In this document: positions 1-64,000 of the stretch, piece after piece
Position numbering within the stretch: the first letter of the stretch is position 1
Layout: the number at the start of each line of letters is the position of its first letter
Notes under the pieces: model-generated
The model's input: the letters and a program-made list of their open reading frames with translations, nothing else
What the model was told of the DNA's origin: nothing
Databases searched by the model: none
Origin: Leeia aquatica
GTDB taxonomy: Bacteria > Pseudomonadota > Gammaproteobacteria > Burkholderiales > Leeiaceae
NCBI RefSeq assembly: GCF_012641365.1
Contig: NZ_JABAIM010000001.1
Span: 1,302,001-1,366,000 of the forward strand
Direction of reading: 5' to 3'
Length of the DNA: 64,000 nt
Position numbers and translations under genes: made by a program

Positions 1-20
1 GCACCCGCTGCCTGACTGCC

Positions 21-42
21 CATCCCGCTGCGAGGCGGGATG
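21..42. other. Perfect 8-bp hairpin
   Basis: CATCCCGC and GCGGGATG flank a 6-nt loop. No U-run follows on either strand, so it is not a clear intrinsic terminator. It sits just before the GAGAGA ribosome binding site of the HAD gene and would be in its leader or at the end of an upstream transcript. Confidence 0.45.
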
Positions 43-55
43 GCGAGAGACGCCC

Positions 56-730
56 ATGACTGAACTTGCTTTGTTTGACCTTGACCATACGCTGATCCCG
101 TTTGACAGCTCCCAGGAATGGGGCCGTTACATGATGCAGCAAGATATGGCGCCAGAAGGTTTTGCGGCCCGACTGGACCAGTTTCAGGAAGACTATGTAG
201 CCGGTACGCTGGACATGGATGCCTACCTGCGCTACTTCGCCGCTCCGCTGGCCAACTACAGCCGCACTGAACTGGACCAGTGGCATGAACGCTTCATGGA
301 TGCCGTGGTGCGCCCGCAAATCACCGCAGAAGCACGCCAGCTGGTACAGCAGCATCTGGACGCAGGGCACCTGTGTGGCATCGTCACCGCCACCATTGAC
401 TTCGTCACCCGCCCGATTGCACGTGAATTCGGCGTGAAACACCTGCTGGCGATCACACTGGAAACCGCCAATGGTCAGGAAGACGGCGCGTATACCGGGG
501 GCTGGGTCGGCATCCCGACCTTCCGCGAAGGCAAGGTCACCCGCAGTGAAATGTGGCTGCAAGACATGGGGCTAAACTGGGACAGCTTTGCAGCGATTCA
601 CTTCTACAGTGATTCGATGAACGACCTGCCCCTGCTACGCCATGCCAGCCATCCGGTTGCCACCAATCCGGATGCACGCCTGAAGGTGCTGGCCGAGCAA
701 GAAGGCTGGCCGATCATTCAGTTGTTCTAA
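56..730 (+). CDS. HAD-IB family hydrolase (SerB-like phosphatase)
   Basis: A 224-residue cytosolic phosphatase of the haloacid dehalogenase superfamily, subfamily IB. The nucleophile motif DLDHT is at residues 8-12 (Asp8 nucleophile, Asp10 acid/base). A conserved Lys lies in FREGKVTR near residue 160, and the metal-binding acidic motif YSDSMNDLP is near 184-192. The cap is the helical SerB/PSPase type. Such proteins are often labelled histidinol-phosphatase or phosphoserine phosphatase, but the substrate cannot be read from the sequence. The ATG has a GAGAGA ribosome binding site. It converges on the 6PGDH-like gene with a 12-base gap. Confidence 0.88.
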   Translation: MTELALFDLDHTLIPFDSSQEWGRYMMQQDMAPEGFAARLDQFQEDYVAGTLDMDAYLRYFAAPLANYSRTELDQWHERFMDAVVRPQITAEARQLVQQHLDAGHLCGIVTATIDFVTRPIAREFGVKHLLAITLETANGQEDGAYTGGWVGIPTFREGKVTRSEMWLQDMGLNWDSFAAIHFYSDSMNDLPLLRHASHPVATNPDARLKVLAEQEGWPIIQLF

Positions 731-742
731 GCCGCTTCTGGG

Positions 743-1426
743 TTAGCCGGGGTGTCCGGCGCTGGCCAGCGGTGCCAGCGCCTGGCACCATCCGGCCAGC
801 ATCGCCGCAAAGTCCACCTCGGTCACCACGTCCTTGGGCGCACACGCCGCGTAGCGAGCCGCCACTTGCTGCAACCAGCCATACAATTGCTGATCCGCCT
901 GCAGCAAGGCTTGCCATTGCTCGATCGAAGGTAGCGGTTCGCCAGTCAGCCAGCGCTGCCATTGGCTCAGCCAGCGATAGCGCAAGGTCTCCAGCACCAC
1001 CCACATGAAGTGGCTGCTCCCCACCGGCCCGGCCTGCCAGCCTGGTCGGGTCATTCCGCAGCGCTGCAAACCCGCCTCCAGCTGCCGCACTTGCGCGGTG
1101 GGCCCACCCCAGGCCAGCGGCCAGCCTGCCCACAGCGGATCGGGAGGCAACTGGCTGAGATAAGCCACCCCCGCCTCCGTAAACGCTGCCGCATCGTGGA
1201 TCACCTGTTCGAACCAGCAGTGACGCGCATCAACCACCATGCAGGACTGCAAGGCCAGACTGGGCTGCAACCAGTCCTCATCACCCAGGCGAACAATGAT
1301 GCCCTGACGGGATTGTGCCAGCCAGTGCTGCAGCGCCACTGCATCATTGCAGGGCAAAGCCGTGATCGCGGTGGTCTCAAACCACGCCTGCTGTGCTGCG
1401 CCGGAACGGGTGACGGCTACCCGCAT
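743..1426 (-). CDS. Degenerate 6-phosphogluconate dehydrogenase-like protein (probable pseudoenzyme)
   Basis: A 227-residue protein. Read by eye it is collinear with the NAD-binding half of 6-phosphogluconate dehydrogenase (GndA/YqeC type). VVDARHCWF aligns with VIDGGNSYY, and GPVGSSHFMWVVLETLRY aligns with the GPNGAGHFVKMVHNGIEY signature. The residues that matter are gone: GGNS became ARHC, the catalytic Lys became Trp, the catalytic Glu became Arg, and the N-terminal GxGxMG nucleotide loop is missing. The ATG at 1426 overlaps the stop of the upstream LysR gene by 10 nt and has a strong AGGAGG site, so the two are probably co-translated. The homology is my reading and was not tested. If it is wrong, the gene is an unknown hypothetical. 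Confidence 0.6.
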   Translation of the reverse strand: MRVAVTRSGAAQQAWFETTAITALPCNDAVALQHWLAQSRQGIIVRLGDEDWLQPSLALQSCMVVDARHCWFEQVIHDAAAFTEAGVAYLSQLPPDPLWAGWPLAWGGPTAQVRQLEAGLQRCGMTRPGWQAGPVGSSHFMWVVLETLRYRWLSQWQRWLTGEPLPSIEQWQALLQADQQLYGWLQQVAARYAACAPKDVVTEVDFAAMLAGWCQALAPLASAGHPG

Positions 1427-2340
1427 AGCCCCTCCTGGATGGCTGGTGGTGTCTGGCAGGCCCTGGCCTGCTGGCGCAGCCAGTCGCACACCGCCTGTAC
1501 CGCCGGACGGTGTGCCACCTCCTTGCGCCACAACAAATGATAGGCGTAGGGGCCGCACAGGGCAGGATACGGCAAAGCCTGTAGTCGCCCCGATTGCAGA
1601 TCATCCAGTAAATGCGGCAGCGGCGCAATGGCTACGCCTTGCCCATGCCGCGCTGCCTCCAGCGTCAGATAGGTATGCGAGAAGGTCGAACCCAGCCGCC
1701 GCCCTTCCGGCAGTTGCTGCAGGGCAAACCAGCGCGGCCAGTCCAGCTGCTCAGGCAGCCTGGATTCAAAGCGGTCAAACAGCAAGGGCCAGCTCTCGGT
1801 CTGCTGCAATGACAAGCTGCGCAGCAAGGCCGGGGGGGCCACCGCCAGATACCACTCCGGCATCAGCGGTTCATGGGCGAGCGCAGGCCAAGGGCCTGTA
1901 CCAAGCCGAATCGCGATGTCGATCCCCTCGCGCTGCAGGTCTTCCGACGGAATGCTGGCCAGCAGGTTCAGCTCGATCCTCGGGTGCTGCCGTCGGAAAT
2001 CCTCCAGCCGGGGCATCAACCAGCTGCTGGCCAGCGAGGGCACCAGCGTCAACGACACTTGATGCGACGCCCCTTGCTGCTCGCGGTGCTGTTGCGCCAC
2101 CGCCTCCAGCTGTGACAGCAAAGGGCGCCATTGGCTGGCCAGCTGGCTGCCCGCTTCGGTCAGCATCACGCCACGCGGCAAGCGTTCAAACAGGGCACTT
2201 CCCAGCCAAAGTTCCAGCTGCCGGACCTGATGCGCCACCGCTCCAGCGGACAAATGCAATTGCCGCCCCGCCTGCTGGAAACCTCCCGACTCCGCAGCGA
2301 CAACAAATACCCGGATCGCGGTTAATGGCGGTCCCTGCAC
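1417..2340 (-). CDS. LysR-family transcriptional regulator (GcvA-like)
   Basis: A 307-residue regulator. The N-terminal winged HTH (PPLTAIRVFVVAAESGGFQQ, then HLSAGAVAHQVRQLE) is followed by a type-2 periplasmic-binding effector domain (LTLVPSLASSWLMPRLEDF). I chose the GTG at 2340: it gives the usual LysR start just before PPLTA and has GGGGG four bases upstream. An in-frame ATG at 2421 would add 27 residues but has no Shine-Dalgarno site. It is divergent from the EamA exporter gene at 2446, the normal arrangement for a LysR target, so it probably regulates that exporter. It may be co-translated with the 6PGDH-like gene downstream. Confidence 0.85.
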   Translation of the reverse strand: MQGPPLTAIRVFVVAAESGGFQQAGRQLHLSAGAVAHQVRQLELWLGSALFERLPRGVMLTEAGSQLASQWRPLLSQLEAVAQQHREQQGASHQVSLTLVPSLASSWLMPRLEDFRRQHPRIELNLLASIPSEDLQREGIDIAIRLGTGPWPALAHEPLMPEWYLAVAPPALLRSLSLQQTESWPLLFDRFESRLPEQLDWPRWFALQQLPEGRRLGSTFSHTYLTLEAARHGQGVAIAPLPHLLDDLQSGRLQALPYPALCGPYAYHLLWRKEVAHRPAVQAVCDWLRQQARACQTPPAIQEGLCG

Positions 2341-2445
2341 ATAGCCCCCAAATTTTAATGCCTGAGCACACAAACTATCGCTTTGCGACACCGCTGGCAA
2401 GCCCGCTAGACTGCGGTTCATCCTGACCACTGCCATCAAACTGTC

Positions 2446-3330
2446 ATGCCGAATCGCCACACACCCGCCTTTGGCCTGTTGCTGATCCTGATTTCTTCCG
2501 CAGGCTTTGGCTGCATTCCGTTGCTGGCCCACCTCGCCTATCAGGATGGCGTCAACGCCACCAGCCTGCTGGCGCAGCGTTTTCTGGTAGCCATCACCCT
2601 GCTGTTGCCCTGGGTCTACCAAAGACGCGCGCAGTGGCCAGACCGGCGGCAGGCGCTGGCGTACATGCTGATGGGCGGCGTGTTGTATACCCTGCAAGCA
2701 CAAAGCTATTTCACCGCCTTGCAGCATGCCAGTAGCGGGCTGGTAGCCCTGTTGCTCTATGTCTACCCGATCCTGGTGGTGCTGTTTTCCGCCATGCTGC
2801 GCTGGGAGCCGCTCAGCTGGCAGCGCGGTCTCCTGCTGATCCCGGCATTCGGTGGCACCCTGCTGATGCTGTCGGGTCCAGTGCAAGGCTCGACGCTGGG
2901 CGTGGCACTGGGGCTGGCTTCGGCACTGTGCTATGCCGTGTATATTCTGTGTGGCAGCCGCTTGCGGGGCGACGCGCTACTGTCTGGCTGGCTGATCCTG
3001 TGTGGGGCCGCCATCAGCAACACGCTGCTGGCCACGCTGCAAGGCTGGCAGTGGCCCAGTCACGCCTCGGGCTGGCTGGGCATTCTGGGGCTGGCCGTGT
3101 TTGGCACCGTGCTGGCGATCACCCTGTTCCTGGCCGGGATGGCACGCGCCGGGGCAGGCCCCTCGGCGATTGTGTCCACGTTCGAGCCGGTAGTCACCAT
3201 TGCGCTCGGCTATCTGCTGCTGGGCGAGCGACTACAGCCCATGCAGTGGCTGGGGGGCGCGCTGGTGCTACTGGCGGTGGTGCTGCTGGCGCGGCAAACC
3301 ATGTCAGCAAAAGCGCTGGCGAACGACTAA
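2446..3330 (+). CDS. EamA/DMT-superfamily transporter (10-TM metabolite exporter)
   Basis: A 294-residue inner-membrane protein of the drug/metabolite transporter superfamily, with two EamA repeats of about five helices each. The first starts at residue 6 (AFGLLLILISSAGFGCIPLL) and the second near residue 150 (LGVALGLASALCYAVYILCG). The conserved end of the second repeat (AIVSTFEPVVTIALGYLLLGE) is present. Members export amino acids or other small metabolites; the substrate here is unknown. The gene is divergent from the LysR regulator, with about 105 bp between starts that must hold both promoters. Confidence 0.9.
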   Translation: MPNRHTPAFGLLLILISSAGFGCIPLLAHLAYQDGVNATSLLAQRFLVAITLLLPWVYQRRAQWPDRRQALAYMLMGGVLYTLQAQSYFTALQHASSGLVALLLYVYPILVVLFSAMLRWEPLSWQRGLLLIPAFGGTLLMLSGPVQGSTLGVALGLASALCYAVYILCGSRLRGDALLSGWLILCGAAISNTLLATLQGWQWPSHASGWLGILGLAVFGTVLAITLFLAGMARAGAGPSAIVSTFEPVVTIALGYLLLGERLQPMQWLGGALVLLAVVLLARQTMSAKALAND

Positions 3331-3359
3331 ACTGGCAGAAGACTTCGCTGGAGCCTGTC

Positions 3360-3989
3360 ATGTCTGTTGCCTCGCCATATCGCCGCCGTTATCTGCAGTG
3401 GGGTAGCGCTGCCACCCTGCTTGCAGTCTTGCCGCAGTTGTCTCTGGCCGCCAGCACCGACACTGTACGGCGTCTGCAAGGCGAGCTGTGGATCAACGAT
3501 CAGCCTGCCCAGCTGGGCAGCCCGGTCAAGGTGGGCGATGTCTTGCGTACCGGCTCCGACAGTTCCGCACAGGTGGTGCTCGGCAAGGATGCCTACCTGC
3601 TGCGTGCCCATACCCGCCTGCAGCTGACCCCTGCCAGCGATGACGGGCTGGTGGTCGGCGTGCTGCGCCTGTTCAGTGGCGGCGTACTCGCCTCGTTCGG
3701 GCGCGGTAACAAAACCCTGCGCACCCCGACCCTGACCGCCGGCATACGCGGCACCGGCATCTATATGGAAACCCAACCGGGCGGCACCTATTTCTGCACC
3801 TGCTACGGGCAAGTGGAACTGACCGACCTGCAAGGCAACCGCCGCTGGATCAGCTCCGCCCATCACCAGTCCGTGCTGTCTGACCAAGGGATGCAGGATG
3901 CTACTTTGCTGAACCACACAGATCACGAGCTGATCGAGCTGGATGCCCTGCAGGGGCGCACCCCTCCCTTTGTTGCCAAGCCCAGCTGA
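3360..3989 (+). CDS. FecR-domain protein with Tat-like signal peptide
   Basis: A 209-residue exported protein. The N-terminus (RRRYLQWGSAATLLAVLPQL, Arg8-Arg9) fits a twin-arginine signal RRxFLx plus a hydrophobic stretch, cleaved near LAAS. The rest is a FecR domain: VGDVLRTGSDSSAQVVL at about 57-73 and the RTPTLTAGIRGTG signature at about 121-133. FecR domains are usually in sigma-factor regulators or in periplasmic/surface proteins. There is no transmembrane anchor after the signal and no ECF sigma gene beside it, so this is probably a free periplasmic FecR protein of unknown role. A CTC motif (FCTCYG) follows the signature. It lies 29 nt after the EamA gene. Confidence 0.8.
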   Translation: MSVASPYRRRYLQWGSAATLLAVLPQLSLAASTDTVRRLQGELWINDQPAQLGSPVKVGDVLRTGSDSSAQVVLGKDAYLLRAHTRLQLTPASDDGLVVGVLRLFSGGVLASFGRGNKTLRTPTLTAGIRGTGIYMETQPGGTYFCTCYGQVELTDLQGNRRWISSAHHQSVLSDQGMQDATLLNHTDHELIELDALQGRTPPFVAKPS

Positions 3990-4082
3990 TCTTCATCCAG
4001 TGCTGCAGGGCAACATTATTTCCGTGGAATGACTAGCAAGCGCTCGAAAAAGCGGTAAACTTGCGATACACTTCCGCCAATT

Positions 4083-4098
4083 GTGAACTATAGTTTAC
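4083..4098. promoter_or_regulatory. Palindromic operator candidate upstream of ETF-QO
   Basis: GTGAACTATAGTTTAC is a 16-bp near-perfect palindrome whose central 10 bp (AACTATAGTT, 4086-4095) are perfect. The AAC-N4-GTT pattern resembles operators of TetR-type fatty-acid or acyl-CoA regulators (PsrA/FadP/LiuR style). Such regulators commonly control ETF and ETF-QO genes. It lies about 58 bp upstream of the etf-QO start. The assignment is inference. Confidence 0.4.
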
Positions 4099-4155
4099 TA
4101 TTCATGACACCGGGGCCGCGACAGCGCCCGGGCAAGGGTGAAAAGGGACCGAGAC

Positions 4156-5808
4156 ATGGAACGCGAATACATGGATTACGACGTCGTGATCGTCGGCGGA
4201 GGGCCTGCGGGCCTGTCGGCGGCGATCCGGCTCAAGCAGCTGGCCAATGAAGCAGGCCGCGAGCTATCAGTAGTGGTGCTGGAAAAAGGCTCCGAAATCG
4301 GAGCGCACACCCTGTCTGGTGCGGTGATGGATCCGCAAGCCCTGACCGAACTGATCCCGGACTGGAAAGCCCAGGGCGCCCCCCTGAATGTGCCAGTCAC
4401 GGAAGACCGCTTCCTCTTCCTCAGCGAAACCGGTGCCACCCGCGCACCCAACTGGCTGCTGCCCAAAACCCTGCACAATGAAGGCAATTACATCGTCAGC
4501 CTGGGTAATGTCAATCGCTGGCTGGCCCAACAAGCCGAAGCGCTGGGCGTGGAAATTTTCCCCGGCTTTACCGCCTCACAGGTGCTGTGGGACGAAGAGC
4601 GCCAGATCGTGCGCGGGGTGATTACCGGCGACATGGGCGTGGCGCGTGACGGCAGCCAGAAGGGTGAATACACCCCGGGCATGGAGCTGCGTGGCAAGTA
4701 CACCCTGTTCGCTGAAGGCTGTCGTGGCCACCTCGGCAAGCAGCTGATCCAGCACTACCAGCTGGACGATGGCCGTGATGCGCAGAGCTACAGCATCGGC
4801 ATCAAGGAACTGTGGGACATCGACCCGGCCAAGCACAAGCAAGGTCTGGTGGTACACACTGCCGGCTGGCCACTGGGCAGCGATACCTATGGCGGCAGCT
4901 TCCTCTACCACGCCGAGAACAATCAGGTGGTGGTGGGGCTGGTGGTGGGACTGGGTTACAGCAATCCTTATCTGAGCCCGTTTGAAGAATTCCAGCGCTA
5001 CAAGCATCACCCGGAAATCCGTCAGTTTCTCGAAGGGGGCCGTCGCCTTTCCTATGGTGCCCGTGCCATCGTCACCGGGGGCTTGCAGGCGCTGCCGAAG
5101 CTGACCTTCCCCGGCGGTGCGCTGGTGGGTGACAATGCCGGTTTCCTGAATGTGCCGCGCATCAAGGGTAGCCACGCCGCAATCAAGAGTGGCATGCTGG
5201 CCGCAGAAGCCGCATTTGAAGCCTTGGGAGCCGACCGCGCACATGACGAACTGAGCGCTTACACCACCCGCTTTGAGGGTAGCTGGCTGCACGATGAACT
5301 GCATCGCGCCCGTAACTTCAAGCCGTGGATGAGCAAGGGCGGCTTGTGGCTGGGTACGCTGATGGCCGGAATGGACCTGAAGCTGTTTGGTGGCAAGGCT
5401 CCTTGGACGCTGCACAACAGCACGCCAGACCATGCCAAGCTGAAAGGCAAGGATGAGTGCGAGCCAATAGCCTACCCGAAACCGGATGGCAAGCTGTCTT
5501 TCGACCGCCTCTCCTCCGTCTTCCTCTCCAACACCAATCACGAGGAAGACCAGCCCTGTCACCTGACGCTGAAAGACGCATCCGTCCCCATCAGCATCAA
5601 TCTGGCCCGTTATGATGCGCCGGAACAGCGCTATTGCCCGGCGGGAGTGTACGAAATCGTACGCGCCGACGATGGCAGCAACCCGCGCCTGCAAATCAAC
5701 GCGCAGAACTGCGTGCACTGCAAGACCTGTGACATCAAGGATCCCACCCAGAACATCAACTGGGTAGTGCCGGAAGGTGGCGGCGGCCCGAACTACCCCA
5801 ATATGTAA
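4156..5808 (+). CDS. Electron transfer flavoprotein-ubiquinone oxidoreductase
   Basis: A 550-residue membrane-associated flavo-iron-sulfur enzyme. It passes electrons from ETF (reduced by acyl-CoA and other dehydrogenases) to ubiquinone. The FAD-binding motif VVIVGGGPAGLSAAIRL is at about residues 10-26. The C-terminal [4Fe-4S] cysteines lie in YCPAGVYE and in NCVHCKTCDIKDPTQNI. Length matches the family (about 550). I chose the ATG at 4156 because AAGGGA lies about 8 nt upstream; a GTG at 4138 would add six residues. It is a stand-alone gene, closed by a strong terminator at 5826. Confidence 0.95.
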   Translation: MEREYMDYDVVIVGGGPAGLSAAIRLKQLANEAGRELSVVVLEKGSEIGAHTLSGAVMDPQALTELIPDWKAQGAPLNVPVTEDRFLFLSETGATRAPNWLLPKTLHNEGNYIVSLGNVNRWLAQQAEALGVEIFPGFTASQVLWDEERQIVRGVITGDMGVARDGSQKGEYTPGMELRGKYTLFAEGCRGHLGKQLIQHYQLDDGRDAQSYSIGIKELWDIDPAKHKQGLVVHTAGWPLGSDTYGGSFLYHAENNQVVVGLVVGLGYSNPYLSPFEEFQRYKHHPEIRQFLEGGRRLSYGARAIVTGGLQALPKLTFPGGALVGDNAGFLNVPRIKGSHAAIKSGMLAAEAAFEALGADRAHDELSAYTTRFEGSWLHDELHRARNFKPWMSKGGLWLGTLMAGMDLKLFGGKAPWTLHNSTPDHAKLKGKDECEPIAYPKPDGKLSFDRLSSVFLSNTNHEEDQPCHLTLKDASVPISINLARYDAPEQRYCPAGVYEIVRADDGSNPRLQINAQNCVHCKTCDIKDPTQNINWVVPEGGGGPNYPNM

Positions 5809-5825
5809 ACGGCCCGTCTTGCCCT

Positions 5826-5859
5826 GCATACACCCCGCCCTGGCGGGGTGTATGCTTTT
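5826..5859 (+). terminator. Intrinsic terminator of ETF-QO
   Basis: A 14-bp perfect stem (5826-5839 with 5842-5855, core CACCCCGCC/GGCGGGGTG) is followed by TTTT on the plus strand. The T-run abuts the stop codon of the convergent deacetylase gene. Confidence 0.85.
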
Positions 5860-6896
5860 CAGGCTTGCGCAGACTCAAAGCCCTGCAGCACATTCACCGC
5901 ATTGATGCCGATTTCTTCCACGGCATACCCGCCCTCCATCACGAACAGGGTCGGGCAACCCAGTCCTCCGATGTGCTCCCCCATCCGCAGGTAGTCTGGC
6001 GAGCTCAGCTTGAACTGGCTGATCGGATCCTCCTGATAAGTATCCACCCCCAGCGACACCACCAGGGCGTCTGGTGCAAACTGGCGAACACGCTCACACG
6101 CTGCTTGCAGCGCCTGCTGGTAAGCGGCCCAGACGGTGCCGTGCGGCAAGGGGAAATTAGCGTTGTAGCCCTCGCCCTCCCCCGCGCCGATTTCATCGGC
6201 ATAGCCCAGAAAGTAGGGATACTCCACCCGTGGGTCGCCATGAATCGAGGCCACCAGCACATCGTTGCGCCTGTAGAAGATATCCTGGGTGCCGTTGCCG
6301 TGGTGATAATCCACATCCAGCACCGCCACCCGCTCCGCACCTTGGTCACGCAGCATCTGCACGGCGATGGCGGCGTTGTTGAGATAACAGTAGCCACCCA
6401 TATAGTCACGGGCGGCATGGTGTCCGGGTGGGCGGCACAGGGCAAAGGCGGCCCGCTCACCCTGTTGCAGCAGCTGTGCGCCGGTCATGGCGACTTGCGC
6501 ACTCTGCCACACGGCCTCCCAGGTACCTGCGGTGATCGGTACCCCGGCATCCATCGCATAGTAACCCAGCAAACCGTCGATATCCTGCGGGATCCGATCA
6601 GTACGCAAGCGGCGTACCGGCCACACCAGTGGCAAGGCATCATGGCTGCGACCTGCCGCAGACCAGCGCTGCCAAGCCGATTGCAGAAATTGTACAAAGC
6701 CCGCGTCGTGCACCCGCAACACGGGCTCCAGACCAAACGCTTGCGGGGGGCGCACCTCACCCAGCCCGACCGCCTGCACCCGCGCCAACACCATGTCGGC
6801 ACGGCTGGGCATCTCAAAGCAGGGCCTCATCTCTCCATCGATCAACTCAGCCTGGCCGTGATGCAGGCGATGGCTGTCACTGTAAATCGTCAACAT
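5859..6896 (-). CDS. Histone-deacetylase-fold acetylpolyamine amidohydrolase
   Basis: A 345-residue zinc amidohydrolase of the HDAC/AcuC/APAH fold. Key motifs in order are CRPPGHHA (paired active-site His), YCYLNNAAIA, VLDVDYHHGNGTQDIFY (zinc Asp and His) and VSLGVDTYQEDP (second zinc Asp region). Bacterial members of this length deacetylate acetylputrescine, acetylcadaverine or acetylspermidine, or acetoin-related substrates. The adjacent putrescine-type ABC transporter and carbamoylputrescine amidase favour a polyamine substrate here. It is the last gene of the minus-strand block, 87 bp after potF across a hairpin-rich gap. Confidence 0.88.
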   Translation of the reverse strand: MLTIYSDSHRLHHGQAELIDGEMRPCFEMPSRADMVLARVQAVGLGEVRPPQAFGLEPVLRVHDAGFVQFLQSAWQRWSAAGRSHDALPLVWPVRRLRTDRIPQDIDGLLGYYAMDAGVPITAGTWEAVWQSAQVAMTGAQLLQQGERAAFALCRPPGHHAARDYMGGYCYLNNAAIAVQMLRDQGAERVAVLDVDYHHGNGTQDIFYRRNDVLVASIHGDPRVEYPYFLGYADEIGAGEGEGYNANFPLPHGTVWAAYQQALQAACERVRQFAPDALVVSLGVDTYQEDPISQFKLSSPDYLRMGEHIGGLGCPTLFVMEGGYAVEEIGINAVNVLQGFESAQA

Positions 6897-6950
6897 GGCT
6901 AAAACTCCGGCAAAACAAGGGGCCGCCCCCTGTCTTGTGCGGGGGCAGCA

Positions 6951-6966
6951 GCCCGGATATCCGGGC
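6951..6966. other. 16-bp perfect palindrome between potF-like and deacetylase genes
   Basis: GCCCGGATATCCGGGC is a perfect palindrome in the 87-bp gap. Downstream on the minus strand a short GGGG-CGG-CCCC element is followed by TTGTTTTG. Together they could act as an attenuator or mRNA-end stabiliser that keeps the binding-protein message abundant relative to the next gene. That role is inference. Confidence 0.4.
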
Positions 6967-6983
6967 GTCAGGAAGGTGTCACC

Positions 6984-8018
6984 TTATTTTTTCAGCTTGG
7001 TCCACACCTTGTCGCGCAGGGCCATGGCCTTGGTGGAACACAGCTTGTTGGGCACAAAGCGGCTACGGTAAGCGGCAGGCGTGTTCACAGCCGGGTCATC
7101 ACGCAGGGCCGGCAGCAGGAATTTGTCAGAGCCCTGGATGGCATTGTTGTAGCCAGTAAAGTTGGAAGCCAGCGCAATGTTTTCCGGGGCCATCATCCAG
7201 TTGATGAACTTGAGCGCGTTGTCCTTGTTCTTGGCCCCAACCGGAATGGCGAAGTTATCGTTCCAGAACGACATCCCTTCCTTCGGGTAGACGAACACAG
7301 CCGACTTCAGCTTTTCCTTGGTGCGGTGCGCCGCGCCGTTCCATTGATGGTGCAGGATCACTTCCTTGGCCTGCATGCGCTCAATGGTGCCGTCCGAGTT
7401 GTACATCGCCAGCATCGGCTTCTGTTTCAACAACAGGTCCAGCACCTTCTGTGCTTCCTTGGGATCTTCGGTGCACTGGTCGACCTTGAGGTACAGCGAA
7501 GCGGCAACGAACAGCTCATTGACATCATTGAGGGCCACCATCTGCCCCTTCATGGCAGCGGGCGGTTCAAAGAAGCTCTTCCAGCTGTCCTCCAGTTTGC
7601 CGCCTGGCACCCGGGTGGAATCGTAGGTAAAGCCGGTGACCCCCCACATATAGGGCGCGGTATAGCTGCGGCTTGGGTCAAATACGGGTTTGTTCAGGGG
7701 TGCCGTCACATTCTTGAAGTTCGGCATCTTGTTGACGTCAATCTTCTCCAGCAGCTTCTCGGTGATCATGATCTTCACCATATAGTCGCTGGGCACAATC
7801 ACGTCGTAGCCCTTGGCACCGGCCTTGAGCTTGGCCAGCAGGGTTTCATTGCTGTCATACACATCCAGGTTGACCTTGATGCCGGTATCTTTCTCGAACT
7901 TCTTCAGCAAATCGAGCGGAATGTAGTCCGACCAGTTGTACAGGTTCAGCTCCCCACCTGCTCGGGCCACGCCGCTCATGCCCAATGCCACCACCAAAGC
8001 CAGATGACGCCACTTCAT
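6984..8018 (-). CDS. Putrescine/spermidine ABC transporter, periplasmic binding protein (PotF-like)
   Basis: A 344-residue periplasmic solute-binding protein. A signal peptide of about 20 residues (MKWRHLALVVALGMSGVARA) precedes the typical PotD/PotF start ELNLYNWSDYIPLDLLKKFE. Mid-protein motifs ILHHQWNGAA and FVYPKEGMSFWNDNFAIP match the family's ligand-binding walls. It delivers polyamine to the PotHI permease. It lies 29 nt downstream of the PotI-like gene. Putrescine rather than spermidine preference is inferred from the PotFGHI-like gene content. Confidence 0.9.
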   Translation of the reverse strand: MKWRHLALVVALGMSGVARAGGELNLYNWSDYIPLDLLKKFEKDTGIKVNLDVYDSNETLLAKLKAGAKGYDVIVPSDYMVKIMITEKLLEKIDVNKMPNFKNVTAPLNKPVFDPSRSYTAPYMWGVTGFTYDSTRVPGGKLEDSWKSFFEPPAAMKGQMVALNDVNELFVAASLYLKVDQCTEDPKEAQKVLDLLLKQKPMLAMYNSDGTIERMQAKEVILHHQWNGAAHRTKEKLKSAVFVYPKEGMSFWNDNFAIPVGAKNKDNALKFINWMMAPENIALASNFTGYNNAIQGSDKFLLPALRDDPAVNTPAAYRSRFVPNKLCSTKAMALRDKVWTKLKK

Positions 8019-8047
8019 GCTTGCTCTCCTTGATGTGATGCAAAGTC

Positions 8048-8836
8048 TCAGGGTTTCTTGCGCCCCAGCAACCAGGACAACACCACAAACCCCATGGATA
8101 CCAGCAACATCAGTGCCGACAGCGCATTCACCTCTGGTGAAATGCCCCGTCGCACCATGCCATAGATATGTACCGGCAGCGTGGTGCTGCCCGCCCCTGC
8201 CACAAACGAGGTAATCACGTAATCGTCCAGCGACACGATGAAGGCCAGCATCGCACCGGAAAGAATGCCCGGCAGCAACAGCGGAAACGTCACCCGCCAG
8301 AACGTACGTTGTGGCGTGGCATACAGGTCTGCAGCAGCCTCAAACAAGCGCGGGTCCATGCCTTCCAGCCGGGCACGGATCGGCAGGTAGGCAAAGGGAA
8401 TGCAGAACACGGTATGTGCAATCAGCACGGTGAGCATGCCCAGCTCCAGCCCCAGCGCCAGAAACAGCAGCAGGGAAGCGACCGCAGTGACGATTTCCGG
8501 CGCCAGCATCGGCAAGCCCAGCATGGCCTGCACCAGCCCCTGCCCACGGAAGCGGCCCGACGACATCGCCAGCGCCGCCAGGGTGGCAAAGGTGGTGGCA
8601 ATCAGGGTGGCGCTGGTGGCAATCAGGAAGGAATTACGCGCTGCACGCAGGATGTTGGGGTCATCAAACACCACGCCATACCATTGCCAGGAGAAGCCGG
8701 TCCAGATCGTCGCCACCCGATTGGCGTTGAAAGACAGTGCAATCAGTACCACGATCGGCAGGTACAGATAAACCAGCGTCAACCAGGCCAAGCTGCGCAC
8801 GCCACGGAAACGCCAGAGCGGGTTATGCGGGTTCAT
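8048..8836 (-). CDS. Polyamine ABC transporter permease (PotI-like)
   Basis: A 262-residue inner-membrane permease with about six helices. The EAA loop that docks on the ATPase is EAAADLYATPQRTFWRVTFP (about residues 160-180). I chose the ATG at 8836 because it overlaps the PotH stop in an ATGA, indicating translational coupling. A start at 8866 would add ten residues. It forms the permease heterodimer with the PotH-like protein. Confidence 0.9.
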   Translation of the reverse strand: MNPHNPLWRFRGVRSLAWLTLVYLYLPIVVLIALSFNANRVATIWTGFSWQWYGVVFDDPNILRAARNSFLIATSATLIATTFATLAALAMSSGRFRGQGLVQAMLGLPMLAPEIVTAVASLLLFLALGLELGMLTVLIAHTVFCIPFAYLPIRARLEGMDPRLFEAAADLYATPQRTFWRVTFPLLLPGILSGAMLAFIVSLDDYVITSFVAGAGSTTLPVHIYGMVRRGISPEVNALSALMLLVSMGFVVLSWLLGRKKP

Positions 8837-9717
8837 GCGGCCTCCGTGTGGCGGCGGAAGCGCCACTGATACGCCAGCATGGCCAGCAGCACCATCAGCA
8901 GCAGGGTAAAGGACAAGGCCGCACCGAATGGCCAGTTTCGCGCTGTACCAAACTGGTTCTGGATCAGGTTACCAATCATCAGCTGCTTGCCCCCCCCCAC
9001 CAGCTCTGGAATGTAGTACGAACCAATGGCGGGGATGAACACCAGCATGCAGCCTGCCACGATGCCCGGCATGGCCAGAGGCAGGATCACCCGACGAAAC
9101 GCCAGCCAGCGGTTGGCACCCAGATCAAACGCCGCCTCCACCAGTCGCCAGTCCATCTTTTCCAGGCTGGTATAAATCGGCAGGATCATGAAGGGCAGGA
9201 AGGCATAGACCATCACAATGCCTACCGCCGTCGGCGTATACAGCACCCCCAGCACCCCGTCAGGCAGCCCCAGCAGCGGGCGCAGGCTGTCAATCAGCCC
9301 GCCGTTGCGCAACAGCAGCATCCAGGCAAAGGCCCGAACCAGCAGGTTGGTCCAGAACGGGATCGAGATCAGAAAGATCAGCCGGTTACGCGCCCGCTCT
9401 TCCTGCAGCGCGATATACAGCGCCGTGGGCAGGCCAATCAGCAGGGTCGCCAGGGTCGCCATCCCGGCCAGCAGGAAGCTGCGCAGGAAAATCTGCAGGT
9501 AATCACCGTTCAATACCAGCTGGTCGTCCAGATCGCGTTCGTACAGAAACTGAACATAACCTTCGGCACTGTATTGACCCCATTTCACCCCGCCAAACGT
9601 GTCGGGCGCCATGATGGACATCCACGCCATCAGCCCCATCGGCAGCACCATGAACACAAACAGGGTGAGTACCGTCGGGGACAGCAGCAAGGGGCGCGAC
9701 CAACGCGAGGTACGCAT
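8833..9717 (-). CDS. Polyamine ABC transporter permease (PotH-like)
   Basis: A 294-residue inner-membrane permease starting MRTSRWSRPLLLSPTVLTLF, with six predicted helices. Its EAA loop is EAAFDLGANRWLAFRRVILP. The ATG at 9717 has GGAGG seven bases upstream, inside the end of the potG-like gene, whose stop is 2 nt away. It partners PotI in the membrane channel. The stretch GGGKQLMIGNLIQNQFGT before the last helices is typical of PotB/PotH. Confidence 0.9.
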   Translation of the reverse strand: MRTSRWSRPLLLSPTVLTLFVFMVLPMGLMAWMSIMAPDTFGGVKWGQYSAEGYVQFLYERDLDDQLVLNGDYLQIFLRSFLLAGMATLATLLIGLPTALYIALQEERARNRLIFLISIPFWTNLLVRAFAWMLLLRNGGLIDSLRPLLGLPDGVLGVLYTPTAVGIVMVYAFLPFMILPIYTSLEKMDWRLVEAAFDLGANRWLAFRRVILPLAMPGIVAGCMLVFIPAIGSYYIPELVGGGKQLMIGNLIQNQFGTARNWPFGAALSFTLLLMVLLAMLAYQWRFRRHTEAA

Positions 9718-9719
9718 GC

Positions 9720-10778
9720 TCAATCCTCCAGCACTTGTACGGCCGTCGGATCCAGCACCAGCCCGACGCGGTCGCCACGTTGCCAGCGTTGCTGTGCTCC
9801 CCGGTCGTTCTGCATCCGCACCTGACAGGGATGCCCGCCCTCCAGCGTCAGCTGATACAGCGTATCGGTCCCCAGGTAGACCACCTCCTGCACCGTGGCG
9901 GCAAGGCCATCACCGGGTGCATTCACCCGCATCCGCTCCGGGCGCACCGCCAGCGTCACCGCCTGGCCAACGGGCTGGGCAGCCGCGGCAGGCAGCCATA
10001 CACCTTCACCCAGCTGGTAGCCGTCGGAGGTCACCGTCGCAGGCAGCAGATTGATGTCGCCAATGAAACGGGCCACGAACCGGTTGGCCGGGTGATCATA
10101 GATTTCGGTCGGGCTGCCCACCTGCTGCACCTTGCCGCCGCTCATCACCGCAATGCGGTCGGACATGGTCAGCGCCTCTTCCTGATCGTGAGTAACAAAC
10201 AGGAAAGTGATGCCGGTTTCACGCTGCAGACGCTTGAGCTCAACCTGCATCTCCTTGCGCAGCTTGAGGTCGAGCGCAGAGAGGGACTCATCCAGCAACA
10301 GCACCTTGGGGCGGTTGGCCAATGCGCGTGCCAGTGCGACCCGCTGCTGCTGCCCGCCCGAAAGCTGCGCCGGTTTGCGCGACGCCATGCCTTCGAGCTT
10401 GACCAGCGCCAGCATCTCCGCCACCGTCTGCTGAATCGCTGCAGTGGATTGGCGCTGCACCTCCAGCCCGAAGGCCACGTTCTGTGCCACCGTCAGATGC
10501 GGGAACAGCGCATAGCTTTGAAACACGGTATTGATGGGGCGCTTGAACGGCAAGGTACCCACCAGTGAGGTGCCATGAAGCCGAATGTCGCCCGAAGTCG
10601 GTTGCTCGAAGCCCGCAATCAGCCGCAGCAAAGTGGTTTTGCCACAGCCGGAGGGCCCCAGCAGGGTAAAAAACTCGTTCTCGCGTATGCCCAGAGAAAC
10701 CTTGTCCAGCGCCAGCGCGCCTTGGGCAAAGGCCATGCAGACCTGGTCAATGTCAATCGCCGTCCGGGTAGCGGTCAT
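9720..10778 (-). CDS. Polyamine ABC transporter ATP-binding protein (PotG/PotA-like)
   Basis: A 352-residue ABC ATPase. Walker [12 protein letters not shown] is near residue 40, the signature [15 protein letters not shown] near 135, Walker [13 protein letters not shown] follows, and the H-loop is [11 protein letters not shown]-terminal TOBE regulatory domain (about 280-352, [10 protein letters not shown]) is typical of PotA/PotG. The start was set at ATG 10778, with AGGA seven bases upstream; an ATG two codons earlier is nearly on top of that site. It powers the PotHI permease and is 46 nt after the amidase gene. Confidence 0.92.
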
Positions 10779-10824
10779 GCACATATCCTGTGAGGTAGCA
10801 GGGTTCAGTGTAGCGTGCGCCAGC

Positions 10825-11712
10825 TCAGCGTGCATGCTCAATCTCCCGCATGCCATCACTGCTGAGGATGCCGCCATAACATTGTGGCCGGCGATCACGG
10901 AACAGGCCCCAGGCATGGCGGCGGCGTTCAATGGCACGCAGGTCGTAGGTTTGCAGCAGCACCCGTTCATCTTCCTGCCCGGCACTGACCAGCAGCGCGC
11001 CTGTCTCATCAGTCAGGAAAGATGAGCCATAGTAACGCTGAGAAAAGCGCTGCCCCTGCTCCACGCCAATGCGGTTGGCGGCGATGACCGGTATCACGTT
11101 GGCGGCTGCATGGCCCTGCATCACCCGCTGCCAATGTGCGGAAGAGTCCAGCGCCGGGTCTTGTGGCTCGCTGCCAATGGCGGTCGGATACAGCAACAGC
11201 TCAGCCCCTTGCAAGGCCATGATGCGTGCGGCTTCCGGAAACCATTGGTCCCAGCAGATACCGACCCCAATACGGCCATAGCGGGTATGCCATACCTTGA
11301 AACCGGTATCGCCAGGCGTGAAGTAGAATTTTTCGTTGTAGCCCGGCCCATCCGGGATATGGGTTTTGCGATAGACACCGAGGACCTGTCCGTCGGCATC
11401 CAGCATGGCAATGCTGTTGTAGTAGACCTGCCCTGCCCGCTCAAAGAAACTGATGGGCATCACCAGCTGCAATTCTGCCGCCAGCCTGGAGAAGCGTTGA
11501 AGGGTGGGGTGACCCGCCATGGGCTGCGCCAGCCGCAGATGGGCCGCATCCTGGTCGGTACAAAAGTAGGGTAACTCAAACAGCTCCGGCAACAGCACCA
11601 CCTGTGCGCCTTGGGCGGCGGCCTGTCGCACCAGTCGTTCAGCGGTAGCAATATTGTCTGTGGATTGCCATGAACCAGCGGCCATCTGGATTGCGGCTAC
11701 GGGACAGTCCAT
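10825..11712 (-). CDS. aguB: N-carbamoylputrescine amidase (AguB-like nitrilase)
   Basis: A 295-residue carbon-nitrogen hydrolase. The Glu-Lys-Cys triad is visible as [12 protein letters not shown] (Glu), [20 protein letters not shown] (Lys) and [13 protein letters not shown] (Cys). The [13 protein letters not shown] stretch is characteristic of AguB, which hydrolyses N-carbamoylputrescine to putrescine, CO2 and ammonia in the agmatine route. The agmatine deiminase that would supply the substrate is not in this window. Its place at the head of the Pot-type transporter block ties the block to putrescine. Confidence 0.9.
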
Positions 11713-11809
11713 CCTCCACCTCCCCCTTGTGTGACGCTATTGTGAACCGTGACCGTGCACTGACTGTCAGCGTGAATGCGGTCAGCCAGGGGATCATTTC
11801 GGCCAACCG

Positions 11810-12862
11810 TTACTGCGTTGCAGCATGCGCAGGCGGCGCAGACCGCCAGTCACTCGGGCAACGTCCGGTCCAGCGGCGGAAGGCATGGCGAAAGCTGGCG
11901 GTCTCACTATAGCCCAGCCGCTCGGCCACCTCGGCAATCGGTAAACGGGTTCGCTCCAGATAGTCCACTGCCATCTGACAGCGTACCCGGTCCAGCACCT
12001 GCTGGAAATGCACCCCTTCGGCCAGTAGCCGTCGCCGCAACGTGCGCTCCGACATGCACAGGGATTTAGCCAGTACCTCCAGCTGACCATAATGCGCCGG
12101 GTTACTGCGCAGCAAATGCAGCACGCGCGCCAGCAAGCGGCTGCCTTGCACCTGCTGCCACTCCTGTTGCAAACGCTCGCACTGCTGCACCGCCATGTAA
12201 TGGCTGACCGGCTCCGCCAGTGGCAGCGGCTGTGACAGCCATTCACGCGGAAACCACACCGCATCACATGCGGCCTCAAAGACAGGCATGACACCAAAGC
12301 AGGACAAATAGGCCGGGGCATGCTCCGGTCTGGGGAAGCGCAAGCTCACCGCACTGGCCTCCGTGGCGCGCCCCAGCACATCACCAATAATGGCCCACAA
12401 CGAGGCCAGGCACATGTCCGCGTTAAGGGGGTAGAGCGCGGCGCGCGCATGGTGCGGGCCCGCCACCAGGGCGGCAAGCTCTCCGTCCTCAAGCAGGTTC
12501 AGTTCAAAGAAACTGCCCAGCAGGCCGGGAAAAGCCAAGGCACAGCGCAAGGCATCGCGCAGCGTCGGGCTGACCAGCATGGCATAGCCGAGCGCCCCGT
12601 AGCTCGACACATGCATGTTGCGGCCAATGCGCAAACCGATGACGGTATCCTGACTCAAGCGCAAGGCATTGGCGAAAATGGTCAGCTCCTGCCCTTGCGT
12701 GATCATGGCGGCTGGCGTTTGCAGATCCGACTCACTCACCCGGCTGCCCGAGAGCAAGGCCGATACCGCAATTCCCTGCGCCTGCAGCAGCTTGGCTGTC
12801 AATGACACGGTATGCAGTGTCATCGGGCGTTGATCGTAGTCGTCGGCAAAGGCGGGGTCCAT
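11810..12862 (-). CDS. AraC-family regulator with arabinose-binding-like N-domain (OruR type)
   Basis: A 350-residue transcription factor. The N-terminal ligand domain (about 20-200, VSLTAKLLQAQGIAVSALLSG) is the type found in OruR/ArgR-like regulators. Two HTH motifs of the AraC domain follow near residues 255-340 (LAKSLCMSERTLRRRLLAEG and EVAERLGYSETASFRHAFRR). It lies 97 bp upstream of the aguB start in the same orientation, so it is the obvious candidate regulator of the polyamine block; that link is inference. The start at 12862 is uncertain, since ATG 12823 also fits. Confidence 0.87.
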   Translation of the reverse strand: MDPAFADDYDQRPMTLHTVSLTAKLLQAQGIAVSALLSGSRVSESDLQTPAAMITQGQELTIFANALRLSQDTVIGLRIGRNMHVSSYGALGYAMLVSPTLRDALRCALAFPGLLGSFFELNLLEDGELAALVAGPHHARAALYPLNADMCLASLWAIIGDVLGRATEASAVSLRFPRPEHAPAYLSCFGVMPVFEAACDAVWFPREWLSQPLPLAEPVSHYMAVQQCERLQQEWQQVQGSRLLARVLHLLRSNPAHYGQLEVLAKSLCMSERTLRRRLLAEGVHFQQVLDRVRCQMAVDYLERTRLPIAEVAERLGYSETASFRHAFRRWTGRCPSDWRSAPPAHAATQ

Positions 12863-12965
12863 GGCCGTAATTGTGCGCCTCCGCCGTCAATCGTCAAGAG
12901 CAGCCAGCCGCGACACAAGCAGGTAGAATGGCAGCTCTATTTCACCCCATGATGCAAGGTAGACC

Positions 12966-13568
12966 GTGTCTGAACGTCCGATGCTGGTGCTGGCCAGCGA
13001 CAACGCGGGCAAGCTGGCCGAATTCCGGCAATTGCTGGCCCCGCTTGACCTGCAGATCATCCCGCAAGGAGAGCTGGGCATTCCGGGGGCGGAAGAGCCC
13101 CACGCCACGTTTGTGGAAAATGCGCTGGCTAAGGCGCGCCACGCCAGCCAGCTGAGCGGCAAGCCCGCGCTGGCGGACGACTCCGGCCTGTGCGTACAGG
13201 CGCTGGGCAATGCGCCGGGCGTCTGGTCTGCGCGTTATGCCGGTGAACCCAAGTCAGACGCCCGCAACAATGCCCGACTGCTGGAGGCGTTGAACGGTGT
13301 CAGTGACCGCCGTGCCTATTTCTACTGCATCCTGGCCCTGGTGCGCCACACCAACGACCCCCGCCCCATCCTGTGTGAGGGCATCTGGCGCGGCGAGATT
13401 GCCCAGGCGGCAGACGGTGAACACGGCTTTGGCTACGACCCCCTGTTCTGGGTAGCCGAGCTCGGCTGCACCTCAGCGCGCCTGAGCCGCGAGCAGAAAA
13501 ATCAGCATTCGCACCGTGGCCGGGCGCTGCGGGCCTTGTTGCAACACTTGCAGGAAGAAGCATGGTGA
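12966..13568 (+). CDS. rdgB: dITP/XTP pyrophosphatase (RdgB/HAM1)
   Basis: A 200-residue cytosolic house-cleaning enzyme that hydrolyses dITP, ITP and XTP to monophosphates. Motifs are LASDNAGKLAEFRQLL (residues about 8-23), the metal site ADDSGLCVQAL (about 68-78) and FGYDPLFW (about 155-162), then the SREQKNQHSHRGRAL end. The start is a GTG with AAGGTAG upstream. The 3' end overlaps the next small gene by 7 nt, so rdgB, the small ORF, hemW and the NYN gene read as one operon. Confidence 0.95.
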   Translation: MSERPMLVLASDNAGKLAEFRQLLAPLDLQIIPQGELGIPGAEEPHATFVENALAKARHASQLSGKPALADDSGLCVQALGNAPGVWSARYAGEPKSDARNNARLLEALNGVSDRRAYFYCILALVRHTNDPRPILCEGIWRGEIAQAADGEHGFGYDPLFWVAELGCTSARLSREQKNQHSHRGRALRALLQHLQEEAW

Positions 13569-13786
13569 GCTTTACCCCCCCGATCTGGCACAAGGCGGAC
13601 GGTAGTCCGGTATCCTGTGTCGAGAAAATCAAGGTGCTGAACGAGAACCTGGAAGAATTGCGCCAAATGGCGCAAGACGCGCTGGAAGATGCCGTACTGC
13701 TGGAGTGCACGGAAGCCCAGATTCGGCAGGCACTGCACGCGCTGATCGACAGCCTGCACAACCCCTATCAGGAAGCCGGTCAGTGA
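13562..13786 (+). CDS. Small conserved-looking protein of unknown function
   Basis: A 74-residue protein placed between rdgB (7-nt overlap) and hemW (4-nt overlap, GTGA). The sequence is acidic and helical (KIKVLNENLEELRQMAQDAL), without signal or membrane segment. The double coupling and good codon use argue that it is real. I do not recognise a family. It could be a small partner of the neighbouring enzymes, but nothing in it proves that. Confidence 0.7.
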   Translation: MVSFTPPIWHKADGSPVSCVEKIKVLNENLEELRQMAQDALEDAVLLECTEAQIRQALHALIDSLHNPYQEAGQ

Positions 13787-14979
13787 GCGCACCGGTGGCC
13801 CTGCCGGTGGGGCGCAGCAACTGGTCCTTGCAGAGCCTGCCGCCGCTCTCCCTGTACGTGCATATCCCGTGGTGCATCCGCAAGTGCCCGTACTGCGATT
13901 TCAACTCGCACGAAAAGCGTGGCGAGCTGCCGGAGAAGGCTTACCTCGACGCGCTGGTGCGCGATCTGGAACTGGCCTTGCCGCTGGTATGGGGGCGGCG
14001 GATTGTGTCCATCTTCTTCGGTGGCGGCACCCCCAGCCTGCTGTCGGCCCAGGGGCTGAGCCGCCTGCTGGATGACCTGCGTGCGCGGCTACCCCTGCTG
14101 CATGAGGCCGAAGTCACACTCGAAGCCAACCCTGGCACCTTCGAGATCGAGAAATTCCGTGATTACCGGGCGGCGGGCATCAACCGGCTATCTATTGGCA
14201 TCCAGAGCTTCAACCCGCGCCACCTGCAGGCGCTGGGCCGGGTACACGATGCCGACGAAGCCCGCCGGGCCGTCGACATCGCTGCACAGCTGTTCGACAC
14301 CTTCAATCTGGATTTGATGTACGCGCTACCCGGCCAGACGCTGGATGAAGCGCTGGCCGATCTGGAAACCGCGCTGGGCTGGCAACCGCCGCATCTTTCC
14401 TGCTACCACCTGACGCTGGAACCGAATACCCTGTTCTACCGCAACCCGCCAGACTTGCCGGACGACGACCTGTCGGCGGACATGCAGGAAGCCATCGAGC
14501 AGCGGCTTGAAATTGCAGGCTATCAGCACTATGAGACCTCCGCCTTTGCCCGCCCCGGCCACCCTTGCCAGCACAATCTGAACTACTGGCAGTTTGGCGA
14601 CTATCTGGGCATTGGCGCAGGCGCGCACAGCAAGCTAAGCTTTCCGGACCGCATTATCCGGCAGGCCCGCTACAAGCAACCGGCAGCCTACCAGCAACAG
14701 GTCGCCGCCGGTACGCCGGTACAGGAAGAGCGGCAGGTCACGCTGGACGAATTGCCGTTTGAATTCATGATGAATGCGCTGCGCCTGACCGCAGGCGTAC
14801 CCACTGAGCTGTTTGCCCGCCATACCGGCCTGCCCTTGTCGCGCATCGAGCGCACCTTGCAGCTGGCCGAACAGGATGGCTTGCTGTACCGTGATCATCA
14901 ATCCTTGGCGCCCACCTTGCGTGGACAGCGCTTCCTCAACAGCCTGTTGCAACGCTTCTTGCCGGAATCCCGCCCATGA
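13783..14979 (+). CDS. hemW: Radical SAM haem chaperone HemW
   Basis: A 398-residue radical-SAM protein related to HemN. The cluster motif is CIRKCPYC in HIPWCIRKCPYCDFNSH (about residues 28-44), followed by FFGGGTPSLL and INRLSIGIQSF. The shortened HemN-like C-terminal domain (about 300-398) is that of HemW, which binds haem and delivers it to respiratory proteins, rather than coproporphyrinogen dehydrogenase. The aerobic HemF elsewhere in the window supplies the oxidase step. The GTG start overlaps the previous stop. The NYN-LOTUS gene begins inside its stop codon. Confidence 0.93.
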   Translation: MSAPVALPVGRSNWSLQSLPPLSLYVHIPWCIRKCPYCDFNSHEKRGELPEKAYLDALVRDLELALPLVWGRRIVSIFFGGGTPSLLSAQGLSRLLDDLRARLPLLHEAEVTLEANPGTFEIEKFRDYRAAGINRLSIGIQSFNPRHLQALGRVHDADEARRAVDIAAQLFDTFNLDLMYALPGQTLDEALADLETALGWQPPHLSCYHLTLEPNTLFYRNPPDLPDDDLSADMQEAIEQRLEIAGYQHYETSAFARPGHPCQHNLNYWQFGDYLGIGAGAHSKLSFPDRIIRQARYKQPAAYQQQVAAGTPVQEERQVTLDELPFEFMMNALRLTAGVPTELFARHTGLPLSRIERTLQLAEQDGLLYRDHQSLAPTLRGQRFLNSLLQRFLPESRP

Positions 14980-16151
14980 AAGATGACGCCCCGCGCCTTG
15001 CCGTGCTGATCGACGCTGATAACGTCAAGATCAGCACCATTACCCCGCTTTTGTCAGAAATTGCCCAGTATGGCCGCATCACTACCCGGCGCATCTATGG
15101 TGATTTCACCTCCAACAATCTGGCGGGCTGGCGCGCCGTGATTGCCGAGCACGCCATTCAGCCCATCCAGCAATACCGCAACACCATCGGCAAAAATGCC
15201 AGCGACAGCGCGCTGATCATTGATGCGATGGACATGCTGCACTCCCGCCGCTTTGACGGCTTCTGCATCGTCAGCAGCGACAGTGACTTCACCCGCCTCG
15301 CCGCCCGCATCCGCGAAGACGGCCTGATGGTGTACGGCTTTGGCGAGCGCAAGACACCCAAATCCTTTGTGTCAGCCTGCGACAAATTCATCTACGTGGA
15401 AATCCTCAGCACCACCAGCGAGATCAAGCCGGGTAGCAGCAAGAAAAAACCGAAGTCGCCACAGCAAAAACAGGTCGACCCGATTCGCGATGTGCTGGCC
15501 CGTGCCGCACAAAGTGCGGCCGGTGAAGATGGCTGGGCGCAGCTCGGCAAGGTCGGTCAGCTGGTCAGCGCCAGCCAGCCCGACTTTGACCCGCGCAACT
15601 ATGGCTTTGGCAAGCTGCGGCAACTGATCGAATCGTTTGGTGACTTCCAGCTGGAAACGCGGGCGCACGGTGCCGGGCAAAGCCTGTTCATCCGTCTGCG
15701 CGACAGCAGTAGCCCGAGCACACCTGTGACGCCAGCCGCAAGCAGTGCCCCAAATGCGACACCCGCCGCAGCCGCCAATGGCGAGCGCCGCGATGAGCGC
15801 AAGCGCCGCAAGGGTCGTAACCGGCGCGACGAAGCCGCGTCCTCCCTCATGGCCACCGCTGCGCCAGCCGAGGAGACCCCTTCAGCGCCTGCAGTCGAAG
15901 CACCGGCTGCTGCGCCCGCCTCTCGCCCGCTGCAACAGGAGTTGCATGACCTGCTACAGCACGCGGTACAGCAATCGCTCAGTGCTGATGGCGCCGCCCT
16001 GCTCGGCAGCATTGGCCAGCAATTGCGCAAGCTGAAGCCGGATTTCAACATCCGCAGCTATGACTATGCCACGCTGACCCAGGCGCTGGCAGACAGTGGC
16101 TTATTCTCGCTCAGCGGCAAAGGGGCTGCTTTGCGAGTCCGTTTGAAGTAA
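14976..16151 (+). CDS. NYN-domain RNase with two LOTUS (OST-HTH) domains
   Basis: A 391-residue protein. The N-terminal NYN/LabA-like PIN-fold nuclease domain (about 8-150) keeps its acidic residues: LIDADN near residue 12, [13 protein letters not shown] near 70-82 and [11 protein letters not shown] near 93-103. An OST-HTH/LOTUS domain follows (about 166-235, [21 protein letters not shown]). A low-complexity, Arg/Lys-rich linker comes next, then a second LOTUS domain (about 320-391, [21 protein letters not shown]). The architecture resembles eukaryotic MARF1-type RNA regulators. It is probably a cytosolic RNA-binding endonuclease; its targets are unknown. The start overlaps hemW in an ATGA. 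Confidence 0.9.
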
Positions 16152-16176
16152 CCCTGACAACCCCCAAGGAGACAAC

Positions 16177-16557
16177 ATGGCTAAGACCATCATTCATACC
16201 GACAACGCCCCCAAAGCCATCGGTACCTATTCGCAAGCGGTGAAAGTGGGTGACACTGTGTACCTGAGCGGGCAGATTCCGCTGGATCCGGCCTCCATGC
16301 AGCTGGTGGAAGGCATCGAAGCGCAAATTCACCAGATGTTCAAGAATCTGGCTGCAGTGGCGGAAGCAGCGGGTGGCTCGCTGGGTAATCTGGTCAAACT
16401 CAATGTGTTCATGACTGATCTCTCCAACTTCGCCAAGGTCAACGAGATCATGGCGCAGTACGTGCCGGAGCCCTTCCCGGCCCGCGCTGCGGTGCAAGTG
16501 TCGGCGCTGCCGCGCGGCGCACTGATCGAAGCCGACGGCGTGCTGGTTCTGGGCTGA
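16177..16557 (+). CDS. ridA: RidA family reactive enamine/imine deaminase
   Basis: A 126-residue trimeric Rid protein that hydrolyses the 2-aminoacrylate and enamine intermediates made by PLP dehydratases. [23 protein letters not shown] is the family N-terminus, and the catalytic Arg is in [19 protein letters not shown] near residue 105. AAGGAG lies 7-8 nt before the ATG. It follows the NYN gene by 25 nt and may be read from it. A threonine/serine dehydratase homologue that could generate the substrate is at 27.8 kb. Confidence 0.95.
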
Positions 16558-16566
16558 TGCCCTGCC

Positions 16567-16594
16567 TGAACCGGCAGGCCAACTTGCCGGTTCA
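16567..16594. other. 10-bp perfect hairpin after ridA
   Basis: TGAACCGGCA and TGCCGGTTCA flank an 8-nt loop nine bases after the ridA stop. There is no U-run, so it may be a transcript-end stabiliser or a weak terminator. The 190-bp gap to the next gene holds nothing else I can support apart from a likely promoter for that gene. Confidence 0.5.
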
Positions 16595-16748
16595 GCATCG
16601 ATTCAGCAATGGTGATTCATCATTCACAAAACGCTTGAGCCCATGCGCCGCTCGCGATAAGCTAGCAGCATGCAAGCCAGAAGCCCGCGACACTGGACGA
16701 CGGGCCGGAACCCTTGACACTGCAAATGCAAGAGGAGAACCTCCCGTG

Positions 16749-17255
16749 ATGATTCGCCGCCTGTCGCTGGCCCTGGCCAGCCTCTCCCTGCTGACGGTTG
16801 CCACCGCCGGCCATACTGCCACCCCGACTGCGCCTGTCGCCCCTGCTGCACCCGCGCCCAAGGCTGCGGTAGACCTGAATTCACCGATCGGCCTGTGGGA
16901 AACCATTGACGACGAAACCAAGAAACCGAAATCCATTGTGCGGCTCTACGACCAGGGCGGCGTGATTTCCGGCAAGGTCGAGAAGCTGCTGAACCGCCCG
17001 GCTGGCGATGAAAACCCGCTGTGTACCGAGTGCTCGGATGAGCGCAAGGACAAACCCATCCTCGGCATGGTCATCATGTGGGGCATGAAGAAGAGCGAAG
17101 ACGGCTGGGAAGACGGCAAGATCTTCGACCCCAAGAAGGGCAAAACCTACTCCTGCCAGTTCAAACTGGCCGAAGGCGGCAAGAAGCTGGAAGTACGAGG
17201 TTATATCGGGGTGGTGGCGCTAGGCCGCACCCAGACCTGGAACCGGGTGCAGTAA
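16749..17255 (+). CDS. DUF2147 periplasmic protein
   Basis: A 168-residue exported protein. A signal peptide of about 24 residues (MIRRLSLALASLSLLTVATA) and a Pro/Ala-rich spacer precede the DUF2147 core: SPIGLWETIDDETKKPKSIV, then VIMWGMKKSEDGWEDGKIFD and GYIGVVALGRTQTW. Family members are small periplasmic lipocalin-like proteins of unknown function. The site AGGAG (16733-16737) is better spaced for a GTG at 16746 than for the ATG at 16749, so the start may be one codon upstream. Two Cys (LCTECSDE) could form a disulfide. A terminator follows. Confidence 0.88.
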   Translation: MIRRLSLALASLSLLTVATAGHTATPTAPVAPAAPAPKAAVDLNSPIGLWETIDDETKKPKSIVRLYDQGGVISGKVEKLLNRPAGDENPLCTECSDERKDKPILGMVIMWGMKKSEDGWEDGKIFDPKKGKTYSCQFKLAEGGKKLEVRGYIGVVALGRTQTWNRVQ

Positions 17256-17270
17256 GCGCACCGGTCTCGC

Positions 17271-17296
17271 AAAGGCGTGCTGCGGCACGCCTTTTT
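17271..17296 (+). terminator. Intrinsic terminator after the DUF2147 gene
   Basis: A 10-bp perfect stem AAAGGCGTGC/GCACGCCTTT with loop TGCG is followed by TTTTT on the plus strand, ending 22 nt before the thioesterase gene. Confidence 0.9.
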
Positions 17297-17318
17297 CATT
17301 TCATCTACGGAGTGAAAC

Positions 17319-17753
17319 ATGTCTGCCATCTGGTTTGCACCGCTGTCGCTGGATACTTTTCATGCCGTGAGCCAAAACACGCTGGCCGAGCATCTGGGGA
17401 TCCGCTTCACTGAAATTGGCGACGATTATCTGGTTGCCACCCTGCCGGTTGACACCCGCACCGTGCAGCCGATGGGCCTGCTGCATGGTGGTGCCAGTGT
17501 GGTGCTGGCCGAAACCATGGGCAGCCTCGCCAGCTTCTGTGTCATCAACCCGGCCGAGTCGGTCTGCGTTGGCATCGAAGTGAATGCCAATCACGTCCGC
17601 GCAGCGCGCAGCGGCTTGGTCACTGGCATTTGTACGCCCTTACATCTTGGCCGCCAGCTCCATGTATGGGATATTCGCATCAGCGACGACGCTGGCAAGC
17701 TGGTGTGCGTGTCGCGACTGACCACTTCCATCCAGCCGAAAAGCCGATTGTGA
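17319..17753 (+). CDS. Hotdog-fold acyl-CoA thioesterase (MenI/YdiI type)
   Basis: A 144-residue cytosolic thioesterase. The hotdog helix motif GLLHGGASVVLAETMGS (about 56-72) carries the catalytic Glu, and LEINANHV-like GIEVNANHVRAARSG and PLHLGRQLHVWDIRI match E. coli YdiI/MenI closely. YdiI hydrolyses 1,4-dihydroxy-2-naphthoyl-CoA and various acyl-CoAs. No menaquinone genes are nearby, so a broad acyl-CoA role is as likely. GGAG lies 6-7 nt before the ATG. recG begins 5 nt after its stop. Confidence 0.9.
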   Translation: MSAIWFAPLSLDTFHAVSQNTLAEHLGIRFTEIGDDYLVATLPVDTRTVQPMGLLHGGASVVLAETMGSLASFCVINPAESVCVGIEVNANHVRAARSGLVTGICTPLHLGRQLHVWDIRISDDAGKLVCVSRLTTSIQPKSRL

Positions 17754-17757
17754 CCCG

Positions 17758-19818
17758 TTGAGCACCACCGACCCGTTCCTCAAACTGCCCGGATTCACCG
17801 CCAGTGTGCGGGACAAGCTGGCCAAGCTGAACCTGCTGCGGCTTGCCGACCTCACCTTGCATTTGCCGCTGCGCTACGAAGACGAAACGCAGTGCTACCC
17901 CATCCATGATGCCCCGCACGATCGGGTGGTGGTGGTGGAAGGCGTGATCCGCAAGAGCGAAGTACAGATTCGCCAGCGGCGGCAACTGGTGGCCGAAGTA
18001 CGTGACGACAGTGGTCGCCTGATGGTCCGCTTTCTCAATTTCTACCCGGCGCAGCAGAAGCAGTGGCAGATCGGCAAGCGGGTTCGGCTGACCGGCGAGG
18101 TGCGCACCGGATTCTATGGCCCGGAGATGGTGCATCCCAAGGCCCGCTTTGTCGAAGCAGGCGCACCGCTGCCGGAAGGCTATACCCCGGTCTACCCGAC
18201 TACGCAGGGGCTGGGCCAGGATACCCTCAAGCGTCTGGTCGAACTCGCGCTCAAGCACAGTCCGCTGACCGATACCCTGCCCGCCAGCCTGTTGCAGCCC
18301 TTGCAGCTCCCCGCACTGGAAGCCAGCCTGCGCCTGCTGCACCAGCCGCCCCCCGGCACCGATTTGCGCCCCTTGCTGCAACGTCACCATCCCGCCTGGC
18401 AACGGTTAAAGTTTGACGAGCTGCTGGCGCAGCAGCTGACCCTATTGACCAACCGGGCTCGCCGTCGCGCCATTCCCGCCCCCGTGCTGCCCAGCCAGGG
18501 ACGGCTCAGTGGCCCCTTGCTGGCGCGGCTGCCGTTCCAGCTGACGGGCGCGCAACAGCGTGCGGTGGACGTCATCAGTCAGGACCTGCAGCGTCCGGTG
18601 CCCATGCAGCGGCTGCTGCAAGGCGACGTCGGCAGCGGCAAGACCATCGTGGCGGCACTCGCCGCCTTGCAAGCCGTCGAAAATGGCATGCAAGTCGCTT
18701 TCATGGCCCCGACCGAACTGCTGGCCGAGCAGCATTACCGCAAGCTGGATGAATGGCTGACGCCGCTGGGTGTCCGCATCGGCTGGCTGACCGGCAGCCA
18801 GAAAAAGAAAGTGCGTGAGGCGATGCAGGCCGAGATCGCCAGCGGCGAGATTCAGATTGCCGTGGGTACCCACGCGCTGTTTCAGGACAGCGTGCAGTTT
18901 GCCAATCTGGCGCTGCTGCTGGTCGACGAGCAGCATCGCTTCGGCGTGGCGCAGCGGCTGCAGTTGCGCAGCAAAGGCGTCGCCAGCAGCGGTGCGCCGC
19001 ATCAGCTGATGATGTCAGCCACTCCGATTCCACGTACGTTGGCGATGAGCTATTTTGCCGATCTGGATGTGTCGGTGATCGATGAGCTTCCGCCCGGCCG
19101 CACCCCCATCGTCACCACCTTGCTGGATAACCGCAAGCGGGAAGCACTGGTAGCACGCGTGGGTGAGGCCTGCCGTAGCCAACAGGCGCAAGCCTACTGG
19201 GTGTGCCCCTTGATCGAGGAATCCGAGGCGCTGCAGTTGCAGACGGCGGTGGCCACGCACCAGGAACTCTCCACAGTTCTGCCCGACCTCCGCATCGGGC
19301 TGGTGCACGGCAAGCTGTCCGCTGCCGACAAGCAGGCGGTGATGCTGGCCTTCAAGGAACACCAGCTGGATATTCTGGTGGCGACCACCGTGATCGAGGT
19401 GGGGGTAGATGTGCCGAACGCCAGCCTGATGGTGATTGACCACGCCGAGCGCATGGGGCTGGCACAGCTGCACCAGCTGCGCGGGCGGGTCGGGCGCGGC
19501 AGCAAGGCCAGCTACTGTACCTTGCTGTATCAGGCCCCACTGGGCGAGCTGGCCAGCGCCCGGCTGGACCTGATGCGCCGCAGTACCGATGGCTTTGAGA
19601 TTGCGCGTGAGGACTTGCGCCTGCGCGGCCCCGGCGAACTGCTGGGCAGCCGGCAAAGTGGCGTGCCGTTGCTGTGCTTCGCCGATCTGGAGCAGGATAT
19701 GGATCTGCTGGAAGCCGCCCGCAACCTCGCCCCGCGCCTGCTGCGCGAACTGCCCGATGTCGCCGCCGACCATCTGGAACGCTGGCTGGGCTCACGCAGC
19801 GGGCTACTGGATGCCTGA
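17758..19818 (+). CDS. recG: ATP-dependent DNA helicase RecG
   Basis: A 686-residue superfamily-2 branched-DNA helicase that regresses stalled forks and branch-migrates Holliday junctions. An N-terminal OB/wedge domain (about 60-160) is followed by Walker A LLQGDVGSGKTIVAAL (about 284-299), the DEQH box LLVDEQHRFGVAQR (about 386-399) and the motif VI region QLRGRVGRG (about 575). The start is a TTG four bases after the preceding gene; the resulting length is normal for RecG. No ATG close by gives a full N-terminus. Confidence 0.95.
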   Translation: MSTTDPFLKLPGFTASVRDKLAKLNLLRLADLTLHLPLRYEDETQCYPIHDAPHDRVVVVEGVIRKSEVQIRQRRQLVAEVRDDSGRLMVRFLNFYPAQQKQWQIGKRVRLTGEVRTGFYGPEMVHPKARFVEAGAPLPEGYTPVYPTTQGLGQDTLKRLVELALKHSPLTDTLPASLLQPLQLPALEASLRLLHQPPPGTDLRPLLQRHHPAWQRLKFDELLAQQLTLLTNRARRRAIPAPVLPSQGRLSGPLLARLPFQLTGAQQRAVDVISQDLQRPVPMQRLLQGDVGSGKTIVAALAALQAVENGMQVAFMAPTELLAEQHYRKLDEWLTPLGVRIGWLTGSQKKKVREAMQAEIASGEIQIAVGTHALFQDSVQFANLALLLVDEQHRFGVAQRLQLRSKGVASSGAPHQLMMSATPIPRTLAMSYFADLDVSVIDELPPGRTPIVTTLLDNRKREALVARVGEACRSQQAQAYWVCPLIEESEALQLQTAVATHQELSTVLPDLRIGLVHGKLSAADKQAVMLAFKEHQLDILVATTVIEVGVDVPNASLMVIDHAERMGLAQLHQLRGRVGRGSKASYCTLLYQAPLGELASARLDLMRRSTDGFEIAREDLRLRGPGELLGSRQSGVPLLCFADLEQDMDLLEAARNLAPRLLRELPDVAADHLERWLGSRSGLLDA

Positions 19819-19885
19819 GGGAACGTCGTCCAGCAGCTGGACTCTGAGAGACAAGACCCTTCTGCACGCTGGAGAGCCCTCATTC

Positions 19886-20491
19886 ATGCGCTTATTGACC
19901 CTGGCCCGGCAAGGGCTTCTGCTACTGTGTGGCATACCCCTGTTTGCATGGGCGACCTCTTGGCAGGATGGCGACCTGATTTTCCAGACTTCGCGCTCCA
20001 GTCAGAGTAGCGCCGTGCAGATCGCCACGGGTTCCCGCTATTCCCACATGGGCATGCTGGTGCAACAGCGGGGAGAATGGCAGGTGCTGGAAGCGGCCGC
20101 CACCGTACGCTATACCCCGCTCGCAGACTGGCTGGCGCGCGGCGTGGGTGGGCATGCGGTCATCAAGCGGCTGCGTACACCGTTAACGCCCGCACAGCAG
20201 GCAAGCTTGCGGGCCGCGATCCCGACCTATCTGGGCAAACCCTATGACCTGACCTTCCGCTGGTCCGACCACCGCATCTACTGCTCCGAGCTGGTCTGGA
20301 AGCTGTACCAGCGCACATTGGGTATCCGGATCGGGCCACTGCAAAAGGTGCGGGATTTCCGCCTGGCCGACCCGCGCATCCAGGCACAACTGCGCGCCCG
20401 CTATGGCGAGCAGCTGCCGCTGGATGAGCCAGTGGTGTCTCCCGGCGCCATGTTTGACGACCCTCAACTGCAAACCGTGATGAAGCGCTGA
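19886..20491 (+). CDS. YiiX-like permuted NlpC/P60 cysteine peptidase
   Basis: A 201-residue exported protein. The signal peptide (MRLLTLARQGLLLLCGIPLF, cleaved near AWA) precedes the YiiX/YebB core: WQDGDLIFQTS, GSRYSHMGML with the likely catalytic His, and RIYCSELVWKLYQ with the likely catalytic Cys. The circularly permuted papain fold of this family acts on amide or ester bonds of cell-wall or lipid substrates; the exact substrate is unknown. It converges on the agt-like gene with a 22-bp gap. An ATG at 19886 was chosen because it begins the signal peptide. Confidence 0.87.
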   Translation: MRLLTLARQGLLLLCGIPLFAWATSWQDGDLIFQTSRSSQSSAVQIATGSRYSHMGMLVQQRGEWQVLEAAATVRYTPLADWLARGVGGHAVIKRLRTPLTPAQQASLRAAIPTYLGKPYDLTFRWSDHRIYCSELVWKLYQRTLGIRIGPLQKVRDFRLADPRIQAQLRARYGEQLPLDEPVVSPGAMFDDPQLQTVMKR

Positions 20492-20513
20492 TCAGCCCTG
20501 CAGCGCCCCCGCA

Positions 20514-21587
20514 TCAGGACTCCGACGTTTGCTGGCGCTCAAGGGTGCGTGGGTTCAGCTCGGCCCACTGCGCCAGATCCAGCTCGGCGCCATGCGGGCG
20601 CAAGTGGGAGAGGAACTGGCGGCTGGCGTGCTCCCAGCCGAACTGCTCAGCATGCTGGCGTGGCAGGCGACGGTCGATCTCCAGCGCCTGCAGGCATGCC
20701 GTCTTCAGGTCTTCGTGCATCACGCCGGCAGGCGAATCGCCGATCACATCCAGTGGCCCGGTGACCGGGTAGGCGGCGACCGGGCAGCCACAGGCCATGG
20801 CTTCGAGCATCACCAGCCCAAAGGTATCGGTCTTGCTGGGGAACACGAAGACCGATGCGCTGCGGTAGACCTCGGCCAATTGTTGCGAATCCAGCACGCC
20901 CAGCCAGTTAACGCTAGGAAAACGTCGCGCCAGCTGCTCACGCTGGGGGCCCACCCCAGCCACCCACTTGCTGCCGGGCAAGTCCAGCTCCAGAAACGCG
21001 GCCAAGTTCTTTTCCACCGCCACTCGCCCCACGTAGAGGAAGACCGGGGGTTCGGTGGCCAGCGCGTCTGCACGCCCCTCCGGGTGAAAGGTATTCAGGT
21101 CCACCCCGTGCGACCAGGAGGCCACATTGTTGAAGCCGCGTGCCTCCAGATCGCGCCGCACCACTGGCGTCGGCACCATCACCGCCTCGGCAGCACCGTG
21201 GAAACGCCGCAGCCAGGCATAGCTCACCGACAGCGGTAAACCGGTGCGCAACTGCACATACTCAGGGAAGCGCGAGTGATAGGCAGTCGTGAACGGAAAG
21301 CCATTGTTGAGGCACCAGCGCCGTGCCGCCATGCCAAGCGGGCCTTCGGTGGCGATATGAATCGCATCCGGGTTGTACTCGACTATCCGGCGGCTGACCT
21401 TGCGATAGGGGAACAGCGACAGGCGGATGTCCGGATAGGTGGGCATCGGCATGGTGCGAAAACCTTCCGGGGTCAGAAATTCGACCTGATGGCCCCAGGT
21501 TTGCAAGTCTGCTGCGGTGTATTGCAGCGTACGAACCACACCGTTGACTTGCGGCAGCCAGGCATCAGTCACGATCAGGATGCGCAT
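20514..21587 (-). CDS. agt: Agt-like diacylglycerol glycosyltransferase (GT4 family)
   Basis: A 357-residue GT-B glycosyltransferase. The N-domain starts MRILIVTDAWLPQVNGVVRT, with a catalytic His in ADAVMVPTP-type and DAIHIATEGPLG segments. The C-domain carries the sugar-nucleotide site (VFVFPSKTDTFGLVMLEAMA, E-x7-E). The N-terminus and RTMPMPTYPDIRLSL match Agt, which glycosylates diacylglycerol to make phosphorus-free glycolipids under phosphate limitation. The upstream neighbour, whose stop it overlaps by 13 nt, is the PlcP-like phosphatase that would supply diacylglycerol. A mannosyltransferase of related type is the alternative reading. Confidence 0.83.
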   Translation of the reverse strand: MRILIVTDAWLPQVNGVVRTLQYTAADLQTWGHQVEFLTPEGFRTMPMPTYPDIRLSLFPYRKVSRRIVEYNPDAIHIATEGPLGMAARRWCLNNGFPFTTAYHSRFPEYVQLRTGLPLSVSYAWLRRFHGAAEAVMVPTPVVRRDLEARGFNNVASWSHGVDLNTFHPEGRADALATEPPVFLYVGRVAVEKNLAAFLELDLPGSKWVAGVGPQREQLARRFPSVNWLGVLDSQQLAEVYRSASVFVFPSKTDTFGLVMLEAMACGCPVAAYPVTGPLDVIGDSPAGVMHEDLKTACLQALEIDRRLPRQHAEQFGWEHASRQFLSHLRPHGAELDLAQWAELNPRTLERQQTSES

Positions 21588-22438
21588 GCGGTGCTCTCCT
21601 TGCTCTGAAAAGGTAATTCATACTGTTGCGGCAGGAAGGCACCGCCCGGCGTCTGCCAGCTGAGGATGCGCAGTTCGCCATTCTCCAGCTCCACCAGCGC
21701 GGTCAGGCTTTCCACCCAGTCGCCATCGTTGGCGTACAGCACGCCGTTGATGTCGCGCAGTTCCGCCTTGTGGATATGGCCACACACCACACCGTCGAGC
21801 CCGCGACGGCGCGCTTCGGCAGCCACCGCCTCTTCAAACTGGCTGACAAAATTGACGGCCTTCTTGACCTTGTGCTTGAGGTATTGCGACAAAGACCAGT
21901 AGCCCAGCCCCAGCCGCGCGCGCAACAGGTTGAGCCAGCGGTTGAGCTTGAGGGTGAATTCGTAGGCACGGTCGCCGACAAAGGCCAGCCATTTGGCACA
22001 CTGGATGACACCGTCGAACAAATCGCCATGCAGCACCAGCATGCGCCGCCCGTCGGCCAAGGTATGCACCACTTCGTCGGCAATATGGATGTCACCGAAG
22101 GACAAGCCGATGAACTGGCGGATGGCCTCGTCATGGTTGCCGGGAATGAAGGTGACCTGGGTGCCTTTACGCGCCTTGCGTAGCAGCTTCTGCACCACGT
22201 CGTTATGGCTCTGTTTCCAGAACCATTGCCGTCGCAGCGCCCAGCCATCGACGATATCGCCAACCAGAAACAGGTAGTCCGATTCGGTATGCTTGAGGAA
22301 ATCCAGCAGGTAGTCCGCTTGGCATCCGGCGGTACCCAGATGGATATCCGAGATGAAAATGCTGCGGAAACGGTGTCGCTGGCCGGTGTGCTCCGGTTCC
22401 TGATCAAGCCAGTCTGGGCGGGGGGCAGGGGCATTCAC
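21575..22438 (-). CDS. plcP: PlcP-like metallophosphoesterase (phospholipase C of lipid remodelling)
   Basis: A 287-residue calcineurin-type phosphoesterase. Metal motifs are FISDIHLG (D-x-H) near residue 28, LVGDIVDGW (GD) near 59, FIPGNHDEAI (GNHD) near 96, LHGDLFDG and CGHIHKAEL (GHxH) near 228. Databases often label this family UDP-2,3-diacylglucosamine pyrophosphatase (LpxH), but the sequence and the coupled agt gene fit PlcP. PlcP hydrolyses phosphatidyl lipids to diacylglycerol in phosphate-starved proteobacteria. The start is a GTG with AGGGG upstream. A Pho-box candidate lies 34 bp before it. LpxH activity remains possible. Confidence 0.82.
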   Translation of the reverse strand: MNAPAPRPDWLDQEPEHTGQRHRFRSIFISDIHLGTAGCQADYLLDFLKHTESDYLFLVGDIVDGWALRRQWFWKQSHNDVVQKLLRKARKGTQVTFIPGNHDEAIRQFIGLSFGDIHIADEVVHTLADGRRMLVLHGDLFDGVIQCAKWLAFVGDRAYEFTLKLNRWLNLLRARLGLGYWSLSQYLKHKVKKAVNFVSQFEEAVAAEARRRGLDGVVCGHIHKAELRDINGVLYANDGDWVESLTALVELENGELRILSWQTPGGAFLPQQYELPFQSKESTACAS

Positions 22439-22472
22439 GCCCCTGATCTTGCCCGCACCGGGTTACATCACC

Positions 22473-22490
22473 ATGACGCCAACATGACAG
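22473..22490 (-). promoter_or_regulatory. Pho-box candidate upstream of plcP-agt
   Basis: On the minus strand the 18 bases read CTGTCATGTTGGCGTCAT. This is two 7-bp direct repeats (CTGTCAT and GCGTCAT) separated by 4 bp, matching the PhoB half-site CTGTCAT at 12 of 14 positions with canonical 11-bp periodicity. It lies in the only 85-bp gap before plcP. A convincing -10 is not obvious (TGTAAC is closest). PhoB control is inferred from match plus gene function. Confidence 0.6.
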
Positions 22491-22523
22491 CCGTGTGTCA
22501 GGCACTGGCCGGTGGTACAGCCG

Positions 22524-25500
22524 CTAGCCCGCCGTACTCCGCTGCAAATGGGCCAGGATGTGTGGATAGACGTCCTGCGCCGCCTGCTTGCCAAATATGC
22601 AGTCGATATGGCCGTAACCGTCAATCACCGTGCGCTGGTAGAGGCTGCTGCCAAAGGTTTCACACAGCATGTCGTAGGTCAGTGCTGTGCTTTCCGGCAA
22701 GAAGCAGGCATTTTCGCTGCCGTGAATGAAGCTGACCGGCTTGTGGAAATGCTGCAGCACCCTGGCACGTGCCTCGGCTTCTTCCGGCAAGTATACATCC
22801 TCGCCATCGGCAGCCACCACCTTGCCCTCCCGCACCATGCGGGCGAGGTGGGCGATGCTGTCGATGTTGGCAATACCAAACCATTCACCCAGCGTATTGT
22901 GGGTCAACTCATTCAGTTGCGCATGCTCATACAGCAGGGCATACATAAAGCTGATGCGATGGCACACTGCACTATGGCAGCCCTCGTCACGCGGAATGGC
23001 CGGGTTCAGTGTCAAGGCCATGTCATACAGGCGGCTGAACCAGCCCGGGTCCTTGTCGACAAAGGCATCCAGTGTATCCACCCCGAGCACCTCCAGCGCT
23101 TCCGGCAAGTGCAGGCCTGCCCGCAAGCGGTTGGAGAAGGGCGCTTTCACATGTCCGGCCACCTGTGAGAACAGGGCGGAGCGCACGCCAGGCATGCCTG
23201 CCGCCATCGCCATGAACAGCGTACTGGCCCCAAAGCAGTGGCCGATGACATGAATGCTGTCCTGTCCGGTCAAGGCACACACCTTGGCGACCGCCGCCGG
23301 CCAGTCGCGTCGCGCCACATCATCACCGGTAAAGGGGGTACGACAGGATGGCAGGGCAATGCTGGCGCGGAAATCCAGCAGCCAGACGTCGTAGCCATGC
23401 GCATACAGATATTCCAGCAGGTTGGTGTCGATGGTATCGAGCGAGAAAATGGTGCTGGCGACCCCCAGCCCGTGTCCCAGCAACACCGTACCCTTGTCGC
23501 CTCCCCGGTAGCGGCTCAGCTGCAGGGTGACGCCATCATCGGTCTGTACCGGGTAAAGCTGGGGCAGCGGGACCCGCAGCGCCCGCTTCTTGCGCAAACG
23601 GGTATCGTCCACCTCACTGCTGCCAAAGGGATAATGGGTCAAACCGCCCAGATAGCTGTCCACCAGCTTGCCCGCGAAGAAACGCCCAAAGCGGGCCATG
23701 GCAGACAAGCGCTCGCTGGCGCTGCTGGCATGCAATACCTGCAGGGTTTGCATCTGCTTGAGGAAATCCAGCGGCTGGATATGCAGGATCCCCACCCCCA
23801 GCACCGGCGCTTGCGCGTCCAGCCCTTCGTGCACGCTGACATACAGGGTGGTGGTATCGGCCCACATGTCAAACAGGGGATCATCGCGGATGATTTTCTC
23901 ACCCGAGAAAAACCAGCTGCGCCCATCCGGCGCGTGCAGCTGCATCTGGTAGCGCATATTGCGGGTATCCACCTGCTCGGCATTATCCGTCAGCAGCTGG
24001 AAACGGCCATGGCTGGTGGTCAAGGGCTCCGCACACAGGGCGGGGGCCTGTACGGTACCGATCAGGCCTGCCCGATGCGCGGGCTCATCCAGCAGTTGCG
24101 TCAGGTCATCGCTCTCGATGGTCAAGGTAAAGGACAGCGGCGAAGCTGCGGCCTCACCCTGCAGGTAACCCTGCTGAAAACCGGCGGCATCCGCCTGCTT
24201 CACCGCCGTCGAAAAATAGCCCTTCATGGTTTCCGTAAAGCGGATACCCACCGGCGGCGGCGAAAGCGGTGTGGCCGGATGGGAAGGCAGGCTGACATCC
24301 AGTGTCCAGCCTTGCTGAGTAGCCCACAGCATCAGGCTGCGTTCCGCCAGCGCCGTGATGGTGAACAAGGGGTTCACCCCCAGCGAGGTCGGCATGATGG
24401 CCCCATCCAGTACAAACAGCCCCGGGTGGACGCTGTCACCCTGCTCGCCGGCAAACACCTGCCCCAGATGGTTGACCACCCCTTGCTCTGCCCGCTCCCC
24501 CATGCCACACCCGCCCAGCGGATGTACGGTGATCAGCTCTTTGCCCAGCAACGACGTCCACATCGGGTTCCGCACGAACTCGCCACCCTCGGCAAAACTG
24601 AGGTCACGCAGCACCGCATTATCGCGCTGGAATACCGGCAGCTCACCCACCTGTGGCCACACTACCTGCACTCGGTCTTCCGCATCCAGCGCCAAGTGGC
24701 CTCCCGCGCCATCGTGGCTCATCACCAGATAGGTCTGGGTATGCTGAACCGCACCATGGTAGGCACCCAGAATCACGCTTTCCGTTTCGCGCAGCTGGCG
24801 GCGGGCAGCAGCCAGCATGCCATCATCCGGGCTCTCCGCCAGGGTAGCGTCAGCAGCGGCAAATGCCGCGGGCAACAGGCTGGCCATGGCGCCGGGCAGG
24901 CTACCCTCTTCAATCACGTAGCCCTCCTGCACCTGGCTGCTGCCACGCTGGTCAATCAAGCCGGTAATGCAAGGGCCTACCGGATCCGCCAGATCCGGCG
25001 CACGGGTACCGTCACCGATACCATTGACGCGTTGCTCCAGGTTATAGGCAAACGCCAGCACGTCACCATTACCCGTGAAGTGCTGACCCAGCTGCGCAGA
25101 CAAGGGCAAGCCCTGCTGGCGCGAGCGCAACAGGATCTCGGTCGACCCCAGGCTGCCCGCACCCAGTACCACCTGACTGGCGGTAAGACACAGCAGTTCG
25201 TCACCAAACCGGTCACGCCCAGTATCCAGCAACTGATAGTAGACCTGCCAACGCTGCTGTGCGGCATCCCAAGCCAGATGATGGACCTGCACCTCACAAT
25301 AGATTTCCGCACCGTGGTTGCGGGCGTCCGGCAGGTAGTTCATCAGCGTGGTATTTTTGGCCGATACATTACAGCCGGACACACAATCGCCACAGCCGGT
25401 ACAGGGTTGCTGCATCACGCCCACATGATTGGGGCCATCCACCGTGAAATTGACATTGATCGGTGGTCGCGTACAGCTGGCGGGCAGGCTGTCGGCCATC

Positions 25501-26021
25501 TGCTGCAGCACCTGCAGTTTGGCGGGTGTGGGCCGGTCTGCCGGATAAGGCTGCGGCTTCAGCATGTCGCGTGCACGCTGATACCCTGCCTTGCGGCCTG
25601 ACTCATCCTGCCGCAAGGCGGCAGGCCAGCGAGGATGGTCAAACACGCGGGGGTCCGCTTCCAGCGACACGTTGGCGTTCACCAGCGAAGTGCCGCCCAG
25701 GCCACAGCCCAGAAACACGTGCATGTCGTCATGCAGGCGCAGGTCATACAGTGCCGTTGACCGGCCGCCCGAGAGCCCGCCCTTGCGCCACTGGAACTGC
25801 CCTGCAGCCTCTCCGACTGTATCCGGATACTCGCCGGGTTGCAGCTCTGCGCCCCGCTCCAGCACGCACACGCTCAAGGCACTGCCATCGCTACGGCGCA
25901 TGCGCGCCAGACGCGATGCCGCCACCCCGCCGCCATAGCCGCTACCGACCACCACAGCATCATAATGGGCTTGCAGGCGATCAATGGGCAGTGACAAACG
26001 AATCAGGCCAGATTGCGACAT
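22524..26021 (-). CDS. GMC oxidoreductase / alpha-beta hydrolase fusion protein
   Basis: An 1165-residue two-enzyme fusion. Residues about 18-580 are a cholesterol-oxidase-like GMC flavoenzyme: FAD loop VVVGSGYGGGVAASRLA (23-39), a four-Cys cluster CTGCGDCVSGC (Cys207, 210, 213, 217) and the C-terminal HPLGGCGMG plus GVNPLFTITALAERS. About 600-800 is a beta-rich linker. About 840-1165 is an alpha/beta hydrolase with nucleophile elbow GHCFG (Cys929 instead of Ser, as in PHA synthases) and a late His in DGYGHIDCIFG. It probably oxidises a sterol-like or long alcohol and cleaves or transfers an acyl or thioester group; the substrate is unknown. It follows the DUF6765 gene by 21 nt. Confidence 0.88.
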   Translation of the reverse strand: MSQSGLIRLSLPIDRLQAHYDAVVVGSGYGGGVAASRLARMRRSDGSALSVCVLERGAELQPGEYPDTVGEAAGQFQWRKGGLSGGRSTALYDLRLHDDMHVFLGCGLGGTSLVNANVSLEADPRVFDHPRWPAALRQDESGRKAGYQRARDMLKPQPYPADRPTPAKLQVLQQMADSLPASCTRPPINVNFTVDGPNHVGVMQQPCTGCGDCVSGCNVSAKNTTLMNYLPDARNHGAEIYCEVQVHHLAWDAAQQRWQVYYQLLDTGRDRFGDELLCLTASQVVLGAGSLGSTEILLRSRQQGLPLSAQLGQHFTGNGDVLAFAYNLEQRVNGIGDGTRAPDLADPVGPCITGLIDQRGSSQVQEGYVIEEGSLPGAMASLLPAAFAAADATLAESPDDGMLAAARRQLRETESVILGAYHGAVQHTQTYLVMSHDGAGGHLALDAEDRVQVVWPQVGELPVFQRDNAVLRDLSFAEGGEFVRNPMWTSLLGKELITVHPLGGCGMGERAEQGVVNHLGQVFAGEQGDSVHPGLFVLDGAIMPTSLGVNPLFTITALAERSLMLWATQQGWTLDVSLPSHPATPLSPPPVGIRFTETMKGYFSTAVKQADAAGFQQGYLQGEAAASPLSFTLTIESDDLTQLLDEPAHRAGLIGTVQAPALCAEPLTTSHGRFQLLTDNAEQVDTRNMRYQMQLHAPDGRSWFFSGEKIIRDDPLFDMWADTTTLYVSVHEGLDAQAPVLGVGILHIQPLDFLKQMQTLQVLHASSASERLSAMARFGRFFAGKLVDSYLGGLTHYPFGSSEVDDTRLRKKRALRVPLPQLYPVQTDDGVTLQLSRYRGGDKGTVLLGHGLGVASTIFSLDTIDTNLLEYLYAHGYDVWLLDFRASIALPSCRTPFTGDDVARRDWPAAVAKVCALTGQDSIHVIGHCFGASTLFMAMAAGMPGVRSALFSQVAGHVKAPFSNRLRAGLHLPEALEVLGVDTLDAFVDKDPGWFSRLYDMALTLNPAIPRDEGCHSAVCHRISFMYALLYEHAQLNELTHNTLGEWFGIANIDSIAHLARMVREGKVVAADGEDVYLPEEAEARARVLQHFHKPVSFIHGSENACFLPESTALTYDMLCETFGSSLYQRTVIDGYGHIDCIFGKQAAQDVYPHILAHLQRSTAG

Positions 26022-26042
26022 GGTATTCCCTTTCTTGAACGA

Positions 26043-27152
26043 TCAGGCCGCCAACAGGCCATAGCCCGGCAGCAGCTCCAGCAGCACATATTGCCGGTGC
26101 CGTAACAATGCATCATGAAAGCGTTTCCAGTGGCTGTGCTGGAAAGCCGGGGTCCACGGATAAACCTGCCCTTTCGGCTGCTCATCTGCCAGCTCGCCCA
26201 AGGCCTGCGCCTTCCACGAGCCTGGCCCCTTGGCCAGATAGGTCAGTCTTTCCTTGATCGGTTCACCGCTGGCATCATGGAAGCGGCCGTGCGCAATGGC
26301 ATCCAGCCAGACCTGATGGCGGACCTCACCGTCTTCATCCTGCGTCTGCCACAACAGCTGGTCCAGTGCGCTGAAATCCGGCAGCGTCACCGCCAGATCG
26401 GGATCCCCAGCTCGGTAACGGCAACAGGCCACATACAGCGCCCGTGCGGCCGCAGCAAAGTCCTGGGCATTATTGCGCTCGACCGCTTCTCCCCAGCCAT
26501 TGTGATATCGCCAATGCAGCCAGGGCAAATCCGGCCAGGACAAGGCCGCACCATGCCCCAGCGGCAGTACCGCCCCGACCAGTTCCCCGGTCAAGGCTTC
26601 GACCTGCTCCCGAAAGTATTCGGATAAGCGCTTGATCAGGCTGAGTGGGGAATGGCCATGTTCATCCTGCAATTTGGTGGCGCGGTTGACCGCATGCTGC
26701 AGGCCGCAAAACCCCTGATGCGCCCAAGTATCCGCGTACACATGCAGCACAATGCCCAGCCGATGCAAATCCGGCGTCTGCCCGCGCTGCCGGATCAGGT
26801 CCGCCACCATGCGGCGGGCGGGCGGACTATCAGGGCGACAGACCATACGGCGAATGAAGCTGTGCTCATCCGTTGCCGTCAGCGGGGTATCCAGCCCGTC
26901 ATTGCCCGGCAGAAAATGAAACGGGATCCACGCATAGTGGTCCGCCAGCTCGTCAAAGTTGCGGTAATCCAGCATTTTGTGGGCGGAGGCAATCCGCTCG
27001 TACAGCATGCGGTTATCAAAGTGGATCAGGCCCTGGTTGGTGGCATCGTCCACATACTGCGCACTGTGGGCAATGATACCGGCCTCCTCAGACGAGAAGC
27101 CTGCCATTCGGGCCACCACCCAGGTCACACCATGGTGAAAATCGATCTGCAT
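26043..27152 (-). CDS. DUF6765-like protein, partner of the GMC-hydrolase fusion
   Basis: A 369-residue soluble protein beginning MQIDFHHGVTWVVARMAGFS, rich in His/Asp motifs: AHSAQYVDDATNQG, FHFLPGND, HVYADTWAHQGFCG. These resemble the metal-binding His/Asp pattern of phospholipase C/P1-nuclease-like or HD-type helical hydrolases. No signal peptide is evident. I recall the N-terminus as typical of DUF6765, a family without a known function. It is the first gene of a two-gene operon with the GMC-hydrolase fusion, which suggests it acts on the same substrate. A metal-dependent lipid or phosphoester hydrolase is a guess. Confidence 0.75.
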   Translation of the reverse strand: MQIDFHHGVTWVVARMAGFSSEEAGIIAHSAQYVDDATNQGLIHFDNRMLYERIASAHKMLDYRNFDELADHYAWIPFHFLPGNDGLDTPLTATDEHSFIRRMVCRPDSPPARRMVADLIRQRGQTPDLHRLGIVLHVYADTWAHQGFCGLQHAVNRATKLQDEHGHSPLSLIKRLSEYFREQVEALTGELVGAVLPLGHGAALSWPDLPWLHWRYHNGWGEAVERNNAQDFAAAARALYVACCRYRAGDPDLAVTLPDFSALDQLLWQTQDEDGEVRHQVWLDAIAHGRFHDASGEPIKERLTYLAKGPGSWKAQALGELADEQPKGQVYPWTPAFQHSHWKRFHDALLRHRQYVLLELLPGYGLLAA

Positions 27153-27215
27153 GCCTTGCCCCCGCGTACTGATCTGTCGTTATAGGCAAAAACCTGATGG
27201 CAAACCAGCCTTCGC

Positions 27216-27241
27216 CAAAGAAAAACCCCGCCGCAGCGGGG
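27216..27241 (-). terminator. Intrinsic terminator after the CNP1-like gene
   Basis: On the minus strand CCCCGC-TGCG-GCGGGG is followed by TTTTTCTTT. It separates the dehydratase/CNP1-like transcript from the DUF6765 operon. Confidence 0.85.
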
Positions 27242-27268
27242 TAAGACTGGCCATCCGGACAGGGCACC

Positions 27269-27808
27269 TCAGTCCGACTTGTGCGAGCCGCTCAGCAGAC
27301 TTTCAATAGGCCGGTCACGCCGCAAGGCCTCCACCGCATCACTCACCTTGCGCACGGCGATGCGGTCCGGGCAGAAGAAATCGTCATACAGCACGTTCAG
27401 CTGACGATTGATCGCCCACTTGCGGAAAAACTGCCAGCTGGGGTTGCGCGGTTCACGCCAGGTACGGGTCCTGTCGTCACCGATGGCGTACAGCTTCTGT
27501 TCGTGGGAAGCACAGCGCATGCCTTCACGGGTAATGTTGACCGCCCCGTTTTCGCTCAACACCTTCAGCGTATAGCGCACCACCCCATCCGACGTGACAT
27601 GCAGGCTGCCAACATCAATGAAGAACTGGTTGGTGGTACCCGAAGTGACGGTAAAGCGCACCCAATCCGGTTTGTCCGGAAACGGTGGCAATGCGGCCTT
27701 CACTTCCACCCACGGCTGCTCGGTGTCGTCAATCAGGTCGGTTTCTTCAGCCTGCGCAGTCATCGCCAACCCGGTCAACACCAGCGCGGCCATCCAACGG
27801 AATGTCAT
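27269..27808 (-). CDS. CNP1-like periplasmic protein
   Basis: A 179-residue exported protein. A signal peptide (MTFRWMAALVLTGLAMTAQA) precedes a CNP1-like core: WVEVKAALPPFPDKPDWVRF, IDVGSLHVTSDGVVRYTL and REGMRCASHEQKLYAIGD. The family was named from a cryptic neisserial plasmid or protein and is common in betaproteobacteria; its function is unknown. Two Cys (MRCAS and FFCPD) may pair. I chose the ATG at 27808 for its signal peptide and the AGGAGTAAGG site. It lies 17 nt downstream of the dehydratase gene and ends at a terminator. Confidence 0.82.
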   Translation of the reverse strand: MTFRWMAALVLTGLAMTAQAEETDLIDDTEQPWVEVKAALPPFPDKPDWVRFTVTSGTTNQFFIDVGSLHVTSDGVVRYTLKVLSENGAVNITREGMRCASHEQKLYAIGDDRTRTWREPRNPSWQFFRKWAINRQLNVLYDDFFCPDRIAVRKVSDAVEALRRDRPIESLLSGSHKSD

Positions 27809-27825
27809 GTCTACCTTACTCCTGT

Positions 27826-28764
27826 TTACATCAACGTCGCGGGGTCGGTATTGGCCCCGCACAGCAGCACCCCGACCCGCTCACCCGGCTGCGGCTGGTA
27901 TTGCCCGCTGAGCAAGGCCGCCAGTGCGGTCGCCCCGCCGGTCTCCACCAGCAGGCGGCATTGCTGCCACAGTGCACGGCGTGCCGACAGAATGGCTTCA
28001 TCATCCACTTGCACCACCGTCGCTACATGCTGCTGGGTGACCGGGAAAGCCAGCTCACCAATCCGGCGCGATCCCAGCGAATCCGCCGCCACCCCGCCTA
28101 CCGCCACATCCACCGGCTGCCCGGCCTGACGTGCGGCAAACAAGGTCGGCGCCGTAAAGGGCTCCACCGCCACCACTTTGACCCGACCCGCATACCAGGC
28201 TGCCATCCCGCCGATCAAGCCGCCACCGCCCACCGCCACCAGCACGGTATCCAGCTGGGCTTGCTGCTCCCATTCCTGCGCCAGCGTACCCTGCCCGGCC
28301 AGCACAGATTCCTGATCGTAAGCATGCACGGTCAACGCGCCGGTCTCCGCCGCACGTTGCTGACTGGCGGCCAGCGCTTCGGCGTAGTTGGCACCATGCA
28401 AGTGTACCGTCGCACCGAGACCGCGCAGCCGTTCCACCTTGGCAGCAGGCGCAGCGGCAGGCACAAAGATTTCCGCCTGTGCGCCCAGACGCTGCGCGGC
28501 CAGCGCCACCGCAATGCCATGGTTACCCCCGGAGGCGGCAATCACGCCGACCGCCGGCACGGGTTGCGACAGCAGGGTATTAAACGCCCCCCGCGCCTTG
28601 AACGAACCTCCATGCTGCAGGTGCTCCAGTTTGAGCGTTAATTCCAAATCCAGCCCAAAGCAGCCCAATCCTGGGCGCAACACCGGGGTTTCACGGACAA
28701 AGCCGCGGATACGGGCGGCTGCTTCACGAATCAGATCGGGGGTCACTGGCAGAGGTGCGGGCAC
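27826..28764 (-). CDS. PLP-dependent threonine/serine dehydratase (IlvA/TdcB fold)
   Basis: A 312-residue fold-type II PLP enzyme. The Schiff-base Lys is in HGGSFKARGAFN near residue 55, the substrate loop is ASGGNHGIAVA near 75, and the phosphate-binding glycine loop is VAVGGGGLIGG near 170. There is no C-terminal ACT domain, so it is a catabolic-type threonine/serine dehydratase or a serine racemase relative rather than biosynthetic IlvA. The GTG at 28764 has AGGA eight bases upstream; an earlier GTG at 28824 adds an unlikely Cys/Arg-rich leader. Confidence 0.85.
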   Translation of the reverse strand: MPAPLPVTPDLIREAAARIRGFVRETPVLRPGLGCFGLDLELTLKLEHLQHGGSFKARGAFNTLLSQPVPAVGVIAASGGNHGIAVALAAQRLGAQAEIFVPAAAPAAKVERLRGLGATVHLHGANYAEALAASQQRAAETGALTVHAYDQESVLAGQGTLAQEWEQQAQLDTVLVAVGGGGLIGGMAAWYAGRVKVVAVEPFTAPTLFAARQAGQPVDVAVGGVAADSLGSRRIGELAFPVTQQHVATVVQVDDEAILSARRALWQQCRLLVETGGATALAALLSGQYQPQPGERVGVLLCGANTDPATLM

Positions 28765-28877
28765 GGGGTCGTCCTGTTCTGCGCCGCGACAGCGGCAATG
28801 TGCCGATTCTACCCTGTCTGCCACAGCCTTGCAGGGCAGACTGCTATACTGCGCGCTTTCTCAATGCGGGGGCTTGC

Positions 28878-29531
28878 ATGTCGATTTTGCGTCCATGGTT
28901 TGCCAGCCGCTGGCATGCGGTCTGGAGTAGCCTGTTTCTGCTGGTGCTGCTGGCCAGCTGGTGGCAACCGATCTGGCCGTATGAGCAAGCCCTGCACAAC
29001 AGCCTGACGCTGGTTGGCCTGTTGTGGCTGACCTGGCTGCAGCGCCGCTTCCCGCTCAGCGCCACCGAGCTCGGCGGCATCCTGCTGTTCCTGATGCTGC
29101 ACAGCGTGGCCGCCCGCTGGCTGTACAGCAACGTGCCCTACCTGCAGTGGTGGCAGATGCTGACCGGCAGCACCCTGCCCGACATGCTGGGCGGCCAGCG
29201 CAACCACTTCGATCGCTTGGTACATTTTATGTACGGAGCTTGCCTCACCCCGGCCCTGAGCCGGGTGTTGAGCGCCGGGCGGCAGCGGGTCAGCCGCCAA
29301 GGCTTCTGGCGCGCCGTGCAGCTGATTGTGGTCAGCAGCGTCGCCTATGAGTGGTTTGAGTGGCTGATCGCCATCAGCCTCTCACCCCACGATGCCGAAG
29401 CCTACAATGGCCAGCAGGGCGATATGTGGGATGCCCACAAGGACATGCTGCTGGCCACCCTCGGCAGTCTGCTGTGGGGGTTGCGTTATGCCCGCGCGCC
29501 ACGTGAATCGGGAACAGTCACGCCATCGTGA
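28878..29531 (+). CDS. DUF2238 (YjdF-type) integral membrane protein
   Basis: A 217-residue inner-membrane protein with about six helices. The DUF2238 signature region is GGQRNHFDRLVHFMYGACLT, followed by VAYEWFEWLIAIS and QGDMWDAHKDMLLATLG; the conserved His, Glu and Asp lie at the membrane face. E. coli YjdF belongs to this family, whose function is unknown. The gene is divergent from the dehydratase. Its last 46 nt overlap the 3' end of the convergent ABM monooxygenase gene. Confidence 0.85.
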   Translation: MSILRPWFASRWHAVWSSLFLLVLLASWWQPIWPYEQALHNSLTLVGLLWLTWLQRRFPLSATELGGILLFLMLHSVAARWLYSNVPYLQWWQMLTGSTLPDMLGGQRNHFDRLVHFMYGACLTPALSRVLSAGRQRVSRQGFWRAVQLIVVSSVAYEWFEWLIAISLSPHDAEAYNGQQGDMWDAHKDMLLATLGSLLWGLRYARAPRESGTVTPS

Positions 29532-29866
29532 TGTTGCAGGCTGTCCGCCGGAGCCTCGGCCCGCTGGTTCAGCCCATAATCCCGGCTCACACTGGCCACC
29601 CGCAAGCGGTAATCACGAAACACCCCTGCCCGCCCGGCCGCCTGAGTCTGCCGATGCGAGAGGTGATTGCGCCAACGCACGACCGCCGCCTCGTCCTCCC
29701 AGAAGGACAATGAGAGTAATTTGTCCGGGGACACCAGGCTGGCAAAACGCTCCACCGAGATAAACCCGGCTTGCTGCTGCAAGTGCGCGGCCAGTTCAGC
29801 CGCCAGCTGCAGATAATGGGGACGCTCGGTTTCATCCAGCCAGACTTCAAAAATGACGGCAATCAT
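29486..29866 (-). CDS. ABM-family monooxygenase
   Basis: A 126-residue protein with one antibiotic-biosynthesis monooxygenase domain (ferredoxin-like dimeric alpha-beta barrel). MIAVIFEVWLDETERPHYLQ and LLSLSFWEDEAAVVRWRNHL are the typical strands and helix. Members act without cofactor on polycyclic substrates or degrade haem; this one lacks features that would decide. Its ATG overlaps the P450 stop (29863-29866), so the two are co-translated. The C-terminal extension of about 25 residues (after SRDYGLN) overlaps the DUF2238 gene on the other strand. Confidence 0.85.
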   Translation of the reverse strand: MIAVIFEVWLDETERPHYLQLAAELAAHLQQQAGFISVERFASLVSPDKLLSLSFWEDEAAVVRWRNHLSHRQTQAAGRAGVFRDYRLRVASVSRDYGLNQRAEAPADSLQHHDGVTVPDSRGARA

Positions 29867-31023
29867 GCAAACCCCTCTTGGCGCAGGTCAGGAATACGCC
29901 CATTCAGTGAGCGCAGGAAAGAAACAGATTGGGGCAGTGCGGGCATGGGCAGTGGCACGGCTTCACGCAACAGGCTGCTGGCCAGCGTAAACGCCAGTGC
30001 CTGGCCTGGGCAGGCATGGGCACCCTGCCCAAAGCCAAACAAGCGTGGTGCAGGCCGCTCCGGCCAAAAGCGGTCCGGCTCCGGATTGGCCGCCGGATCA
30101 CGCTGGGCTGCAGCCAGCAATACCAGAATCACCGCCCCGGCAGGCAGCCTCTGCCCGGCAACCTCGGCATCTTCCACCACAAAGCGGCGGGTGTTTTGTA
30201 CCGGACCATAGCAGCGTGCGCTTTCCACCACCCAGCGCATCCAGTCTCGTGCGGGATCATGCAAGGGCACGCCTGCTTGCCGGCAAGCCAGTGCAGCATG
30301 ACCAATCAGGGCTGCGGTGGCTTCGTAGGTTTGTGACAGCAAGCCCAGCAGATTGGCATGGCGTGCGGCATCCGGCAGGCCCGGTACAGCTCGCATCGCC
30401 TGTTGCAAGGCGGCGAGCGGCGTACCTTCGGCCAGCGGCTGCTGCATCAGCCCGTCCATTGCCAGGCTCAGCTGCGTGGCAGCATCGCTGGCCTGCTGTA
30501 ACTGCGTTGTCGTACTCAATGGCGACAGACAAGCCACAAAGGCCGCAATCCATGCGGGCAGGCAAGCCGCCTGGGCTGGGGCAAACCCCAGCAGCTCGCC
30601 TACCAGCTGCACCGGCAGGTGGGACGCCAGACGCTGCCAGCCCGCTGCACCCTGCAGCAGCACCCGCTGATCACGCACCCTCGCCTGGCATAGCGCCGCC
30701 ACCCGCTGCAGGTCCAGCCGCGCCAGATGCTGTTGCAGCAGCGGCTTGAGCTCAGGGTGAGGGGTGGCATCGTTCATGCGCACCAGCCAGCGAAACACCT
30801 CACCCGCCGGACTCCCGGCAATGGCAGTGGGTACCGGCTCCTGCGTCGGTCGTACCCGGCACGCCGGATGGGTCAGTACCGCAGCCACATCCTCGGCGCG
30901 GCTGGCGACCCACAGACCGCGCTGCGGATCATGCAGCAGCCCGCCCTGCGCCCTCAGCTGGGCGTAATGGGGCCAGGGATCGGCCAAGGTTGGCAGGTCA
31001 AGCAATTCAGAGATCGGCATCAT
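29863..31023 (-). CDS. Cytochrome P450
   Basis: A 386-residue soluble bacterial class I-type P450. The haem-thiolate loop is FGFGQGAHACPGQALA (Cys near residue 339) and the K-helix ExxR motif is ESARCYGPVQNTRR. The I-helix, normally AGxDT, reads LLSQTYEATAALIG, so the acid-alcohol proton relay is atypical. It needs a ferredoxin and reductase, which are not nearby. It is co-translated with the ABM monooxygenase and divergent from an ArsR-type repressor. Together they look like an inducible oxidation or detoxification module; the substrate is unknown. Confidence 0.92.
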   Translation of the reverse strand: MMPISELLDLPTLADPWPHYAQLRAQGGLLHDPQRGLWVASRAEDVAAVLTHPACRVRPTQEPVPTAIAGSPAGEVFRWLVRMNDATPHPELKPLLQQHLARLDLQRVAALCQARVRDQRVLLQGAAGWQRLASHLPVQLVGELLGFAPAQAACLPAWIAAFVACLSPLSTTTQLQQASDAATQLSLAMDGLMQQPLAEGTPLAALQQAMRAVPGLPDAARHANLLGLLSQTYEATAALIGHAALACRQAGVPLHDPARDWMRWVVESARCYGPVQNTRRFVVEDAEVAGQRLPAGAVILVLLAAAQRDPAANPEPDRFWPERPAPRLFGFGQGAHACPGQALAFTLASSLLREAVPLPMPALPQSVSFLRSLNGRIPDLRQEGFA

Positions 31024-31034
31024 TCAGGCTTTCT

Positions 31035-31062
31035 TTGCGAACACCGGCGTATTGTGTATGCT
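31035..31062 (+). promoter_or_regulatory. Promoter of the ArsR-type regulator gene
   Basis: A -35 TTGCGA (31035-31040) and -10 TATGCT (31057-31062) are separated by 16 bp on the plus strand, 34 nt before the start codon. The promoter lies in the 72-bp divergent region shared with the P450 gene. Confidence 0.5.
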
Positions 31063-31077
31063 GGCCCATCGGCTTGA

Positions 31078-31093
31078 TTCGATGGAGATCGAA
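31078..31093. promoter_or_regulatory. Inverted-repeat operator over the ArsR-type gene's ribosome binding site
   Basis: TTCGAT-GGAG-ATCGAA is a perfect 6-bp inverted repeat whose spacer is the GGAG Shine-Dalgarno site. ArsR-family dimers bind dyads of this kind. Its position just downstream of the -10 suits autorepression, and the same site could block the divergent P450 operon. Confidence 0.55.
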
Positions 31094-31095
31094 AC

Positions 31096-31785
31096 ATGAA
31101 TGATGAGAGTGCAGATGCCCGTCTGGCCCGAGTCGCCGCGGCCCTGGCCGAGCCTGCCCGTGCCCGCATGCTGTGCAGCCTGCTTGATGGCCGCGCCCGC
31201 ACGGCAACCGAGCTCGCCACGGTAGCCGAGGTGGCACCCTCCACCGCCAGCAGCCATCTGGCGCGCTTACAGCAGGAGCACTGGATAGACTGTCTGGTGC
31301 AAGGCCGCCACCGCTACTATCGCCTCAGCGCCGGTCCGGCAGCAGGGGCCCTGGAAGCCCTGCTCAATGTCGCCGGACACACAGCCGCCCCCTTCCAGCC
31401 CAGCACCCCGCATCATCTATTGGACTTGCGCACGTGCTATGACCATATGGCCGGGCGTGTGGCGGTAGCCCTGCATGACCGCCTGTTTGCGCTGGGCTGG
31501 CTCAGCGACCCGGAGACTTATCAGCTACAAGCCACCGGCCAGCATGCCTTGCAGGCACTGGGGCTGGACTGGGCAGCGGTAAACAAGCCTCGGCGCAAAC
31601 CGGCCTGCGCCTGCCTGGACTGGAGTGAACGCCGCCCGCATCTGGGTGGGGTGCTGGGCGCAGCGCTGCTGCAACTGGCCCGTCAGCGCCAGTGGGTACA
31701 GCAAGACCTCGACAGCCGCCGCCTGCAGCTCACCCGCCAAGGCCAACACGCCCTGCAACAGCATTTTGGCCTGACACTGCACTGA
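31096..31785 (+). CDS. ArsR-family regulator with large C-terminal domain
   Basis: A 229-residue regulator. The N-terminal winged HTH (about 8-95, EPARARMLCSLLDGRARTAT, then AEVAPSTASSHLARLQQEH) is followed by a conserved domain not found in small metal-sensing ArsR proteins. That domain has RTCYDHMAGRVAVAL near 112-126 and CACLDWSERRPHLGGVLGAA near 170-190. The Cys residues could sense metal or an oxidant, or be structural. It is divergent from the P450/ABM pair, with a dyad at its own start, so it probably represses both. Substrate induction is inference. Confidence 0.88.
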   Translation: MNDESADARLARVAAALAEPARARMLCSLLDGRARTATELATVAEVAPSTASSHLARLQQEHWIDCLVQGRHRYYRLSAGPAAGALEALLNVAGHTAAPFQPSTPHHLLDLRTCYDHMAGRVAVALHDRLFALGWLSDPETYQLQATGQHALQALGLDWAAVNKPRRKPACACLDWSERRPHLGGVLGAALLQLARQRQWVQQDLDSRRLQLTRQGQHALQQHFGLTLH

Positions 31786-31791
31786 TCCCGG

Positions 31792-32430
31792 TCAGGTCAG
31801 CATTGCCCCGTCCATCCACAGCTGCAATGCCCCCTCGCTGGAAAAGTGCAGCAGGGGCATACCCTGCAGCAGCGCAGGTAACAGGGCATCATACTTCCCC
31901 TTGCCTGCCTCGGCGCTGCTGCGCAGGCCGCCCGCCTGCTCCAGCCCGGCCAGATGGGAGGCCAGCGCAGCCGTGGTATGCAGACTCCAGTCCAGCTCCC
32001 GATTTTGTGCGAGCATCGCCTTGAAGGCGTCCTTGAAGGGATAGTCCTCCGGCAAAACCAGCTTGCCTTCCTGATCAAAGCTCAAGGCCTCTGGCGCATA
32101 GGGGATGTTGTGTGCTGCCAGCGCAGCCTTCATTTGCCCCTCTGTCCGCTGCCGCATGGCCTCGACATTGCGGGCGCTGGGCAGCAATAGTGGGCCAGGG
32201 AAAGGCTGCGACAGAGCTTTATCCAGAGGCATTTCGCCCTGGTCGGTATCTACCAGCGCATCCATGGACCTCACACCGGACTCTGCCGCCAGCCGCGCCT
32301 GCGCCTCAGCCGAAATATGGGTGACGCTGGCAGGGTTTGCCGCTGGGGTGGCAGCGGTTGCCGCCGTACGCGAAGCGGGTTTGCTGTAAACCGTACTGAC
32401 CAGGCTGGACAAGGCAGAGAGCGGATTCAT
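31792..32430 (-). CDS. Hypothetical protein
   Basis: A 212-residue protein with no signal or membrane segment. The N-terminus is Ala/Ser/Thr-rich and looks disordered (residues 1-45). The rest is helical and acidic (EDYPFKDAFKAMLAQNRELD, SEAGKGKYDALLPALLQGMP). I do not recognise the family. Codon use is native. Its ATG at 32430 was chosen because an upstream extension to 32550 reads as non-coding. It converges on the ArsR-type gene with a 6-bp gap. Confidence 0.6.
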   Translation of the reverse strand: MNPLSALSSLVSTVYSKPASRTAATAATPAANPASVTHISAEAQARLAAESGVRSMDALVDTDQGEMPLDKALSQPFPGPLLLPSARNVEAMRQRTEGQMKAALAAHNIPYAPEALSFDQEGKLVLPEDYPFKDAFKAMLAQNRELDWSLHTTAALASHLAGLEQAGGLRSSAEAGKGKYDALLPALLQGMPLLHFSSEGALQLWMDGAMLT

Positions 32431-32552
32431 GACGGGCTCGCTTTCAGGGTTGAGGCGAGACTGACCAGCAACCTCCGTGCCAGCCTTGCCCTGAGCCGCC
32501 CGCCGGACTAGAGTGGTGTGGCCCTGCCACTGGAGCCCGCCATTCATCACAG

Positions 32553-32684
32553 ATGATGGAAGTACTGAAGCTGAATACTGAGCTGACCCAGGCCACCCGG
32601 TACATGACCGAACGCATTGATCACCTCACCGAAGAGCTGCACCGCCATATCCTGCGCAGTACCGCGACGCCGGATCCCTCTTGA
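32553..32684 (+). CDS. Possible 43-residue coiled-coil small protein
   Basis: The frame from ATG ATG at 32553 reads MMEVLKLNTELTQATRYMTE, then RIDHLTEELHRHIL and a short Ser/Pro tail before TGA. It is a regular amphipathic heptad-like helix and is divergent from the 31792-32430 gene. There is no clear Shine-Dalgarno site. It could be a real small protein or the stub of a decayed gene. Confidence 0.35.
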   Translation: MMEVLKLNTELTQATRYMTERIDHLTEELHRHILRSTATPDPS

Positions 32685-32689
32685 AGGCC

Positions 32690-33361
32690 TCAGCTGCGCG
32701 GAGGCTGAGGCTCACTCAGTAACCAGCGGAACAACCCCGCCGCCGCTGCTGCGCCAAGCAGCTGTGACAGGATGAAGCCCGGCACATCCTGCGGGCGGAT
32801 GCCGGCAAAGGTATCGCTGAGCGCTCGAGCCAGCGTTACCGCCGGGTTGGCAAAGGAGGTGGACGAGGTAAACCAGTAGGCCGCCGTGATGTACGCCGCC
32901 ACCGCAAACGGGGTGATGCCCGGTCGGTGCCGCGAGCAGCTGAGGATCACCGCCAGCAAACCAAAGGTAGCCACGCCTTCGCTCCAGCATTGCGCCAGAC
33001 CACTGCGGGCGTGCAGGGAAGCTGAGAACAGCGGCTCGCCAAACATCAGGTGGGCGGCAGCCACGCCCGCCAAGGCTCCCAGTACCTGCACCAGCACATA
33101 GCCGGATAATTCGGCCCCACGCAGCTGGCCTTGCCACGCCGCTACCAGGCTCACCACCGGGTTGAAATGCGCGCCGGACACCGATCCGAAGGTCAGGATC
33201 AGGGCAAGCAGCCCAGCCCCCGTCGCCAAGGTATTGGCCAGCAGTGCCAACCCCACGCTGCCACCGGCCAGCCGCTCGCCCATGATGCCGGAGCCCACCA
33301 CCACCGCCAGCAGGAATGCGGTACCGAGCGCCTCTGCCACCAGCCGTCGGCTCAGCGTCAT
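32690..33361 (-). CDS. Aquaporin-family channel of the arsenic operon (AqpS-like)
   Basis: A 223-residue six-helix MIP channel. The two pore half-helices are SGAHFNPVVSL (NPV in place of the usual NPA) and SFANPAVTLARAL (NPA with Ala-Arg downstream). The start MTLSRRLVAEALGTAFLLAVVVG is that of aquaporins found in ars operons. There, as in Sinorhizobium AqpS, arsenite made by ArsC leaves the cell by diffusion through the channel. It overlaps arsC by 4 nt (33358-33361). No ArsB or Acr3 pump is present. Glycerol or water transport alone is less likely given the context. Confidence 0.88.
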   Translation of the reverse strand: MTLSRRLVAEALGTAFLLAVVVGSGIMGERLAGGSVGLALLANTLATGAGLLALILTFGSVSGAHFNPVVSLVAAWQGQLRGAELSGYVLVQVLGALAGVAAAHLMFGEPLFSASLHARSGLAQCWSEGVATFGLLAVILSCSRHRPGITPFAVAAYITAAYWFTSSTSFANPAVTLARALSDTFAGIRPQDVPGFILSQLLGAAAAAGLFRWLLSEPQPPRS

Positions 33362-33858
33362 ACCGGCATCTCGCCAATCGCCCGCATCTCACGCAATACA
33401 GCGTCCCGTTCCATGCTGGACACCGGCAGGTCCACAAAACGCTGTACCTTGGCACGAATCTGCGCAGATACCTTGCTGAACGCCGCACGCCGCGCATCAT
33501 CGCTGCCTGCTACGGCTGCCGGGTCCTCAAACCCCCAGTGTGCCGAAATCGGCTGCCCCGGCCACACCGGGCACACTTCCCCTGCCGCGTTATCACACAC
33601 CGTCACAATGAAATCCATACGCGGCGCATCCGGCCCGGCGAACTCATCCCAGCTTTTGCTGCGCAAGGCATCGGTCGGGTAGCCGATTGCCGCCACCTGC
33701 TCCACCGCAAACGGGTTCACCTTCCCGGTGGGAAAGCTGCCGGCACTCCAGGCACGAAAGCGGCCTTGGCCCAAGGTGGTGATCAGGGCTTCCGCCATGA
33801 TGCTGCGGGCCGAGTTGCCGGTGCACAGCACCAGCACATGCAAGGGGTAGTCGGTCAT
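33358..33858 (-). CDS. arsC: Arsenate reductase ArsC (thioredoxin-coupled, LMW phosphatase fold)
   Basis: A 166-residue cytosolic enzyme that reduces arsenate to arsenite. The P-loop CX5R is VLCTGNSARS near residues 12-21, with the nucleophilic Cys. A second redox Cys lies in VCDNAAGEVCPVWPG near 80-94, as in the pI258/thioredoxin-linked class rather than the glutaredoxin-linked class. The C-terminus is extended by a helical tail (about 130-166). It is read after arsR (36-nt gap) and overlaps the aquaporin gene. Confidence 0.92.
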   Translation of the reverse strand: MTDYPLHVLVLCTGNSARSIMAEALITTLGQGRFRAWSAGSFPTGKVNPFAVEQVAAIGYPTDALRSKSWDEFAGPDAPRMDFIVTVCDNAAGEVCPVWPGQPISAHWGFEDPAAVAGSDDARRAAFSKVSAQIRAKVQRFVDLPVSSMERDAVLREMRAIGEMPV

Positions 33859-33894
33859 GATGGGACACTCAGGTTTAAAGAAAAACAGAACGGA

Positions 33895-34230
33895 TCACGG
33901 CTGCCCCGGCTCGGCACAACCCGGCGCACCCACAGGTGCACAGCAGCTCGCACCACTGCAGCAGTTCTCGGTGAGGTAGGCCAGCAGGGCATTCATGGTG
34001 GCAAAATTGGCGGCATAGATGACAAAGCGCCCTTCCTGCCGCGAGCTCACCATCTGCGCCAGCGTCAATTCCTTCATATGGAACGACACCGAAGAAGGCG
34101 GCATGCCAACCAGCTCACCGATTTTCCCGGCAGCCAGCCCCGAAGGCCCGGCCTGCACCAAGGCGCGAAAAATGGCGAGGCGCGCTTCGTGCGCCAGCGC
34201 CGACAAAGCAGCAACGATCGGACTTTTCAT
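33895..34230 (-). CDS. arsR: Arsenite-responsive repressor ArsR
   Basis: A 111-residue winged-HTH repressor (LSALAHEARLAIFRALVQAG; recognition helix PPSSVSFHMKELTLAQM). The usual alpha-3 ELCVCDL metal site is absent. Instead a Cys-rich C-terminus carries Cys90, Cys91, Cys96, Cys97 and Cys105, close to the C-terminal three-Cys arsenite site described for the Acidithiobacillus-type ArsR. The ATG at 34230 has no Shine-Dalgarno site and the leader is AT-rich, so translation may be leaderless. It heads the arsR-arsC-aquaporin operon. Confidence 0.9.
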   Translation of the reverse strand: MKSPIVAALSALAHEARLAIFRALVQAGPSGLAAGKIGELVGMPPSSVSFHMKELTLAQMVSSRQEGRFVIYAANFATMNALLAYLTENCCSGASCCAPVGAPGCAEPGQP

Positions 34231-34254
34231 GATAATTCTATAATAATTGAAATG
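34231..34254 (-). promoter_or_regulatory. AT-rich arsR promoter/operator region
   Basis: Just before the arsR ATG the minus strand reads CAATTATTATAGAATTATC, with direct repeats AATTAT-TATAG-AATTAT at 11-bp spacing and TATAGA as a possible -10. It contrasts sharply with the surrounding GC content. It is the likely ArsR operator; a matching -35 is not clear. Confidence 0.45.
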
Positions 34255-34355
34255 TGGTGTGCTGTGAAGGGTGCTGCCTCTCGACACTAGTGGGAAACTA
34301 CGGAAGGCGAGACATACAGGAAGTCGTGCCGAGGCCAACCCCACCAAAAATTGAT

Positions 34356-34387
34356 TTTGCGGAGCAAACCCCGATTTGCGGAGCAAA
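34356..34387. repeat. Tandem 13-bp dyad repeat TTTGCGGAGCAAA
   Basis: Two identical copies, 34356-34368 and 34375-34387, lie 19 bp apart. Each is itself a small dyad (TTTGC-GGA-GCAAA). They lie just beyond the tRNA-Lys(CTT) terminator and about 125 bp before arsR. Their role is unknown. Confidence 0.6.
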
Positions 34388-34415
34388 AGAAAACGGCCCA
34401 CATTGCTGTGGGCCG
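34384..34415 (-). terminator. Intrinsic terminator of the tRNA-Lys transcript
   Basis: On the minus strand a 9-bp stem CGGCCCACA/TGTGGGCCG with loop GCAA is followed by TTTTCTTTT, 10 nt after the tRNA-Lys(CTT) gene. The T-run partly overlaps the second 13-bp repeat. Confidence 0.9.
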
Positions 34416-34424
34416 CTTGAATAC

Positions 34425-34500
34425 TGGTGGGTGATGAGTGGCTCGAACACTCGACCTACGGATTAAGAGTCCGCTGCTCTACCAACTGAGCTAATCACCC
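34425..34500 (-). tRNA. tRNA-Lys (anticodon CTT)
   Basis: A 76-nt cloverleaf on the minus strand. The acceptor GGGTGAT pairs with ATCACCC, the D-arm is TAGCTCAGTTGGTAGAGCA, the anticodon loop is CTCTTAA with anticodon CTT, the T-arm carries GTTCGAGC, and CCA is encoded. It is co-transcribed with the TTT isoacceptor 48 bp upstream. Confidence 0.97.
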
Positions 34501-34548
34501 AAATTGTCGTGGTCATTGCTGATCGACCCCGACATTCTACCCTGTTTT

Positions 34549-34624
34549 TGGTGGGTCGTGCGGGACTCGAACCTGCGACCAACGGATTAAAAGTCCGCTG
34601 CTCTACCGACTGAGCTAACGACCC
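34549..34624 (-). tRNA. tRNA-Lys (anticodon TTT)
   Basis: A 76-nt cloverleaf on the minus strand. The acceptor GGGTCGT pairs with ACGACCC, the anticodon loop is CTTTTAA with anticodon TTT, the T-arm carries GTTCGAGTC, and CCA is encoded. It is the first of the two-gene tRNA-Lys unit and lies 76 bp downstream of the XpaC-like gene. Confidence 0.97.
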
Positions 34625-34700
34625 TCAAACAAGAGAAGCGAGATGATACGGTCGCTTTGGCTTCTTGTCAACAGGCCGCGCCCTACTTTGTACGAACCAC

Positions 34701-35312
34701 TCAGAAGGTCAGCTTCTCCCCGAACTGCTGTTCCAGCAGGCGGCTTTGCACCTGCATCTGCTGCAGGTCACCGGCGTAGAGCTTGTCCTCCAGTTCATCC
34801 ATGGCGTTGTGCATCAGCTCAAAGTGCTGCAGCAGCAGGTCATGTGGAGACTTGCCCTGTTTTTTCATGCGGGCGTACATCGGCGGCAGCCGCAGATAGC
34901 TCTCGATGGAGGTAGGCAGATGCTTGAGCAGGGTCTGCTTGATCAGATGACGGGCCTCTGGGGCAACATCCCCAGACACTTCCAGCTCCTTGATCCGTGG
35001 CAGCATCTGCTGGGCTTTGTCGAGGATATGCTGTAGCGCAGGCTGAGTGTCTGGCGGCAGCCGTGGCAGGGCATGCTCGCGCAGCCACTCCAGCGCCTGC
35101 TGGGTTTTCAGGTTTTCCGGCAGGGTCATCGGCGGAGGCGGGGTCAGGGTCACCACCAGCGCCAGCGTGCCGATATAGGCCCCTGCCACCATGCCCCACA
35201 CCATCCAGTTCGGCGCCCGCAAAATACCCGCCAGGTATAAGCCCAGTACCGCGATGGCCGCCAGCAGCCCCAGCAGATTGGCGGTAGAATAAAAGAAACG
35301 TCGCCAGCCCAT
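34701..35312 (-). CDS. XpaC-like membrane protein, last gene of the TelA operon
   Basis: A 203-residue protein. Two N-terminal transmembrane helices (about 8-28 and 34-56) are followed by a cytosolic helical domain. The tail (LLKHLPTSIESYLRL, then AMDELEDKLYAGDLQQMQVQ) resembles the XpaC family ('5-bromo-4-chloroindolyl phosphate hydrolysis protein'). In Bacillus xpaC pairs with the telA homologue yaaN. No catalytic residue is evident, and the family's real role is unknown. It starts 2 nt after the VWA gene's stop. The XpaC match is by eye and moderate. Confidence 0.7.
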   Translation of the reverse strand: MGWRRFFYSTANLLGLLAAIAVLGLYLAGILRAPNWMVWGMVAGAYIGTLALVVTLTPPPPMTLPENLKTQQALEWLREHALPRLPPDTQPALQHILDKAQQMLPRIKELEVSGDVAPEARHLIKQTLLKHLPTSIESYLRLPPMYARMKKQGKSPHDLLLQHFELMHNAMDELEDKLYAGDLQQMQVQSRLLEQQFGEKLTF

Positions 35313-35314
35313 GG

Positions 35315-36904
35315 TTACTGATTGGCCCTTATCTTCTTGAACACTTTGGAGAGTGGCGTCTTGCGCGCATCAAAGGTCTGTCCGCCGGTCAGGCTTGCCA
35401 GCTGGCTCATCTCACCCTCATCGGATTCGCCAAACAGGATCGGGTAAACCGGCACCTTGCCCCCACCCCACTGCTGCAACTTTTGCTGGAAGTCGCTGAA
35501 CTCACTGCCATCTGCATTCTCTCCGTCTGTGAGCAGGATGATGGCCACATTGCGCTCACCCGATTTGGCCAGCTTCAGCGCCTCCGGATAAGCCTTGAGC
35601 AGGGTGTCGTAGATGGCGGTACCGCCACCGGCCTGCAGGTAATCCACGTTATAAGCAAACTGTTGCATGATGACTCGGTTGGCGTCCGGGTCCTTAACCA
35701 TCTCGAAAGACAGCATGGGGTCGATCACGTGGCTGAAGGGCAACAGGAACAGCTGCTCACGTTCGCGCAAGGTGGCAAAGCGGCCTGTCACGGTATTGTC
35801 GTCCTGCACCAGCGTCAGCAAGGCTTTGCGGGCGGTGCCGATGCGATCATCCCGGCTCATCGAGCCCGACTGGTCAAACAGGATGAAGGTGCTGACCGGG
35901 CGTGAGTAGCTATCCAGATAGCCACGCAGGATGGCATCCACCACTGCACGTGAGCCCGGGAAGGGCAATTCGTTGACCACCACGTCGCCATCATCCCCGC
36001 CTGTGAGCGGGGTACGCTGGGTGGTCGCCGCAATCTGCTTCTGGGTTTCCGCGCTACGCAGCCAGGTCAGCAGCGCTTTGTAGGTAGTCGCTTGTTTGGA
36101 GGATTTCAGCAGCATCAGGGGATAGTCCGCCGTGATCACGCCCTCCTTCGGCAACAGCACCTGCAGCGGCACACCACGCGCCGCCATGCCTTTGATGACG
36201 GATTCGTAGTTGACCATGCCATCGGCCGCCGCCGGTGTGGCCGCCAGCTTCTCGGCGAGCAGACCACTGGAGCCACTGGCGAGCGACTGCCCCTTGAACA
36301 GGGCTTTCAGTTGCTCAGACGGCACATCGCTTACCTGCAGGGCATCGGCCTTGCCGGACAGCTCCGTCGCCAGTCCCACCAGCGCGACAAAGCCGGTATT
36401 GGACGAGGTCGGGTTGCTCATGGCGAAGCGGAACTTGCCTTGCTCAGACGCTGCAATCACGTCCCGCCAGCCCACTTGACCGGACTTCCAGCCAAGCTTC
36501 GCCGCCACTTCCGGCTTCACCCCCAGCACCACGCGGGAGTACATGGTTTTTTCCGATTGGGCGATCAGCTGCCGCGCTTCCGGAATCAGCTGCATGTACT
36601 TGCCGTGCGACACCCAGACGGCATCATAGCGATCCGGTTGCTCCTGCAGCTGGTCCACCGCATCCAGCGTGCCGCTATATTCGAGCTGGATGTTGACCTT
36701 GTTCTGCTGCCCGAACTGCTGCAGCAAGGGCACCATGTCCTTCAGCTCCGAGCCCGCCAGAATGCGAAATACCGGCCAGGAGGCATCCGGCGCAGCGGCA
36801 TCCTGCGAGGCGTCGGGTGACGATGTCTTGTCGCACGCCAGCAGACTGGCTGCCAGCACGGCCAGCAGCCCCCATTGCAGATACCGCCACGCCCGGCGCA
36901 TCAC
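35315..36904 (-). CDS. Lipoprotein fusing a substrate-binding domain to a VWA domain
   Basis: A 529-residue exported protein. The lipobox LLAVLAASLLAC lipidates Cys near residue 24. Residues about 40-320 form a type-2 periplasmic-binding-like domain (FRILAGSELKDMVPLLQQFG, RYDAVWVSHGKYMQL). Residues about 335-529 are a von Willebrand factor A domain with an intact MIDAS: DQSGSMS (DxSxS), a Thr in AGGGTAIYD and LTDGENADG. It would sit in the periplasm on a membrane anchor, binding a ligand and a protein partner through Mg2+. It is the third gene of the TelA operon and overlaps telA by 4 nt. Confidence 0.88.
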   Translation of the reverse strand: MMRRAWRYLQWGLLAVLAASLLACDKTSSPDASQDAAAPDASWPVFRILAGSELKDMVPLLQQFGQQNKVNIQLEYSGTLDAVDQLQEQPDRYDAVWVSHGKYMQLIPEARQLIAQSEKTMYSRVVLGVKPEVAAKLGWKSGQVGWRDVIAASEQGKFRFAMSNPTSSNTGFVALVGLATELSGKADALQVSDVPSEQLKALFKGQSLASGSSGLLAEKLAATPAAADGMVNYESVIKGMAARGVPLQVLLPKEGVITADYPLMLLKSSKQATTYKALLTWLRSAETQKQIAATTQRTPLTGGDDGDVVVNELPFPGSRAVVDAILRGYLDSYSRPVSTFILFDQSGSMSRDDRIGTARKALLTLVQDDNTVTGRFATLREREQLFLLPFSHVIDPMLSFEMVKDPDANRVIMQQFAYNVDYLQAGGGTAIYDTLLKAYPEALKLAKSGERNVAIILLTDGENADGSEFSDFQQKLQQWGGGKVPVYPILFGESDEGEMSQLASLTGGQTFDARKTPLSKVFKKIRANQ

Positions 36905-38154
36905 AGCGTAATGCCCTGCTCGGCTTGCGCACCCGGCTTGTTCGGGTCCATATCCAGCCGTTTACGCGCCGTGTCGATCTGAGCCTTGATAAGACGGTTG
37001 TTCTCCGCCATGGTGGCGAGCGCCTGGGTGCGATAGTTGTCCATGGTGTCCATCGCCTTGAAGGTCTGGTCAAACATGGTTTGCAGGGTTTTCACCCCCA
37101 GCGCCGGGTCCTGGGCAAAGCGGGTGGTCATGTTGACGTGCTCGTTCAGGGCCACCCCGGTATGCACGATCAAGTCTTCAATGGTCTTCTGGGTAGCCTG
37201 CACCATCTCCATGGTCTTCTGCTGGCGATCGGTCGCACGCGCCAGCGTCACCGCTACGGTGAGTGCGGCACGGCCAATGGTCGCCATGCGGTCGCAAGCA
37301 TTCACCACCTCACGCCCGGTCTTCTTCAGCTCACCCAATACCGCGTAGGCATTGATGGACAGCGCTTGCGAGGTTTGCACATCCGCCAGGTTCTGGCGGA
37401 TATAGAACAGCACTTCCTGCTCCAGCACCTTGGCGCGGTCGGCGTCATTCGGTTTGATACGGTCGATCTCGGCGCTCATCCGCTCGTCCAGCGAGCGGAT
37501 GAAGAAAGCCACCCCTTCCAGCTTTTCCAGCGCCGCCCACATTTGCTGGCGCGCCACATCCAGCTCGGCAATGTCTCCCCGGATGGCATCCTTGGCCTCC
37601 AGCAACTGCTCGGTCAACTTGGTGATCTGCTCACCTGCCCCCTGATAACGGCGCAGATAGGCATTCAGCTTCTTAGCAAACGGAATCGGGATGCCGAGGA
37701 AACGGGTCGGGGCGAACAGGTCACCCTGGCGAGCCGGGTTCAGGTCATCAAACAAGCCGCGCAGCTCCAGCAGCGCCTTGGAGGCAGGGTCATCTTCCAG
37801 ACCGATCAGGTTACGCTCGGTGAAACTGTTGCTCAGCGTGGTGGCAGTTTCGATCTCCTTGCGCCCGACCGAGAATGCCTTGTCCAGCTGGCTCTGGAAT
37901 TCCGGGGTTTTCGGGTCGCCACTCAGCAGCGCCTGCATGAAGCCATCCAGCTGCTCCTTGATGCGCGCCTGCATCTCGTCCGGCAGCTTCACGGCACCCG
38001 GTGTCTGCTCCGGCTTGACCGGCTGGATCACTTCTGGCGGCTCCAGCTGCAAGGTGGGCAGGTTGAATTCCGGAATGGCCTGGATAACGGGCGCGGCAGC
38101 GGTCTGGGTCTCAACAGTCACGGGGGTGATCCTTTCCTGGTCAGCACTACTCAT
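36901..38154 (-). CDS. telA: TelA-family toxic anion resistance protein
   Basis: A 417-residue cytosolic, almost entirely helical protein of the TelA/KlaA (YaaN) family, linked to tellurite and other stress resistance. Family segments include LEQEVLFYIRQNLADVQTSQ, VNACDRMATIGRAALTVAVTLARA and ALGVKTLQTMFDQTFKAMDTMDN. The Pro-rich N-terminus (about 1-50) is probably flexible. The biochemical activity of TelA is unknown. It overlaps both neighbours by 4 nt, so the four genes are translationally coupled. Its two exported neighbours imply a link across the membrane, perhaps through the XpaC-like protein. Confidence 0.9.
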   Translation of the reverse strand: MSSADQERITPVTVETQTAAAPVIQAIPEFNLPTLQLEPPEVIQPVKPEQTPGAVKLPDEMQARIKEQLDGFMQALLSGDPKTPEFQSQLDKAFSVGRKEIETATTLSNSFTERNLIGLEDDPASKALLELRGLFDDLNPARQGDLFAPTRFLGIPIPFAKKLNAYLRRYQGAGEQITKLTEQLLEAKDAIRGDIAELDVARQQMWAALEKLEGVAFFIRSLDERMSAEIDRIKPNDADRAKVLEQEVLFYIRQNLADVQTSQALSINAYAVLGELKKTGREVVNACDRMATIGRAALTVAVTLARATDRQQKTMEMVQATQKTIEDLIVHTGVALNEHVNMTTRFAQDPALGVKTLQTMFDQTFKAMDTMDNYRTQALATMAENNRLIKAQIDTARKRLDMDPNKPGAQAEQGITL

Positions 38155-39302
38155 TCAAATCGGGCAACGATAGCGTCCTGCATGGCATCCAGCACGTGGG
38201 TAGCCGGCATGTCGGCCAGTTCAATCAGCTCGGGCGCAGGCAGCTTGATGGATTGCATGGCCGCCTCAAACACCTTGGGGTCGTTGGTGCGGAAACCATA
38301 CTCTGCCGCAATCTTCTGCAGGTCTGGATCGCTGGCCAGCAGCTGGCCCACCCGCTGACCTGCGTTGCTGCGGGACACCCAGATGTGCTTGAGCACCAGG
38401 CTCGGGCGCGGGTAGATCAGTACATGCTTGTCGCGCAGCTTGCCCTGCCGCTTGGCTTCGACAAACTGGGATTCGTAGATCAGCACCAGTGGCGCCTTGC
38501 CCATGCCCTGACCGATGTAGTCTTCAAACGGCCCGGCCAGCGTACCTTCCTGAAAGCCTTGCCGGGTCATCAACGGTGCCAGCTCGTCTGCCAGCTTCAC
38601 TGCCGCCTCGCTATTGGCGGGGACCTCGCCATGATTGCGCACCCAGGCCAGCAGGGCAATGTACAGCATGCCAGTATTGGATTTGCGCAGATCGGGGGTA
38701 TTGACCAGGATGCCCTTGTTGACCGGGAATACGGCATTATTCTGCAGCTGGTTCCAGCGCTTGCCTTCCAGCATCAGCGGCAGGGTCTTGTCCAGCAACA
38801 GATTGGACACATCGTCGCGGGTTTCCAGCAGGCCGTTGGACGACAGCACCGGCAGCAATGGGGACCAGCTGGCCATCACCAGCGGGGTGGAGAATACGGG
38901 CTGCGCCGTCACCCCTGGCTGCCCTTTCAGGCCTTGCTGCACGTCCAGCGCGGCATTGGACCCGGCGGGCCAGATGGCGTCAAAATTACTGAGTTTGGGT
39001 AGATCATCCTTGAAGCTGCCACTCTTGGTCAGCTGCAGGCACAGGTTTTCTTTCTGCAGCCGTGCAATCACCCGCGCATCCTGCAGGTAGGCAAACTTGG
39101 CGGAGCCGGTCAGCACGGAGACTGTATTGCAGTTGGCAGGGACCTGTGCAGTAGTGGCCATGGCACCGGCAGGCACCGAAGCGGGCACCGTCGACGCGTC
39201 ATCGCCAGAACCCGCCGCGCCCCGCGTAGATTTCCAGATCCCGGCTGCTACCGCCAGCAGCAGTGCCAGCGAGAGAATGACCCCGAGTATCTTGCGTCCC
39301 AT
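38151..39302 (-). CDS. Membrane-anchored periplasmic-binding-like protein, first gene of the TelA operon
   Basis: A 383-residue protein with one N-terminal transmembrane helix (MGRKILGVILSLALLLAVAA), an Ala/Ser/Pro linker to about residue 57, then a type-2 periplasmic-binding-like domain. VLTGSAKFAYLQD, LSNFDAIWPAGSNAALD and PLVMASWSPLLPVL parallel the binding domain in the VWA lipoprotein of the same operon, so the two look like relatives. There are no ABC transporter genes, which suggests ligand sensing rather than import. The upstream 195-bp region is divergent with the 39498 gene and must hold the operon promoter. Confidence 0.82.
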   Translation of the reverse strand: MGRKILGVILSLALLLAVAAGIWKSTRGAAGSGDDASTVPASVPAGAMATTAQVPANCNTVSVLTGSAKFAYLQDARVIARLQKENLCLQLTKSGSFKDDLPKLSNFDAIWPAGSNAALDVQQGLKGQPGVTAQPVFSTPLVMASWSPLLPVLSSNGLLETRDDVSNLLLDKTLPLMLEGKRWNQLQNNAVFPVNKGILVNTPDLRKSNTGMLYIALLAWVRNHGEVPANSEAAVKLADELAPLMTRQGFQEGTLAGPFEDYIGQGMGKAPLVLIYESQFVEAKRQGKLRDKHVLIYPRPSLVLKHIWVSRSNAGQRVGQLLASDPDLQKIAAEYGFRTNDPKVFEAAMQSIKLPAPELIELADMPATHVLDAMQDAIVARFE

Positions 39303-39497
39303 GCCGTCCCATCCCTTTCCATGTAGAAGCCATTAGCGCACAAGCCGGTTGCGCAGCCATGACGGCACAACAATAGCAGAAAGACTGACCGCTGCGTGCA
39401 GGCTGAAACATTGCCTGATCAGATGGGGGAGCCCAGCCTTGTTTTCAAGCCGCCGCAACCATAGACTGCAAGCGTGCCCCACTCCTCACGCATCGAT

Positions 39498-40175
39498 ATG
39501 CTGAACGATCTATTCATAGTTCTGCGCTGGTTCTTCCGCGCTTTTCAGCTACTTCTTGTCTTGCTGATCCTTGCTCTGGTCTACCTGAGCTGTAATCGCA
39601 CCGATAGCTTTCACATCAAATATGCTCAACTGGCTGAAGTCGCCAGCCAACCCCGCCCCATGCACCAACAGGGCTCACAACATGCATCCCGCACGGATGG
39701 AAACACCACCAGCCGGACGGAGGGATTTGGTTTCATGTTGCACCATATCCGGGCAGGGCAAGGCGGGATACTGGCTTATCGCAAGTTTGACCCTGGCAGG
39801 GGGCTGACAATAGAAGATGAAAACTACACCAAACTGACTGTTTGGCTACCCGATGGCCTACCGGCCACCCCAATGACCGTGGCGCTCACGCCTCAGTCCC
39901 GCATTCAAGCCATCTATTCCCAGGGCGGTTCCGCTTGGCCCGAAAACGACTGTACGATATCGTTGACCCAAGGCCGCTTGCAGATTACACCCGATGGAAA
40001 TCAGTTTGACGTGGCATATCAAGGAAACGTCGCATTGCAACCAGATGTCGGCCCAGAATGCGATGAACTGTCCACACTACAGCTGACATTCACGACCTCT
40101 CCCCTGAGTTTTTCTGAGTTGACCCCTTGGCTAGGGCGGCCTGGAGCGGACTTGTATAACGAGACTTACCGTTAG
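39498..40175 (+). CDS. Hypothetical single-pass membrane protein, lower GC
   Basis: A 225-residue protein. One N-terminal transmembrane helix (about 14-34, FQLLLVLLILALVYLSC) precedes an extracytoplasmic domain, probably beta-rich, with Cys in NDCTISL and PECDEL. Base composition is clearly lower in GC than its neighbours, which suggests transfer. I do not recognise a family. A GTG at 39474 is an alternative start; neither has a clear ribosome binding site. It is divergent from the TelA operon. Confidence 0.65.
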   Translation: MLNDLFIVLRWFFRAFQLLLVLLILALVYLSCNRTDSFHIKYAQLAEVASQPRPMHQQGSQHASRTDGNTTSRTEGFGFMLHHIRAGQGGILAYRKFDPGRGLTIEDENYTKLTVWLPDGLPATPMTVALTPQSRIQAIYSQGGSAWPENDCTISLTQGRLQITPDGNQFDVAYQGNVALQPDVGPECDELSTLQLTFTTSPLSFSELTPWLGRPGADLYNETYR

Positions 40176-40181
40176 CCATAC

Positions 40182-41072
40182 TTACAGCACCCGCCCTTCC
40201 ATATCCGCCGCCAGAAAGTCCAGCAGCAGGCGCAAGCTGAGCGGCTGGTGCTGCCGGTTCAGGTAGAGGGCGTAAACGCCTAAGGTAGCAGGCGACCATT
40301 CGGGCAGAACGGCCTGCAGACGACCTTGCTGCAAATCGGTTTGCACCAGATACATGGGCAGTTGTGCGATACCGGCCCCCGCCAGGGCCGCGCGGCGGGT
40401 AATCAGCGTTTCATTGCTGTGTAGCCGCCCGCCAACCGGCACCCGCACGCTGTCCTGCCCCCGGTGCAGCAGGTACTCGCTGCGGCCGACGTAAGCATGC
40501 GTAATGCACTGATGCTGCTGCAACTGTTGCGGCATCTCGAGCGGCGCATGCCGGGCCAGATAGTCGGGTGATGCGCACAGTACCGAGTGACACCGCCCCA
40601 GCAAGCGGGCGTGCTGCTGCTCATCGAGCTGATTGGTGATGCGCAAGGCAAGGTCCACCCGCTCCTCCACCAGATTCACCGCCCGCTCCAGTACCAGCAA
40701 TTCAATATGAATGCCGGGGTAGTGTTGCAGGAAGCGCGCCATCGCCTCGGTGAGATAGGCATCAGCCAGTGAGGCGCTGGTGGTCAGTCGCAAGCGCCCC
40801 TGCGGGGTTTGCCGCAACGCCCCGACCACCCCCTGCACCTGCGCCTCCAGCGCCAGCATGCTGCGGCAGTGCTGCAAAGCCTCCGCCCCGGCTTCAGTCA
40901 AACTCAGGCGGCGGGTAGTCCGGTGCAGCAAGCGCAGTTGCAACCACCCCTCCAGATCGGCCAGATAGCGTGACACCATGGCCCGTGACAGCGACAGCCG
41001 CTCCGCTGCCAGCGTGATGCTACCGCTATCCACAATCTCCACAAACACCCGCATGGCAGTCAGGCGGTCCAT
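40182..41072 (-). CDS. LysR-family transcriptional regulator
   Basis: A 296-residue LysR protein of the CrgA-like group, with the standard start MDRLTAMRVFVEIVDSGSIT and HTH AAERLSLSRAMVSRYLADLE. The effector domain begins near residue 92 (GRLRLTTSASLADAYLTEAM). It is divergent from the MBL-fold/DsbA pair and is its probable regulator. The start at 41072 gives the canonical LysR N-terminus; an ATG at 41105 would add 11 residues. The intergenic region (about 115 bp) is AT-rich and should hold the binding site. Confidence 0.88.
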   Translation of the reverse strand: MDRLTAMRVFVEIVDSGSITLAAERLSLSRAMVSRYLADLEGWLQLRLLHRTTRRLSLTEAGAEALQHCRSMLALEAQVQGVVGALRQTPQGRLRLTTSASLADAYLTEAMARFLQHYPGIHIELLVLERAVNLVEERVDLALRITNQLDEQQHARLLGRCHSVLCASPDYLARHAPLEMPQQLQQHQCITHAYVGRSEYLLHRGQDSVRVPVGGRLHSNETLITRRAALAGAGIAQLPMYLVQTDLQQGRLQAVLPEWSPATLGVYALYLNRQHQPLSLRLLLDFLAADMEGRVL

Positions 41073-41188
41073 TAATTTGCTCGAATCAGTAAACAGTTCA
41101 TTCATTATATCGATGTTTATTGCAATTCAATTCACAAATAAAGTAGCGCCATACGGTCGCTGACCGCCATACTGCGAAAGGAAACACC

Positions 41189-42049
41189 ATGAAACCCCGT
41201 CTGTTGTTCACCGCTACCCTGCTGGCCCTGTCTGCCACCCTGCACGCTGCGCCGCTGCAGATCAAGGTGTACAGTGCCAACGACAACAGCTTCAACGTCA
41301 ACTCCACCCTGGTCTATGGCGACCATGAAGCCATGGTGATCGACGCCGGGTTTACCCGCGCCGACGCCCTGCGCATTGCTGCCAACGTGCTCGACAGTGG
41401 CCGTACCCTGAAAACCATTCTGGTGAGCCAGGCCGATCCGGACTACTACTTTGGTGTGGAAGTGCTGCACGCCCAGTTTCCGCAAGCGGAAGTGGTAGCC
41501 ACCCCCGCCGTGCTGGAGGTGATCCGCAGCAAACTGAAGTACAAGCTGGAATTCTGGGGCCCGAAGATGGGCAACAATGCGCCGCAGCAACCGGTATTGC
41601 CCAAGGTGCTGAACGGCAACCGCCTGACGCTGGATGGTGAAGCCATTGAAATCCGCGGTACCACAGGCCCGCTGGCACATCGCCCCTATGTGTGGATTCC
41701 GTCGATCCGTACCCTTGCGGGCAATGTGGCCGTATTCAACCAGTGGCATGTGTGGACTGCTGACACCGCCACCCCGGCGCTGCGCTCCGCCTGGCGTGCC
41801 CAGCTGGACGAGATGCAGGCCTTGCAGCCACAATCCGTTGTACCGGGCCACATGAAGCCGGGCAGTGCGCTGGACGTCAGCGCCATCCGCTTCACCCGCG
41901 ACTATCTGCAAAGCTATGAAACGGCCCTGCAGGAAGGCAAAGACGGTGCTACCGTCATCCAGCGCATGAAGCAGCAATGGCCCGCGGCCACCGGCATGCT
42001 GTCGCTGGAAATCGGTGCCAAGGTCAACAAGGGCGAAATGCCCTGGTAA
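41189..42049 (+). CDS. Exported MBL-fold protein lacking the metal-binding motif
   Basis: A 286-residue protein with a signal peptide (MKPRLLFTATLLALSATLHA). The metallo-beta-lactamase fold is recognisable: NSTLVYGDHEAMVIDAGF near 38-55, ILVSQADPDYYFGVEVL near 77-93 and VVPGHMKPG near 224. The zinc motif HxHxDH, expected where SQADPDY lies (residues 80-86), has lost its three His (now Gln81, Asp83 and Tyr86), with only Asp85 kept. It is probably not a zinc hydrolase and may be a binding or chaperone-like protein. It is divergent from LysR and 47 nt ahead of a DsbA-family gene. Confidence 0.85.
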   Translation: MKPRLLFTATLLALSATLHAAPLQIKVYSANDNSFNVNSTLVYGDHEAMVIDAGFTRADALRIAANVLDSGRTLKTILVSQADPDYYFGVEVLHAQFPQAEVVATPAVLEVIRSKLKYKLEFWGPKMGNNAPQQPVLPKVLNGNRLTLDGEAIEIRGTTGPLAHRPYVWIPSIRTLAGNVAVFNQWHVWTADTATPALRSAWRAQLDEMQALQPQSVVPGHMKPGSALDVSAIRFTRDYLQSYETALQEGKDGATVIQRMKQQWPAATGMLSLEIGAKVNKGEMPW

Positions 42050-42055
42050 GACAAA

Positions 42056-42079
42056 GGGGCAGCGGCCTGCCGCTGCCCC
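42056..42079. other. 11-bp perfect hairpin between MBL-fold and DsbA-family genes
   Basis: GGGGCAGCGGC and GCCGCTGCCCC flank only two bases. There is no U-run, and the next gene starts 18 nt later. It may block exonucleases or reduce expression of the second gene. Confidence 0.6.
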
Positions 42080-42096
42080 CAGACAAGGACTACACC

Positions 42097-42780
42097 ATGG
42101 CAACCCTGCACTACTTTCTGGACCCCTTCTGTGGCTGGTGCTACGGTGCCGCGCCACTGATCAAGGCTGCACGCCAGCACCTGCCGATGGTGCTGCACGC
42201 GGGCGGCATGATGATGGGTGCGCAGCGACAGCCAGTCACCCCGGCTTTGCGTGACTTTGTGCTGTTACACGATGACCGCATCGCCGCGCTGACCGGTCAG
42301 CCCTTCAGTGCCGCCTACCGGGATGGCCTGCTGCAAGACCCGCACGCCGTATTTGATTCCGAGCCCCCCACCACCGCCCTGCTGGCGGCAGACAGCCTGG
42401 GCGGACGCGGGCTGGACCTGCTGGCGCAGCTGCAGTGTGCCCACTTTGTCGAAGGCCGCCGTATTGCCGACCCCGAGGTGCTGCGCGAGCAAGCGATGCA
42501 GATCGGTTTGCCGGAGGCCGACTTCGTGCACGCCTGGCAGGCGCAATCCGGCGATCCAACGCTGAGCCATGTTGCGGCCAGCCGCCAGCAGCTGGCCCGC
42601 GCAGGTGGACGCGGTTTCCCGACGCTGGTGCTGGAGCAGGAGGGTCAGTGGCAACGCATCGAGCTGTCTCCCTTCATGGGAAAGGGGGACGCCTGGTCCG
42701 CCTGGCTGGAGGAGCGCTTTCCGCTGCCCGCTGGCGAGCCCGGCTTGCTGTGTGACGCCGACCAGTGCCTGCCGCGATGA
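42097..42780 (+). CDS. DsbA-family thioredoxin-fold protein (FrnE/HCCA-like)
   Basis: A 227-residue cytosolic-looking protein without a signal peptide. The active-site motif is CGWC in FLDPFCGWCYGAAPLI (about residues 12-15), and the cis-Pro loop is GRGFPTLVLEQEG near 170-182. The intervening helical insert is typical of DsbA-family oxidoreductases of the FrnE type. A C-terminal CDADQCLPR adds two further Cys. It follows the MBL-fold gene and is probably co-transcribed, suggesting a redox function shared with it or controlled by the same LysR. The substrate is unknown. Confidence 0.88.
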   Translation: MATLHYFLDPFCGWCYGAAPLIKAARQHLPMVLHAGGMMMGAQRQPVTPALRDFVLLHDDRIAALTGQPFSAAYRDGLLQDPHAVFDSEPPTTALLAADSLGGRGLDLLAQLQCAHFVEGRRIADPEVLREQAMQIGLPEADFVHAWQAQSGDPTLSHVAASRQQLARAGGRGFPTLVLEQEGQWQRIELSPFMGKGDAWSAWLEERFPLPAGEPGLLCDADQCLPR

Positions 42781-42793
42781 GCCTGTGGGAGGG

Positions 42794-43210
42794 TCAGGCC
42801 GGGTCCGGCTTGTAGAATTCGAACTCCGGCAGGGCCACGCCATCCTTGCGCCAGGTCAGCATGATCACGGTGTTGTTGTTGACCGCCACCAGCGACAGCG
42901 GCCAGCCACCGTTGGCCTTACGCAGGGATTCATACAAGGGCCAGAAGTAGTCCCCGGTCTGCCCTTGCGGGTCATACGGCACATCGACATAAAACACCGG
43001 GTACTTGCGCTCGTTGCACAGCTGCACCCGATAGAGTTTGACGCGATTGTGCTCAAATACGCCTTTGACCGGGTGTTTCCAGCCTTGCAGCGACACCTCT
43101 TCACAGCCCTTGGCCAGCCGGGTGTACAGCAGGGTCTGCGGCAGGGGCTTGGGGTCGACGTTATAACCGGACGCCAGCACCACCCCACTCATCAATAGCG
43201 ACATCAACAT
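42794..43210 (-). CDS. Hypothetical periplasmic protein
   Basis: A 138-residue protein with a short signal peptide (MLMSLLMSGVVLASG). The mature part is compact, with Cys in AKGCEEVSLQG and QLCNERKYP that could pair, and aromatic strands near FYVDVPYDPQGQTGDYFWPL. Codon use is native. I do not recognise a family. It converges on the DsbA-family gene with a 13-bp gap. Confidence 0.65.
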   Translation of the reverse strand: MLMSLLMSGVVLASGYNVDPKPLPQTLLYTRLAKGCEEVSLQGWKHPVKGVFEHNRVKLYRVQLCNERKYPVFYVDVPYDPQGQTGDYFWPLYESLRKANGGWPLSLVAVNNNTVIMLTWRKDGVALPEFEFYKPDPA

Positions 43211-43290
43211 CGGCGACCCCGCCTTTTACAAAAAACAGCACTGTAGCACAGGACAATCGCATAACCAGCGCGTGCCCCGTTACACATTCT

Positions 43291-43602
43291 TCACAGTGCC
43301 CCACCCGTCAGCAGGCTGCGGGTCAGCCGCTTCCAGTCGGTCAGCTGCCCGCCATCCAGCCGGGAGAAGAAGGCATCGTCCGTTCGCTCCACCGCCAGGA
43401 TGGCCGCATGAATCAACTGCCTGCCGGACTCGGTAAAGCCAACCTCAACCGCCCGGGTATCGGTGGCAGACGGTACCCGCGCCACCAGCCCCATGTCTTC
43501 CAGTTTGCGGATGGCCTTGGACAAGGTCATCTTGTCGATACGGGTATGCGCCACCAGCCGGGCCTGGGTCGGCGGCTCCTGCTGCTGCTCGAACCAGCAC
43601 AA
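43291..43602 (-). pseudogene. N-terminally truncated MarR-family regulator
   Basis: About 103 residues from CWFEQQQEPPTQARLVAHTR carry only the winged-HTH core (IDKMTLSKAIRKLEDMGLVA) and the C-terminal helix. The 40-50 residue N-terminal dimerisation helix of MarR proteins is missing. The frame continues directly upstream into the stop codon of the SDR gene, and only a TTG could start it. MarR needs both termini to dimerise, so it is probably broken by a deletion that brought in the SDR gene end. Re-initiation after the SDR stop cannot be excluded. Confidence 0.65.
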
Positions 43603-43608
43603 GAATGG

Positions 43609-44325
43609 CTAGCTGCGGCTTAACACCCGCCTTGCCACGGCGGGCAACCAGCGCACCAACAGGCGGGCCAGCCTGGCCTTGCCAATGTGAATCTGCCACT
43701 GGTCCCGCTGCCAGCCGCGCCAGAATGCCGCCGCCACCTGCTCCGGGCTGAGCTTGCCCTGCCCCCGACCCTGGGTCATGGCGGTATCCACTAGCGGTGG
43801 CACCAGCTCGAATACCCGAATCGGGCTCCCCGCCAACTGCGCACGCAGCCCCTGGCTGAAGTTGAGCAAGCCCGCCTTGCTGGCGCAGTAGCTCAGGGCA
43901 GAAGCTTTCGGCATCCAGCCCAATACCGAGCAGACATTCACCACCGCCGCCACTGGCTGCTGCCGCAGCTGCGGCAGCCAGGCTTGCGTCAACAGCATGG
44001 GTGCCAACAGATTGGTATGCAGTTCATCCTGCACGGCCTGAGGTGAGAGGCTATCCAGCGCGCCACTGCATTGCACCCCGGCGTTATTGACCAGTACCTG
44101 CACCTCCGGAAAGCGCGCCGCCAGTTGCAGGCAGTCCGCCATCCGGCTCAGGTCAGCGCAGGCATACTGCGAGCCCGGCAGGCTGGCCACCGCCTGCTGC
44201 AGCGCCGCCTCATCCCGCCCGACCAGCACCACCGGATTACCGGCCTGATGAAACTGCCGCGCCAGCGCCAGACCAATGCCCCGACTGGCCCCCGTCACCA
44301 CGACCCGCAATCCGGAAGTCTGCAT
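43609..44325 (-). CDS. Short-chain dehydrogenase/reductase
   Basis: A 238-residue Rossmann-fold oxidoreductase. The cofactor loop VVVTGASRGIGLALARQ is at residues about 8-24, NNAG at about 80-83, and the catalytic Tyr-Lys at SYCASKAG near 144-151 with Ser in VCSVLGW before it. ELVPPLVDTAMTQ near 178 is as in DltE-like SDRs. It is NADP- or NAD-dependent with an unknown substrate. I chose the ATG at 44325 because the upstream extension is not SDR-like. Its stop lies six bases from the truncated MarR fragment. Confidence 0.88.
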   Translation of the reverse strand: MQTSGLRVVVTGASRGIGLALARQFHQAGNPVVLVGRDEAALQQAVASLPGSQYACADLSRMADCLQLAARFPEVQVLVNNAGVQCSGALDSLSPQAVQDELHTNLLAPMLLTQAWLPQLRQQPVAAVVNVCSVLGWMPKASALSYCASKAGLLNFSQGLRAQLAGSPIRVFELVPPLVDTAMTQGRGQGKLSPEQVAAAFWRGWQRDQWQIHIGKARLARLLVRWLPAVARRVLSRS

Positions 44326-44386
44326 CACCGCCCTGCCCTGCTCTGGAAAGCACACAGCATGGCGAATGAGACTGTTGCGGGATTGT

Positions 44387-44410
44387 AAAAACCCGCCACG
44401 AGGGCGGTTT
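44387..44410 (-). terminator. Intrinsic terminator after the HEPN-like gene
   Basis: On the minus strand CCGCC/GGCGG with a 5-nt loop is followed by GTTTTT, 25 nt after the stop of the 44435 gene and before the SDR gene. Confidence 0.7.
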
Positions 44411-44434
44411 CGGGAGATCAAAACTCAGCAGGTC

Positions 44435-44941
44435 TCAGCTTTTTAAACCTGCGACCTCTTTCAGTGCATTCAGCACTTCTTCGCAAGCCCATATCAATGC
44501 AGGGTACTTATCCTGCCCCAAGAAGGTACACTCATGGACAATGAGGTTACGAAAATCAACCGCAAGGCGAAACAGGTCCCAAGTATCTCCTTGAAAAAAC
44601 AATCCAGGGTCGCCCTTGTCATAATGCTCCAACACCATCCTCACCATGTCTTCAGGCTTGCCATTCCTGAACTTCTTGTACGCTCCCTCAATGTCCAGCT
44701 TTTGATTAGTTTTAGCTGCTACAGAGTTCACAACCAGCGATCTTGCCAAGGCTTCCACTGCTGAAACCATCGTCACCAGACGAGTCGCCCCAATTTCTTG
44801 TTGTGCAATCCGTTGCATTATGACCTTCAAGCGCTGCTGAGGGTGTGCCCTGACATACGCAGCACGGAGACTGTCACACTCTGCTGCATAGTCAATTTCT
44901 GGATTCATGATTTCCAAGCAAGCCTCCTCATTCGACTGCAT
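44435..44941 (-). CDS. HEPN-like protein of unknown function
   Basis: A 168-residue all-helical protein. RLVTMVSAVEALARSLVVNS near 54-73 and the conserved RX4H in VDFRNLIVHECTFLG near 130-144 are the hallmark of HEPN domains, many of which are RNases in toxin-antitoxin or defence systems. There is no MNT or other antitoxin gene beside it. GC content is clearly below that of its neighbours, suggesting acquisition. The start is unclear: ATG 44941 has no ribosome site, ATG 44908 is weak, and a TTG at 44917 has GGAGG five bases upstream. Confidence 0.6.
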   Translation of the reverse strand: MQSNEEACLEIMNPEIDYAAECDSLRAAYVRAHPQQRLKVIMQRIAQQEIGATRLVTMVSAVEALARSLVVNSVAAKTNQKLDIEGAYKKFRNGKPEDMVRMVLEHYDKGDPGLFFQGDTWDLFRLAVDFRNLIVHECTFLGQDKYPALIWACEEVLNALKEVAGLKS

Positions 44942-45145
44942 GCGGATTCGTTACATTTTACCCAGTCTGACAACACTGATCTGAAGGCCCCGAGATCTGA
45001 AAGCTCAATGGCTAGGACTCATCATCCCAAGCCGCCCGCAACAGATACGACGCAATCCACCGGCCGTATGGTGATTGATTGCGGTGGGGGATATCGTCAG
45101 ACATAGCCAAGCGCTCTCATCATTATCCCGGGCACATCAGGGATG

Positions 45146-45436
45146 TTATCGGGGGTAGAAAATGTGCAGCCCAAAGGTGATCAGGTACATAGCCGTTAAC
45201 CCAAGAGCACAGTCCGACAGCACACTAAGCCTGCGATCCCCCAGCACTTTGTGCTGTCGTCTGAAAACGAAGGCAAAGACCTTGGTGGTCGTATCCCATG
45301 ATGAAGAGAAAAGGCTGGGTTGCCCTAACGCCAAGTAAACATTGGGATGTGCTCGCTTGAGCTGCCTGAACATCAAAGTACCTACCGTGCTTTGCACTAG
45401 AAAGAGTATCGGCAACACCCATCGGAGCAGCGCCAT
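45146..45436 (-). CDS. Hypothetical small membrane protein
   Basis: A 96-residue protein starting MALLRWVLPILFLVQSTVGT, with a first transmembrane helix at about 3-22 and a second at about 76-94 (CALGLTAMYLITFGLHIFY). The ATG at 45436 has AAAGG six bases upstream. It lies downstream of the gltD terminator and has lower GC. Together with the HEPN-like gene it forms a small foreign-looking patch. No family is recognised. Confidence 0.55.
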   Translation of the reverse strand: MALLRWVLPILFLVQSTVGTLMFRQLKRAHPNVYLALGQPSLFSSSWDTTTKVFAFVFRRQHKVLGDRRLSVLSDCALGLTAMYLITFGLHIFYPR

Positions 45437-45460
45437 ACAGTAGCCTTTCAACATGTAAAC

Positions 45461-45493
45461 AAAAACCCGCCGCAGGTCACCCCACGGCGGGTT
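45461..45493 (-). terminator. Intrinsic terminator of gltBD
   Basis: On the minus strand a 9-bp stem AACCCGCCG/CGGCGGGTT with a 12-nt loop is followed by TTT, 20 nt after the gltD stop. Confidence 0.85.
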
Positions 45494-45512
45494 GGTGTGC
45501 GGCAGGTACAGC

Positions 45513-46931
<1,419 letters not shown>

Positions 46932-46943
46932 TCAATCCTGTAG

Positions 46944-47014
46944 GGCGGGAACCTCCCGCCGTGTCCGCCTGCGGGTTGCCCCGCTGGCCTGACTGCCGTG
47001 GCAACTGCCACGGC
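46944..47014. other. Two hairpins between gltB and gltD
   Basis: GGCGGGA-ACC-TCCCGCC (46944-46960) and GCCGTGGCA/TGCCACGGC (46995-47014) lie in the 99-bp gap. Neither has a U-run. They could stabilise the gltB message end or set the GltB:GltD ratio; REP-like origin is possible. This is the only copy of either that I see in the window. Confidence 0.5.
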
Positions 47015-47021
47015 GCGCGCA

Positions 47022-50000
47022 TCAATCCTTCAGCAAGCTTTCCAGCTTGGCCGCCTTCGGCTTGACCAGCCAGAACTTGCCGACCGCCTCGCTGAAATCG
47101 TCGAGGATGTCACGGCCCCGCTCGGAGCCAGTGTATTCGACATGCTCTTCGATCCGCTCACGCAGGAACTGCCGGATGTGGCCGTAGGCCTCGCCGGTGA
47201 TCAGCTGGATGTCCACCAGTTCATTGTTGTAGCGGCGAACGATCTTGTCGTGTTCGTCGTACACCATGGCGAAACCGCCGGTCATCCCCGCGCCGAAGTT
47301 GCCACCAGTTTCCCCCAGCACGATCACGCAACCACCGGTCATGTACTCGCAGCCGTGCTCGCCGACCCCTTCCACCACCGCCAGCGCACCGGAGTTACGC
47401 ACCGCAAACCGCTCACCCGCCAGACCCGCTGCGTACAAACGGCCACCCGTGGCACCGTATAAGCAGGTGTTACCGATGATCACCGACTCATAGCCCTTGT
47501 AAGCCGCCTTGGGCGGCGGCGCGATGACAATACGCCCGCCGTTCATGCCCTTGCCGACGTAGTCGTTGGCGTCGCCTTCCAGGGTCAGGCTCAGGCCACG
47601 GGCGTTCCACACGCCAAAGCTCTGCCCGGCGCTGCCTTTGAAGCGGACATGCAGCGTGCCCTCTGGCAAGCCTTCCACCCCCCAGCGACGGGCAATCTCG
47701 CCCGACAGGCGCGCCCCGATGGAGCGCTGGGTATTCTGGATCGGGTAATACAGCTCTTGCATGCTGCGGTGCTGCAGTGCCAGCTGCGCATCCTGCACCA
47801 TCTGCTCGGCCAGCTCGCCTTTGTCAAACGAGGGGTTGCTGGCCTCCACGCAGAAGCGCGGCTCGCTGGCAGGGATATCGCCTTGCCCCAGCAGCGACTG
47901 CATCTGCAGGCGTTGCTGACGCGGTGACTGACCTTCCAGCAGCTGCAGCAGGTCCATGCGCCCAATCAGCTCGTCCAGCCGGGAGACGCCCAGCTTGGCC
48001 ATCCACTCCCGGGTTTCCTGCGCGATGAAGGTGAAGTAATTGATCACCATCTCCGGCAGGCCGATGAAGTGCTTGCTGCGCAGCTTGATCTCTTGCGTCG
48101 CTACCCCGGTGGCGCAGTTGTTCAGGTGGCAGATGCGCAGGTATTTGCAACCCAGCGCCACCATCGGGCCGGTACCGAAGCCAAAGCTCTCGGCGCCCAG
48201 GATGGCGGCCTTGACCACGTCCAGACCGGTTTTCAGGCCACCGTCGGTCTGCACCCGCACCCGGCCACGCAGGCCGTTGGCGCGCAGCACCTGTTGTGCC
48301 TCGGCCAGCCCCAGCTCCCACGGCGTACCCGCGTACTTGACCGAAGTGAGCGGCGAAGCACCGGTACCACCGTCGTAGCCGGAAATGGTGATCAGGTCGG
48401 CATACGCCTTGGCCACACCCGCCGCCACCGTGCCCACCCCAGGCTCTGCCACCAGCTTGACTGATACCAGCGCACTGGGGTTGACCTGCTTCAGGTCAAA
48501 AATCAGCTGTGCCAGATCTTCAATGGAATAAATATCGTGGTGCGGCGGCGGCGAAATCAGCGGAATGCCCGGCTTGGAGCAGCGCAGGCGGGCAATCAGC
48601 GGCGACACCTTGTCGCCCGGCAGCTGGCCGCCCTCGCCCGGCTTGGCGCCTTGCGCGATCTTGATCTGCAGCACTTCGGCGTTGACCAGATAATGCGGCG
48701 TCACCCCGAAGCGGCCAGTCGCCACCTGCTTGATCTTGGAATTCTTGATGGTGCCGTAGCGGGCCGGGTCTTCGCCACCCTCACCCGAATTGGAGCGGCC
48801 ACCGATGCGGTTCATTGCCTCAGCCAGCGCCTCGTGCGCTTCCGGGCTGAGCGCGCCGAGCGACATGCCCGCCGAGTCGAAACGCTTGCGGATGTCCTCC
48901 ACCGGCTCCACGTCTTCCAGTGCGATGCCGTCGCCCGTCTTCAGCTGCAGCAGGTCGCGGAACATCGCCACCGGACGCTGGTTCACCAAGTCGGCATACT
49001 TGCGGTAGGCTTGATAGTCGCCCTGTTGCACCGCTTTTTGCAGCCAGGTCACCACATCCGGGTTATAGGCGTGGTATTCCTCGCCAAACACATATTTGAG
49101 CAGACCACCCTGACCGATGGGCCGCATCGGGTTCCACGCCTGCCGCGCCAGCGCCTGCATGTCTTCTTCAAAGTCGGCAAAGTTGGCACCGGAGAGGCGG
49201 GTCACCGTATTCGGCATGCACAGCTGCATCACTTCGTCGTGCACGCCAACGGCTTCAAACAGGCCCGCACCGCGATAGCTGGCGATGGTGGAGATGCCCA
49301 TTTTCGACAGCACCTTGAGCAGGCCTTTGTTGATGCCTTTGCGGTAATGCGCCAGCAGGTCATTGGTCTCGCCATTGATCTGCCCGCCCTCGCGCAGCTC
49401 GTGCACCGTCTGATACGCCAGATACGGGTAGACCGCCGAAGCACCCACCCCGATCAGACAGGCAAAGTGGTGCGGATCACGCGCGGTTGCGGTTTCCACC
49501 ACCAGGTTGGTTTTGGTGCGCAGGCCAGCGTTGATCAGCGCGGTATGTACGGCACCGGTGGCGAACAGTGCATGCATCGGCAGCCGGTCCTTGCGGATCG
49601 AACGATCCGACAGCACCAGTATCACCCCGCCGCTGCGTGCCGCCGCCAGCACCTCTTCGCTCAGGTCACTCAGCGCCTGCTGCAGGCTCTTTTCCTGCGG
49701 GTTGTAGCACAGCTCGAAGCGTACCGCGCGGTAGTTCGGGTCCGACTGGCTGGTCAGCCGCACATACTTCTCGTGTGACAGCACCGGCGAGCGAATCTCC
49801 AGCCGCTTGGCGTGGTCCGGGCTTTGTTCGAAAATATTGCGTTCCGGGCCAAACACCGTGTTGAGCGACATTACGATGGCTTCACGGATCGGGTCGATGG
49901 GCGGGTTGGTCACCTGGGCAAACTGCTGGCGCAGGTAATCGAAGGGGGAGCGGATTTTCTGTGACAACACCGCCATCGGCGTATCGTCGCCCATCGAGCC

Positions 50001-51470
50001 GACCGCTTCCTGCGCGTCCTCCGCCAGCACGCGAATCACCTGATCGCGCTCTTCAAAGGTGAGCTGGAACTGCTTCTGGTACGCCTGCAGTTCCTTCTTT
50101 TCCATCACCGGGCCCAGACCATCTTCGTCCAGCGCGGTTTCAATATAGCGGGCGTTGTCGCGCACCCATTGGCGGAACGGGGCGGATTCCTTGATGTGGC
50201 TGTCGATGTCGAGCGAGGTCATCAGCTCGCCGGTGGTCAGGTCTGCCGCGAAGATCTGGCCCGGCTTGACGCGGCCCTTGCTGACCACGTCTTCCGGCTG
50301 ATATGGCCAGACGCCAATTTCCGAAGAAATGGTCAGGTGGCGGTCACGCGTCACCACGTAGCGGGCCGGGCGCAGGCCGTTGCGGTCCAGCATGCAGGCG
50401 GCCACCTTGCCATCGGTCAGCACGATGCCCGCCGGACCGTCCCATGGCTCCATCTGCATTGAGGTGTATTCATAGTAGGCGCGCAGATCGCGGTCCATGC
50501 TGTCGACGTTCTGCCAAGCCGGTGGCACCATCAGCCGCAGCGCTCGGAACAGCGGAATGCCGCCCATCACCAGCGCTTCCAGCATATTGTCCATCGACAT
50601 GGAATCCGAGCCATCGGTGCTGACGATGGGGCGGATGTCATCCATGTTCGGGATCAGCGGCGAGGCCATCACCTGCTCGCGCGAGCGCGCCCAGGAGCGG
50701 TTACCCTGCACCGTGTTGATTTCACCGTTGTGCGCCAGCAGGCGGAACGGCTGCGCCAGCCGCCACTCCGGCCAGGTGTTGGTGGAGAAGCGCTGGTGGA
50801 AAACCGCGAGGGACGACAGGAAACGCGGATCTTTCAGGTCCGGGAAGAACACCGGCAGGTTGGCCGGCGTCACCAGCCCCTTGTAACTGATCACCCGACA
50901 GGACAAGGTCGGCACATAGAAGGAGGCGTCACCCGCACCGGCGGCCTTTTCGGCACGGCGACGGGCAATATACAGATTGCGCTCGAACGCATCGGCATCC
51001 ATGGTCGCCGGGCAGTTGACGAACACCTGCTCGATGATCGGCAGGGTTTGCCGGGCGTAGTCGCCCAAGGCTTCCGGATTGGTCGGCACCGGACGGAAAC
51101 CGGCCACCTGCAGCCCTTGCCGGGTCAGCTCACTGCGCAGGATGGCGCGCGAATCATTGGCGATAGTGCTGTCCGCATTGAGGAACACCAGGCCGGCGGC
51201 GTAATTGTCTGCCAGCGGGAAACCACAGGCCCCAGCCACTTCACGCAGGAAGGCGCTCGGTTTCTTGAACAGCAGGCCGCAACCATCACCCGACTTGCCA
51301 TCCGCCGCCACCGCCCCCCGGTGGGTCAAGCGGGCCAGCGAATCAATAGCGGTCTGCACCAGCCAGTGGCTCGGTTTGTCATCCAGGTTGGCGATCAAGC
51401 CAAAACCGCAACTATCCTGCTCAAAGTGACGGCGATACAGCGTACCGTCCAGCCATTGCTGTCTGCTCAT
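47022..51470 (-). CDS. gltB: Glutamate synthase [NADPH] large subunit
   Basis: A 1482-residue enzyme that makes two glutamates from glutamine and 2-oxoglutarate. The N-terminal class II amidotransferase begins at Cys22 ([14 protein letters not shown]) after removal of a 21-residue propeptide. The synthase barrel carries the FMN region and the [3Fe-4S] Cys in [12 protein letters not shown] near residue 1120, and the C-terminal beta-helix is rich in Gly ([20 protein letters not shown]). I chose the ATG at 51470 for its propeptide length and GGAAAG site. It forms the alpha-beta protomer with GltD. Confidence 0.96.
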
Positions 51471-51931
51471 CTGCAATTCTTTCCACAGCAGCGGGGGCAA
51501 TCAGCTGACCCATGATCGCACCCCCGGTTATTCACGGGTTACCAGTCTGGCAAAGTCCTTCGCTCGCTTGCCCCACTTGGCACGACCCGTCTGGCTTGTG
51601 GCCCGACCTGTCGCACTGCGGGGAGCTGATCCGGGTAATGCGCGAACACTTGCGGTATCTGCCTTCTCCGCATCAGCAGAGAGGGAAATTGATTGTATGT
51701 AAGATGGACTGTCGATGCAATCGCTTTTTTGCAATGCAATAGTTGTTTAATTTCAAATACTTAAGCAATTCATCGCAAACAAAATACGCAAAAATACGTA
51801 CTTTTCCTACCAAAAAACTACAATTCTGCGACATTCATTGTCGAAAAAGTGACGCATTTTTGACTGGCAAGGCCCTGCGAAATGTGTCATGGTGCACGCC
51901 AAGATAACCCCGACGTCCACGCAAACCCATC
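51471..51931. promoter_or_regulatory. Divergent intergenic region upstream of gltB
   Basis: 461 bp without a supported gene. 51471-51700 is of mixed composition, and 51715-51870 is very AT-rich. On the minus strand TTGCGA (51778-51773) and TGAAAT (51755-51750) with 17-bp spacing form a possible gltB promoter, which would leave a leader of about 270 nt. On the plus strand TTGACT at 51860-51865 may be the -35 of the next gene, but no good -10 follows. Short frames of 66-76 codons on both strands here look like noise. Confidence 0.4.
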
Positions 51932-52288
51932 ATGTATTACAAACGCGCCTTGAAACACCTGCTCTACATTGAGCTGGTTGCGGCCTTGGCAACCGTTGCA
52001 GCCTGCTACTGGCTGGGGAGCCAAACCCTCCTGCAGTTTGTCAATGTGTCCTCCTGCGTAGGCTTGGGTGTGGGTGGTATCGGGGCCTTGATCATGCAAG
52101 GTAACGGCTACTCTTCAGAAGATGCCGTGCAGGAAGACATGGCGCTGTCTGTTGCCAGCGACCCCGATGCCGCCTCATGGTGGCGTGCCTATGACCGCTG
52201 GCTTGCCGAACACCAGTCTGTCTTGCTGATTATTGGCGGTGTACTCTGGCTGGGGCTGACCGCGCTGGCTTACAACCTCCTGCACTAG
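51932..52288 (+). CDS. Hypothetical membrane protein
   Basis: A 118-residue protein with transmembrane helices at about 10-30 (LLYIELVAALATVAACYWLG), about 36-55 (hydrophobic, glycine-rich) and about 96-116 (VLLIIGGVLWLGLTALAYNL). Between them is an acidic cytosolic or periplasmic segment. No family is recognised. The ATG at 51932 has no strong Shine-Dalgarno site. It stands alone between gltB and gmk. Confidence 0.65.
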   Translation: MYYKRALKHLLYIELVAALATVAACYWLGSQTLLQFVNVSSCVGLGVGGIGALIMQGNGYSSEDAVQEDMALSVASDPDAASWWRAYDRWLAEHQSVLLIIGGVLWLGLTALAYNLLH

Positions 52289-52452
52289 CCCCCCGCATCC
52301 GCCACCCCATCCGGATTGACGGTGCCCGTCGACATCGGACACCAAGACGGATGGCAACGTTTTGCCAAAGGCTTAACGTCAGCCAGCCCTTGTGATACCC
52401 TCAATCCATGAAAGACTACGTGCGCAACCGCGCCAAGGCAGTGCAGGCTCCC

Positions 52453-53067
52453 ATGCAAACCGGCAATATCTTTATCGTGGCCGCCCCTTCCGGTGCTGGC
52501 AAAACCACCCTGGTATCAGCCTTGCTGGCCGCAGACAGCAATGTGCGCCTGTCGGTGTCCTACACCACGCGCGCACCGCGTGAAGGCGAGCGGCATGGTA
52601 CCGACTATCATTTTGTCTCGCGCGACGAATTCGTCGCCATGATTGGTCGTGGCGAATTCTTGGAGCACGCTGAGGTGTACGGTAATTTCTACGGTACCTC
52701 AGAGCGCTGGATACGTGAGCAACTGGCCAAGGGGCAGGACATCCTGCTGGAGATTGACTGGCAAGGCGCGCAGCAAGTCCGCAAGCTGTTCCCGCAGGCG
52801 ATCTCGGTGTTTGTACTGCCGCCGTCACTGGAAACGCTGGAGCGTCGCCTGCGTGGTCGCGCCAAGGATAGCGAAGACGCTATCCAGCGTCGCATGCAGT
52901 CGGCACAGGAAGAAATCCGCCACGTAGACGAATACGATTACGTGATCGTGAATGAGTATATTGATGAAGCCGTACGCGACATCATCAGCTTGGTGCGTGC
53001 CGCTCGTCTGCGTATTGCCAGCCAGATGGAACGTCACACCACACTGATTGCCGAACTTAAAGGCTAA
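52453..53067 (+). CDS. gmk: Guanylate kinase
   Basis: A 204-residue cytosolic kinase that converts GMP to GDP with ATP. The P-loop APSGAGKTTLV is at residues 10-20. GMP-binding motifs SYTTRAPREGERHGTDYHFV and EFLEHAEVYGNFYGT follow, then the lid region RLRGRAKDSEDAIQRRM. I chose the ATG at 52453 because it gives the standard N-terminus GNIFIVAAPSG; an ATG at 52408 would add 15 atypical residues. It starts the gmk-rpoZ-spoT block. Confidence 0.95.
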   Translation: MQTGNIFIVAAPSGAGKTTLVSALLAADSNVRLSVSYTTRAPREGERHGTDYHFVSRDEFVAMIGRGEFLEHAEVYGNFYGTSERWIREQLAKGQDILLEIDWQGAQQVRKLFPQAISVFVLPPSLETLERRLRGRAKDSEDAIQRRMQSAQEEIRHVDEYDYVIVNEYIDEAVRDIISLVRAARLRIASQMERHTTLIAELKG

Positions 53068-53075
53068 GGCTGAAG

Positions 53076-53093
53076 GCTGGCCGTTTGGCCAGC
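53076..53093. other. Hairpin between gmk and rpoZ
   Basis: GCTGGCC-GTTT-GGCCAGC is a 7-bp perfect stem 8 nt after the gmk stop, without a U-run. TAAAAT at 53101-53106 is a possible -10 for rpoZ just downstream, although its -35 is poor. Confidence 0.45.
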
Positions 53094-53159
53094 AAGCCGG
53101 TAAAATAGCCGCCCTTTGCGGTACGCCGCTGTTTTTTAATGTATTTTGAAGAGTGAACC

Positions 53160-53366
53160 ATGGCCCGCATTACCATTGATGATTGCCTGAAGCGCATGTC
53201 CAACCGTTACAACCTGACCCTGGCCGCCACCACGCGTGCACGTCAGATTGCCAACGGCTCCACCCCGCTGGTGGAACAGGGCCGCGACAAGCCCACCGTA
53301 GTGGCCTTGAAGGAGCTGGCGCAGGGCAAGCTGGCCGATGACATTGTGAACCGTTATCGCGACTGA
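53160..53366 (+). CDS. rpoZ: RNA polymerase omega subunit
   Basis: A 68-residue omega subunit, which helps assemble the beta-prime subunit and forms part of the ppGpp site 1 of proteobacterial RNA polymerase. MARITIDDCLKRMSNRYNLT and the ARQIANGS segment are the conserved core. The start has a weak GAG site. It sits immediately before the (p)ppGpp synthetase/hydrolase gene, the common proteobacterial order. Confidence 0.96.
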   Translation: MARITIDDCLKRMSNRYNLTLAATTRARQIANGSTPLVEQGRDKPTVVALKELAQGKLADDIVNRYRD

Positions 53367-53378
53367 TCGTCTCACCGC

Positions 53379-55583
53379 ATGAATCCTCCTCCGGCCCCCC
53401 TCACTGCCGGTCAAGGCGTGCGCGTGGCAGTTGCCGTGCCCATGCAGGGTGGCCCGATGGACAAGGACGTCTCCGACTTTTTTGACAAGCTGGCGGCCTA
53501 CCTCGATAGTGAAGAGGTCGCCCAGCTGGATGCGGCCTATCGTTTTGGCGAAGTGGCCCATGAGGGCCAGTTTCGCAAGAGCGGCGAGCCTTACATCTCC
53601 CATCCTTTGGCCGTCGCCAGCATTCTGGCCGACTGGCGGATGGACCCTCAGGCGCTGACCGCCGCCCTGCTGCACGATGTGGTGGAAGACACCCCCGTCA
53701 CCAAGCAGGAATTGCAGGAGCTGTTTGGCAAAGCAGTGGCCGACCTGGTCGATGGCCTCTCCAAGCTGGAGCGCATCGAGCTGCAAAGCCAGGAAGAAGC
53801 ACAGGCGGAAAATTTCCGCAAAATGTTGCTGGCGATGGCCCGCGACATCCGCATCATCCTGATCAAGATTGCCGACCGGCTGCACAATATGCGCACGCTG
53901 GGTGCCATGCACCCGGACAAGCAAAAACGCATCGCCCGCGAGACGATGGACATTTACGCCCCGATTGCCAACCGCATCGGGCTGAATGCCGTCTATCAGG
54001 AGCTGGAAGACCTCAGCTTCCGCTATCTGCACCCCAATCGCTATCAGGTACTGGCCAAGGCGGTGAAGGCCGCCCGAGGTAACCGGCGGCAGCTGGTGGA
54101 CAAGATTCTGGGGGCGATCCAGCAACGCCTGCAGGATGCCCGCCTGCAAGCGCAGGTGAGTGGCCGAGAAAAGCACCTGTACAGCATCTACAAGAAGATG
54201 CAGGAAAAACACCTCTCCTTCTCCGAGGTGCTGGATATCTATGGCTTTCGGGTGATCGTGAACGACATCCCGTCGTGCTATCTGGCGCTCGGTGCCCTGC
54301 ATGCACTGTACAAGCCCATTCCCGGCAAGTTCAAGGACTACATCGCCATTGCCAAAGCCAATGGCTATCAGTCGCTGCACACCACGCTGTTTGGCCCATA
54401 CGGCACACCGATTGAAGTGCAGATTCGCTCCAGCGAAATGCACCAGACGGCGGAAGATGGTCTGGCTTCGCACTGGATGTACAAGAGCGCGGAGGGCAAC
54501 CTCAACGACGTACAGCAACGCACCCACAAATGGTTGCAGCGCCTGCTGGATATTCAGTCGGAGAGCGGCGACGCTGCCGAATTCCTCGAGCACATCAAGG
54601 TCGATCTGTTCCCGGACGAGGTGTACGTGTTCACCCCCAAGGGGCGCATTCTGGCGCTGCCACAAGGGGCCACCGCCATCGACTTCGCCTACGCGGTGCA
54701 TACCGACATTGGCACCCACTGCGTGGCCGCCCGGGTCAATTTCGAGCTGGCCCCGCTGCGCACCCGCCTGCGCAGTGGTGACCGCGTCGAGATCGTGACC
54801 GACCCCAATGCTTACCCCAATCCGTCGTGGCTGTCTTTTGTTGCCACCGGCAAGGCTCGCTCGCACATCCGGCACTACCTGAAAACCATGCAGTTTGGCG
54901 AATCCGTTCGCCTGGGTGAGCGCTTGCTGCAGCAGGCGCTGCAGGTGTTCTCGCCCCGCCATGGCGCGGTGTCGGACCATGTGTGGGAGCACTATCTGCG
55001 CGAGAACGGGCTGCCGGACAAGGCCGATCTGCTGGCCGACATTGGCCTCGGCAAACGCCTCTCCATGGTGGTGGCGCGCGGCCTGCTGATGGCTGAAGGC
55101 ATCGAACCCAACGAAGCCAGCAACCTCTCCGCCATCCCGATCCGCGGCTGGGAAAACATGGCCTTGCAGTTCGCCAAATGTTGTTACCCGATCCCGGGCG
55201 ATAATATCGTCGGCTTCATCAACAAAGGCCAGGGCCTGGTGATTCATACCGCCGATTGCCCGGTGATCCACCGCAGCGATGTCGATCAGGACAAGCTGGT
55301 AGACGTGGAATGGGATCCGGTGGCGGGCCGCCTGTTCGAAGTCGGCGTGGACATCATCGCCAGCAACGACCGTGGCGTCCTGGCGCAGATCGCTGCCGTG
55401 ATCTCGGAGCAGAACTCCAATATCGTCAACGTACATCTGGAAGAATTTGAAGAGCGGCCCAACTTCACCTCCATCCGCTTCCTGATCCAGGTGGAGCACC
55501 GCCAGCACCTCGCCACCGTGCTGCGCCACCTGCGCGCCCTGCCGGTGGTGGAGCGCCTGCAGCGCCGTCGTAATCACCACTGA
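53379..55583 (+). CDS. spoT: Bifunctional (p)ppGpp synthetase/hydrolase (SpoT/Rel type)
   Basis: A 734-residue stringent-response enzyme. The N-terminal HD hydrolase domain is intact (YISHPLAVASILADW, LLHDVVEDTPVT near residue 102). The synthetase domain follows (LDIYGFRVIVND, FKDYIAIAKANGYQSLHT, IEVQIRS), then TGS (VYVFTPKGRILALPQGATA near 415), a zinc-finger/CC region with CCYPIPGDN, and a C-terminal ACT domain. Both active sites look functional. The start at 53379 gives a Pro-rich leader; an ATG at 53457 is also possible. It lies 12 nt after rpoZ. Confidence 0.94.
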   Translation: MNPPPAPLTAGQGVRVAVAVPMQGGPMDKDVSDFFDKLAAYLDSEEVAQLDAAYRFGEVAHEGQFRKSGEPYISHPLAVASILADWRMDPQALTAALLHDVVEDTPVTKQELQELFGKAVADLVDGLSKLERIELQSQEEAQAENFRKMLLAMARDIRIILIKIADRLHNMRTLGAMHPDKQKRIARETMDIYAPIANRIGLNAVYQELEDLSFRYLHPNRYQVLAKAVKAARGNRRQLVDKILGAIQQRLQDARLQAQVSGREKHLYSIYKKMQEKHLSFSEVLDIYGFRVIVNDIPSCYLALGALHALYKPIPGKFKDYIAIAKANGYQSLHTTLFGPYGTPIEVQIRSSEMHQTAEDGLASHWMYKSAEGNLNDVQQRTHKWLQRLLDIQSESGDAAEFLEHIKVDLFPDEVYVFTPKGRILALPQGATAIDFAYAVHTDIGTHCVAARVNFELAPLRTRLRSGDRVEIVTDPNAYPNPSWLSFVATGKARSHIRHYLKTMQFGESVRLGERLLQQALQVFSPRHGAVSDHVWEHYLRENGLPDKADLLADIGLGKRLSMVVARGLLMAEGIEPNEASNLSAIPIRGWENMALQFAKCCYPIPGDNIVGFINKGQGLVIHTADCPVIHRSDVDQDKLVDVEWDPVAGRLFEVGVDIIASNDRGVLAQIAAVISEQNSNIVNVHLEEFEERPNFTSIRFLIQVEHRQHLATVLRHLRALPVVERLQRRRNHH

Positions 55584-55590
55584 GCCTGTT

Positions 55591-56355
55591 GTGTGGATCG
55601 ACACCCACTGCCATCTTGACGCGCCGGAGTTCGACGCCGACCGTGAGCAGGTGGTGCAAACCGCCTTGCAGGCCGATGTCAGCGCCATGGTGCTGCCCGC
55701 AGTCTTCATCGAAAATTGCCGCAGCCTGCCCTCCACGCCATGGCCCTGCTGCCGGGTCGCGCTCGGCCTGCACCCGATCTATATCGACAGCCACCATCAA
55801 CCCGAACACCTCGACGAACTGGCGCAGCTGGTGCAGCAGCACCGCCCCATTGCCATCGGCGAAATCGGGCTGGACTTCTTTGTTGACGGCCTTTCCCAGC
55901 AGAAGCAGATTGATTTCTTTGTGGCCCAGCTCAAGCTGGCCCAGCGCTTCGATCTGCCAGTAATCCTGCATGTTCGCCGCGCACAGGATCAGGTACTGAA
56001 ATACCTGCGCCGCCATCCGGTGCGCGGCGGCATCGCGCATGCCTTCAATGGCAGCCCGCAGCAGGCTGCCGCCTTTATCGAGCTGGGCTTCAAGCTTGGC
56101 TTTGGCGGGGTGATGACCTTCCCGCGCGCGCGCCGGGTACGCGAACTGGCACAGACCCTGCCGCTGTCGGCGCTGGTGCTGGAAACCGATGCACCGGACA
56201 TCCCGCCGGAGTGGGACCACCGAGGCCGTAATCAGCCCGCCTGGCTGCCGCGTATCGCCCAAGTGTTGGCCGAGCTGCGTGGTGGCATGCCCCTGCCTGA
56301 GCTGGCACAAGCACTGCGCCACAACAGCGAAGCGGTATTCGGCCCCCTGCCCTGA
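55591..56355 (+). CDS. TatD-family DNase
   Basis: A 254-residue metal-dependent deoxyribonuclease with an amidohydrolase-like TIM barrel. Metal ligands are [14 protein letters not shown] (HxH near residues 6-8), IGEIGLDFF (Glu), [10 protein letters not shown] (His), IAHAFNGS (His) and [11 protein letters not shown] (Asp near 206). The role is in DNA repair or turnover; TatD itself is not part of Tat export. The start is a GTG 8 nt after spoT. It resembles the YjjV branch as much as TatD itself. Confidence 0.9.
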
Positions 56356-56425
56356 CCGACCATTGCCGCCAGCCGGACAAACCCGGACAATGTGGCGTTT
56401 TCAGCGTCACACCACTGGACCCCGC

Positions 56426-57331
56426 ATGGACCTGCCCGCCATCAAACACTATCTGCAAGACTTGCAGCAGCGCATCGTCACCGCGCTGGAGCAGGTCGAT
56501 GGTCACTCCTTCCAGCGCGACAGCTGGATACGCCCGCAAGGGGGCGGCGGCCTGTCCTGCCTGACGGAAGACAGCACGGTACTGGAGCGCGGCGGCGTCT
56601 TGTTCTCGCATGTGCTGGGTGAGCAGTTGCCGCCCTCGGCCTCGGCCCACCGCCCCGAGCTGGCTGGTCGCCGCTGGGAAGCGATGGGGGTGTCGCTGGT
56701 GCTGCACCCGCGTAACCCTTATGCGCCCACCGTACACCTCAATGTACGCTGCTTCTGCGCGCTGGCCGAAGGCCAAGAGCCCGTGTGGTGGTTTGGTGGC
56801 GGCATGGACCTGACACCCTACTATGGCTTTGAGGCCGATGTCATCCACTTTCACCAAACCTGCCATGACGCGCTGGCCCCGTTTGGCGAGCAGTACTACC
56901 CGCAAATGAAAGCCGCCTGCGACCGCTACTTCCACCTCAAGCACCGGCAGGAACCGCGCGGCATTGGCGGCATCTTCTTTGATGACTTCAACCAGCCCGG
57001 CTTTGAGCAAAGTTTTTCACTGACCCGTGCCGTCGGCGATGCTTTCCTCACCGCCTACCTGCCTATCCTGCAGCAACGCCGGGATACGCCCTATGGCGAG
57101 CGCGAGCGTGACTTCCAGCTCTACCGCCGTGGCCGCTACGTGGAATTCAACCTGGTATGGGACCGTGGCACCCTGTTCGGCCTGCAATCCGGTGGCCGCA
57201 CCGAATCCATCCTGCTCTCCATGCCACCACACGCCAGCTGGCGCTACGACTGGCAGCCCGAACCAGGCAGCCCGGAAGCCCGCCTGTATAGCGACTTCCT
57301 GACCGAGCGGGACTGGCTGAAGCAACAGTAA
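56426..57331 (+). CDS. hemF: Oxygen-dependent coproporphyrinogen III oxidase
   Basis: A 301-residue homodimeric cytosolic enzyme that decarboxylates coproporphyrinogen III to protoporphyrinogen IX using O2. Signature segments are [51 protein letters not shown] and [20 protein letters not shown]. Length is standard. The ATG at 56426 is followed directly by the family N-terminus. Together with hemW it places the last steps of haem supply in this region. Confidence 0.96.
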
Positions 57332-57415
57332 TCGCAAAGCCGCAGCACATTGCGCATGATAGAATGCCTCAAAATCCATTCATCATATAACCAGAACATC
57401 ACAGGGAGCCTGCCC

Positions 57416-58297
57416 ATGCTGTCCAGCCTGCGAAAACTCAGCCTGCTCTTGCCCGTCCTCTTGCTTCAACCCAGCTGGGCGGAAGAGGCGACATCCGGGA
57501 CCGTCAGTACCGCGAATGCCGAAGCAGATGCCGAGGCCGCGTTCTTCAAATCGCTCAACTTCGTCAACGGCCCCAGCCAGGTGCAGGTGGGCAGTTACGG
57601 CACCTTCAAGCTGCCCAAGGACTATGAGTACCTGCAGGATGCCGACACCCGCCGCCTGATGGCACACTGGGAAAACCTGGATACCGGCAAGCCTGAATAC
57701 TACTTTGCCCCCAAGGGCGGCAAGTGGTTCGCTGTGTTCAGCTACGAAGATACCGGGCATGTGAAGGATGACGAGAAGATTGACGCCGCCGAGCTGCTGC
57801 AAAGCATGAAGGACGGTGCCATTGCTGGCAATGCCGAGCGTGCCAAATTGGGCTGGGCCCCCATGACGGTACAAGGCTGGCATCAGGAACCCTTCTACGA
57901 TCCGGACTCAAAACGCCTGACCTGGTCGATCAACTACCTGAGCGGCGGCCAGGCGGTGGTGAACTACAACACCCGCGTGCTGGGCCGTACTGGCGTGACC
58001 GAAGTGACGCTGGTAGCCGAACCGCAAGACCTTGAAGCGGCCATCAAGGAATTCAAGGAGGCCATCAAGGGCTACGACTACGTGGCCGGTCAGCGCTACG
58101 CGGAATATCAGGATGGTGACAAGACCGCCGAGTACGGCCTCGCCGCGCTGATTGCCGGTGGTGCCGCTGCTGTGGCTACCAAAAAGGGCTTCTGGGCCGC
58201 CATTGTGTCCTTCTTTGCCGCAGGTTGGAAAATCATTGCCGGGGTGTTTGTCGCGCTGGGTGGCTGGGTGGCCTCCCTCTTCCGCAAGAAGGAATGA
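57416..58297 (+). CDS. DUF2167 membrane protein
   Basis: A 293-residue protein with a signal peptide (MLSSLRKLSLLLPVLLLQPS, cleaved near WAEE). A periplasmic domain follows (VQVGSYGTFKLPKDYEYLQD, GKWFAVFSYEDTGHVKDDEK, LTWSINYLSGGQAVVNYNTR), then one or two C-terminal transmembrane helices (about 238-285) ending in basic FRKKE. DUF2167 is widespread and uncharacterised. CAGGGAG precedes the ATG. The stop overlaps the next gene's ATG (58294-58297), indicating coupling. Confidence 0.87.
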   Translation: MLSSLRKLSLLLPVLLLQPSWAEEATSGTVSTANAEADAEAAFFKSLNFVNGPSQVQVGSYGTFKLPKDYEYLQDADTRRLMAHWENLDTGKPEYYFAPKGGKWFAVFSYEDTGHVKDDEKIDAAELLQSMKDGAIAGNAERAKLGWAPMTVQGWHQEPFYDPDSKRLTWSINYLSGGQAVVNYNTRVLGRTGVTEVTLVAEPQDLEAAIKEFKEAIKGYDYVAGQRYAEYQDGDKTAEYGLAALIAGGAAAVATKKGFWAAIVSFFAAGWKIIAGVFVALGGWVASLFRKKE

Positions 58298-59043
58298 TGC
58301 TGCACCTGCCTCCGTTTGAGGTGCTGCTGGTGCTGGGGGTGGTCGGCTTTTATCTGTTCGATTCCGCCCAGCTGCTGTATCGCAATGAACTGCTGCTGCA
58401 CAGCACCGGCTCCACTTGGCACGTCAGCGCGCCAAGCGGACTGCCCCTGCGCGGGCGCTACTTGCACATCCCCAACCCCTTTGCGCCCGGCCAGCTGCTG
58501 CTCAGGCTGAACTGGTACACCAGCGCACCTGCGCTGGATCGCCAGGCCCTGCTTGAGCTGCAGCGCACGCTGCAGCCCTTGCGCTACCTGTGTGGCCTGC
58601 TGGCCATTCAGCTGCTGCTGGGCCTGCCGCTGGTGCTGCTGCTGTTCCGGCCAGGCTCGGTTTGGCTCACCCAGATGGCCGCCATCTACCTGATTCTGCT
58701 GACCCAGGCGGTCTACCTGTGGCAACAGCGCGCCGCACTGGGACTCAGTCGCAAGGCCGCGCTGATGCTGGCGTTTGAAGTCATCACCTGCCCGCCCTTC
58801 GGGCTCAACCTGCTGCGCCGCCTCAGCCTGATGCACCCCCTGCATGGCGACAGCCTGCAGCTGCTGCAACAGCTGCTACCCGCCCCGGCGCAAACCGCCC
58901 TGTTCACTACCCTGCAGCAGCAACTGGCAGAAGACCTGCAGCTGGAAGCCGACGACAGCCCGGAGCGCACCGCCTTGCTGGCGTTACAAGCCCGGCTGGC
59001 TCAGCTCAACCCTGCGCCCGCAGCAGCCGACACCCCGGACTAA
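58294..59043 (+). CDS. Hypothetical membrane protein coupled to DUF2167
   Basis: A 249-residue protein with a first helix at about 8-26 (FEVLLVLGVVGFYLFDSAQL), two more near 98-120 and 126-146, and a Leu/Gln-rich cytosolic C-terminus (LLQQLLPAPAQTALFTTLQQ) that may be coiled. The domain between helices 1 and 2 contains RNELLLHSTGSTWHVSAPSG. I do not recognise a family. The ATGA overlap with the DUF2167 gene suggests that the two proteins work together. Confidence 0.75.
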   Translation: MMLHLPPFEVLLVLGVVGFYLFDSAQLLYRNELLLHSTGSTWHVSAPSGLPLRGRYLHIPNPFAPGQLLLRLNWYTSAPALDRQALLELQRTLQPLRYLCGLLAIQLLLGLPLVLLLFRPGSVWLTQMAAIYLILLTQAVYLWQQRAALGLSRKAALMLAFEVITCPPFGLNLLRRLSLMHPLHGDSLQLLQQLLPAPAQTALFTTLQQQLAEDLQLEADDSPERTALLALQARLAQLNPAPAAADTPD

Positions 59044-59052
59044 GCATCCACA

Positions 59053-59547
59053 TCAGGCCGGACAGGCGGCCGCAGGTCGCTGGGGCGGGCGGACGCCCAC
59101 GCGCCATACGCCCACGGCAGCGGCCAGCAAGGTCAGCAACACGTTCACGGCACCGCAGATGGATTCCTGCAGATACGCCGCATGATAGTCCGCGCTCAAG
59201 TGCCCCGCCGCCAGCGACTGTATCGCCAGCGCCGTCGCCCGCCCGACAGCTGGCATCACCAGCAGGTGCGCATTGAGCACAATCAGCAACATGATCAGCG
59301 CCTTGATCTGTACAAACCGCACACGGACACCATAGCGTTTGAACGCCATCAGCAGCCCGCTGATGGCCATCAACCACATCCCCGGCAAGGTCAACGCCTG
59401 CGTACCGGCACTGATGATGCGGCGACCAAACACCATCCACTCCAGCGCCGCCCCCTCCATCAACGTCGATACCAGAATGAACGACAGGATACTGCCCAGA
59501 AACAGTATCAAACCGATAAAGTGCAGTAGCTTCATCACGCGAAACAT
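59053..59547 (-). CDS. Four-helix integral membrane protein (DUF2269-like)
   Basis: A 164-residue protein starting MFRVMKLLHFIGLILFLGSI, with four helices at about 4-26, 44-66, 78-100 and 128-150. The ATG at 59547 has TGGAGA upstream. The arrangement, with a conserved His (LLHFIG) in helix 1 and Gly/Arg loops, resembles DUF2269-type cytochrome-like membrane proteins, but I cannot confirm the family. It lies downstream of a MarR-family gene with a 56-bp gap and is its probable target. Confidence 0.72.
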   Translation of the reverse strand: MFRVMKLLHFIGLILFLGSILSFILVSTLMEGAALEWMVFGRRIISAGTQALTLPGMWLMAISGLLMAFKRYGVRVRFVQIKALIMLLIVLNAHLLVMPAVGRATALAIQSLAAGHLSADYHAAYLQESICGAVNVLLTLLAAAVGVWRVGVRPPQRPAAACPA

Positions 59548-59603
59548 AGGATTCTCCAGAATTAACCGCGGGTTAAACCGCATTCCATGATTGGGCCGCC
59601 GGG

Positions 59604-60059
59604 TCAGGCGGGTGTACCGAGGCTTAACAGCTGCAACAGCCTGTGCAGGGTCGCCGTCGCCTGGTCTGCCTCATCCGCCGGCACGGCACGGGCCAGCCTG
59701 CTCACCTCGGCCTCCCACAAAGTCTTGGCCCCCAGATAGCGCTCGTTGCCCTGCGGGGTTAACCCATACTGGGGTGAGCGTTTGTGGGCAGGGTTGGCCT
59801 GCGCCGCCACCCACCCCAGCTCCAGCAGCACATTGAGCTGCTTCTGCGCCCCTTGTCGCGTCATCCCCATCACCTCGGCAATCTGAGGCGCGGTCAGCGG
59901 CTGATCGGCCATGGCCATCGCACCCAGAGTCTGCCAGCGCGCACTGGTCAGCCCCAATGGCGCCACCAGCTCATCCCCCCAAGCCAGCAGCTGCCCGTTC
60001 AAGCGAAACACCATCAAGGTCAGCTGACTGATGGCGTCCATATCCTGCGCAGTCTTCAT
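59604..60059 (-). CDS. MarR-family transcriptional regulator
   Basis: A 151-residue winged-HTH dimer. The HTH is MADQPLTAPQIAEVMGMTRQ followed by GAQKQLNVLLELGWV (about 50-85), the wing is AHKRSPQYGLTPQG, and both dimerisation helices are present. It is the first gene of a two-gene unit with the membrane protein at 59053. A perfect 12-bp inverted repeat lies 14 bp before its start, so it very likely represses itself and the membrane protein; an antimicrobial or phenolic inducer is typical of the family but not shown here. Confidence 0.9.
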   Translation of the reverse strand: MKTAQDMDAISQLTLMVFRLNGQLLAWGDELVAPLGLTSARWQTLGAMAMADQPLTAPQIAEVMGMTRQGAQKQLNVLLELGWVAAQANPAHKRSPQYGLTPQGNERYLGAKTLWEAEVSRLARAVPADEADQATATLHRLLQLLSLGTPA

Positions 60060-60072
60060 GCAGTCCCCCCTT

Positions 60073-60118
60073 TATATTGACAACCAGTTTCCATTATTGG
60101 TAACCAGTTGTCAATATA
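60073..60118. promoter_or_regulatory. MarR operator: 12-bp inverted repeat
   Basis: TATATTGACAAC (60073-60084) and GTTGTCAATATA (60107-60118) are perfect inverted repeats. Inside them AACCAGTT occurs twice as a direct repeat (60082-60089 and 60102-60109). The -35-like TTGACA and AT-rich ends place it over the promoter of the MarR gene. Confidence 0.75.
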
Positions 60119-60125
60119 GGGCTAT

Positions 60126-60153
60126 AAAAAAGCCCGCATCAGCGGGCCTTTTT
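60126..60153. terminator. Bidirectional terminator after ychF
   Basis: GCCCGC-ATCA-GCGGGC is flanked by AAAAAA on the left and CTTTTT on the right. On the minus strand it ends the ychF transcript before the MarR operator. Confidence 0.8.
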
Positions 60154-60185
60154 GCCGTACTTCACAGGCCCTTGGCCTGTGTCGG

Positions 60186-61277
60186 TTAGACGTTGAACAG
60201 GAAGTTCATCACGTCGCCATCCTTCACCACGTATTCCTTGCCTTCGGCGCGCATCTTGCCCGCTTCCTTGGCGCCTTGCTCGCCTTTGCAGGCGACGAAG
60301 TCTTCGAAGCCGATGGTCTGGGCGCGGATGAAGCCGCGCTCGAAGTCGGTGTGGATCACACCGGCGGCTTGCGGGGCGGTGTCGCCTTTGTGGATGGTCC
60401 AGGCGCGCACTTCCTTGACCCCGGCGGTGAAGTAGGTCTGCAGGCCCAGCAGGTCGTAGCCGGCGCGGATCAGGCGGTTGAGGCCCGGCTCTTCCAGGCC
60501 CAGCTCGGCGAGGAAATCGGCCTTGTCGGCGTCGTCCAGCTCGGCAATGTCGGATTCGATGGCGGCACAGACAGCGACCACCGGCGCGCCTTCGGCGGCA
60601 GCATAGGCCTGTACGCGCTCCAGCAGCGGGTTGTTCTGGAAGCCGTCTTCTGCCACGTTGGCGACGTACATGGCGGGCTTGATGGTGAGCAGGCAGAAGG
60701 GCTTGATCAGCAGCTTTTCGTCATCCGACAGGCCGAGCGAGCGGGCGGGCTTGCCTTCGTTCAGGTGCGGCACCAGCTTTTCCAGCACGGCCACCAGCTT
60801 TTGCGCTTCCTTGTCGCCCGATTTGGCTTTCTTGCCATCGCGGATGATGGCTTTTTCGACCGTGGTCAGGTCGGCCAGCGCCAGCTCAGTGAGGATCACT
60901 TCGATGTCGGACAGCGGGTCAACCTTGCCCGCGACGTGGACGATGTTTTCATCTTCAAAACAGCGCACCACATTGACGATGGCGTCGGTCTCGCGGATGT
61001 TGGCGAGGAACTGGTTGCCCAGGCCTTCGCCCTTGCTGGCCCCGGCGACCAGACCGGCAATGTCGACAAACTCGACAATGGCGGGCAGCACGCGCTGTGG
61101 CTTGACGATGTCGGACAGCGCCTGCAGGCGGGCATCCGGCACCTCGACCACCCCTACGTTCGGCTCGATGGTGCAGAACGGGTAGTTGGCGGCTTCAATG
61201 CCCGCCTTGGTCAGCGCGTTGAACAGGGTGGACTTGCCGACGTTGGGCAAGCCAACGATGCCGCATTTCAGACTCAT
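60186..61277 (-). CDS. ychF: Redox-regulated ATPase YchF
   Basis: A 363-residue Obg-family P-loop protein. G1 is [14 protein letters not shown] (residues 8-21), G3 is [17 protein letters not shown], the helical hairpin insert is at about 120-200, and a C-terminal TGS domain (about 280-363, [19 protein letters not shown]) ends [15 protein letters not shown]-like. YchF/OLA1 prefers ATP to GTP because its G4 motif is altered, and it binds ribosomes. It is conserved in nearly all bacteria, usually beside pth, which is not in this window. Confidence 0.96.
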
Positions 61278-61428
61278 GCCTTCAAACCTTTGCGATAATG
61301 GCCCAGGGCCGTAAGCTATTTAATCCGCTATTGTACACCGTCAGCCCCGGCTGTCGGAATGCCCGTTGATGCAAGCACTTGTTTGTGCGTCATAATTCTG
61401 CCTCATCAGCATGACCTGGAGACCCTGT

Positions 61429-62460
61429 ATGACTGCCCCCTTGCGTGTTGGACTGATTGGCTATGGCTATGCTGGCCAAACGTTTCATGCGCCGCTGCTG
61501 GGCAGCACGGCCGGTATGGTGCTCAGCCGTATCTGCTCCAGCAAACCGGAGCTCGTGCAGCGAGACTGGCCGGGCTGCATGGTGGATGCCGACCCGATGC
61601 AGACCCTGCAGCATCCGGAAGTAGACCTGGTAGTGATTGCCACGCCGAACGATAGCCACGCGCCACTGGCGACTGCGGCCTTGCGGGCGGGCAAGCATGT
61701 GGTGGTCGACAAGCCGTTTACACTGACGGCCACAGAAGCCGAAGCACTGGTGGCGCTGGCGGAGCAGCAGCAGCGCGTCCTGTCGGTGTTCCACAATCGC
61801 CGCTGGGATGCGGATTTCCTCACCCTGCAGCACTTGCTGGCGGACGGGGTGCTGGGCGAGGTCTGCCATGTAGAATCCCGCTTTGACCGTTTTCGCCCGC
61901 AGGTGCGGGAGCGCTGGCGCGAGCGTGCCGAGCTGGGTGGCGGGTTGTGGTATGACCTCGGCCCGCATTTGCTGGACCAGGCGGTGTGCCTGTTCGGCCT
62001 GCCGCAACGCCTGCAGGCGCAGCTGCATACGGTGCGGCCCGGTGGGAGCCGTGATGACTGGGCGCACGTGCTGCTGGACTACGGTAGCTTGCAGGTAGAG
62101 CTGCGGGCGTCCATGCTGATGGGCGGCGGCTTGCCCCGCTTTGCAGTGCATGGCACCCAGGGCAGCTGGATCAAGCACGGGCTAGATGTGCAGGAACAGC
62201 AGTTACAGCAAGGCATTCGTCCCGGCCATGCGGACTGGGGGCTGGACCCTGTGCCCGGCCTGCTACTGCCAGAAGGGGATCATGCACAGCCTGCGTCACC
62301 GCGAGGCAACTATCCGGCCTACTATGCAGGCATCCGCGACTGCATTACACAGGGGCAACCCAATCCGGTGAGCGCCACGTCGGCACTGCACGTGATGCGC
62401 CTGCTGGAACGGGCGCAACAGTCGGCAGCGGAGGGGCGCAGCCTGCCAGTCAGCGCCTAG
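61429..62460 (+). CDS. Gfo/Idh/MocA-family oxidoreductase
   Basis: A 343-residue NAD(P)-dependent oxidoreductase. The Rossmann loop VGLIGYGYAGQTFHAPLL is at residues about 7-24, IATPNDSHAPLATAALRAGK at about 72-91, and the catalytic Lys in KHVVVDKPFTLT near 91-102. The C-terminal GFO domain has GGGLWYDLGPHLLDQAVCLF with the conserved His. E. coli YdgJ/YafA-like scyllo-inositol or sugar dehydrogenases are the nearest type; the substrate is unknown. TGGAG lies eight bases before the ATG. Its stop overlaps the convergent cyclase gene. Confidence 0.9.
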   Translation: MTAPLRVGLIGYGYAGQTFHAPLLGSTAGMVLSRICSSKPELVQRDWPGCMVDADPMQTLQHPEVDLVVIATPNDSHAPLATAALRAGKHVVVDKPFTLTATEAEALVALAEQQQRVLSVFHNRRWDADFLTLQHLLADGVLGEVCHVESRFDRFRPQVRERWRERAELGGGLWYDLGPHLLDQAVCLFGLPQRLQAQLHTVRPGGSRDDWAHVLLDYGSLQVELRASMLMGGGLPRFAVHGTQGSWIKHGLDVQEQQLQQGIRPGHADWGLDPVPGLLLPEGDHAQPASPRGNYPAYYAGIRDCITQGQPNPVSATSALHVMRLLERAQQSAAEGRSLPVSA

Positions 62461-63728
62461 CTGTGTCCCGCCGGCTCGGTCAGGTCGGGCATGTGGTCGT
62501 CTTCACCCCAGACATAGAGGCAGTTCCGGCCGTTTCGCTTGGCATGATAGAGGCTGATATCGGCCCGGTGCATGAATTCGCTGGCCGTCTCGCCATACCG
62601 CCATTCGGCCAGACCAAAACTGGCCGTCACCCGGGGCACAGGGTCAAAACTGCCCAGCATCACAGCCACCCGCAGCTGCTCTGCCAGCACCCGCGCGCCG
62701 CTTTCTGCGGTTTCCGGTAGCAGCAGGCCAAACTCTTCGCCCCCCAAGCGCCCCAGGCAATCCCGCTGCTTGATCATCTGCTGCAAGGTATACACCAGCT
62801 GGTGCAACACATGATCGCCCACATTATGACCAAACTGGTCGTTGATGGCCTTGAAATGATCCAGGTCAATCATCACCAGACAAAGTGGCCGCTCATCAAA
62901 GGTGGCTTGTGCGATCGCGTCATCCAGCGACCGCAGAAAGGCGCGACGGCTGATGGCACCGGTCAGGGCATCCTGCCCCGCTTCCTGCGTCAGCAGTGCA
63001 TTGGCCCGGTTCAAGGGCTTCAAGACCAGCATGCTCAGCAGCAGGTTCAGCACCACAAACAGCAAGCTGTAGATACCGGCCAGCAGCCACAGATAGCGAG
63101 TAAACGTATCATCCATCCGCTGCATGGGCACTTGTGCCGGTACGGACACAATCTGCGCCCCGACAATGTCACCCATACGCCAGCCGAAGCCGTTTTTGCG
63201 CCCGTAAAGGCTCACCAGTGCTTCAGGGGCCCGGTCCGGGCTGGAGTGGCAGTACAAGCACGCTTTGTCCGAGATGCGAATGGGGCGGGCCAGATTGAAA
63301 CGGCTGCTGTCGGGCGTCTGCACCAGCTCCGTGACCGCTCCCTTCAGATGCTCGCTCTGGTAGCGCTGGATCAATGCCACTTCCCAGCCTTGGGCCACAT
63401 TCTTGGGGTTCATCGGGTTCAGTGCAGCTTCGCGGTAGGACTGCCCCGGATAATGCTCATGAAACAAGGCCATGACTTCGCGTGCAGCAAACGCAGGCAC
63501 CGCTTGCTTGCGAAATGCAAACGCCGGGTCTGCGTCCAGAATCGGCTTGATCTGCAGGGAGGTGTAACGCCGTACCGCGATGGCCGCTTCCATAGTGGCT
63601 TCTGCATTACGATGCAGTTCCTGCATCATTTCCTGCTTCAGGTTGTCATGCAAATACCACGCACTGACTGCCATGCCCAGCATGCAGGTCAACAACAGCA
63701 CCAGATTGAACTTCGCGCGCATCAGCAC
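62457..63728 (-). CDS. Diguanylate cyclase with DUF3365 haem-binding sensor domain
   Basis: A 423-residue inner-membrane signalling protein. Helix 1 (about 8-27) is followed by a periplasmic DUF3365 (Tll0287-like) domain, about 30-205, with a c-type haem motif CLYCH at residues 157-161. Helix 2 (about 210-235) leads to a GGDEF domain. GGEEF at 329-333 is intact, so it should make cyclic-di-GMP. The inhibitory I-site reads KQRD (320-323) instead of RxxD and may be weak. It probably senses redox state, NO or O2. The GTG at 63728 has GGAG upstream; ATG 63722 is the alternative. Confidence 0.9.
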   Translation of the reverse strand: MLMRAKFNLVLLLTCMLGMAVSAWYLHDNLKQEMMQELHRNAEATMEAAIAVRRYTSLQIKPILDADPAFAFRKQAVPAFAAREVMALFHEHYPGQSYREAALNPMNPKNVAQGWEVALIQRYQSEHLKGAVTELVQTPDSSRFNLARPIRISDKACLYCHSSPDRAPEALVSLYGRKNGFGWRMGDIVGAQIVSVPAQVPMQRMDDTFTRYLWLLAGIYSLLFVVLNLLLSMLVLKPLNRANALLTQEAGQDALTGAISRRAFLRSLDDAIAQATFDERPLCLVMIDLDHFKAINDQFGHNVGDHVLHQLVYTLQQMIKQRDCLGRLGGEEFGLLLPETAESGARVLAEQLRVAVMLGSFDPVPRVTASFGLAEWRYGETASEFMHRADISLYHAKRNGRNCLYVWGEDDHMPDLTEPAGHS

Positions 63729-63860
63729 GGCGCACTCCAGCGGGATTGGTCCCGTCCTAGCCCCATACCATCACTATATGTGATGCGCAGCAGATTTGCT
63801 GACTGAAGCGAATCGTTGCTTCATTCCGCCTCATCATGGGCACCCAAGGCGGGCCCACAA

Positions 63861-63889
63861 AGAAAAACAGCCCGGCAAGCCGGGCTGTT
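63861..63889 (-). terminator. Intrinsic terminator of the cold-shock gene
   Basis: An 11-bp perfect stem AACAGCCCGGC/GCCGGGCTGTT with a 2-nt loop is followed on the minus strand by TTTTTCTTT, 18 nt after the csp stop. Confidence 0.88.
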
Positions 63890-63906
63890 CTATCGTAAGC
63901 GGAAGC

Positions 63907-64000
63907 TTACAGCGGCTTGATGTTGGCCGCTTGCTTGCCCTTCGGGCCAGTGGTCACGTCGAAGCTGACCTTCTGGTTTTCCTGCAGGGACTTGAAACCA
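63907..64000 (-). CDS. Cold-shock protein (CspA family), 3' part only
   Basis: The last 30 or so codons of a CspA-type RNA chaperone; the start lies beyond the window edge. The frame reads GFKSLQENQKVSFDVTTGPK then GKQAANIKPL and stops. This matches the C-terminal half of the single cold-shock domain (LQENQKVSFDV; AANIKPL end). It binds single-stranded RNA and DNA. Confidence 0.93.
   Translation of the reverse strand, partial: GFKSLQENQKVSFDVTTGPKGKQAANIKPL

Follow-up and report, generated by a model that had tools for sequence, protein, structure and literature searches.

A PhoB-type half-site array precedes a plcP-agt gene pair predicted to remodel membrane lipids in Leeia aquatica

Two overlapping genes on the reverse strand of a 64,000-nucleotide stretch of Leeia aquatica DNA (the window) raise the question of whether they serve lipid A synthesis, as the usual name of the first would imply, or the conversion of phospholipids into glycolipids under phosphate starvation, as an earlier note on this DNA had proposed by reading them as PlcP and Agt behind a Pho box. 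The features concerned are as follows.

21575..22438, (-) strand: plcP, LpxH-fold metallophosphoesterase, GTG start, 287 aa; predicted intracellular phospholipase C yielding diacylglycerol
20514..21587, (-) strand: agt, GT4 glycosyltransferase, ATG start, 357 aa; predicted diacylglycerol glycosyltransferase, Agt1 type
21575..21587, (-) strand: plcP/agt coding overlap, 13 bp
22473..22490, (-) strand: Pho box as first reported, CTGTCATGTTGGCGTCAT, 12/14 to CTGTCATNNNNCTGTCAT
22484..22501, (-) strand: second, overlapping Pho box, 12/14; the middle half-site is common to both boxes
22462..22501, (-) strand: PhoB half-site array in 11-bp steps; 5/7, 7/7, 5/7 and a weak 4/7

Both open reading frames and their overlap lie where they had been claimed to lie, as confirmed by the ORF list. 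The 13-bp overlap suggests, from the sequence, that expression of the two genes is coupled; in relatives an overlap of 4 bp is common and one of 23 bp is also met. The host genome comprises 3.56 Mb in 13 contigs (completeness estimate 100%), and the sample of its family consists of three genomes of one genus, the host included, in all of which agt lies directly 3' of plcP. A gap of 85 bp separates plcP from the gene directly 5' of it (22524-26021, (-) strand), a single ORF of 1165 aa in which GMC oxidoreductase domains precede an alpha/beta-hydrolase domain.

The plcP product gave a calcineurin-like phosphoesterase domain as its sole Pfam match (Metallophos, PF00149: 50 bits against a cut-off of 21.5), and its best NCBIfam models were those of LpxH, both below cut-off (TIGR01854: 45.8 against 190.35 bits, PRK05340: 53.4 against 134). 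LpxH, the UDP-2,3-diacylglucosamine diphosphatase, is encoded separately in the same genome by a protein scoring 227 bits with TIGR01854, with which the window protein shares 25.6% identity over 117 columns. Identity to the PlcP proteins of Pseudomonas aeruginosa and Sinorhizobium meliloti was 56.4% and 52.5%, respectively, and the P. aeruginosa protein also scored low with the LpxH model (44.5 bits). The earlier note had proposed a tree of the phosphatase with characterised PlcP and LpxH, and had named grouping with LpxH in a genome devoid of any other lpxH, lpxI or lpxG as one outcome that would speak against it. In the maximum-likelihood tree (40 rows: 24 PlcP loci, 5 named anchors and 11 LpxH, of which the host LpxH has a long branch and odd composition), PlcP and LpxH were split at 100/100 and the window protein fell on the side of the P. 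aeruginosa and S. meliloti PlcP; since the genome has its own separate LpxH, the test set beforehand does not refute the PlcP assignment.

The motifs agree with the tree. Among 139 plcP loci collected from relatives (the best 80 named matches plus 59 from other genomes, the host included), 137 could be scored after exclusion of two with misplaced PlcP starts (L094 and L097), and GNHDE was found in 131 of these, as well as in six of six members of the anchor set including the window protein; at the same place, 30 of 31 LpxH have GNRDF. Residues D31, H33, D61, N101, H102, H137, H221 and H223, which we take to be metal ligands, were invariant across 23 sequences. The nearest named protein relative came from Chitinibacter tainanensis (80% identity, the host or very close records possibly being left out), and a PDB sequence search yielded only weak LpxH matches. 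In the AlphaFold model (mean pLDDT 80.9) the closest solved fold was again that of LpxH (Foldseek E 3.4e-11, query TM 0.49; VIA Z 19). As far as the model goes, this is an LpxH-type fold, which is expected of paralogues and does not tell the functions of PlcP and LpxH apart. Taken by sequence, membership of the PlcP family is supported, with phospholipase C as the predicted activity.

The named comparison proteins were drawn from plasmid collection records. In the P. aeruginosa record, plcP is followed directly by a glycosyltransferase gene, with a cyclase gene on the other strand; this pair is presumably PA3219-PA3218, an assignment that also takes the next gene into account. The S. meliloti record, CP090106.1 (L099), is 3.7 Mb long and titled pSymB, although a record of that size fits a chromosome. 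The P. aeruginosa pair was taken as plcP-agt1 by species and by the gene order in excerpts of PMC8528852, and both anchors were taken as characterised PlcP from species, gene order and the match between their mutual identity here (44.9%) and the 46% given in the same excerpts.

The agt product has the Pfam domains Glyco_transf_4 and Glycos_transf_1, adjoins plcP and shares 50.4% identity with P. aeruginosa Agt1, which supports its earlier naming as Agt; a PDB sequence search gave other GT4-type enzymes. Identity to the probable Agt2, a gene beside plcR in another P. aeruginosa record, was 32.0%. P. aeruginosa has Agt2 as a second glycosyltransferase (excerpts of PMC8528852), whereas the host genome has no close second copy, its only other Agt-like match being weak and partial (34%, 32.7 bits). 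Otherwise, plcP-agt1 of P. aeruginosa (PA3219-PA3218; PMC8528852) resembles the window pair in gene order, overlap and family, and phased Pho half-sites lie upstream of its plcP too (20/28 over four units). The type 2 plcP-agt of marine Pelagibacter HTCC7211 and Erythrobacter NAP1 likewise has plcP followed by agt and putative Pho boxes (excerpts of PMC4796936), but its hosts are Alphaproteobacteria, whereas the window comes from what is probably a betaproteobacterial lineage of GTDB Burkholderiales near Chitinibacter and the Chitinibacteraceae. S. meliloti PlcP falls in the same clade as the window protein, but in its record an MFS gene, instead of agt, comes after plcP. PlcP-Agt with Pho boxes being already known in marine bacteria and P. 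aeruginosa (PMC4796936 and PMC8528852, both in excerpt), the window pair is convincingly a further example of a known system.

As to regulation, the earlier report of one Pho box holds for the 12/14 match at 22473-22490 but not for its being single: the site is an array of three to four half-sites, which reads CTGACAC-CTGTCAT-GCGTCAT(-ATGTAAC) from 22501 down to 22462 in exact 11-bp steps. The weak fourth half-site, ATGTAAC, may instead belong to a -10 element. A lone 12/14 box would be weak evidence, because single boxes with up to three mismatches were observed five times in the window against 4.54 expected. The array ranks first in the window on both strands, over three units (17/21, 127,944 positions) as well as over four (21/28, 127,922 positions). 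When the 85-bp gap, for which the earlier note had suggested a PhoB weight matrix, was scored by half-sites, the three- or four-unit score was matched in none of 20,000 dinucleotide shuffles, and the two-unit score was reached in 9 of 20,000. The sister genomes of the genus scored 22/28 and 21/28 over four units (0/5000 mononucleotide shuffles each) with differing sequences and the phased pattern kept, so the array is present in all three genomes of the genus. PhoB is encoded in the host genome (369 bits against a cut-off of 296), and a Pho box with one mismatch precedes its ORF. A genome-wide search for the Pho-box pattern found 249 sites against 149 with a reversed control pattern. The best PstS match in the host (38 bits against a family cut-off of 205) and the OlsB-like gene have boxes of just 10/14, and the local Pho consensus is therefore poorly defined. 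Given the PhoB gene of the host and the significant Pho-box match 5' of plcP, the pair is a predicted member of the Pho regulon. Other Pho promoters are known to have several Pho boxes and 11-nt direct repeats (excerpts of PMC4415409), so the phased array implies no new mechanism.

Two other sites in the window resemble Pho sequences. At 2430-2447 on the (+) strand there is a 13/14 box that overlaps by two bases the start of a DMT/EamA-type transporter ORF beginning at 2446; this ORF is a possible further Pho regulon member if its true start lies downstream. On the (-) strand, a phased array of 18/28 at 39359-39398 (15/21 from 39387), upstream of ORF 38151-39302, is the second-best four-unit locus.

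Of 79 non-redundant loci in relatives, 36 carry a box of at least 10/14 within the 150 bp 5' of plcP. Mononucleotide shuffles reached this in 49 of 1580 cases, and none of 31 LpxH promoters did. Extra half-sites around those plcP boxes peaked at offsets +22, -11 and -22, exactly in phase, and these offsets did not come out on top in shuffles. The other 43 of the 79 non-redundant loci have no box of at least 10/14 directly upstream of plcP. An OlsB-like gene lies 5' of plcP on the same strand in 17/139 loci (within 150 bp in 16 of these), which accounts for only part of the box-less loci, and boxes of at least 11/14 precede such OlsB-like genes in 4/17 loci against 3/850 shuffles. The best box upstream of plcP is 10/14 in S. 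meliloti, 9/14 in Thiodictyon and 8/14 in Roseomonas. The arrays are not tied to agt, the mean three-unit score being 13.0 without and 12.3 with an adjacent agt.

In the order sample, a PlcP homologue was found at E 1e-40 in 196 of 399 genomes and LpxH at E 1e-20 in 377 (357 above the family cut-off). When the two lists were read together, 189 of the 196 PlcP genomes had both, and the two proteins occur independently of each other; a PlcP homologue was also found in 103 of the 369 genomes of the class sample. The seven PlcP genomes of the order without LpxH at E 1e-20 are G016, G145, G213, G279, G331, G356 and G358, the last by inference, as it appears in neither LpxH list and these leave out two genomes. 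PlcP as a substitute for LpxH was considered and dropped: five of the seven belong to family f15, and because six other genomes of that family without LpxH (G063, G106, G182, G243, G273 and G302) are also without a PlcP match, such a replacement is unsupported. LpxH at E 1e-20 is missing from at least ten f15 genomes (G016, G063, G106, G145, G182 and G213 among them), with G358 in addition by inference, and this family perhaps uses another lipid A hydrolase. Two PlcP homologues per genome were seen in G015 and G016.

Around plcP, agt was adjacent in 92/138 loci by a tblastn-based count from which L117 was excluded for its short upstream sequence, or in 94 when L094 and L097 are added, which had been scored as having no adjacent agt from their misplaced PlcP starts, although in both the PlcP frame is unbroken, with agt after it. 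An ORF-based count was lower (80/139), and in the order sample alone agt was adjacent in 20 of the best 30 loci. In the related family f21, agt was absent within the 1.5 kb examined in all eight sampled loci. Other neighbours were ppk1 (32/139 loci, always on the same strand), a histidine phosphatase (24/139, on the same strand in 22), an OlsB-like acyltransferase (20/139, upstream in 17) and a DgkA-like cluster (13/139; eight members of DgkA size, 130-217 aa, and one member Pfam-confirmed). These families were checked by Pfam in one or two representatives each, and the representative OlsB-like neighbour reached 157 bits with the NCBIfam OlsB models, below the cut-off of 350. Since the loci are the best 80 named matches plus 59 others, the counts are no fair census. 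One neighbour cluster, seen at 56 loci and almost always on the opposite strand, was set aside because its ORFs are probably spurious. In the plasmid of Mitsuaria sp. 7 (L101), plcP with a 12/14 Pho box before it is followed by ppk1 and an opposite-strand Ppx/GppA-type gene, with no agt between. A Rhodocyclaceae MAG (L116) and a 'Porticoccus' MAG (L117) showed identical match and neighbour spacing, and one of the two labels may reflect contamination or misbinning.

From these data we hold with high confidence that plcP and agt form a two-gene unit under PhoB control that serves to remodel membrane lipids, in which the reactions, the sugar and the induction are predicted by analogy with characterised relatives; the genes, their family membership, the separate LpxH, the PhoB gene and the conserved PhoB-type array are its direct basis. 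When phosphate is scarce, phosphorylated PhoB would bind the phased half-sites 5' of plcP and turn both genes on. PlcP, as an intracellular metallophosphoesterase, would then remove the phosphate head group of phospholipids to leave diacylglycerol, which Agt would glycosylate with a UDP-sugar as donor; the sugar is most likely glucose and the product then monoglucosyl-diacylglycerol (MGDG). The net effect would be release of phosphate with the membrane preserved.

Three other explanations have to be weighed against this one. That LpxH models and the LpxH fold are the best matches of the phosphoesterase, and that public names read LpxH, could mean that it is a second LpxH for lipid A synthesis, beside a glycosyltransferase using LPS or an unrelated acceptor. 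We rejected this as scarcely credible: the window protein scores 46 bits where the true LpxH of the same genome scores 227 and the cut-off is 190.35, P. aeruginosa PlcP is equally low, clade and motif differ from those of LpxH, and a Pho array stands 5' of plcP whereas none of the LpxH promoters had even a 10/14 box. A chance match upstream of a plcP-agt pair free of phosphate regulation would suit the first-reported box, which taken alone is near the window background; set against the phased array, unmatched in shuffles and kept throughout the genus, it is very improbable. Slightly less remote, and still improbable, is that PlcP chiefly feeds diacylglycerol to another phosphorus-free lipid, or phosphate to polyphosphate, with Agt a minor partner. 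The ppk1, OlsB-like and DgkA-like neighbours of plcP in relatives, in a few cases without agt, and the sampled f21 loci without adjacent agt speak for this possibility, but agt is retained directly downstream in every genome of the genus.

Within the PlcP-Agt reading, the sugar is less certain. Agt of Agrobacterium tumefaciens and that of Pelagibacter HTCC7211 both make MGDG and glucuronosyl-diacylglycerol (GADG) (excerpts of PMC4796936), and deletion of plcP-agt in the methanotroph OB3b led to loss of GADG with MGDG kept (excerpts of PMC9239053), which leaves the sugar of the window Agt uncertain. It is thus possible, if on balance doubtful, that the main product here is GADG or that several sugars are in use. 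On the other hand, P. aeruginosa Agt1 alone in E. coli made MGDG and, in the excerpted text of PMC8528852, no GADG; the window Agt is much closer to this enzyme than to the probable Agt2, and the rest of the genome offers just the one weak partial match. By similarity, then, MGDG is our best guess for the product, with glucose as the most likely sugar.

At L123, L129, L137, L148, L151, L159, L176, L182 and other loci in relatives, an OlsB-like gene lies 5' of plcP and ppk1 3' of it, several with a histidine phosphatase 3' and some with phased Pho half-sites in front of the OlsB-like gene. The host genome itself has an OlsB-like gene (L218, C1:1693218-1693523; Acetyltransf_5, 125 bits) and may thus make ornithine lipid as a second lipid free of phosphorus. 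Excerpts of PMC5082522 describe PlcP, OlsA and OlsB of Pseudomonas putida BIRD-1 as PHO-dependent, and the neighbour and PHO data fit phosphorus-sparing lipid remodelling. Searches of an open-access library returned nothing on glycolipid and phosphate starvation in Chitinibacter, nothing on lipid remodelling and phospholipase C in Comamonadaceae, and, for polyphosphate kinase together with plcP and ornithine lipid, only papers that have none of these terms in title or abstract. We put forward tentatively, at a little under an even chance for the two parts jointly, that in Gammaproteobacteria as GTDB defines them, betaproteobacterial lineages included, plcP promoters commonly carry at least four phased half-sites and that some Burkholderiales have one Pho-controlled island of olsB-like gene, plcP-agt, ppk1 and histidine phosphatase, with the OlsB-like gene upstream and the last two downstream. 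If true, ornithine-lipid and glycolipid synthesis would be switched together with polyphosphate metabolism, and the window pair would be a compact form of the module. Of all that was found, the extended arrays and the olsB-plcP-agt-ppk1 islands in relatives most deserve to be followed up.

The earlier expectation that the pair is usually annotated as LpxH plus a generic glycosyltransferase was borne out in the plasmid collection, where the PlcP place is named UDP-2,3-diacylglucosamine diphosphatase in 24 of 32 records with a homologue, the other 8 showing no feature (the gene table being incomplete), and the partner is a 'glycosyltransferase family 1 protein' wherever the records name it. Glycolipids of the plcP-agt type are reported to confer polymyxin B resistance on P. 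aeruginosa (excerpts of PMC9804370). In the literature cited here, the phosphate-sparing membrane switch has so far been described for alphaproteobacteria, flavobacteria and Pseudomonas; with a homologue in about half of the order genomes under the standard name of a lipid A enzyme, it may reach far. Under a new family name, many genome annotations would be corrected and bacteria able to alter their membrane under phosphate stress could be recognised.
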